Positions 1 through 28,959 of a stretch of 28,959 bases of DNA are shown piece after piece (positions within the stretch are counted from its first letter, which is position 1; the number at the start of each line of letters is the position of its first letter). A program made the translations under genes and the position numbers. Below the pieces are notes generated by a model, which did not search any database, was not told the DNA's origin, and saw nothing but the letters and a program-made list of their open reading frames with translations. Source of the stretch: a virus; IMG/VR virus record IMGVR_UViG_3300025102_000193, positions 1 through 28,959 of that record; one strand, given 5' to 3'.

Positions 1-959
1 GCGTTACCGAACATCGAGTTGTATACACGGTTTTCGCCGGTACGCTGATGGTCTTCAACAAACGTCACAGCGTTTACCGCGCCCCACCATGTACCCTTAG
101 CTGATTTAGCATCGGCTCCTGGAGAGGTGACTAACGCTTCAAACACCGTCTTAGCGGTATTATTTAGCGCATCGCGTAGCGGGCCGTCTTCGAGCTTGTG
201 GTCTTCCAACAGCTTCGGTTGGTACAAGTTAGAGATAAACTCTAAAACCTGACCGTCTTTAGCTTTCGTCTTGGACAAGAACTCAGCCGCTTCCTTAAAC
301 TCTGCACGCCGCTCGTATACAGCGCCCATAGTTTTAAGGGCTTCCTCCTCTCGGATATCGTCAAACGCGGTACGGTGCGACATACGAAACTCAGCGGTTG
401 CTGTTTGCTTTAACGCTAGTTGCAACGTATTGCTACATACGACTCGCACTTCGGTATCGCGTATAGACATCGCATATCCTGGCTGGTGTGGCTGACGAAA
501 TAGTACGAAGCCGTTGATCTCGTCGCCTCCAGGAAGTTCGAAGCTATCGTTTAACTTAGCAAGTCCGAAGATATCCTTACCGCCTCGTAAGCTACCCGCC
601 GTCTCCATAGAGATGTTGGCGTGTTTAGCGAACTTCTGGAAGAAGTCGAAGATGCGTTCGTTTTGGATAGGTTGGTAATCTTGTGAACAAGTACCGAGGA
701 TCGTATTGTCGCTATCGCGCATAATACTAAAGCGGTCAGGGTGTTCCATAACCTCGTCAAGAATGATATTACCGTCAGCGTCTTTTTCGTATTCGCTAAC
801 GGGCCGCGCCAGCGTATATAAAGGACGCTTGTCTACCGACCAGTCTAGACCGGCGGCGACCATCATCTCATGTGGTGTTAACGTACCGTCAACTTCCACG
901 CCTTCGCCGTGCCAAGGCACTTGGCCTGTCCACGCCATACTTTCTACTGCTGCTACCAT
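1..959 (-). CDS. DUF932 / TIGR03299 phage-plasmid protein (3' end cut by window edge)
   Basis: This frame stays open from the ATG at 959 to the left edge, about 319 residues with no stop, so the C-terminus lies outside the window. The protein begins MVAAVESMAWTGQVPWHGEG and contains FRQPHQPGYAMSIRDTEVRV followed by VCSNTLQLAL. This N-terminal 'W-G..PWHG.G' start and the central R-x-VCxNTLxxA block are characteristic of the DUF932 (phage/plasmid-like protein) family. The function of the family is unknown; it is common in phages and plasmids near replication genes. The start is supported by AAAGGAGA seven bases upstream. The gene has its own promoter-like element at 1026-1054 and a roughly 98-base leader gap, so it is probably transcribed separately from the operon before it. 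The family call is from motif memory; the open frame is directly visible. Confidence 0.82.
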   Translation of the reverse strand, partial: MVAAVESMAWTGQVPWHGEGVEVDGTLTPHEMMVAAGLDWSVDKRPLYTLARPVSEYEKDADGNIILDEVMEHPDRFSIMRDSDNTILGTCSQDYQPIQNERIFDFFQKFAKHANISMETAGSLRGGKDIFGLAKLNDSFELPGGDEINGFVLFRQPHQPGYAMSIRDTEVRVVCSNTLQLALKQTATAEFRMSHRTAFDDIREEEALKTMGAVYERRAEFKEAAEFLSKTKAKDGQVLEFISNLYQPKLLEDHKLEDGPLRDALNNTAKTVFEALVTSPGADAKSAKGTWWGAVNAVTFVEDHQRTGENRVYNSMFGN

Positions 960-1025
960 GGGTAGTCTCCTTTGTAAGTTCTACTTTCTAAATGTTCGTA
1001 ACGCTGTCACGGCGCTACTTTTAAT

Positions 1026-1054
1026 ACTTTAGCCGCGAGGGTTACGAAAGTAAA
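1026..1054 (-). promoter_or_regulatory. Predicted sigma70-like promoter for the DUF932 gene
   Basis: On the minus strand TTTACT (1049-1054) and TAAAGT (1026-1031) are separated by 17 bases, placed in the only gap between the nuclease gene and the DUF932 gene. The surrounding block TAGTGCTTTACTTTC recurs almost exactly at the 7.9 kb gap (TAGTCCTTTACTTTC), also with a 17-base spacer and TAAAGT. Repetition of the whole arrangement at two gene starts argues for a real promoter. The leader to the ATG at 959 would be about 60 bases. Confidence 0.62.
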
Positions 1055-1057
1055 GCA

Positions 1058-1447
1058 CTAAGCCGACGCCTTAAAGATAAAAGTAAACAGGGTTTTCCAA
1101 TCGTACGGAGCCTCCAGAGTAACGGCAGACTCGCTTTTCCAACTAAGCTCTTGTATCTCTTTTAGCTCAGTCGGCTGGAATAATTTAATCTCTCTATTCT
1201 TTCTAATCAGTACGAAACAGTTGCCGCCTGCTTTGGCTCGATTGTAAAGCCAAGCGATCTGGAATGGACTCAACTCCGACTTATTGCCTTTGATCGATTT
1301 AAGCTCGATCCAGATCTCTTTGCCGTTCTGACAGTAGTTTACGTCCGGCACTCCCTTCCCTGTCCCGCCAGTCTCGATCCGCTGAACGTGGGCTTCGTTA
1401 GGGATATGCGGTTTCATTAGAGACCAGAACTGTGATTCTTTAGCCAT
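1058..1447 (-). CDS. PD-(D/E)XK nuclease, VRR-NUC-like
   Basis: A 129-aa predicted nuclease of the restriction-endonuclease fold. The core is GVPDVNYC (residues 32-39, Asp35) followed by EIWIELKSIKG (44-54, Glu48 and Lys50), the D...ExK metal site typical of VRR-NUC and Holliday-junction resolvase-like phage nucleases. A Gly-rich stretch, IETGGTGKGVPD, precedes it, as in that family. A likely role is processing of branched or recombining phage DNA, or host DNA degradation; the sequence does not decide between them. It is the last gene of the operon containing the DNA polymerase and overlaps the upstream 36-aa ORF by 8 bases. Alternative: a small resolvase unrelated to VRR-NUC, since the fold is shared widely. 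Confidence 0.75.
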   Translation of the reverse strand: MAKESQFWSLMKPHIPNEAHVQRIETGGTGKGVPDVNYCQNGKEIWIELKSIKGNKSELSPFQIAWLYNRAKAGGNCFVLIRKNREIKLFQPTELKEIQELSWKSESAVTLEAPYDWKTLFTFIFKASA

Positions 1448-1550
1448 ACGTTACCAGCATCTGTAATACGAAACTAAGAACATATATCCCGATGATAATC
1501 GAGATACTTACGAGTATCCCCGTGATTACATCATCGCGTTCAGGTTTCAT
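1440..1550 (-). CDS. Predicted 36-aa single-pass membrane peptide
   Basis: A short ORF starting MKPERDDVITGILVSISIII and ending with LQMLVTYG. A charged N-terminus (K, E, R, D, D) is followed by about 24 mostly hydrophobic residues (roughly 9-33), a clear single membrane segment. Its ATG overlaps the stop of the preceding gene by one base (TAATG) and its stop overlaps the nuclease start by 8 bases, which fills an otherwise unexplained 100-base gap. That tight coupling is why I call it a gene. No strong Shine-Dalgarno is seen, so expression would depend on translational coupling. The function is unknown; small phage membrane peptides often act on host physiology or lysis timing, but nothing here shows this. 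Confidence 0.58.
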   Translation of the reverse strand: MKPERDDVITGILVSISIIIGIYVLSFVLQMLVTYG

Positions 1551-1852
1551 TAATGCTTAATCATCCCTTCTTCAGAGATCTTTTCAAGAATGCTCTCTCG
1601 ATCCCCGAAGATTTCTAACAGCTCGAAAGCGTTAGCTCTAATTTCTTCCATCATCTCATCCGCTTCTTCGATCGTATAGTTTAAAAGATGGATCAAGTTT
1701 ACCGATCCGACGAATACCATAGCTTTGTATACGTCCATCATATCGACATCACCGTCTCCGCGCATCTCTTCTAACCATGCGTTAATCGTATCGAAAATGA
1801 TCTTTACTCGTTCTTCATCGCACTGGATCTCAAATTCACCGCTTCCAAACAT
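1550..1852 (-). CDS. Hypothetical acidic helical protein, 100 aa
   Basis: Not recognised. The protein begins MFGSGEFEIQ and is strongly acidic and helical, with an E/M-rich stretch around EEADEMMEEIRANAFELLEI and no Cys cluster or membrane segment. I choose the ATG at 1852, not the upstream ATG at 1879: AAAGGAAG lies about eight bases before 1852, and this start sits one base after the stop of the HTH gene, while the longer form would overlap that gene by 26 bases. Its place between a small HTH protein and a membrane peptide suggests an accessory or regulatory role, which is inference. Acidic small phage proteins may mimic DNA or bind host factors; no motif demonstrates this. Confidence 0.6.
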   Translation of the reverse strand: MFGSGEFEIQCDEERVKIIFDTINAWLEEMRGDGDVDMMDVYKAMVFVGSVNLIHLLNYTIEEADEMMEEIRANAFELLEIFGDRESILEKISEEGMIKH

Positions 1853-1853
1853 T

Positions 1854-2066
1854 TTAACTTCCTTTATTCCGGTGCTCATGGTAGTAGTCTCCGTTGCCCT
1901 TTTGAATTCTTGTTACGATCTGCCAGATCCGCTGCTTACTTACGTTATAGATCTGTCCGATCTCTTTAAGAGTCATCGTACCACTATCATACAACTGAAA
2001 AATCTGTTTATAGGTTTCTTCGTTTTTCGCGATATCTTCTTGCGAAAGGCTTTGTATACGCATCAT
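1854..2066 (-). CDS. Small helix-turn-helix DNA-binding protein, 70 aa
   Basis: The segment TLKEIGQIYNVSKQRIWQIV (about residues 32-51) has the form of a sigma-70 region-4/HTH domain: a helix, a turn at the N of YNVS, and a recognition helix KQRIWQIV. The N-terminus (EDIAKNEETYKQIFQLYDSG) is a preceding helix, and the C-terminus is basic. The protein could act as a phage transcription regulator, or bind host RNA polymerase or promoter -35 regions like small sigma-region-4-like factors. The start overlaps the DNA polymerase stop (ATGATG/TGA), so it is translationally coupled. An adjacent second ATG at 2063 is an equally possible start. The target sites are unknown; the three matching promoter elements of this window are candidates. 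Confidence 0.7.
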   Translation of the reverse strand: MMRIQSLSQEDIAKNEETYKQIFQLYDSGTMTLKEIGQIYNVSKQRIWQIVTRIQKGNGDYYHEHRNKGS

Positions 2067-3925
2067 TTAGCTTCACCCCAATTTATTCCGGTTTCGTAAT
2101 CCACCACCAGTGGAACCTTTAAATCGACACAGTTAACCATTCGATCGATCACCATGTCCGATTGTTCTTTATTAAAAATCGAATAGTCGAGTTCGTCATG
2201 TATACCGATATGTGGAACTAATCCTTCTTTCCACAAATCGCGCATAGCGAGTTTCGTCATATCCGCAGCCGATCCTTGGATCAGCTTGTTTAGTGCTTTG
2301 TATGTAAACGACCGCTTGAGATTATCTCCGTATTTATCCACCGCTTCTTGTCTAGGTAGCGGCGCATGTTTTTCGCCGTGTAGGTAGCCGACCGGCTCCC
2401 ATAGGTCGAAATGGCATTTACGGCCACCGAGCGTTGTTATATAGCCGCGCTGCTCTGCCATCCGAGTACACATATTTTGTATCCCTCGGATAAAAGGAAC
2501 ACGGCTATGGTACAGGTCGAGTAGTTTCCCAGCTTCGTCTGACTCTAACCCTAATTCTTTAATGAGCTTTTCGCGGCCCATCCCATACGTTAGACCAAGG
2601 TTGATATTCTTAGCTTGTTTGCGGGGGATACCCGCCATATCAGCTACGATCTGGTGAAAATCAGCTCCTTCGTTAGAATACGCATTTACCGCGTCAGCGG
2701 CTCCCTCGAGTCCGAGCAGCGACGAATAATGTACAGTGATCCGAGGCTCTTGTTGAGAGTAATCGAATACTCCCCACGTTGCTCCTTCTTCGGGGATAAA
2801 CAAAGACCGAATCAGCTTACCGATCTCTGGGTCTCTCGCAGGAACTTGCTGAAGGTTTGGGTTCGAGTAACTAAACCGTCCTGTTACTGTACCGCCGCCG
2901 TCATTCTTTAGCGGGTGCGCTTCGGCATGTATCCGACCGTGGTGCGAATATTCTAAGATCGCTCCTTCGATAAACGTAGTCCGAGCCTTATTAATACGTC
3001 GAGCTTCGACGATCATCTTCGGAAGGTCATGTTCGTGAGCTTCTAACCACGGGCCTTGGAAACTTGGCGCACCTTTCTCGGTATGTGGATACCATAAGTC
3101 ATTGGCGTCGAACGCTTTTTGTATTGACGCGCTCGCCCAAATATCTACGTTGATACCGAACCGTCTCTTAATCTCTACGAGTAGTTGCTGTTCTTTCTTA
3201 GACATTTGCTCCGAGGCTTGCTCTGCTCGGGCCGTGTCGATCCGAACGCCGCGCCATCGCATCTCGATCAGCAGCGGTATAAGGTCGCACTCTAGGTCGA
3301 ATATCTTCTGTAGCCCCTCGGCCTCTATACGCTTCCCTAGCGTCTTCCACAGGCGTAGCGTTAGGACTGCGTCCTGTTCCGCATACGGCCCCACATACTT
3401 CGCTGGGAGCGACCACATGCCGCTCTTTGCGTTTACGCCCCACGCTTTCGCTGCCATCTCGAGTAGCGTTTCGTCTTTTTCCTCAGCTAGTAAATCCTTA
3501 CCCAAGTTGTTTAGCGAGTATGACCGGCGGTTTTCATCTAACAGTGGCGCTGCAAACATCGTATCGCGTAGCCTGCAAGTTAGCTCCACACCTTCACGTT
3601 TTAGCCAGCCCACATCATAAAGTGCATTATGGAAAACCATCGTACCTTTATGATTTTCAAAGGTTCTTTTGAGCCAGCGTAGGACAATTTCTTCCTCTAA
3701 GTTGCCGCCGTTTTCGTGCCGTATCGGTAAATACCCTGACCATGAATCTGATGCGATAGCGATCCCGACAACATAGCCGTCACCCGTTGCCCATCCTGGA
3801 CCACGGTTTATCAAGTTGGGGTCGTAAGTTTCTAAATCGACCGCGAGTGTTTCGTGTGGGTCGAACTTAGGTAGAACTTGCGGAGCTATCCAATCGCTTT
3901 CAGGCTGGATCAGTGGTATCTGCAT
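2063..3925 (-). CDS. Family A DNA polymerase with 3'-5' exonuclease (replicative)
   Basis: A 620-aa replicative polymerase. The N-terminal DnaQ-like proofreading domain carries Asp30/Glu32 (AVDLETYD), HNALYDVGWL (99-108) and YAEQD (181-185), so all exonuclease acids are present. The polymerase domain has GRFSYSNPNLQQVP (349-362), motif A FDYSQQEPR (387-395, Asp388), motif B RKQAKNINLGLTYG (435-448, Lys439, Tyr447) and motif C IHDELDYS (575-582, Asp577/Glu578). There is no 5'-3' nuclease domain, as usual for phage Pol A. The residue equivalent to E. coli Phe762 is Leu443. The start at 3925 is supported by AGGAGG nine bases upstream inside the Nmad1-like gene, which it overlaps by 26 bases. It shares the operon with the predicted base-modification genes, so the polymerase may copy modified dNTPs. 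Confidence 0.95.
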   Translation of the reverse strand: MQIPLIQPESDWIAPQVLPKFDPHETLAVDLETYDPNLINRGPGWATGDGYVVGIAIASDSWSGYLPIRHENGGNLEEEIVLRWLKRTFENHKGTMVFHNALYDVGWLKREGVELTCRLRDTMFAAPLLDENRRSYSLNNLGKDLLAEEKDETLLEMAAKAWGVNAKSGMWSLPAKYVGPYAEQDAVLTLRLWKTLGKRIEAEGLQKIFDLECDLIPLLIEMRWRGVRIDTARAEQASEQMSKKEQQLLVEIKRRFGINVDIWASASIQKAFDANDLWYPHTEKGAPSFQGPWLEAHEHDLPKMIVEARRINKARTTFIEGAILEYSHHGRIHAEAHPLKNDGGGTVTGRFSYSNPNLQQVPARDPEIGKLIRSLFIPEEGATWGVFDYSQQEPRITVHYSSLLGLEGAADAVNAYSNEGADFHQIVADMAGIPRKQAKNINLGLTYGMGREKLIKELGLESDEAGKLLDLYHSRVPFIRGIQNMCTRMAEQRGYITTLGGRKCHFDLWEPVGYLHGEKHAPLPRQEAVDKYGDNLKRSFTYKALNKLIQGSAADMTKLAMRDLWKEGLVPHIGIHDELDYSIFNKEQSDMVIDRMVNCVDLKVPLVVDYETGINWGEAK

Positions 3926-4232
3926 CTATGAGTCCTCCTGATTCTAGCGAACGAATATGTTGCTCAACTAAAAATAAATACCGTCTGAGGTCTCCGATAT
4001 CATCGAGTAGTCCATCCTCGCCGTCGAACTTTAGCCCTGCTTCGAATACATCGTAGTTACAATGCTCGGCCTGCTGTTCGATCCTGTCGAACTTACGGGC
4101 CAACATCATAAACGCTCCCGTACCGCCTCGACGCTTCCACGAATCGCCGTAAGATTTTTCTGATTCGATCAGGCTAACTATGTCTTCCTGAGCGATATTC
4201 TTCATATCCGTCCACTTGCGATCAAGACCCAT
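3900..4232 (-). CDS. Nmad1 / DUF1599-like nucleotide-modification-associated protein
   Basis: A 110-aa all-alpha protein. The pattern IESEKSYGDSWKRRGGTGAF (22-41), then ARKFDRIEQQ (45-54), and GLLDDIGDLRRYLFLV (74-89) matches the E-x-K-x-YG-x-SW...RK-x-R...D-x-x-D-x-x-Y layout of the DUF1599 (nucleotide modification associated domain 1) family, which is related in fold to MazG-like NTP pyrophosphatases. The family was linked by comparative genomics to phage DNA base modification; biochemical activity is not established to my knowledge. The start at ATG 4232 is chosen because GGAGGAATAAG immediately precedes it. The longer frame from 4334 would overlap the thymidylate synthase-family gene by 113 bases. 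The chosen form overlaps it by 11. It lies between ThyA-family and polymerase genes, which fits a role in managing modified nucleotide pools. Confidence 0.68.
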   Translation of the reverse strand: MGLDRKWTDMKNIAQEDIVSLIESEKSYGDSWKRRGGTGAFMMLARKFDRIEQQAEHCNYDVFEAGLKFDGEDGLLDDIGDLRRYLFLVEQHIRSLESGGLIDADTTDPA

Positions 4233-5274
4233 TCTTATTCCTCCAGTTTCTTTCACGTCGTTTAATCCACTGGAAGCAGGCTTGTTGCCAGTCCAACGCT
4301 TTAATTTCTCCGAGATATTTGTAGCAATCTTCATATCGCCGCTCCTTATGGCAGATGTAGGCGTGGATCATCGGGATCATCACCTCTGGGAAGAAAGTGT
4401 TTTTATATTTACTTGCTCCGAATATCGTCGGCCAGCTATCGACCGGCTCAGGGTTTCCTGAAACTCGTCTCGGCGGGACACTGCTTAATAGTTCCCCACA
4501 TTCTTCTAAAAACGTCTCGGGGTGAGAACAGAGCGGGTAATGTTTTTCTGGGTATGTATCAGATACCGGAAGGAATGGAGTAATACGGAGGTCTTTTACC
4601 TTATCCCACTCTTTGTTGAGGTAGACATGGAAACTGTCACTGACTTGATAGTACGGCCCTATGTAGCAGCCTAATGCCGCAGCAACGTATTCTTGCAACA
4701 CCGACATATGAACTGCGTTAGCACCGTAAGCTCCCCAGATCATATCGTTCGATCTGTTACAGACAGTCATCTGTAAGGCGCTGTCTCTGATCTTAAAGTA
4801 GATGTTCGTATTGCATGGGATATCTTTGCTCGGACTGTTGAGGTCGTGAACTGGATCCCACATCTGTAAAACAACTCGACGAGAGTCAGGGTCTTTCGTT
4901 AGCATTTCAACTACGTCTTTTAGTTGGTCGTAGTGAAACTGGTGCCTCCACCGATAGCCATAAGAACCGTTTAAGGTTTCGTTATCGTCTGAGAAATTAG
5001 CCATCCCTGCATTAAAGTGGGTGAGCTTTTGTAGATCTCGAGAACCGCCTAGCATCCAAATCGCTTCATATAGATGAAAGAATGGATTAGCGTCTCGTTC
5101 CTCGCTAAACAGTACCCTCTGCCAAGGCTTGCTATAAACGGTAGTAACCGGAGTGTGGCACTCCATCGTATCTCCATTGCGGCTGGCCTGTGTTCGATAA
5201 TTTACTGACGACTGGAATAAGTCAATGCCCCGTAGAAGGGCGTCGTTTACATTGACCGCACTAATCACTTTCAT
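4222..5274 (-). CDS. Thymidylate synthase-family enzyme (TS or dUMP hydroxymethylase)
   Basis: A 350-aa member of the ThyA/pyrimidine hydroxymethylase superfamily, which transfers a one-carbon unit from methylenetetrahydrofolate to C5 of dUMP or dCMP. Visible motifs: FHLYEAIWMLGGSRD (66-80), SRRVVLQMWDP (131-141), catalytic Cys154 in DIPCNTNIYF, RSNDMIWGAYGANAVHMS (174-191), and SFHVY (214-218) equivalent to the dTHxY motif. Two features are unlike classical ThyA: the catalytic Cys is followed by Asn not His, and the C-terminus (RRERNWRNKNGS) lacks the canonical hydrophobic 'PxAV/I'-type tail. Neighbouring base-hypermodification genes make a dUMP hydroxymethylase role plausible, but ordinary TS activity is not excluded. 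The start has GGAGAG six bases upstream and overlaps the 78-aa gene by 14 bases. Confidence 0.88.
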   Translation of the reverse strand: MKVISAVNVNDALLRGIDLFQSSVNYRTQASRNGDTMECHTPVTTVYSKPWQRVLFSEERDANPFFHLYEAIWMLGGSRDLQKLTHFNAGMANFSDDNETLNGSYGYRWRHQFHYDQLKDVVEMLTKDPDSRRVVLQMWDPVHDLNSPSKDIPCNTNIYFKIRDSALQMTVCNRSNDMIWGAYGANAVHMSVLQEYVAAALGCYIGPYYQVSDSFHVYLNKEWDKVKDLRITPFLPVSDTYPEKHYPLCSHPETFLEECGELLSSVPPRRVSGNPEPVDSWPTIFGASKYKNTFFPEVMIPMIHAYICHKERRYEDCYKYLGEIKALDWQQACFQWIKRRERNWRNKNGS

Positions 5275-5497
5275 AAAGACTCTCCGTCTGCTGGTTAATG
5301 ATGTATTCGATCTGAATACGACCTAGATCGACTCCTGAAATATACGCTGCCCAATGAATTGCGTTGATAGCGTCTTGCCAAGTATTCGGCATCGTTTTAT
5401 CTTGCATCGCTTTTTGTAAAAACAACCCGTAGTGCTCCATAGCAAATTCAACCTGATCTTTATCTAGGTCTACGACCAACTGTTTTAACTTTCCCAT
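5261..5497 (-). CDS. Hypothetical 78-aa protein between hypermodification and ThyA genes
   Basis: Not recognised. The sequence starts MGKLKQLVVDLDKDQVEFAM and is a compact, mixed-charge, predominantly helical protein with WQDAINAIHWAAYISGVDL in the middle, and no catalytic motif, signal or membrane span. The ATG at 5497 has an excellent AGGAGG five bases upstream. That Shine-Dalgarno is the last unit of the 36-base tandem repeat at 5501-5608, and an in-frame TAG lies immediately upstream, so no longer N-terminus is possible. The gene overlaps the ThyA-family start by 14 bases, suggesting coupled synthesis and perhaps an accessory role for that enzyme (inference). Confidence 0.72.
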   Translation of the reverse strand: MGKLKQLVVDLDKDQVEFAMEHYGLFLQKAMQDKTMPNTWQDAINAIHWAAYISGVDLGRIQIEYIINQQTESLYESD

Positions 5498-5500
5498 CTG

Positions 5501-5608
5501 CGCCTCCTACGGCTGTATTATTGTTTCCTGTAGTACCGCCTCCTACGGCTGTATTATTGTTTCCTGTAGTACCGCCTCCTACGGCTGTATTATTGTTTCC
5601 CGTGGTAT
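5501..5608. repeat. Three tandem copies of a 36-bp unit, each with a Shine-Dalgarno motif
   Basis: Units at 5501-5536, 5537-5572 and 5573-5608 start with CGCCTCCTACGG on the plus strand. Units 1 and 2 are identical; unit 3 differs at three bases and runs into the last codons of the hypermodification gene. Read on the gene strand, each unit contains TAGGAGGCG, and CCGTAG/CTACAGG can pair (one bulged A) around a loop that exposes GAGG. The unit proximal to the 78-aa gene supplies its ribosome binding site. In one frame the array has no stops and encodes repeated TTGNNNTAVGGG. Confidence 0.93.
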
Positions 5609-6483
5609 TCAATCAACGGGCGATCTTTTTTCGAGTAGTCATACACGCTTCGTGTTCGACCTTGCCCATGTAATATCCGAGAGTATTTATCAAACTCACA
5701 TAGCCCTCCTTCGATCTCTCGCATCTCGAAAGGTCTGTGGAATTTACTAAGGTCTAACTGTTCTCTACACCACTGATATAACGCCTGCATTTCGCCGTTC
5801 CAATCCCAGCTGCGTTTACAAAACTCTAGTGGTCTACCTGTCAGCCTGTTCAATCCTCTCATTGCTCCAGGCCCAGCATTCGCCCAAGAACAAATATCCT
5901 CAGCGTTTTCTAGCAGGTAGGTATGGCGTAGGTCAGAAACTAGTTCGTACGATACAAACGGGCCGATATACGGAAACCGCATCAGGTAGTACCACGCGTC
6001 ACATAAAGACTTGAAGTGTTTGAAGTCTTTTAAGATGCGCTCTCGCTCTACCCAGAGATGAGTGACGCATTCAGCTACGCCTGTTACCTTATCCATACGG
6101 TTAGGAGTTTTGACGATATACGCGCCGGTAATCCACTTCGGCTGTTTCCGCACTTCTTCGATCGCCTTCTCTCGATCCCACTCAATTAGTAAGTTATGGT
6201 CGAGCAGCGTTCTGCCTGTTTCGATCAAGTTAAAGAATCTAAAAATTACCGTCGCCATTAGCACGTCAGGGTCGTTGCGTAGTGGCTCGCGAATATGCTC
6301 GCGAAACCACCGCGTAGTCCTATCGTCCTCGCGGAAGACTTGGCAAAACTTAAACTCTTGCAATATCGGGTCGAGAGTCCAAGGCGGCTCTAGTTTCTCT
6401 TCCTCTTTTACTCGACGTATCCGTTCACGTTCTTCGATCCAGTAAACGTACCGATCTACCTCTGCGGGTATGAAATTTGTCAT
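5590..6483 (-). CDS. DNA base hypermodification protein (aGPT-Pplase / HMUDK helical family)
   Basis: A 297-aa protein of the alpha-glutamyl/putrescinyl-thymine pyrophosphorylase and 5-hmdU DNA kinase helical-domain superfamily, a DNA-glycosylase-like helical fold. Diagnostic blocks in order: PPWTLDPILQEFKFCQVFRE (33-52) leading into DDRTTRWF, IFRFFNLIETGR (80-91), GAYIVKT (120-126), PYIGPFVSYELVSDLRH (171-187), AGPGAMRGLNR (203-213), GGLCEFDKYSRI (259-270) and GQGRTRSVY (273-281). The family acts on 5-hydroxymethyl-uracil derivatives already in phage DNA. No P-loop kinase domain is fused, so the kinase step would need another protein. I choose ATG 6483, giving an ATGA overlap with the methyltransferase, over GTG 6504, which would overlap by 25 bases. 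The gene sits in one operon with a ThyA-family enzyme and an Nmad1-like gene, the context expected for thymine hypermodification. Family confidence is high; the exact reaction is not determined. Confidence 0.87.
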   Translation of the reverse strand: MTNFIPAEVDRYVYWIEERERIRRVKEEEKLEPPWTLDPILQEFKFCQVFREDDRTTRWFREHIREPLRNDPDVLMATVIFRFFNLIETGRTLLDHNLLIEWDREKAIEEVRKQPKWITGAYIVKTPNRMDKVTGVAECVTHLWVERERILKDFKHFKSLCDAWYYLMRFPYIGPFVSYELVSDLRHTYLLENAEDICSWANAGPGAMRGLNRLTGRPLEFCKRSWDWNGEMQALYQWCREQLDLSKFHRPFEMREIEGGLCEFDKYSRILHGQGRTRSVYDYSKKDRPLIEYHGKQ

Positions 6484-7343
6484 GCAGGCTTTCTCAATAT
6501 CCACGCGCAGTTGTTAGAAACTTCTGGGAAAAACGTCGCGGCAACTACTCGCAAGAACTGTTTACCGTAGCGTTCTTCGAGTAACTCGAACTGATCAGGT
6601 AGCCAACGCCACTCGCCGTCCTCGCCGTCTTTCTGCATAGCCTTCTTTAGTTTAGGCATTTGGCAAAACGTACCGACAACCGACTGTAGTTCCCAGCCTC
6701 GTGATTCTTTCGTAAGCTCGTCTTTTAGTTCTTCGAAACCCCATTCGTAAACGTGGTCTTCGGGTAGCTTATCGTTAGATCCGTCATGGTTAGGCGTTGA
6801 AACGTAAATCAGTCCTCCTGGACGCAATACTCGGTTAGCGTCATCAAGCCATGGTGCAATAAACTCTCGGCCCATATGTTCAATAACTTCGGTAGTCCAG
6901 AAAAAGTCTATTGATTCGTCGGGCAGGTCAAATACGGGGTTTACCGTAAGGTCTTGAATATCAATCTGTCCGTTGAAGTTAGCGAACCATGTCGAATCTT
7001 GAACGAATCCAGTAGGGCTGCTATAGCCAACCTTTTCGTTCAGGACAGCAGGGTCGATATCTACGCCGCGATAAGAGCGGATCACGTCCGACTTCTTTAC
7101 GGTGTAGGCTTTATATAAATTACGCAGTACCCAAAGTTCTCCGCACCCTGCTTCGAGTACGTCGATAGGTCTGTCGCGATACTTCGCTTCTCCGATACAT
7201 AGTGACGAACATTTATCGAAGCGCGTCATATGTGTAATTTCGTCAGGTCGCCAGTTGCCGAGCATATTGCCGCTGGCAATATCCATGCGGGTATTTTTGC
7301 TGTCGTTAGCGTTTTCTTGAAGGGTCTTTCTAATAGAAGCCAT
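6480..7343 (-). CDS. Class I SAM-dependent methyltransferase (Methyltransf_11-like)
   Basis: A 287-aa Rossmann-fold methyltransferase. Motif I is DVLEAGCGELW (61-71), motif II YRGVDIDP (91-98), the acidic/post-II block is DFFWTTEVIEHMG (146-158), and motif III NRVLRPGGLIYVSTPNH (170-186). There is no DPPY/NPPF motif of N6-adenine or N4-cytosine DNA methylases and no Pro-Cys of C5-cytosine methylases, so it is not a standard restriction-type DNA methylase. The fold and motif order match the UbiE/Methyltransf_11 group, which methylates small molecules, tRNA bases or modified nucleotides. It lies directly before the hypermodification gene with an ATGA overlap, so methylation of a modified thymine or of its precursor is a reasonable inference. 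Substrate is unknown. Confidence 0.85.
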   Translation of the reverse strand: MASIRKTLQENANDSKNTRMDIASGNMLGNWRPDEITHMTRFDKCSSLCIGEAKYRDRPIDVLEAGCGELWVLRNLYKAYTVKKSDVIRSYRGVDIDPAVLNEKVGYSSPTGFVQDSTWFANFNGQIDIQDLTVNPVFDLPDESIDFFWTTEVIEHMGREFIAPWLDDANRVLRPGGLIYVSTPNHDGSNDKLPEDHVYEWGFEELKDELTKESRGWELQSVVGTFCQMPKLKKAMQKDGEDGEWRWLPDQFELLEERYGKQFLRVVAATFFPEVSNNCAWILRKPA

Positions 7344-7843
7344 TAACTAATCCACCATGTTGGTTTTCTTGAAGGGTCTTTTACCCATTTAGCGAAATAA
7401 GATTTCTCGCCTATGAGATAGTTGCGGTACGAAGCGTAAACATCTTCGCATTTATATTCATCAGGCATTGCTAACGCAAAGCCCTCTGGATTTTTATTTG
7501 CTCGTTGTATTCGGTAGTCAGGGAAGGGTAGCCAGAACAGAGACCATAGTAACTTCGACGACTTATGTTCTTTACCGTAGCGGTGCGTATACTCTTGACA
7601 CAATTCTGAAAAGTGCCGGTATAGCCAGATATAGTTTTCTGGTGATTCACGAACCCAGATACTACATGGGTGGTTTAGGTGTGCTTGTTTGTACAAGTTC
7701 TCTCTTTCTGCACGTTCATTATCAAACACGCGCCACGCAGTAGACAACATCTGAGCGGATTCTAAAACCATCTTCACACAGTGTTTGTCACATTGTTCAC
7801 GCGCACTTTGTACAGGACACGGGTCAGTTACAAAGATATTCAT
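7343..7843 (-). CDS. Conserved phage protein of unknown function, Cys/His/Trp-rich, 166 aa
   Basis: The protein starts MNIFVTDPCPVQSAREQCDK and has a compact set of conserved-looking residues: CDKHCVKMVLESAQMLSTAWR (N-terminal), NHPCSIWVRESPENYIWLYR (middle), EYTHRYGKEH, and a C-terminal YRNYLIGEKSYFAKWV. I recognise this pattern as a widespread phage family, sometimes annotated as a pyrimidine-dimer DNA glycosylase, but I do not regard that label as established here. The density of invariant-type His, Cys, Tyr and Trp suggests an enzyme or metal-binding protein. It is the first gene of the base-modification/polymerase operon, with GGAG nine bases before the ATG and a promoter-like element just upstream. 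It overlaps the methyltransferase start by one base (TAATG). Confidence 0.75.
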   Translation of the reverse strand: MNIFVTDPCPVQSAREQCDKHCVKMVLESAQMLSTAWRVFDNERAERENLYKQAHLNHPCSIWVRESPENYIWLYRHFSELCQEYTHRYGKEHKSSKLLWSLFWLPFPDYRIQRANKNPEGFALAMPDEYKCEDVYASYRNYLIGEKSYFAKWVKDPSRKPTWWIS

Positions 7844-7868
7844 TTATTTCTCCTTTCTAAGTTTTACT

Positions 7869-7897
7869 ACTTTACCTTAGATACCTCTGAAAGTAAA
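7869..7897 (-). promoter_or_regulatory. Predicted promoter for the base-modification/polymerase operon
   Basis: On the minus strand TTTACT (7892-7897), 17 bases, then TAAAGT (7869-7874), in the 57-base gap before the 166-aa gene. The flanks TAGTCCTTTACTTTC and TAAAGTAGTAAAA closely match the element at 1026-1054 (TAGTGCTTTACTTTC and TAAAGTATTAAAA). The leader to the ATG at 7843 would be about 20 bases, with GGAGAAATAA directly before the start. Confidence 0.65.
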
Positions 7898-7900
7898 GGA

Positions 7901-9394
7901 CTAAAGCGGGAAGTATTTTTGAGTTTGCGGCTCAATTAAAAACAAGTTCTCCTTTGCTCGGGTTAGTCCAACGTAAAACACCCGCGACTCGTCGTCAGGG
8001 TTTGATTGGTACGATTTATAAATCCTGTTCGAGATATCGGTTAGCAAGATTACGTTTTCAGCTTCGCCTCCTTTAGCTGCATGGATGGTCGATAGCTTGA
8101 TCCGTGGTTCTTTAGTTATTTTTTCTCCTCGTCTAAGCATCGCACGAATGTAGCTGCGTTCCGAAACTGAGATTCCGTCGAACAAGTCGTACCAATATTC
8201 TTTTTTGAGATCAGGTACGAACTGCTGCGCCTGATCGAATGAGATATTAGTATCAAAGTCGTTTCTCTCTAGGGAGATAGGTACGCGGATCTTCATATAA
8301 TTTAAGACTTTGGTAAGATCTACAATCGGTATTTCGCCACCCTGCCGTAGAGTTTCCCAATCGCGCACCGCTTTGACCTTTTTCTCAGAAACTGAGTTGC
8401 GGTTTTTACTTTTATAGAACCAGCCTTCTGACCGGCAATGTTCTTCGATCCCGTTTAATAAGTAGTTTGTTCTAGCAAGCACTAACCACTCACCACTTTC
8501 CATGTCGATCGTTTCGTAAGACGGTTCCCACGAAACGTGCCCAGCTTCTTTACGAGGGTTCCAGCTTTTCTGTACCCGCGATGCCACCTGCCCGATACAG
8601 TTTTGTGCAATCTTATGTATCGAAGATGGAACGCGATAAGACTGTTTTAAAATCATCGCGTCTTTTGAATTACGGATTAAGTAATCAACGTCGGCACCCG
8701 CCCAACGATAGATCGCCTGATCGTCATCGCCTGCGATATAAATACGATCCGCTGATTCACATAACTTACGAACTACCGCCCACTGTAATGGCGATAGGTC
8801 TTGAGCTTCGTCTACGAACATTACATCTAACTTCGGAGCGCGTCCTCGATCTAAAAACAACTGCAACATATCGGTATAGTCGATAAGTAATCTGTCGTCT
8901 TTAAACAGTCGCAAGCCGTTCGCAAACCGCTCTAATTCAAACCAGCCAACAACGTCGTCAGAGTCGTGCCACTGGGTTTCTAAATTTACCTGCCTCATCC
9001 GAGCTAGGTTTTCTATGAACAATAATCGGTCATCTTTAGAGATGCTCGAGATATGTCCCTCTTCGGAACTAACAGAGCCAGTTAGACGCAAGTTCAACTT
9101 CTGGTTTAAATCACCAATATCTCTCGAACTCATGACGCTATCTTTCGACAGCCCTAACTGGAAAAAGCAAAGAGAATGTAAGGTTCTAAAATACGGTAAC
9201 TGTCCATTCGTTATCGCGAACCTCGACATCGCCCTAGTCTTGCCTTCCTGTACCGCTTGTTTGGTAAAGGTGAAGAACCCAATGTCTTCTGGGCAAGTCC
9301 CCCGATCTAATTCTTCTTCTAATAGCCCTAGTAGTGTGCTCGTCTTCCCTGTTCCTGGAGGCCCAAGGATTATTTGTGCATCTGACTTTAACAT
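7901..9394 (-). CDS. UvrD/Rep-type superfamily 1A DNA helicase
   Basis: A 497-aa SF1A helicase. Motif I (Walker A) is GPPGTGKT (11-18), motif Ia FFTFTKQAVQEGKTRA (40-55), motif II VDEAQD (194-199), motif III AGDDDQAIYRWAGAD (221-235), motif IV LKQSYRVP (249-256), motif V LSTIHAAKGGEAENVILLTD near the C-terminus, and motif VI VFYVGLTRAKENLFL at about 472-486. The protein is shorter than bacterial UvrD (about 720 aa), with compact 1B/2B insertions, closer to Dda-like phage helicases. It probably unwinds DNA with 3'-5' polarity at the fork or during recombination. The start overlaps the primase-polymerase stop by one base (TAATG) with no strong Shine-Dalgarno, indicating translational coupling. 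No DnaB-type replicative helicase is visible in the window, so this or the SNF2-type protein may be the fork helicase. Confidence 0.92.
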   Translation of the reverse strand: MLKSDAQIILGPPGTGKTSTLLGLLEEELDRGTCPEDIGFFTFTKQAVQEGKTRAMSRFAITNGQLPYFRTLHSLCFFQLGLSKDSVMSSRDIGDLNQKLNLRLTGSVSSEEGHISSISKDDRLLFIENLARMRQVNLETQWHDSDDVVGWFELERFANGLRLFKDDRLLIDYTDMLQLFLDRGRAPKLDVMFVDEAQDLSPLQWAVVRKLCESADRIYIAGDDDQAIYRWAGADVDYLIRNSKDAMILKQSYRVPSSIHKIAQNCIGQVASRVQKSWNPRKEAGHVSWEPSYETIDMESGEWLVLARTNYLLNGIEEHCRSEGWFYKSKNRNSVSEKKVKAVRDWETLRQGGEIPIVDLTKVLNYMKIRVPISLERNDFDTNISFDQAQQFVPDLKKEYWYDLFDGISVSERSYIRAMLRRGEKITKEPRIKLSTIHAAKGGEAENVILLTDISNRIYKSYQSNPDDESRVFYVGLTRAKENLFLIEPQTQKYFPL

Positions 9395-10917
9395 TACAAT
9401 GGTGAGTCGTTAAACTCAGGCAGCGAATGTGATTCGCTTTGCGCTTGGAACTCTGGTATATGCCAGACGTTAGCGCCCTTGCCCTTGATGTTAAAGAAAT
9501 GCGAATCGCCGCCCATATTCTTGAGCTTGGCGGTTAGCTTATTACGAGGATAATCCCTGAAATTCTTACGGTGTAAAAAATCCATCAGGTCAGCTAAACG
9601 GAAATACGTCCTGCTTTTATCTGTCCAAGGTTTACCAAGTAATAGCTCGTCTCGTTCCCTAGCCGGTCTTTCGGTACAAAATGTTTCTAACAACTCGTTA
9701 AAGTGACCTTCTGTCGAAGCATCTTTTGGTACTTCGATAATTGTCAGCGTATCGAGAAGCTGTTGGATAATAGTTCTCCATACGTTATCCCGTACTTTCG
9801 GCGGAATAATGTTGAGACTATCCATGCACTTTCGTTGGAACCGAGTCTGGTTAAGTAACTCCTCCGTCTCTAGCTCTAGCCTGCCGCCTTCGACATCTAA
9901 GAACCAGATTGGTGGATCACTGTTCTGTTTAGTCAAGTTACTGAATAAAGGTGTACCACCTGACGCCCCGATACCGAACTTGCGTGTACGGCATAGTGGG
10001 CTGTTGCAATGGCCAGCTATCGGCTGGTCGTTACATTTATAGAAGTAATCCTTTTTCTGAACTTGTTTTGCTACCGATAACACTTCTTGCGCACTCAGCG
10101 GTGGGCTAAAGTGTTTGTGGTTTATCTGCTCTAACCGACCTTCCCAATCGTCTGGAAACTTTTTACGCAGGAATACACCTACGTTAAACAACCCCGAGTT
10201 ACGCATACCTTTCGGAAAGCCTTGCGCTATCAGGTGTTCTAAACATGGAGGAGAGTGGTCGAGCCATTCCATATCCTCTAAGATAGGCGTGACTTCTAGC
10301 TTATCCAACTCTTCTTCAGTAAGGACGATACCTTCACAGTAATCTAAAAACTCTATTGGCGTAAGGACGTTGCCAGTGGCTCCGAACCCATAGCTAGTAG
10401 AATCTTCGCCGCCAAAATACGGCATCTGTAACGGACTTCCTCTATCCCCTCGTTCCAACAATAGCTGGGTCTGTTTAGGAAACACTTCAGACTGACCGAA
10501 CCCTATCGCTGCAGAGATCTGTCTCAGTTTACGTTGCATCGTAGAGCAAGGAACTGGGTCAAATACAAACATAAAGATATGTGCGCCACCGCTTTTAGAT
10601 CGCGTAACGACCATAGGTAGCTTGAACTTCTTGATCTTTTTAGCTAACGCTTTGAGATCTAGCGGGTAATCATCTATGTCGATAGACCCCCAAGAACACA
10701 TATTATTCTCATCAATCGGTACGATACCGAGGCTTCTTTCCCCTCTTATATGCTCTGCCCAGATAGCGAATAACTCTTTCTGGTTGAGCGTTTGTGAAAT
10801 CGTTACATATTTCCCTTTCGCTTTGCCATCTTCCCGCGTTTCTTTCGTCGGGGTAAAGACACTATAGCCGTGTCTCAACCCCACGAAACGGGTGGCAAAC
10901 TGCTCGTGTATTGACAT
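9394..10917 (-). CDS. Archaeo-eukaryotic-type primase-polymerase (TOTE-like AEP)
   Basis: A 507-aa primase-polymerase. The AEP catalytic core is recognised from SIDIDDYP (78-84, metal ligands Asp80/Asp82), RSKSGGAHIFMF (106-117, the SGGxH motif with His113) and GDRGSPLQMPYFGG (157-170). Downstream come a PriCT-like region PPCLEHLIAQGFPKGMRNSG (223-242) and Cys295, Cys304 and Cys309, which with Cys225 form a plausible metal or Fe-S cluster. The C-terminal part (FRLADLMDFLHRKN... to ...GKGANVWHI) looks like a winged-helix domain. The layout resembles the AEP domain of TOTE-type systems and phage prim-pols. It should synthesise RNA or DNA primers for the family A polymerase. There is no fused helicase; the adjacent UvrD-like gene may supply unwinding. 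The start is ATG 10917 with AAGGGTGAG before it. Confidence 0.85.
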   Translation of the reverse strand: MSIHEQFATRFVGLRHGYSVFTPTKETREDGKAKGKYVTISQTLNQKELFAIWAEHIRGERSLGIVPIDENNMCSWGSIDIDDYPLDLKALAKKIKKFKLPMVVTRSKSGGAHIFMFVFDPVPCSTMQRKLRQISAAIGFGQSEVFPKQTQLLLERGDRGSPLQMPYFGGEDSTSYGFGATGNVLTPIEFLDYCEGIVLTEEELDKLEVTPILEDMEWLDHSPPCLEHLIAQGFPKGMRNSGLFNVGVFLRKKFPDDWEGRLEQINHKHFSPPLSAQEVLSVAKQVQKKDYFYKCNDQPIAGHCNSPLCRTRKFGIGASGGTPLFSNLTKQNSDPPIWFLDVEGGRLELETEELLNQTRFQRKCMDSLNIIPPKVRDNVWRTIIQQLLDTLTIIEVPKDASTEGHFNELLETFCTERPARERDELLLGKPWTDKSRTYFRLADLMDFLHRKNFRDYPRNKLTAKLKNMGGDSHFFNIKGKGANVWHIPEFQAQSESHSLPEFNDSPL

Positions 10918-10934
10918 TGCTCACCCTTATAAAC

Positions 10935-11732
10935 CTAAAACGGGACATCGTCTCCGTCGACTACTTCTGCCTCAGCGGAAGCTGTTGCTCCTTCCTGCTC
11001 CTGCTTTACTTCTACCGCGCCAGAACGTGCGGCTTTCATAAACTCAAGTGCAGCCATCGCCAGCGGCATCGGGGTGGGTCTGCTCTTTTCAACAGATAGT
11101 CCCATCCAGCTGTACTGGTCGTTCGATTGAGCAATAGTCGTTAGGTTGTACATATAAGAGAACATCGGTGCTGCTACTGTTTCACCTTTCGCGTTATTTA
11201 CACGTGCGTTGTTCAGCATCGTATTCCAACGTCGAGAAAAACCTAACTGAGAAGATGTAAGGCTTAACAAAACCTGCTCTGGCGCGTTTTCGTCCTGCGC
11301 TAAGATGCAGTAATACTCAGCAGTTTCTGCGATTTGATTACCATTTGTCCAGATAAACCGACCGTTATCGTCTTTCTTACACTCTTTGAGGATCGAAGCG
11401 GCATGATCATCAGATACGAAACCACCACCGTTTTCCCGTGTGACCCACTCGATATACTTTTTCTTGTACGCACAGGGAATGATCATTACGCCTTCAGTGC
11501 CGTCGTATACCGATTCGGTAACGGTATTGAAGAAGTTTCCTTCCTCGGCACCTTGGATATATTTGCCGTCGCTCTTTTTGAGCTGTGGCGACATTGATTG
11601 TAGAATCCGCAAAAACGGAATCGCATAGTCATCTGCACTCGCTTCTTCGAGTCCAGTACCTGCCGATAACAAATCGTCATCGAAAGGAATTAAATCTGAG
11701 GACGAAGCCTCAGCTACTTTCTTATCAGCCAT
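10935..11732 (-). CDS. ssb: Phage single-stranded DNA-binding protein
   Basis: A 265-aa protein with a conserved phage core (DDYAIPFLRILQSMSPQLKK, residues about 34-53; EGVMIIPCAYKKKYIEW in the middle) and a low-complexity acidic C-terminal tail ending EVVDGDDVPF. That tail copies the D-D-[IV]-P-F end of bacterial SSB and of phage SSBs, the docking site for replisome partners. The central region between the core and the tail (about residues 225-255) is Ala/Glu/Gln rich, the usual flexible linker. It coats ssDNA at the phage fork and recruits polymerase, primase and helicase. The gene is directly upstream of the primase-polymerase in the same operon. It is longer than E. coli SSB (178 aa) and the OB fold is not obvious from motifs, so it is assigned mostly by tail, context and core pattern. 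Confidence 0.8.
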   Translation of the reverse strand: MADKKVAEASSSDLIPFDDDLLSAGTGLEEASADDYAIPFLRILQSMSPQLKKSDGKYIQGAEEGNFFNTVTESVYDGTEGVMIIPCAYKKKYIEWVTRENGGGFVSDDHAASILKECKKDDNGRFIWTNGNQIAETAEYYCILAQDENAPEQVLLSLTSSQLGFSRRWNTMLNNARVNNAKGETVAAPMFSYMYNLTTIAQSNDQYSWMGLSVEKSRPTPMPLAMAALEFMKAARSGAVEVKQEQEGATASAEAEVVDGDDVPF

Positions 11733-11743
11733 TTGAGTTACCT

Positions 11744-12325
11744 CTATTTTAGTTTGGCGCGGGATCCGACGAATATCCCGAATAGGTCTGCAGGAAGGTC
11801 TTTCCCGCTCGTCATTTGTTCTTTCACAAAAGCGTTAAGCGTTTGCGGATGAACACTCTCTTTAACAGCAGGGTCTAACCCTTTCTGTTTGAGACTTTGC
11901 ACAGCGTCTGCAGCTTTATCACCTTCGTCCTTACCGAACTTCAGGTTAACTTCGTGCTTAATTATGCCGCCGTGGTTGTTTTGTAGGAGCCAAGCGTGCG
12001 CTTTTTCGCGGTTCTTTTCGGATATATACCCTTTATAGAACTCGTTAATCGTGACTTTGGCACCGTTGAGTAGCTTGATCTCTTTCAGATTCGCTGCTTG
12101 CATCGCCTCGGGTAGCTCCTGTTCTTCTACAACACGGAGAACTTCTTTGGCTTGCTTTAGGTCATCTTCTAAAGACGCTATCGTTTTTTGCAGTTCCTGC
12201 ATTTTTGTTGCAGTAGCACTGATCTTTGCGAACTCGTTATCGAGTGTCGTTTCGTTCCATTCTTCTTGCGAAGAAGCACCTGTTAACTCCTCGAAAGATA
12301 ACGGTGTGTCTTTTTCATCAGACAT
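11744..12325 (-). CDS. Conserved phage coiled-coil protein next to SSB, 193 aa
   Basis: An acidic N-terminus (MSDEKDTPLSFEELTGASSQ) leads into a coiled coil at about residues 30-75 (ISATATKMQELQKTIASLED then DLKQAKEVLRVVEEQELPEA). The C-terminal half is globular, with KVTINEFYKGYISEKNREKA, GIIKHEVNLKFGK, VHPQTLNAFVKEQM and DLFGIFVGSRAKLK. I recognise this arrangement as a common phage family encoded beside SSB in marine and enteric phages; its function is not known to me. It is not a clear Gam homologue. Coupling with SSB suggests a replication or recombination accessory role (inference). The ATG at 12325 has TAGGAGAATTGC upstream, and the gene overlaps the 111-aa gene by 8 bases. Confidence 0.75.
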   Translation of the reverse strand: MSDEKDTPLSFEELTGASSQEEWNETTLDNEFAKISATATKMQELQKTIASLEDDLKQAKEVLRVVEEQELPEAMQAANLKEIKLLNGAKVTINEFYKGYISEKNREKAHAWLLQNNHGGIIKHEVNLKFGKDEGDKAADAVQSLKQKGLDPAVKESVHPQTLNAFVKEQMTSGKDLPADLFGIFVGSRAKLK

Positions 12326-12653
12326 GCAATTCTCCTAAATCTTGTGACCCGCCCCTAATATCGAACGATACGGGGTAGTAAGTCATTTCTTGGCGATCCC
12401 ATTTCAATACCGTAAACCGGCCATTTATTGCCGCAGCTACTGCGCAACATAGACCGATAGCGGCAGGGTCACCAACTAGAAGTAGGTAATCGTCGTCATT
12501 GAAATCAATGAGCTTTCGCTTGAGGCGTGCTACCTCTGGCCCTGTCGTAAGCATCAGGTTCGTTTTCGCTGGGAGTAGCGAAACTAGTTCCCCGTACTTA
12601 GCTGCAGGGACGAAGTTCCTTCCAGGAACATCTTGGACAATATAAACTGTCAT
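12318..12653 (-). CDS. Conserved hypothetical phage protein, 111 aa, first in replication operon
   Basis: Not assigned. It starts MTVYIVQDVPGRNFVPAAKYGELVSLLPA and continues with a hydrophobic mixed alpha/beta core: KLIDFNDDDYLLLVGDPAAIGLCCAVAAAINGRFTVLKWD. The pattern 'NF-PA-x-YG...DYLLL-x-GDP-x-AIG' is one I associate with small proteins near phage replication genes, with no known biochemistry. The ATG at 12653 is preceded by AAAGGAGAAATTAG, a good ribosome binding site. It is the promoter-proximal gene of the operon running through the coiled-coil protein, SSB, prim-pol and helicase. Its C-terminal Tyr/Pro-rich segment (QEMTYYPVSFDIRGGSQ) suggests a beta hairpin. A role in replication initiation or host takeover is only suggested by position. 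Confidence 0.7.
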   Translation of the reverse strand: MTVYIVQDVPGRNFVPAAKYGELVSLLPAKTNLMLTTGPEVARLKRKLIDFNDDDYLLLVGDPAAIGLCCAVAAAINGRFTVLKWDRQEMTYYPVSFDIRGGSQDLGELHV

Positions 12654-12679
12654 TTCTAATTTCTCCTTTATAGGGCTAT

Positions 12680-12709
12680 ACCTTACCTTAGCGGCTTTTC
12701 GTAAGTAAA
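12680..12709 (-). promoter_or_regulatory. Predicted promoter for the replication operon
   Basis: On the minus strand TTTACT (12704-12709), 18 bases, then TAAGGT (12680-12685), placed 27 bases before the ATG at 12653. The block CTAAGGTAAGGTA matches CTAAGGTAAAGTA of the promoter at 7869-7897, and TTTACTTACG resembles TTTACTTTCG at 1026-1054. It is less perfect than the other two elements (spacer 18, G in the -10). Confidence 0.5.
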
Positions 12710-12845
12710 CCCCTATTTCCTGTATTACCTATATCTAAAATAAAATTTTTTATAAAAAAATTAACAGAAACGTCTAATAGAGTAATAGAAGTAATAGATA
12801 AGAGTCTAAACTACTGTTCTACATAGGAAACTGAGAAACAGTGAA

Positions 12846-12872
12846 AGTAATAGAATATATTATATCTATTAC
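12846..12872. repeat. Inverted repeat, 8-bp arms GTAATAGA / TCTATTAC
   Basis: The arms at 12847-12854 and 12865-12872 flank a 10-base AT-only centre (ATATATTATA). The left arm is also one of the AGTAATAGA direct repeats. Such a palindrome built from an iteron half-site is typical of dimeric regulator or initiator binding, but no binding protein is identified here. Confidence 0.7.
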
Positions 12873-12954
12873 AGGCTTCCTACGAATTCAGAAATTCATT
12901 TCTTTATTATTCTATTTCTATATACTTACTTATAGAACTTAGAAAGGAACAGCT

Positions 12955-14400
12955 TTGAAGTACGAATTCAAAACGCAACCGTTTGCGCATCAAAAGACGG
13001 CGTTAACCCGTTCATGGAACAAGCCTCATTACGGCTTCTTTATGGAAATGGGAACAGGTAAGTCGAAAGTCCTTATAGACACGATCGGTATTTTGTACGG
13101 TAAAGGCGCGATCAATGCTGCCGTTATCGTTGCGCCAAAAGGCGTATACAAAAACTGGTCTACGAAAGAGATACCTGACCATATGCCGGAGTATATCGAC
13201 CGACATGTCGCGGTATGGTCGCCTGCGCCTCGTAAACAGGAAAAATCTGATCTGATGAAGCTATTCGACGTAGGCGAAGATAAACTTAAAATCTTCGTTA
13301 TCAACGTCGAAGCGTTTAGTACAGCTAAGGGTGTCAAGTTTACTGAGAACTTTATCCTCGGTCATCAAGTGCTATTCGCGGTTGACGAATCTACGACGAT
13401 TAAAAACCCAAAAGCCTCACGAACCAAGGCTATTACGAAGCTGGCAAAGAATACCAAGTTCCGCAGAATCCTAACCGGCTCACCAATAACCCAGTCACCG
13501 CTGGACTTATACAGCCAAACTGAGGTGCTTGGAACAAGCCTACTCGGGTACAGCTCGTTCTACTCTTTCCAGAACCACTTCGGAGAGGTCGTAAATCGCT
13601 ATTTCGGGGGCCGTACCGTTAAACAGGTAGTAGGGTATAGGAACCTAGACGAACTAACGTCTAAGCTAGATACGTTCTCTTATAGGGTACTTAAAAACGA
13701 CTGCCTCGACCTACCGGAAAAACTGTATATCCGGAGGGAAGTAACCCTAACCGCGCAACAAAAGAAACTGTACACTGAATTAAAAGAACTCGCGATAACA
13801 GAACTTGAAAACCAAGAGATGGTAAGTGTTACGAATGTACTCACTCAACTGCTCAGGCTACACCAGATCATATGCGGTCATGTAAAAAGCGATGACGGCG
13901 TAGAAACACCCGTAGATAGCAACCGTATCGACGAACTTATTGAAGTTATCGGGGAGATGCAAGGTAAGGTGATTATCTGGGCAAACTACCGCCAAAATAT
14001 CTTAGAGATCGTTGAAACACTACAAGGTCTATTTGGATCGGATTCGGTAGCTGCCTATTTCGGAGACACAAGTACCGATGAACGTGAACGGGTTATTAAA
14101 GACTTCCAGAACCCCGATTCACCACTCAGGTTTTTCGTAGGTAATACGCAAACAGGTGGGTACGGTATCACGCTTACCGAAGCGCAAAACGTAATCTACT
14201 ACTCGAACAACTTCGACTTAGAAAAACGGCTGCAATCAGAAGATAGAGCACACCGTATTGGCCAAAAGAACAACGTAACTTACGTTGACCTCGTAGCCAA
14301 AGATACGGTAGACGAAAAGATCGTAACAGCGTTGCGTAATAAACTTGACCTCGCCCAAGAAGTCTTAGGCGACGAAAAGTGGGAAAACTGGTTAAGCTAA
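12955..14400 (+). CDS. SNF2-type superfamily 2 helicase/ATPase
   Basis: The only plus-strand gene of the window, 481 aa. Motif I is MGTGKSK (32-38), motif Ia VIVAPKGVYKNW (57-68), motif II FAVDEST (141-147, SNF2-type DES variant), motif III RRILTGSPITQSP (170-182), motif IV KVIIWANYRQN, motif V VGNTQTGGYGITLTEAQNVI and motif VI RAHRIGQ (431-437). The complete core lacks accessory domains, so it is a minimal SNF2-like translocase. Phage copies are presumed to act in replication restart, recombination or removal of DNA-bound proteins. The start is TTG at 12955, with AAAGGAAC six bases upstream; the next in-frame ATG would remove the region before motif I. Its 3' end overlaps the opposing 133-aa gene by 9 bases, with both stop codons in the shared segment. 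Confidence 0.92.
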   Translation: MKYEFKTQPFAHQKTALTRSWNKPHYGFFMEMGTGKSKVLIDTIGILYGKGAINAAVIVAPKGVYKNWSTKEIPDHMPEYIDRHVAVWSPAPRKQEKSDLMKLFDVGEDKLKIFVINVEAFSTAKGVKFTENFILGHQVLFAVDESTTIKNPKASRTKAITKLAKNTKFRRILTGSPITQSPLDLYSQTEVLGTSLLGYSSFYSFQNHFGEVVNRYFGGRTVKQVVGYRNLDELTSKLDTFSYRVLKNDCLDLPEKLYIRREVTLTAQQKKLYTELKELAITELENQEMVSVTNVLTQLLRLHQIICGHVKSDDGVETPVDSNRIDELIEVIGEMQGKVIIWANYRQNILEIVETLQGLFGSDSVAAYFGDTSTDERERVIKDFQNPDSPLRFFVGNTQTGGYGITLTEAQNVIYYSNNFDLEKRLQSEDRAHRIGQKNNVTYVDLVAKDTVDEKIVTALRNKLDLAQEVLGDEKWENWLS

Positions 14401-14793
14401 CAAGTTCCGCAACTCTGCAGCAGCGGCTTCTACAGCCGCTAACGCTTCCTCAGGAGAATCAGAAATATCTAGCGCAGATTGCGCGATACCTACTGCAAGG
14501 TCTTGAGGCTTTACGTCAGCCATCGGGTCTTCTTCGGGCATCATCGGCTCTTCGCCCATACCACCCATCAGTTCGGCTAGGCGATCTTCTTCCGGAGCGG
14601 GAGCCTCAGCCATAGGAGGCGGAGGCATCGGCGCACCACCACCAGCGGGAGGCATTGGTGGCATAGGTGCTCCCCTACCGGCGGGAGATGGAGTTGGGGC
14701 ACCACCGGCAGGGGGCAAGGGCGCAGCTGACATTTCAGCATCAGCTCTCATTTGATCTAAGCGATTCGGCATTTCATTCATAGGTATAGCCAT
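14392..14793 (-). CDS. Pro/Gly/Met-rich low-complexity virion-associated protein, 133 aa
   Basis: The N-terminal two thirds is a proline-rich linker with repeats such as PPAGGAPTPSP, APMPPMPPAGGGAPMPPPPM, followed by an acidic stretch (EEDRLAELMGGMGEEPMMPE) and a C-terminal amphipathic helix (DSPEEALAAVEAAAAELRNLLA). No catalytic motif. It is last in the virion gene block with AAGGAAC before the ATG, so it is probably a minor structural or scaffold-like protein. Low complexity prevents homology assignment. The repeated GCACCACC/GGCGG-type codons give locally repetitive DNA at about 14600-14720. Confidence 0.7.
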   Translation of the reverse strand: MAIPMNEMPNRLDQMRADAEMSAAPLPPAGGAPTPSPAGRGAPMPPMPPAGGGAPMPPPPMAEAPAPEEDRLAELMGGMGEEPMMPEEDPMADVKPQDLAVGIAQSALDISDSPEEALAAVEAAAAELRNLLA

Positions 14794-14795
14794 TA

Positions 14796-16205
14796 TTAGT
14801 TCCTTGGTACGTTAGGCCGAAAGGCGTTTTGGAACGGTTGTACGTTCGTATCGAAATTAGTCAGATCCATTATACCGTTTGATACTTGACCGCCCATGTT
14901 CTTTTTATCAGGGTTATACGACATACCGCCAGTAAACGGATTATTATACATCCCGCCAGCAAAGGGTTGATTTCGTTCGTTATATTCTTCAGGAGTAAAC
15001 GGTTCGTTATACTCGCTATAACTTGGTGTAAATGTTTTCAAATACGATGTAAATGGATCTTGGCCTTGTCCTGCTCGTTGGCTTTCTATCAAACTAGCCA
15101 TAGGGCTACCTCCAGGAAGGAATGACGCACCTGCATCAAACTGTGAAGTAGAACCTGTTCGTGGGCCGGTAGGCACTGAAGATGCATAGAAGTTCTGTAC
15201 TTCCTCTTTCGCATCAGAAATTTGTTGGTTTACTGCATCAGCTTCGTATTGCGAAGTTACGTCGCTATACTGCTGTTCAAGATCAGCTATTTTCTTTTCT
15301 AATGCAGTTATCGTTTCTGTTTGATCTTGTGGTAAATACGCTTCTAATTGTTCAGGTGTTAAATAGTTTTGGAATAAAGTTTCTAAACCTGATTGCGTTA
15401 CATACTGCGACATATCAGGAGCAGATTGATCTACCCCTTGTTGAATTAGCTCATTTACTTGTTCTTCGGTTAACCCTGCTGCAACAGCTTGTTCAACAGC
15501 TTCTTCAGCACTTTCTCCAGCTTGTGAAGACACTAGTTGTTCAATTTGCTCTCTAGTTAGCAAGCCTTGATCGAAAAGTTGTGCAAGCTGAGTTTCGCTT
15601 AGTTGATAAGAAGAGATGAGTTGTAAAACTTGCTGCTCACTCATCCCACCGTCGATAAAGTTTTGTAATTCTTCAGGCGATAATTCACCTGCAGCTAACC
15701 GTCGTTGAAATTCTACATCTGCTGCAGCTTGTTCTGCGGCTCTTCGTTCTGCTTCCGCAGTAGCATCTGCTTCTTGTTGCGCTTGGCGTTCTTGGCGTCG
15801 ACGTTCTTGTTCAGCAGCTCTTTCTGCTGCAGCTGCCGGATCTGTAGAACGAACGTAATCCCCGCGATCGTATTGAGCATAATCGTTACCGTATGCACCC
15901 TGTTCAACATTGAAGCCCATCGCCTCAGAAGCTGAAGGGCCGTACATATAATTAAACGCATCTACTTCTTCCGGAGTAGGAGAAGCAACTACTCGTTGAG
16001 GAGCAGTTTGACCAACTGTATCGGCAACTACAGGATTATTCGCCATATATGCGGCAATGCGCTCAGGGTCAACGTCAACATTGATATTAATACCGCCGCC
16101 ACCGAACATTTTAGCAGGTTCGACTTCGCCGCCGTTGTTCATTTGGGCGGGTTGTGGTTCTTCTGAATACTCTATCGTTTCAGGTTGAAAAAATTTAACT
16201 TTCAT
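14796..16205 (-). CDS. Virion protein with tandem short helical repeats and coiled coil, 469 aa
   Basis: The N-terminus has Gly-rich patches (NNGGEVEPAKMFGGGG, about 23-38). Residues 120-170 form a highly charged A/E/Q/R helix. Residues 174-226 contain four tandem 13-14-residue repeats (LSPEELQNFIDGG, MSEQQVLQLISSYQ, LSETQLAQLFDQGL, LTREQIEQLVSSQ) with further copies at 245 (LTEEQVNELI) and 282 (LTPEQLEAYL). A coiled coil follows (ALEKKIADLEQQY, 301-313), and the C-terminus is Pro/Asn/Tyr rich with NPFTGGMSYNPDKKNMGG. Function unknown; its place after the 1223-aa protein (ATGA overlap) suggests an internal virion or ejection protein. The repeats may build a solenoid or a helical rod. Confidence 0.75.
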   Translation of the reverse strand: MKVKFFQPETIEYSEEPQPAQMNNGGEVEPAKMFGGGGININVDVDPERIAAYMANNPVVADTVGQTAPQRVVASPTPEEVDAFNYMYGPSASEAMGFNVEQGAYGNDYAQYDRGDYVRSTDPAAAAERAAEQERRRQERQAQQEADATAEAERRAAEQAAADVEFQRRLAAGELSPEELQNFIDGGMSEQQVLQLISSYQLSETQLAQLFDQGLLTREQIEQLVSSQAGESAEEAVEQAVAAGLTEEQVNELIQQGVDQSAPDMSQYVTQSGLETLFQNYLTPEQLEAYLPQDQTETITALEKKIADLEQQYSDVTSQYEADAVNQQISDAKEEVQNFYASSVPTGPRTGSTSQFDAGASFLPGGSPMASLIESQRAGQGQDPFTSYLKTFTPSYSEYNEPFTPEEYNERNQPFAGGMYNNPFTGGMSYNPDKKNMGGQVSNGIMDLTNFDTNVQPFQNAFRPNVPRN

Positions 16206-19200
16206 AGATCTAACTCGAATTTTTTCGCGACCTTTCGCTTAAATTGTTCTACTTCCTGTTCCACTTCTTGTTCTTCGCCGTATCTTCCTAACGCTATTTG
16301 TTCTATTAATCTTAAAGAGTCACCCAAGGGTAGTCTTTTTGTATCATATATTTTCATAAACTCATCTAGCTTTTTTGGATTAGCTAAAATCATGGCGAAA
16401 TGGTTAGCTACTTTAGGTGATAACTCTCCTAAAAGAAGATTAGTTCGATATCCAGCACGAGACAGCTGCCCGAAAGCACCTTTACGAACCGCTGAAACAG
16501 TACCTGTTGCTCGTTCCATAATTGTTTGTAAAGTTTCTTGTGAGGCTTGTTTAGGGTTTCTCCTTTCTTTCGCTACGAGAATTTTAGCGCGGCGAGCGAA
16601 ATTTCTTAAATTTTTAGCAAATCGCAAAGCATCTTTTTCGCCAACTATCAAAGATAAATCTTCAGCTAAATCTTTATCTGTTGGGGCATATAAAACTAAA
16701 TCAGTTAGTTCATCTAAATCAAAACCACTGTCTACACGGTCAGCTGCACCTCGGAACCTGCTTTGTCCTCTGACGACTTCAGCCCCAATTCCTGCTAAAT
16801 TTTGTATTCTTCTTGTAAAATCTGTTCTTAAAGCAGTCCTTAAATCGGGGTATTCATCAGCTATTGCTGAAAGCTCTTTTAATTGAGACCAAGTTGGCGA
16901 ACCTCTAAAATCTCTTTTCGCTTTAGGCGTCATCCTAAAATAAGCGTCAACTACTTCAATCGGAGAATTTACGAAATCTCCAGTTTCTGGATTGATCATT
17001 CTGTCTATGACAGAATTCACTCGTTGTAATTGTTTCTCATTATTTTCTATATCTAGCCTGATTCTTTGAAAATCTTTAGGATTAAGTTCTGTTTGGGGGA
17101 ACAATATTCGTAACTGTGCTCCGTTACGATCGCTTAAAATTCTTAAACGATTAGCTTGTTGAACAGTATTCGAGCCATCTCCGCGCACTTCACGGTCTAA
17201 CGCATCGAACACCACTCTTCTAACCTGCTGTAATTTTACTAAGCCTTCGGGAGTTTCTGATAAAACCTCTACCAAGCCGTCAACATCTGTCGGCTTACTA
17301 TTTAAAATATATGATCCGAGTTCGCTGGGCTCTTTCGTCGCAACTTGATAAAAATATCGACCACTAACCCGATCCTGCGCTTCAGTTATCCTTAATTTGA
17401 CATCATTAATATCCTCACCAACAACTGGTAGAACATCTCGTCTATACTCTTCAGGATTTTTAGCTTCTGTTGGTGCGCTTCTGTCTCCAGTAATTTTCTT
17501 ATACTGGATTCTATATGCTTCGCTTCTTGCGTTTGCGAGACCTTGAAGTAATTTCTTCCCTTCATCTCTCACTTTTTGATTGGGGTGAGAGTTAAACATG
17601 CTCTCTAAGTTTTCCATAGTTCGAGTAATTTCTTCTATAGAAAATCTTCGTTGAGCTTCGAATCGTTTGGGATCAGCAAGCTGTTGAATACTTATTCCTT
17701 CATCTGATCTATTTTGTAAAATACCTCTGATCATTTCTGCAACTTCTGCATCATCTGCAGAGCCGAAAATACGGTCTTGTGGTTTATTAGCATTGAGCAT
17801 TCGATTTAGCTGCTCGCTAATAAACCTAGGCAGAGGCACTACAGCTTCTTGATAAACTTGAAAATCGTTACCATCTATATCCGTTGCAGTTTTATTAAAA
17901 ACTGTGTCGTATTCTCTACGAATCGGGTCGATAAATTGACGATACATCGTCATTAATTCAGAGGTGTACTGAGGATAAGAAGGCGATCCACCTTCTACAA
18001 TATTCTGAACATCTGCTACTACATCAGAGGTAGGGCCAACTACTCTTTGATCCACAACTACTTCTTCTAAGTCTAGTTGTTTCTCTATATCAAAAATATC
18101 TTGCTCTATTGCTTCTTTTCGTTTTCGTCTATTTTGTATTTTTATTCGATTGACTAATTTATTAAAAGTATCTCGATCTAGTTTTAAATTGGGTTTTAAA
18201 CCAACTTTTATTGACTCGTAATACCTGTCTAACGCCCCGCCTTGATTATTTAGGATTCTATTAAGTGCTGCATAACCTTCTGAACCTTGATCCATCGTAG
18301 CTATCAAGTTGTTTTCTATAGATCTTAAAACACCGTCATTCGTCAGATCACTTAAAGAATTTAATTCTTCGGTAACTTCACCGCCAGCCTCAGTAATAAA
18401 TTCGTTCATCTGTGCTGTAGAAAAATCTGCGTCTTCTGGAGGTAATTCCCCGAAACTTCTTTGTCTTTTTCTTCTTAAATACTCGCCAGCCGCTCTCAAA
18501 CGAGCTAGGAGTTCTTCAGGCATTCGCTCGCCTGTGAACATATTTTTAACTTTTCCATATGCTTTTAAAGCTAATTCTGAACCGAATTCTCCCCCAGCCG
18601 CATAAATACCTGCTAGACCAGATATTTCAAAAATACGACGGTCACTCATATCGGGCTGATACCCTGCTGCTCTAGCATATAAAAGTTTACCAGCTTCTGC
18701 GGAAGCCTCTGCGATACCAGAAACTGAAGCAAGTCCCGCCATTTTCGCGCCAGTTTTCAGAGCGCCTGACGTTTCTAAAACAGGTTCGCCTTTTTCGATT
18801 TTTGCTAAATTTCTATCGATTTGTTTTTGTGCTCTACGGTTTAATCCTTCCCTAAAAAGTTTTACAAATCCACCGCCAAGTACGAGTGCAGGAGCTTCTC
18901 TTGTTAAAAACACATCCATTTCTGTGAGGAATGCTTCAGGATTACCTTCAAATAGGGACTCTAAAGGTTGTATATTCCCGAAAGGCACAGGTTTACCGCC
19001 TGTCAAATCGCTTTTAATAATAAACTGGTTACTCTCTATACCCTCTGAACTAAAATCTACATATTCAACTTCAGCAGTAGGATCGAACCGATGTACTAAA
19101 TTTTCTACTTCCCGTTTATTTAAAGTTGCAGGGCTTATGATTCGTCCAAAACTTAAATCGTTTAACTGATCGTCGTCTAATAAAGACATATAATTAGTAT

Positions 19201-19873
19201 TAGGGTCTGCACCACGAGCAGCGTATTGTGCTCGTTGATCTTCGTTTATATCGAATAATCCGCTAACCAGACCAGACGGAACACGAGCCGCTTGCATCGG
19301 AGAAGGTCTTACTTTGTTATTTAATCCGATAAATCTATCGAGCAACCCTCCTTTTAAAGCACCTGCATCGGGTCTTTTCCTTTCTTCGTAGGGCAACCCA
19401 TCTAAGTCTTCGTTAGAAAAAGCATAGTCAATAAACGCTCGGTATTGCGTTGGGTTATGTAAAGATTGAAGTGTGGCGACGTCTAATTGACCTTGATCAT
19501 CTACATAGCCTTCTTTCATAAGGTCTGCACGAACTTCTCTTAACAGCTCAGAATCTGCTTTTAAATCTAAAACATTGTCTAAAAAATCTAGTTGTAAAAA
19601 TCGTTCTTTAGCGTTGGGGTAATACTCGCCTAAACTTTGTCCATCTTTATCAGTGGGCTCAAATGCAATATCTGTTTCATAAGGCGCAGTAGAAACGACA
19701 TCTAAAAAACTAAAAGTTTCGTCGGTTCTTGCATCTCTTTTAGCAATGGGTTGACCGCGAAAATAAGGCTCTCGATCAGCAACGAATTTTTTATAAGACT
19801 CGTTGTTATAAAATAAATCAGACGGCGAAGTAATTAATTTTTCGTCTTTATCAAAAGCTGTTGCTTGTACCAT
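16202..19873 (-). CDS. Very large putative internal virion / ejection protein, 1223 aa
   Basis: The largest gene of the window. The sequence is mostly helical and charged, with long coiled-coil-prone stretches (for example NRIKIQNRRKRKEAIEQDIF about residue 570, and PKDFQRIRLDIENNEKQLQR in the C-terminal third). An Ala/Gly-rich, possibly membrane-active segment lies near residues 370-430 (GAKMAGLASVSGIAEASAEA then GKLLYARAAGY). No lytic transglycosylase or peptidase motif could be seen. Size, helical character and position match internal core/ejection proteins of podoviruses such as T7 gp16 or P22 gp16, but without sequence homology I can assert. The start at 19873 has GAGGAAG upstream, two bases after the stop of the 751-aa gene. 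Confidence 0.72.
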   Translation of the reverse strand: MVQATAFDKDEKLITSPSDLFYNNESYKKFVADREPYFRGQPIAKRDARTDETFSFLDVVSTAPYETDIAFEPTDKDGQSLGEYYPNAKERFLQLDFLDNVLDLKADSELLREVRADLMKEGYVDDQGQLDVATLQSLHNPTQYRAFIDYAFSNEDLDGLPYEERKRPDAGALKGGLLDRFIGLNNKVRPSPMQAARVPSGLVSGLFDINEDQRAQYAARGADPNTNYMSLLDDDQLNDLSFGRIISPATLNKREVENLVHRFDPTAEVEYVDFSSEGIESNQFIIKSDLTGGKPVPFGNIQPLESLFEGNPEAFLTEMDVFLTREAPALVLGGGFVKLFREGLNRRAQKQIDRNLAKIEKGEPVLETSGALKTGAKMAGLASVSGIAEASAEAGKLLYARAAGYQPDMSDRRIFEISGLAGIYAAGGEFGSELALKAYGKVKNMFTGERMPEELLARLRAAGEYLRRKRQRSFGELPPEDADFSTAQMNEFITEAGGEVTEELNSLSDLTNDGVLRSIENNLIATMDQGSEGYAALNRILNNQGGALDRYYESIKVGLKPNLKLDRDTFNKLVNRIKIQNRRKRKEAIEQDIFDIEKQLDLEEVVVDQRVVGPTSDVVADVQNIVEGGSPSYPQYTSELMTMYRQFIDPIRREYDTVFNKTATDIDGNDFQVYQEAVVPLPRFISEQLNRMLNANKPQDRIFGSADDAEVAEMIRGILQNRSDEGISIQQLADPKRFEAQRRFSIEEITRTMENLESMFNSHPNQKVRDEGKKLLQGLANARSEAYRIQYKKITGDRSAPTEAKNPEEYRRDVLPVVGEDINDVKLRITEAQDRVSGRYFYQVATKEPSELGSYILNSKPTDVDGLVEVLSETPEGLVKLQQVRRVVFDALDREVRGDGSNTVQQANRLRILSDRNGAQLRILFPQTELNPKDFQRIRLDIENNEKQLQRVNSVIDRMINPETGDFVNSPIEVVDAYFRMTPKAKRDFRGSPTWSQLKELSAIADEYPDLRTALRTDFTRRIQNLAGIGAEVVRGQSRFRGAADRVDSGFDLDELTDLVLYAPTDKDLAEDLSLIVGEKDALRFAKNLRNFARRAKILVAKERRNPKQASQETLQTIMERATGTVSAVRKGAFGQLSRAGYRTNLLLGELSPKVANHFAMILANPKKLDEFMKIYDTKRLPLGDSLRLIEQIALGRYGEEQEVEQEVEQFKRKVAKKFELDL

Positions 19874-19875
19874 TT

Positions 19876-22131
19876 CTACGGCTTCCTCTTCAGCTGCTCT
19901 AAGGTCTTACCGCCAGTGCCTGTGTTTTGAGTCGAGGGAGTTTGTGCTCTACTTTGGCCTACAAAATCGTAAAGGAAAGTGTTCTTATCAATTCCAAAAG
20001 TATCGAAATACCCACCGTCTTTTAAAAATTCCATAGCTATCGGATCATTTTCTGCGCGATTACGAAAATCCGTTTCAAATGATCTAAATTTAAATCGTCG
20101 AGATTTAGGGTCATATATAAAATATGGGGCGGCTCTCGTAGAAAGTCTACTTATATCGGTCTGTATCTCTGATTGTAACCCTTGAGCTTCCTCATCACTT
20201 AAAACGAACTCACCATCTGGGCCGACTTCTGAAAGTTTATTTAGTTTAGTTGTCGGAATTTTAACGAGGTCTGCGATACGTTGGTTAGCTAAATCCGTGT
20301 CACTTCCAGCAGATAAACTTTTTAGATCAGAAAAAATCGCACTACGAGAATCTGCATCCCTAATTTGTGTCGCTATAAACTCTGCGGTTCTAGTTCCGAC
20401 GTCTCTTGCATTGTTAGAATCATAGCCAACTTGCTGTAAGAAATTTGACACGTCTTTATCAGAAAGCGTTCGTCCTTCCTGACCAGCAGAAGCCGCCGCT
20501 GCATAAGCTAGTCTAATTTGTGCAGCGATTAATCTACCTCGTTGTACAACAGCGTTAGTAACTGCTTCTGAGTTACCTAAACTAAACGCAGGTGCGGCAC
20601 CCGACTGACTAGATTGCTCTAGACGATTTAAAGCAGTGATTAATGCGTTATCTGCTTGATCCATTGCAGCTTGTTGTTGCGTTGTCGGAGGCTGTCCAGC
20701 AACATAATTTTGGTAGGCTCTTGCATGGTTATTAGCTGCTGCAAAAACACCCATGACATTGCCAGAGGGCTGGTTTTTATGTAGTTGTGATCGGATAATT
20801 TGATTAGTTGAAGTGCCTTGTGTTTCTAAAAAATCGCTTACTGCATCTAATTCTAGATTCAAACTAGAAGCGATCTTGTTTAAAAATACATCCGCTTTAG
20901 TAAAAACTTTTGCACCCTTGCCGCCTTCAACTTCTTCTTGTGCAAGTTGAAGTACGACTCGTCCTGAGTTCAAAGTATTGTTCAACGCACCAAACTGCAA
21001 GTCTAAATCTTCGAAAAGTTTTCCTCTCTCAGTTCTTCCTGCTGATAATTTAGGGCCACCTTCTATTCCTGGACTATCTAAAATCCAGTTTCTTTTGAGA
21101 GTTCTCCACTCTTCTTTCTCTCTGCTTCGTTCACCTTCAGGGTCAGCAATAATTGTCATTGGTTTGCGTGTGCCATCTGGCTGCATAACTGCAGGATAAA
21201 AATACCCTACCGCGCGATCGTTAGATTCTGTATCTATAAAGTTTCTAACCTGTGACGAAGGAATATCTGCATCATCTAGTGTCAAATTACGATTTATATA
21301 CGCTTCGCCTGCTCTAATTATCTGTCTTTTACCGTTTTCATCAACATAGACATCTATTTTTGGATCTGCTTGGCTTATTACATATCTTTGAGATCCGTCT
21401 TTATTTGTTAAGACATCTCTTTTGATCTGGACTACTCCGTTAGTGTCCGAGTCCAAATACGCCCCGTAAGTAATCGATCGTGTTAAATCGACATCTTTAG
21501 TGAGCGCAGTATCTCGAGCCGTAGCACGTTTTAAATAATTATCAAGCCTCGTTTGATCTAAAGCACGCTCAAGTTTTTTACCTGATTGGGCGGCAGAAAT
21601 ATAAGAAGCTACGCCTCCATCGTCTTCTTCGCCTGCAAGAGCAAAAGCAGGAGCAAAAGTTAAAAGTTCTGTTAGACCCTTACCTAACATTGTTTTTTGT
21701 CTAGGCAACATCTTTTTATCTAACGGTAAGGCTTGATCTATTCGATTTCTTAACCTTATTCTTTCAACCTCTATTGGGTCGAGCGGTGCGCTAGTTCCTA
21801 ACTCTCCTAAAACAGTTTTTTGTTTAAGATCACCTGTTCCGAAATCAGAATCTGTAATCCCTAGTTCTGTCGCTGAGATATCTTTATCTTCAAATAATAG
21901 ATTTCCCAATCCTGCTTTATCAGCTAACTCGAGTCCCGCTTCAGCTAAAAACGGCGAGGATGCGCCTAACAGCGCACCAAGGATCTGTTTTTTAGGGTCT
22001 TTTTCGTCGCGCTGCGTTTGTCGTCGAGGCGTAGGCGCAAACTGCACTGAGCGAACAGGCGTAACTTTAGGGGCTTGAACTAAATTAGCAATACCCCCAC
22101 CGCCGACATTAAACCCAAAATTCTTCGCCAC
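19876..22131 (-). CDS. Putative internal virion protein, 751 aa
   Basis: Not recognised by motif. The N-terminus is Gly-rich (GFNVGGGGIANLVQAPKVTP), followed by a hydrophobic stretch (ILGALLGASSPFLAEAGLEL at about 51-70) and long Ala/Gln/Asp-rich helical regions. A beta-rich segment around 225-330 contains NGVVQIKRDVLTNKDGSQRY. The start codon is GTG at 22131, supported by TAGGAGCATAAC directly upstream; the preceding gene stops two bases before. Lack of catalytic motifs and its position between the 567-aa and 1223-aa proteins suggest an ejection or core protein. A tail-associated role is possible. Confidence 0.7.
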   Translation of the reverse strand: MAKNFGFNVGGGGIANLVQAPKVTPVRSVQFAPTPRRQTQRDEKDPKKQILGALLGASSPFLAEAGLELADKAGLGNLLFEDKDISATELGITDSDFGTGDLKQKTVLGELGTSAPLDPIEVERIRLRNRIDQALPLDKKMLPRQKTMLGKGLTELLTFAPAFALAGEEDDGGVASYISAAQSGKKLERALDQTRLDNYLKRATARDTALTKDVDLTRSITYGAYLDSDTNGVVQIKRDVLTNKDGSQRYVISQADPKIDVYVDENGKRQIIRAGEAYINRNLTLDDADIPSSQVRNFIDTESNDRAVGYFYPAVMQPDGTRKPMTIIADPEGERSREKEEWRTLKRNWILDSPGIEGGPKLSAGRTERGKLFEDLDLQFGALNNTLNSGRVVLQLAQEEVEGGKGAKVFTKADVFLNKIASSLNLELDAVSDFLETQGTSTNQIIRSQLHKNQPSGNVMGVFAAANNHARAYQNYVAGQPPTTQQQAAMDQADNALITALNRLEQSSQSGAAPAFSLGNSEAVTNAVVQRGRLIAAQIRLAYAAAASAGQEGRTLSDKDVSNFLQQVGYDSNNARDVGTRTAEFIATQIRDADSRSAIFSDLKSLSAGSDTDLANQRIADLVKIPTTKLNKLSEVGPDGEFVLSDEEAQGLQSEIQTDISRLSTRAAPYFIYDPKSRRFKFRSFETDFRNRAENDPIAMEFLKDGGYFDTFGIDKNTFLYDFVGQSRAQTPSTQNTGTGGKTLEQLKRKP

Positions 22132-22132
22132 G

Positions 22133-23836
22133 TTATGCTCCTAATTTACGCGAAGCCATCGGGAACCTAGAATTAACGATCCCGCCCATGTTTTTCTTAG
22201 CTGGAGTAAACCCCATCTTGCGCACTACTTCAGGTGCTTTTCGCGATAACGCCACTAATCCTTTATTACCTTCAGGTATAACGCGACCGCCGTCCTCTTT
22301 TTTCTCAGGCTCTTCTATTATTCCAGCGTCTCTAGCTTGTTGACCGTACTTGATTATTAGATCTACTAAACCTTTTGGCATATCGCCAGCTTGCATCGCT
22401 AAATCGTCAATAGTTTCTTGCTCAACGCCGAACAGCTCCAGCATTTGGAAAGGGGTGTTGATACCACCTCTTGGCCCTTCTTCTACTTCTCCTGTCGCAC
22501 CGCCGTCTTTCATTCCGTAAGCAGGATAAGAAAAATTACCTCCTGTAAAAGTACCTGCTGTTCCATACGGCGTTGCTCGGCTAGTTCCAGAATATCCTGT
22601 ACCACCAGCTAACGGGCCAGCACCAGTTAAGAAGTTTGCGTAACCAGACATTAACTGTTGCGGCATATTATACTGCCCAACAAAGTTTTGATAATTTAAA
22701 TCCATCATCGCTTGGTTTCTAGCTCGGTTCATCGCACCAATGTTCATCGCCGAACTGACATCGCCTTGCCGGAAACCGGCTTCTTGTCCCGCTAATCCCA
22801 TTAAGCCAGCCCCAGCACCAGTTTGTGCGCCAGCAAGCTGTCCTGTTAGACCCGCTAATTGGCTACCCGTTCCAGAACCCATCCCGTAAAGCTGCTGACC
22901 TGCGCCTGTTAACGCACCCGCAGTTCCCATACCTGCGCCGTACCGTTGACCACCTAACCCGCTTAACAGAGAAGATAGCCCAGATTGAGCTCCGCCAGCT
23001 TGTGCACCTAACCCCGCTTGTAATCCAGCGGCTTGTGCGTCTGCTGCTCGCTGACGACCAAACTCACCCATAGCTGCTTCACGTGCGCCCTCATAGCCTC
23101 GGCTACGGATAGCCCCCACTTCTTTCATCATCGCTCGGGTCGCAGCGTCTGTAGATTCTTGTTGACCAAGCCTAGCCCTAGAACCGCCAAACGCCCCTTG
23201 GCCTACTTCAGTAGCTCGTCTAGCTACATCGCCTTGAGCTTGACCTTTTTGAATATCTGCAATCGTTTGTTGAACTACCGCATCTTCATAAGGATCGGTA
23301 TAGCTACTAATAGAGCCAGTATCGAAACCTCTTTGACTTTGACTTATCGCCTGACCCGCTCTATCTATAAACGGTTGTTGTACAGATACACTACGTTGAG
23401 CAGCTCTTTGCGCCCCAGTTAAATCATCTCGCAAGCCTCGTTCTGCACCACGAGTAGCGGCAATACCTGTACGAGTATAGTCTTCGCCTTGTTGTTGCGC
23501 TCGTAACGCTGCAGCTTTCGCTTCAGAAACGCCACCAGCCTGAGTAGCTAACGATTCTTCTGTAAGACCTCTAGCTCTAGCAAGGTAGGGGGCATACGCG
23601 CCGATACCTTGATCAGCGAGTTGCATTGCATATTCTTCTCTAGGAGAAAAGCCAGCAATACGATCACCTGTATAAGTAAACGGGTTAGTATCCGCTCCAC
23701 CTAAATTTTCGAATTGGCTACGGTAATACGCTTCAACTTGAGGCATAAGACCAAAACGATTCCCTGACCCCATAAGGAGATTATAGATATTTTGATCAGG
23801 AGCCTGATAACTATACGCGGTATCGTTTTCACTCAT
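22133..23836 (-). CDS. Gly/Ala/Gln-rich putative internal virion protein, 567 aa
   Basis: The N-terminus (NIYNLLMGSGNRFGLMPQVEAYYRSQFENL) and the block YTGDRIAGFSPREEYAMQLA followed by ADQGIGAYAPYL resemble structural proteins seen in marine phage genomes. Residues about 130-290 are Arg/Gln/Ala-rich helices (DVARRATEVGQGAFGGSRAR, EGAREAAMGEFGRQRAADAQ). Residues 270-370 are extreme Gly/Ala/Leu low complexity, possibly a flexible or membrane-active segment. The C-terminus carries several short GG motifs (GMKDGGATG, KKEDGGRVIPEG, KKNMGGIV). No enzymatic motif. The gene begins four bases after the 308-aa gene stop. An internal virion or DNA-ejection role is inferred from composition and position. 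Confidence 0.72.
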   Translation of the reverse strand: MSENDTAYSYQAPDQNIYNLLMGSGNRFGLMPQVEAYYRSQFENLGGADTNPFTYTGDRIAGFSPREEYAMQLADQGIGAYAPYLARARGLTEESLATQAGGVSEAKAAALRAQQQGEDYTRTGIAATRGAERGLRDDLTGAQRAAQRSVSVQQPFIDRAGQAISQSQRGFDTGSISSYTDPYEDAVVQQTIADIQKGQAQGDVARRATEVGQGAFGGSRARLGQQESTDAATRAMMKEVGAIRSRGYEGAREAAMGEFGRQRAADAQAAGLQAGLGAQAGGAQSGLSSLLSGLGGQRYGAGMGTAGALTGAGQQLYGMGSGTGSQLAGLTGQLAGAQTGAGAGLMGLAGQEAGFRQGDVSSAMNIGAMNRARNQAMMDLNYQNFVGQYNMPQQLMSGYANFLTGAGPLAGGTGYSGTSRATPYGTAGTFTGGNFSYPAYGMKDGGATGEVEEGPRGGINTPFQMLELFGVEQETIDDLAMQAGDMPKGLVDLIIKYGQQARDAGIIEEPEKKEDGGRVIPEGNKGLVALSRKAPEVVRKMGFTPAKKNMGGIVNSRFPMASRKLGA

Positions 23837-23838
23837 AA

Positions 23839-24765
23839 TTATTTACCAAAGTTAACCTTATCAAGAGCCGCGATTCCTTTATCGAAATCACCACCACCTA
23901 TATTCTTTACGCCTTGATGTGAAACAACGTATTCTTTATCGCTCGCCCATATCGGTACTAAGTCTTCTTTTGGGCCTCCAGGCCCGTCAACTTCGCCGCC
24001 ATCTAAAAACAATTTACGGCCTAGTACACTACCGCCATCTTCCATACCGATACGTTGGCTGCGGATAGCTCCTGGCTGAAACCTAGGACGCGGAGCGCGA
24101 ACAGGGACTTTACTTTCACGTTTACCGCCGCCTCCGAGAGCTTGGCCAAGAACTTTACCAATATCTTGACCCGAAGACATAAGCTGTTTAGCAACTAAAG
24201 GGTTTTCGTCTAAATACTTTTGAAACTTTTCTAAACGAGTAGCTTCCGGCAGTAGCGAGTTTTCTAGCGAAACAGGACTGTTAAGTGCTCCCCCTGTAGC
24301 TCCTGCGTCAGTTACAGAAGCCGCTTCCACTCCTGGAGCTGCGGCTGCGTCAAGAGCAGCTAAACTTTCCTTAGCAGCCTCTCCACTAAGTTCCGTCGGA
24401 GCACCTGCGAAAACATCCGCGATACCACTACCAACAGTGCTTACACCCTGCATAGCCGACGAACCAAGATTTGCGAGAAACTCAGCTAACCCACCGATAA
24501 ATGCTTCTTTGGGCATTTCTTGAAGCGGCTCATCAACACGTTTACGGTATTCGTCATTAAGCGCATTAACTAGTCGTTCGCCACCAAGATTCCCGATTCC
24601 CGTATTCGCGCCGTAAGTTGCGTAACGGTTGAGAATATCCATCGTAACGTCACGAGGCATGCCAATATCTTCGCCTTGCTCTACAAATTTAGTGGCATTA
24701 GATTCAGGGTTCATCATGGAACTAACTAATGAACTCGTTTGATCTTCGTCGAATATCCTACTCAT
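23839..24765 (-). CDS. Putative virion protein with C-terminal GG/DG motif, 308 aa
   Basis: The N-terminal half is acidic and helical (MSRIFDEDQTSSLVSSMMNP; MPRDVTMDILNRYATYGANT). An Ala-rich central segment (SAMQGVSTVGSGIADVFAGA, about 107-126) could associate with membranes. The C-terminus has basic residues (KRESKVPVRAPRPRF), then MEDGGSVLGRKLFLDGGEVD leading into GPGGPKEDLVPIWASDKEYV. The end 'GG-x-V-x-GPGGxxxD-x-hP-x-hhSDxEYVV' is a motif I associate with phage tail and internal virion proteins. It starts with an ATGA overlap on the 91-aa basic protein gene. The exact role is unknown. Confidence 0.72.
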   Translation of the reverse strand: MSRIFDEDQTSSLVSSMMNPESNATKFVEQGEDIGMPRDVTMDILNRYATYGANTGIGNLGGERLVNALNDEYRKRVDEPLQEMPKEAFIGGLAEFLANLGSSAMQGVSTVGSGIADVFAGAPTELSGEAAKESLAALDAAAAPGVEAASVTDAGATGGALNSPVSLENSLLPEATRLEKFQKYLDENPLVAKQLMSSGQDIGKVLGQALGGGGKRESKVPVRAPRPRFQPGAIRSQRIGMEDGGSVLGRKLFLDGGEVDGPGGPKEDLVPIWASDKEYVVSHQGVKNIGGGDFDKGIAALDKVNFGK

Positions 24766-25037
24766 GAAGTTTTCTTCTTAGCTGGTTTCTTTTTAGCTTT
24801 AGAGCCTTTCATAATATCTTTGTCAACTGTAGCCGCTTTACCGCCTGTAAGCACAGAATTCACACGGGCCATCGCCCACTGATGCTGCGATGTTCCAGGA
24901 CGGTGCCCTGTTTTATACGCAGCAAGCCCTCGTTTATATACGCGAGCTAGTTGACCAGCGGTTACTTTCTTGCCCTTTTTACGAGCAGCTTCCGCTTTAT
25001 TAGACAGTGCCTTTTTCGTTTTATCGGAAAGACTCAT
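24762..25037 (-). CDS. Very basic small protein, 91 aa (DUF5824-like)
   Basis: Lys/Arg-rich throughout, with MSLSDKTKKALSNKAEAARK, then KKVTAGQLARVYKRGLAAYK, TGHRPGTSQHQWAMARVNSV and a Lys tail (KGSKAKKKPAKKKTS). The central pattern 'VTAGQLxxVYKRGxAAYKTxHRPGxSQHQWAMARVN' is one I associate with a small family annotated in marine phages and giant viruses (I recall DUF5824; the name is from memory). The high basicity suggests nucleic acid binding in the virion or nascent capsid. It overlaps both neighbours by ATGA, with its partner the 75-aa basic protein upstream. Confidence 0.75.
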   Translation of the reverse strand: MSLSDKTKKALSNKAEAARKKGKKVTAGQLARVYKRGLAAYKTGHRPGTSQHQWAMARVNSVLTGGKAATVDKDIMKGSKAKKKPAKKKTS

Positions 25038-25261
25038 GACTTTGTGCCAAACCTCTCTTTAAACCTGCGAGTATATTTAGACTCTATCGTTTTCCTACGC
25101 TTACCTTTTTTCTTATCAGTCGAAAACTTGTAAGCAGAAGGATCACTCATAGCCTTCTTTTTATTCCTAGCTATCTCTTTCTTACGCTTTTTCTTTTCTT
25201 CAGCAGTAAGACCGGCTAGGTACTTCGCAGGGACTTTAGGTTTTTTCTTCGGCTTTGCCAT
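25034..25261 (-). CDS. Extremely basic small protein, 75 aa
   Basis: About a third of the residues are Lys or Arg: MAKPKKKPKVPAKYLAGLTA, AEEKKKRKKEIARNKKKA, then DPSAYKFSTDKKKGKRRKTI and ESKYTRRFKERFGTKS. No hydrophobic core is evident, so it is probably extended when free and ordered on nucleic acid or another acidic partner. The 'KYLAGL...KR...DPSAYKF.TDK...K..SKYTRRFKERFG' arrangement also looks like a small conserved family from marine viruses. Its place among virion genes suggests a packaged DNA-condensing or capsid-interior protein. It begins three bases after the stop of the 108-aa gene and overlaps the 91-aa gene (ATGA). Confidence 0.75.
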   Translation of the reverse strand: MAKPKKKPKVPAKYLAGLTAEEKKKRKKEIARNKKKAMSDPSAYKFSTDKKKGKRRKTIESKYTRRFKERFGTKS

Positions 25262-25263
25262 AG

Positions 25264-25590
25264 CTACAGTGCTACCACGATATTACCGTTAGTAACGACC
25301 TGAACTGTACCAACACTCCCTGTTGCGCTCAGTCCAGAGGTACTTGGCGTTGAAATGTTCTGCCAAGAATTGCCCAAATATACTTGAAGAACCTCTTCTG
25401 TAGTATTCCAAATAATATCGCCTACCGCAAAACTTAACTCGTCTCTGTTAGAGCTGGTGTACTGAGGAGTTGCTGTAGGATCGAACGACCCCAAACCAAG
25501 TTCCAACACCCTCATAGCTCTATTAAACGAGCCGCTATCAACCGACTCTTGGTTAACAACAGGTAATCTTCCGTTAAGGATTCTAGCCAT
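25264..25590 (-). CDS. Small structural protein, fibre/neck-like, 108 aa
   Basis: The protein has an N-terminal helix (ESVDSGSFNRAMRVLELGLG) and then AVGDIIWNTTEEVLQVYLGN followed by SWQNI. That 'GDIIWNTTxxxLQVYxGxxWxxI' block is a recurrent beta motif in phage tail fibre and head-fibre proteins. The C-terminus is Ser/Thr/Gly/Val rich (SGLSATGSVGTVQVVTNGNI), compatible with a beta strand or trimeric fibre tip. The start overlaps the stop of the 626-aa gene by one base (TAATG). It may be a minor virion or attachment protein; the exact position on the particle is unknown. Confidence 0.68.
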   Translation of the reverse strand: MARILNGRLPVVNQESVDSGSFNRAMRVLELGLGSFDPTATPQYTSSNRDELSFAVGDIIWNTTEEVLQVYLGNSWQNISTPSTSGLSATGSVGTVQVVTNGNIVVAL

Positions 25591-27470
25591 TACCGCCTAC
25601 CGTTAGGCTGTATTTCTAAACGAGTAGCTCCAATAACAAACCCAACTCCTAATCTTGCACCTTCTTCCCCGTCATCGTCAGATTCGAAGCGTACCGCCGC
25701 CTGTCGACCCCTAGCGCGGGTATCTATTTTAGTCGTACTTCCGGTAAAGGAAGACGTTATATCCGTCGTAAGGGAATCTCCAGGATAATTACGAGCCTTT
25801 AAAACGAAGTTAATCGCCTGCGTACTACCGGAGTCACCTGTAAACTTAACGTCTGGGATACATCTACGAATAAATTGGAATTGGTCTCCTTCCCCAATAT
25901 CGAAATCAGCGCTTTCAATAAAGACGTTATCCATAGGAACGCCGTCGTCATCGTTCCCTGATTCATGGGAATAAACGTAAGATGTAGAGCTGTATTTACC
26001 AGTAGCCCGAGGAAACGCCTCAATCCCTTCGTCTAGCCATGCGGTACGGGAAAGCTGACCAATAGCCCACGATTGTTCGACATAGTTATAAGTAACATAG
26101 CTATCTGGCTCTGTGCTAGTTCCAGTGCAATAAAACCAACCAACTTCATCAAATTGTTTATTCACAAATCCAAATGCTTGGAATGCTTGACTTACGTTTA
26201 TATTGTCGAATACATGAGAATGCACGCTACATGGCAACGGCTGTACCGCACCGTTATACCCATAAAAACCTTTTTTATCCATCCAAAAAATGCCGCTAGG
26301 ACTATTTACTGCAGCGTTCGGAGAGATCAAGCTCACCCCTTCGTTAACAAGGGTGAGACCAAACGTGTTCGGAGGCCCAATAAACTGCAAACTGTATAGC
26401 GCAGCATCTGTCCAAATAAGCGTTTCTTGTCTAGCTCTTATACCACCGATAATTTCTGAGCCTGCTGAACACCGTAACGAACCCGCAGTATTCGTGGCAC
26501 GTGGCTCCCAATCTAGTGGATTTTCTTGATCTGAAAATGCAACAAGTAGAGGATCTAATTCTTCAGACCTGCTTCCGCCTTCTATTGGATCTGCCCCTAA
26601 AACGATAACGTGCCTATCAATATCAGAAACTAAAACCTGTAACCCGACAGTAGGAGCGAAATTTGCACCTGCAATATCTTTAAGGGCTTTAGCTCTCTGA
26701 CTGGCGCTAGAAAAATCCCAATAGTAAACGCCGCCTGCTCGTACATTAGCAACTAAATCCTCGCCAAAGTTATCTAGTGACCATAAACGTAACTGGTTAT
26801 TAGCGGCTAATGAGCTGGTTGAACCCCAAGTGCCATCACCCCATGCGCCCACACCATAGCCAGAACCGGATACGAAAACGTCTAGACCGACGTTAATTTG
26901 ATACGCTCCTACTGTGGAAGACCCACCGTTACCAGTATCTGAAGCATTCGCAGTTACCGTGGCTCCAGAGGTGTCCTTAGCTTCTATCGTGTAAGAATTA
27001 GTGTTTACTACCGAAGCAACTTGGTATTCTTGGTTTAGAACGGCTGCTATAATGTTGCCGCCTAACGACGCTGCTCCGGAAAACGTAACAAAATCGTTTA
27101 GATTGACCCCGTTACTTGTATCACTAACCGTGATCGTAGAAGAACCATTAGAAGCAGAAAACGTAACGTCTCCTGCAGCAGTAGTTTCTCGAAGAGGGGT
27201 GATGTCGTTATATCCCGCACCTTCCTGCCAATACAACTTAGACGTTGTACCTATTCCTAGAATCTTAGTTCCATTTAAAGCTACCCAGCCGTGTAGCTTC
27301 CTCCCTGTTCCCGTAAAAGAAGATGCAAGATATTTTACCCAGCCTCCAATTTTTTCTGGAAGCCCTTGACGAAACCGGACTAAATTAGCGTCGAACCAGC
27401 CGCCTTCCGCCGAATAATCGGTGCCTTCTTTGTTTATTCCAGGGTTGAAAATAAACTTTTGCAAAGGCAT
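25590..27470 (-). CDS. Phage stabilisation/tail-hub-type structural protein, 626 aa
   Basis: Beta-rich throughout. The N-terminus (FIFNPGINKEGTDYSAEGGW then FDANLVRFRQGLPEKIGGWV) and the following LHGWVALNGTKILGIGTTSK LYWQ resemble the large 'packaged DNA stabilisation' (P22 gp10-like) and tail tubular proteins of podoviruses, where a propeller-like body follows. An inserted Ser/Thr/Gly-rich domain (about 100-200, VTFSASNGSSTITVSDTSNG) is Ig-like or a low-complexity spacer. Later segments (RQETLIWTDAALYSLQFIGP; GIFWMDKKGFYGYNGAVQPL) look like beta-propeller blades. The protein would close or stabilise the head-tail vertex after packaging. The start overlaps the lysozyme stop by one base. The specific P22 gp10 equivalence is tentative. 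Confidence 0.7.
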   Translation of the reverse strand: MPLQKFIFNPGINKEGTDYSAEGGWFDANLVRFRQGLPEKIGGWVKYLASSFTGTGRKLHGWVALNGTKILGIGTTSKLYWQEGAGYNDITPLRETTAAGDVTFSASNGSSTITVSDTSNGVNLNDFVTFSGAASLGGNIIAAVLNQEYQVASVVNTNSYTIEAKDTSGATVTANASDTGNGGSSTVGAYQINVGLDVFVSGSGYGVGAWGDGTWGSTSSLAANNQLRLWSLDNFGEDLVANVRAGGVYYWDFSSASQRAKALKDIAGANFAPTVGLQVLVSDIDRHVIVLGADPIEGGSRSEELDPLLVAFSDQENPLDWEPRATNTAGSLRCSAGSEIIGGIRARQETLIWTDAALYSLQFIGPPNTFGLTLVNEGVSLISPNAAVNSPSGIFWMDKKGFYGYNGAVQPLPCSVHSHVFDNINVSQAFQAFGFVNKQFDEVGWFYCTGTSTEPDSYVTYNYVEQSWAIGQLSRTAWLDEGIEAFPRATGKYSSTSYVYSHESGNDDDGVPMDNVFIESADFDIGEGDQFQFIRRCIPDVKFTGDSGSTQAINFVLKARNYPGDSLTTDITSSFTGSTTKIDTRARGRQAAVRFESDDDGEEGARLGVGFVIGATRLEIQPNGRR

Positions 27471-27889
27471 TAGCGATACTCCCCAGTCCTTATCATTTCA
27501 GTAACTTCTTCTGCTCTACGGCCTACTTGTTTAGCCCACAGGCTATCCATAAACTCGTCAGCAGCAATATCAAACTGTTCGCGGGACATCGCTTCTAAGG
27601 CTTTTACAAACCCTCTTAGCCGTGTAATCCCGAGGTTGAAACATATATCGACCATCGCGTCTCGCCTAGCTTTATTCAAACCTCCGTACCAATAGTACGA
27701 GTCTTTAAGCTCCATGTCACAACGCTCTAGGTCGTTATGTAGTAAATAATCAATTTCGTCTTGAGATAAACCTAATCCAGACTCTGAGATGTTTCGGCCT
27801 ACCCCTATCGTTTCGTACCCTTGGCTACACTTATAGACCTTATCTTTGACGCCTTCGTGACGTTTTATCATTTCAATTAGCTGGCCCAT
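27470..27889 (-). CDS. T4-type lysozyme endolysin (GH24)
   Basis: A 139-aa peptidoglycan hydrolase cleaving MurNAc-GlcNAc bonds. MIKRHEGVKDKVYKCSQGYE (7-26) then TIGVGRNI aligns with T4 lysozyme at constant offset +1: Glu12 is the catalytic Glu11, Thr27 is Thr26. The T4 Asp20 position is Cys21. The C-terminal helical half (ARRDAMVDICFNLGITRLRG; FMDSLWAKQVGRRAEEVTEM) is typical of GH24, including the W-x-x-Q-x-x-x-R-A motif. There is no signal or SAR segment, so release depends on the holin encoded just upstream, whose stop overlaps this ATG by one base. At 139 aa it is slightly shorter than T4 lysozyme (164 aa). Confidence 0.94.
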   Translation of the reverse strand: MGQLIEMIKRHEGVKDKVYKCSQGYETIGVGRNISESGLGLSQDEIDYLLHNDLERCDMELKDSYYWYGGLNKARRDAMVDICFNLGITRLRGFVKALEAMSREQFDIAADEFMDSLWAKQVGRRAEEVTEMIRTGEYR

Positions 27890-28272
27890 TACTTCTCTCT
27901 AGCTACCTGATTGACTTTTTCGTATGAACGCATAGCGCCCAATCCAAGCATACCCATCATAACGGGCACAAGAAGCGTTGTATCTACCTCTGGTACAGCT
28001 ACCCAGATGCTGATTATGTTGGCGATAATGGTATTGTACAGCAACCCTAATGCACAGATCCAGCCGATAGCAGGTCGCCATCCAGCCACAAACAGTGATT
28101 TGTGCGCGGCTTCCATCTTGTTAATTTCTAGCTGGCCTTTCAACGCCTCATGCGAGTGCTTTTCAGACATAGTAGCAATCTCATGGGCCAAGGCATTTTT
28201 CTGATCCTTGTCCTCTATGAACTTGTCCAGTAGCCCTGTAACCGGCCCTACTAACGATGCAACAATACTCAT
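27889..28272 (-). CDS. Holin, 3TM type (GTA_holin_3TM-like)
   Basis: A 127-aa membrane protein. The N-terminal amphipathic part (VASLVGPVTGLLDKFIEDKD) leads to a charged helix (EIATMSEKHSHEALKGQLEI), then the hallmark FVAGWRPAIGW, and hydrophobic spans ICALGLLYNTIIANIISIWV and TLLVPVMMGMLGLGAM, ending with a positively charged tail (RSYEKVNQVAREK). The 'aGWRPxIGW' motif is characteristic of the family found in alphaproteobacterial gene transfer agents and many phages. It permeabilises the inner membrane at lysis time to release the lysozyme encoded next. The start at 28272 has AGGAAATAG before it. Confidence 0.88.
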   Translation of the reverse strand: MSIVASLVGPVTGLLDKFIEDKDQKNALAHEIATMSEKHSHEALKGQLEINKMEAAHKSLFVAGWRPAIGWICALGLLYNTIIANIISIWVAVPEVDTTLLVPVMMGMLGLGAMRSYEKVNQVAREK

Positions 28273-28275
28273 AAT

Positions 28276-28602
28276 CTATTTCCTATTCGACCACGCTTGA
28301 GCGCCAAAGAACGCAGCTAGTATACCCGCAACGGATACGAAGTAGACTGCCGCCATATCACCTAGAATCGTTGCTGCTTGATTCAGCCCGAAAAGCTCTG
28401 ATGCCACGACCAAGCTGGGGTATAGCAACATGCCCCACAAAGCAAACCATGACATAGCACGTTGTGCGTCGGCTCGTTCATGGTGAAGCCGTAGCTCCAG
28501 TAGCTCTTTGCTAGTTTCTATTTCTTCATCAGAAACTACGCCATCACCATCCGCATCGTATTCGGCGTATTCGCTGCCTTCCTCTAATCGTTTTGCATTC
28601 AT
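28276..28602 (-). CDS. EF-hand membrane protein in the lysis cassette, 108 aa
   Basis: The N-terminus carries a single canonical EF-hand loop, DADGDGVVSDEE (residues 16-27), with Asp/Asp/Asp at positions 1, 3, 5, Gly at 6 and Glu at 12. A charged helix follows (TSKELLELRLHHERADAQRA), then two hydrophobic segments, MSWFALWGMLLYPSLVVASE and DMAAVYFVSVAGILAAFFGA. Ca2+ binding is predicted for the cytoplasmic or periplasmic loop. The gene lies immediately upstream of the holin with a 3-base gap, so it may be a second holin, an antiholin, or a Ca-sensing lysis regulator. No family with known function is asserted. Confidence 0.78.
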   Translation of the reverse strand: MNAKRLEEGSEYAEYDADGDGVVSDEEIETSKELLELRLHHERADAQRAMSWFALWGMLLYPSLVVASELFGLNQAATILGDMAAVYFVSVAGILAAFFGAQAWSNRK

Positions 28603-28604
28603 AA

Positions 28605-28959
28605 CTACGGCCCAAACGCTTTAATAATTAAAAATATGATACCAATAGCTACGCCACCCCCAATAATGCAACTTATTAATCCAACCGAAATATCATGGAT
28701 CAGCTTTTCACGCTCTTTGCGTTTCTTGTTCAGCATAGCTTGGTGAGCCTTTCTATCTTTTTCTTGTTGAAAAATCGCGTCATCATAGGACTTCAGAAGC
28801 GCCGGATCTGCCACCAATAGCAAATCACGCAAATCTTTTTGATATCGTTCCTGCGACCTGCGAAGCATTTGCAGCTTCAGTATGTCGTTCTTGGATAGTG
28901 GCTTGAATGCAGAAGACTTGCGGTCAATCTCAAAAGCGTTAAGTGCTTCACCAAAATCC
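28605..28959 (-). CDS. Membrane-anchored lysis-cassette protein, N-terminus beyond window
   Basis: The frame is open to the right edge: upstream of the internal ATG at 28868 it continues for 30 codons (DFGEALNAFEIDRKSSAFKP then LSKNDILKLQ) without a stop, so the 87-aa version is only the C-terminal part. The visible portion is charged and helical (MLRRSQERYQKDLRDLLLVA; QQEKDRKAHQAMLNKKRKER) and ends in a hydrophobic anchor, ISVGLISCIIGGGVAIGIIF leading to LIIKAFGP. This is a C-terminal tail-anchor topology. Position before the EF-hand protein and holin suggests a lysis or virion-membrane role. Function unknown. Confidence 0.68.
   Translation of the reverse strand, partial: DFGEALNAFEIDRKSSAFKPLSKNDILKLQMLRRSQERYQKDLRDLLLVADPALLKSYDDAIFQQEKDRKAHQAMLNKKRKEREKLIHDISVGLISCIIGGGVAIGIIFLIIKAFGP

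Follow-up and report, generated by a model that had tools for sequence, protein, structure and literature searches.

The window, the whole 28,959-nt stretch analyzed here, is a genome fragment from an uncultured phage, and its DNA gave no direct match to phage records. It carries a cassette of seven consecutive minus-strand genes, most of which overlap. These encode a 166-aa Pyr_excise-family protein (7343..7843; PF03013 2.3e-10, phrog_624 4e-60), a SAM-dependent methyltransferase (6480..7343), an HMUDK_hel protein (5590..6504 from a GTG start, or 5590..6483 from an ATG), a 78-aa protein (5261..5497), a ThyA-family enzyme (4222..5274), a small conserved protein (3900..4334, alternative start 4232), and the family A DNA polymerase PolA (2063..3925; PF00476 4e-55). 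Gene calls with Pfam and PHROG profiles confirmed the operon and gene order proposed by an earlier, sequence-only reading. The sole intergenic gap, 92 nt, separates the HMUDK_hel and 78-aa genes, and the HMUDK_hel ATG start at 6483 gives an ATGA overlap. A UvrD-like helicase gene (7901..9394, minus strand; PF00580 9e-27) lies beyond the Pyr_excise gene. The nearest isolates possess the helicase-polA pair without the cassette; the cassette is an insertion with polA and the helicase gene as its edges.

The 166-aa protein is a homologue of the T4 endonuclease V-type, pyrimidine dimer glycosylase-like Pyr_excise family. It is not essential to the cassette, since only 46 of 99 relatives carry such a gene. 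The 78-aa protein has no Pfam match above cut-off and was recognized in closer relatives only. The small protein encoded at 3900..4334 shows the family motif YGDSWKxRGGxGAFMMLARKxDR ... LLDDIxDLRRYLxL. Its former label, Nmad1-like, was dropped, as none of 12 family members matched PF07659 at E <= 0.5.

A predicted 5-hydroxymethyluracil core

The ThyA-family assignment was confirmed (PF00303 2.2e-23, phrog_5131 8e-108). In E. coli numbering, the enzyme has Asn at position 177, where Asn denotes the uracil (dUMP) type and Asp the dCMP type; Trp80 is missing and H147 is replaced by N, as in every family member scored. It is closest to the hydroxymethylases of the phages M6, CN1, and PaMx11, with 42% identity to M6 gp58 (dUMP hydroxymethylase), and its best PDB match is the CMP 5-hydroxymethylase MilA. 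The gene product is thus a predicted dUMP 5-hydroxymethylase.

The HMUDK-helical-family identity also held: the protein matched PF18723 (HMUDK_hel) with E 1.3e-42 and 146.5 bits, against a cut-off of 25, and has all 21 columns that are invariant across 43-46 homologues. It is 36-39% identical to M6 ORF055 and PaMx11 gp50. We found no solved structure of HMUDK_hel by sequence. The AlphaFold model (pLDDT 92) is all-helical, and the top Foldseek matches were archaeal 8-oxoG glycosylases, with weak E-values, and BFVD HMUDK_hel proteins, suggesting a DNA-glycosylase-like predicted fold. The earlier idea that this aGPT-Pplase-type protein installs an adduct does not transfer, because the amino-acid:DNA transferase (ADDT) belongs to a separate Pfam family, PF18724, which is absent here. 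Of the proposed thymine-modification cassette, the 5-hydroxymethyluracil core is therefore well supported, by the PF18723 match and the M6-like, U-type hydroxymethylase, while the kinase and aGPT-Pplase adduct chemistry does not.

A methyltransferase at the kinase position

In characterized 5-hmdU hypermodifications of the M6/ViI type, the hydroxymethyl group is phosphorylated first. Pseudomonas phage M6, Bordetella phage CN1, and PaMx11 share with the present phage an HMUDK_hel gene, a ThyA-like hydroxymethylase gene (38-43% identity), and then a family A polymerase gene (36-38%), in identical order. In these three phages, a P-loop 5-hmdU DNA kinase is encoded directly upstream of HMUDK_hel, whereas the methyltransferase occupies that position here. 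M6-type phages additionally possess an amino-acid:DNA transferase and further tailoring enzymes (pathway facts are from PMC6449724, PMC11946847, Pfam names, and general knowledge). Among the components of this pathway, the studied cassette contains, by sequence, the dUMP 5-hydroxymethylase; the PF18748 kinase and the PF18724 transferase were not found in phages of this type.

The window is a fragment; the absence of a kinase was also judged on related contigs. PF18748 (5-hmdU DNA kinase) and PF18724 each matched none of 50 related contigs, and a broader custom kinase profile (A9) matched none of 36; all controls were positive (3/3 for each profile). Four related contigs of 61-66 kb look complete because they bear terminal repeats of 97-196 bp, and both genes are absent there too. 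The sequence-only observation that no kinase is visible thus extends beyond the window.

All 80 first relatives have the methyltransferase gene upstream of HMUDK_hel. This order, with both genes on one strand, recurs in 102 distinct loci, where most of the gene pairs overlap by 1-31 nt. In every distinct locus with enough flanking sequence (99/99), the methyltransferase, HMUDK_hel, hydroxymethylase, small protein, and polA genes are all present, while the kinase and ADDT are found in none (0/99 each). An arrangement that recurs in this manner is not due to chance, although the 99 loci do not represent independent origins, because the relatives fall in a few HMUDK_hel clades. Cellular genomes contributed a few fragments only, the best being a 5 kb Maricaulis MAG contig. 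Conversely, the methyltransferase was never found in kinase-type cassettes (M6, PaMx11, CN1, and viral contigs). The missing kinase and the methyltransferase, which had been regarded as an unusual neighbor, are one fact: the methyltransferase holds the seat of the kinase. This exchange, together with the absence of the kinase and the amino-acid transferase, supports the earlier suggestion of a variant base not yet described.

HMUDK_hel also occurs elsewhere without a recognized kinase. It accompanies TAGT (TET-associated glycosyltransferase) or FkbM enzymes in cassettes (L213, L196, L207) that likewise encode a U-type hydroxymethylase, but in which tailoring is assigned to a glycosyltransferase, alone or together with an FkbM methyltransferase, rather than to a HEN1-like methyltransferase. 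Gene order varies in these cassettes, so adjacency does not always mean partnership. No methyltransferase-HMUDK_hel gene fusion was found, and HMUDK_hel ORFs longer than 420 aa all lie within kinase-type loci. The glycosylase-like predicted fold and the different enzyme partners suggest that HMUDK_hel may be a shared adaptor, a binding partner for 5-hmdU-DNA.

The methyltransferase family and its AXL3-type members

The methyltransferase is a single-domain protein of 287 aa, and its match to Methyltransf_23 (4e-10) bears out its identity as a SAM methyltransferase. Across 39 homologues (23-88% identity), the residues E152-x-x-E155-H156 ... H197 are invariant, and we take residues of this type to be metal ligands. 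A profile search against the PDB was led by human HENMT1 and included bacterial and plant HEN1, with a weak HEN1 match (E 7e-7). The AlphaFold model (pLDDT 85) has a class I MTase fold, and in Foldseek small-molecule and other class I MTases rank above HEN1. The ExxEH ... TPN ... DHxxE signature is shared with the small-RNA 2'-O-methyltransferase HEN1. Plant HEN1, a terminal-hydroxyl methylase, has E796, E799, H800, and H860 as conserved residues around its active site, and E796 is rare among small-molecule MTases (PMC1397878). The phage family differs from HEN1 in its single-domain architecture, its DNA base modification context, and its extra specific residues T18, D34, H38, R41, N278, and W281.

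Members of the same family, at 27-28% identity, were found in Stenotrophomonas phage AXL3, Pseudoxanthomonas phage PW916, ctUtU524, and ct3Et533; a scan with the ct3Et533 methyltransferase as the query returned nothing. These proteins have all 19 residues checked in common, apart from E64D in one row, and their genes lie 1-3 genes from a ThyA-like hydroxymethylase gene. The AXL3 types differ from the studied type in lacking HMUDK_hel, which is therefore not strictly required by the methyltransferase family, and in having a dCMP-type hydroxymethylase: position 177 is D in 21/21 AXL3-type loci versus N in 99/99 loci of the studied type. That a single methyltransferase family accompanies hydroxymethylases of both pyrimidine types suggests that its substrate is the 5-CH2OH group common to their products. 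On this basis, 5-(methoxymethyl)dC is the predicted product in AXL3. AXL3 DNA was cut by 2 of 37 restriction enzymes, both with A/T-only sites, and resists nearly all G/C-containing sites (PMC7504290). Hydroxymethylcytosine or some other change could also account for this resistance.

A proposed route to a capped thymine and its alternatives

We infer the base and the enzyme activities from the computed gene identities, the methyltransferase signature, the conserved exchange at the kinase position, and the lack of both kinase and amino-acid transferase. Because the methyltransferase stands where known phages have a kinase, the phage's probable product is a thymine substitute not described before, for instance 5-(methoxymethyl)uracil, which would shield its DNA from bacterial defenses. 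Our leading reading, to which we give slightly better than even chances, is that this is a variant form of the thymine-modification cassette, with an O-methyltransferase standing in for the 5-hmdU DNA kinase and 5-(methoxymethyl)-2'-deoxyuridine as the product. Judging from its residues and homology, the ThyA-like enzyme would make 5-hydroxymethyl-dUMP, which would be polymerized into DNA for some or all T. HMUDK_hel, with its predicted glycosylase-like fold, would bind the DNA and present 5-hydroxymethyluracil. The methyltransferase, through its HEN1-like divalent-metal site, would then methylate the exposed CH2OH from SAM, without phosphorylation or amino acid addition. Capped as an ether, the base would resist restriction enzymes as well as enzymes that act on free hydroxymethyl groups. 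A parallel is offered by the carbamoyltransferase beside dCMP hydroxymethylase genes, characterized as a cytosine-modifying enzyme by MetaGPA; it too is a transferase paired with a ThyA-like hydroxymethylase and caps the 5-hydroxymethyl group, but with carbamoyl instead of methyl and on cytosine instead of uracil (PMC8670742). The literature searched contained no mention of 5-methoxymethyl pyrimidines in DNA.

The methyltransferase might instead act on the free nucleotide, converting 5-hydroxymethyl-dUMP (in AXL3, the dCMP analogue) to a methoxymethyl nucleotide before polymerization, with a separate role for HMUDK_hel. The AXL3 types, which carry kinase-like and NTP-pyrophosphohydrolase genes alongside the methyltransferase and hydroxymethylase but no HMUDK_hel, fit this route, and the active-site motif also resembles that of small-molecule O-methyltransferases. 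We nevertheless consider it unlikely: the U-type methyltransferase is inseparable from HMUDK_hel across the 102 loci, HMUDK_hel has a DNA-glycosylase-like predicted fold and is paired in other phages with a kinase whose name denotes DNA as its substrate, and HEN1 substrates are polymers.

Less likely still is an ordinary M6-like pathway: a kinase, either from the host or not recognized here, would phosphorylate 5-hmdU, a further nucleophile would be attached, and the methyltransferase would trim the resulting adduct, for instance through N- or carboxyl methylation. In its favor, the kinase pathway is where HMUDK_hel is most familiar, from its Pfam naming and its M6 neighbors, and M6-type phages employ several additional tailoring enzymes. 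Against this, the kinase and transferase profiles found nothing in the 36-50 related contigs, the four terminally redundant ones included, the kinase's own position is taken, and the AXL3 types use the methyltransferase without HMUDK_hel. It is similarly improbable that virion DNA contains plain 5-hmdU and that the role of HMUDK_hel and the methyltransferase is to regulate or protect a different target, for example through RNA 2'-O-methylation or RNA end repair in the manner of HEN1. By sequence profile, the closest proteins of solved structure do include RNA methyltransferases, yet among 11 isolate or complete records the methyltransferase occurs only in phages with a PF00303-type enzyme, and close polA relatives without that enzyme also lack the methyltransferase. 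Finally, although many relatives are annotated as thymidylate synthase, there is very little chance that the ThyA-like gene encodes a plain thymidylate synthase in a cluster for nucleotide supply only, given the Trp80 and H147 changes, the MilA match, and the 42% identity to its counterpart in M6, a phage with a 5-hmdU-derived base in its DNA (PMC6449724).

Extending the methoxymethyl reading, we tentatively propose, at somewhat less than even chances, that HMUDK_hel is a general subunit presenting 5-hmdU-DNA to alternative tailoring enzymes (a kinase, a HEN1-like O-methyltransferase, a glycosyltransferase, or an FkbM methyltransferase), that it helps install 5-(methoxymethyl)-2'-deoxyuridine as a new base in this large clade of uncultured phages, and that the same methyltransferase family yields the cytosine counterpart in the AXL3 group. 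If true, swapping the kinase for a methyltransferase would mean that a capped thymine can be reached in one step, and DNA chemistry would gain an ether-type base. It would also provide an enzyme methylating 5-hydroxymethylpyrimidines, of use for labeling or blocking 5hmU and 5hmC. This reading would give a function to HMUDK_hel proteins found without a kinase, and would tie the unexplained restriction resistance of AXL3 DNA to a base modification.

The cassette and its hydroxymethylase

The virus record forming the window (28,959 bases) carries six closely packed minus-strand genes between a UvrD-like helicase (7901-9394, minus) and a family A DNA polymerase (2063-3925, minus). They encode, in order, a Pyr_excise (T4 endonuclease V-type) homologue (7343-7843, minus), a SAM methyltransferase, an HMUDK_hel protein, a 78-aa protein, a ThyA-family enzyme, and a small conserved protein (3900-4334, minus; motif YGDSWKxRGGxGAFMMLARK ... 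DDIRDLRRYLLL). The HMUDK-family assignment, on which the sequence-only reading chiefly stood or fell, was confirmed by a match to PF18723 (E 1.3e-42). The Nmad1 label given to the small protein finds no support, as none of 12 family members matched PF07659; Pfam gives no convincing match for this family, which also accompanies hydroxymethylase cassettes of the methyltransferase, some kinase, and FkbM types. The Pyr_excise homologue, which heads the cassette, could have a repair or self/non-self function tied to the modified base. The same strand also encodes, at 16202-22131, two very large proteins of 1223 and 751 aa that are probably virion proteins.

The nearest named relatives of the ThyA-like enzyme are the hydroxymethylase/thymidylate synthases of the Mesyanzhinovviridae phages CN1, FP1, M6, and PaMx11 (38-43% identity); among solved structures, the CMP 5-hydroxymethylase MilA is closest. 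Aligned with E. coli ThyA, it retains the nucleophile C146 and N177, indicative of uracil specificity, while lacking Trp80 and carrying N in place of H147. MetaGPA identified two positions, 147 and 177, as distinguishing modified from unmodified phage contigs (PMC8670742). M6 DNA contains 5-(2-aminoethyl)dU, which is made from 5-hmdU (PMC6449724).

The methyltransferase in the kinase position

In M6, CN1, and PaMx11, a P-loop kinase is followed by HMUDK_hel, then by the hydroxymethylase, and further along by polA; an amino-acid:DNA transferase (ADDT) lies upstream. One or two genes separate HMUDK_hel from the hydroxymethylase in M6 and CN1. In the window, by contrast, the methyltransferase occupies the slot expected for the kinase, as it does in each of an initial 80 relatives, which are 59-97% identical across HMUDK_hel. 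A wider profile survey yielded 102 distinct loci with HMUDK_hel and the methyltransferase, all without kinase and ADDT, and 26 with HMUDK_hel and the kinase, 18 of them with ADDT and none with the methyltransferase. Another 20 HMUDK_hel loci had neither kinase nor methyltransferase, and 22 methyltransferase loci lacked HMUDK_hel. The hydroxymethylase, small protein, and polA were present in 99/99 methyltransferase-type loci with enough flank; the Pyr_excise gene, found in 46 of these 99, is therefore optional. The kinase (PF18748) and ADDT (PF18724) models each matched 0/50 related contigs, and a 15-sequence kinase profile matched 0/36, with 3/3 controls recovered by each. Four searched contigs (61,173, 63,434, 64,567, and 65,914 bases) appear complete because they have 97-196 bp repeats at both ends. 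The methyltransferase-type loci share descent; in a tree built from 79 HMUDK_hel rows, the methyltransferase label requires two changes, and it may have had a single origin. The cassette and the exchange of kinase for methyltransferase are solid observations.

The nearest named-phage polA relatives (48-52%), 023Pt_psg01, DSL-LC04, and the Pelagibacter phages HTVC027P and HTVC023P, show the primase-helicase-polA order of the window with the cassette absent, and their whole records lack HMUDK_hel, the cassette-type methyltransferase, and a PF00303 gene. The cassette parts are gained and lost jointly. Since these phages share the backbone without the cassette, DNA modification genes may insert at the junction of helicase and polA.

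HMUDK_hel and its partners

The HMUDK_hel model (pLDDT 92) is all-helical. Its best Foldseek matches in the PDB were archaeal 8-oxoguanine DNA glycosylases (probability 0.91-0.93, E only 0.3-0.4), with the PaMx11 glycinyltransferase gp46 also among the matches. Against BFVD, it matched HMUDK_hel proteins and the 637-aa 5-hmdU DNA kinase of phage SP10, the length of which suggests a fusion of helical and kinase parts. The invariant residues of HMUDK_hel are common to kinase-, methyltransferase-, and glycosyltransferase-type members. Other partners occur in cassettes that have neither a recognised kinase nor a HEN1-like methyltransferase: in L213 (7199-7993) a TAGT glycosyltransferase lies upstream of HMUDK_hel and overlaps it, in L196 (12973-13800) a TAGT lies within the HMUDK_hel cluster, and in L207 (8822-11102) HMUDK_hel is followed by an FkbM methyltransferase and a glycosyltransferase. 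Such cassettes hint at additional uracil modifications not yet described. The simplest reading is that HMUDK_hel is a common subunit presenting 5-hmdU DNA to interchangeable catalytic partners.

Proposed target of the methyltransferase

HEN1 uses E/E/H/H residues for divalent metal binding and hydroxyl activation. Among 39 homologues of the window's methyltransferase (23-88% identity), E152, E155, H156, and H197 are invariant, as are T18, D34, H38, R41, N278, and W281. The family profile ranked human HENMT1 first in the PDB (7e-7), and the matches also included bacterial HEN1, plant HEN1, and UbiG; EVIEH aligned with ELIEH and DHxxE with DHKFEW. In plant HEN1, the counterparts E796, E799, H800, and H860 form a conserved set around the active site; the first of them, E796, is rare among small-molecule methyltransferases (PMC1397878). 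The methyltransferase was modelled (pLDDT 85) with a class I fold, and HEN1 did not stand out among its Foldseek matches.

A distant methyltransferase branch (about 27% identity) carries the same invariant residues and lies near a ThyA-like enzyme in 21/22 viral contigs, the 22nd being incomplete. Four named genomes, those of Stenotrophomonas phage AXL3, Pseudoxanthomonas phage PW916, and two phages from Manatee Spring, also have it, one to three genes away from a ThyA-like enzyme, and lack HMUDK_hel. Position 177 is D in 21/21 distinct distant-branch hydroxymethylases scored, versus N in 99/99 scored of the window type. This AXL3-type group (loci L085, which is AXL3, L086, L087, L088, and L166-L187) combines the D177 dCMP-type hydroxymethylase with NTP pyrophosphohydrolase and kinase-like genes. 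The base differs between the two groups and the methyltransferase is the same. Both substrates have the 5-hydroxymethyl group in common, and its oxygen would be the target of the enzyme. MetaGPA offers a precedent, in which a transferase adjoining a hydroxymethylase caps the 5-hydroxymethyl group (PMC8670742).

We propose, with moderate confidence, that the window cassette produces 5-(methoxymethyl)dU; the main rival, methylation at the nucleotide level, appears unlikely. Among 5-hmdU hypermodification pathways already known, the window system stands as a new variant. Of 37 enzymes, only 2 cut AXL3 DNA, both recognising sites made up solely of A and T, a result that the authors of the AXL3 study interpreted as alteration of G/C bases (PMC7504290). 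For the AXL3-type group, the prediction is that the DNA of phages such as AXL3 contains 5-(methoxymethyl)cytosine.
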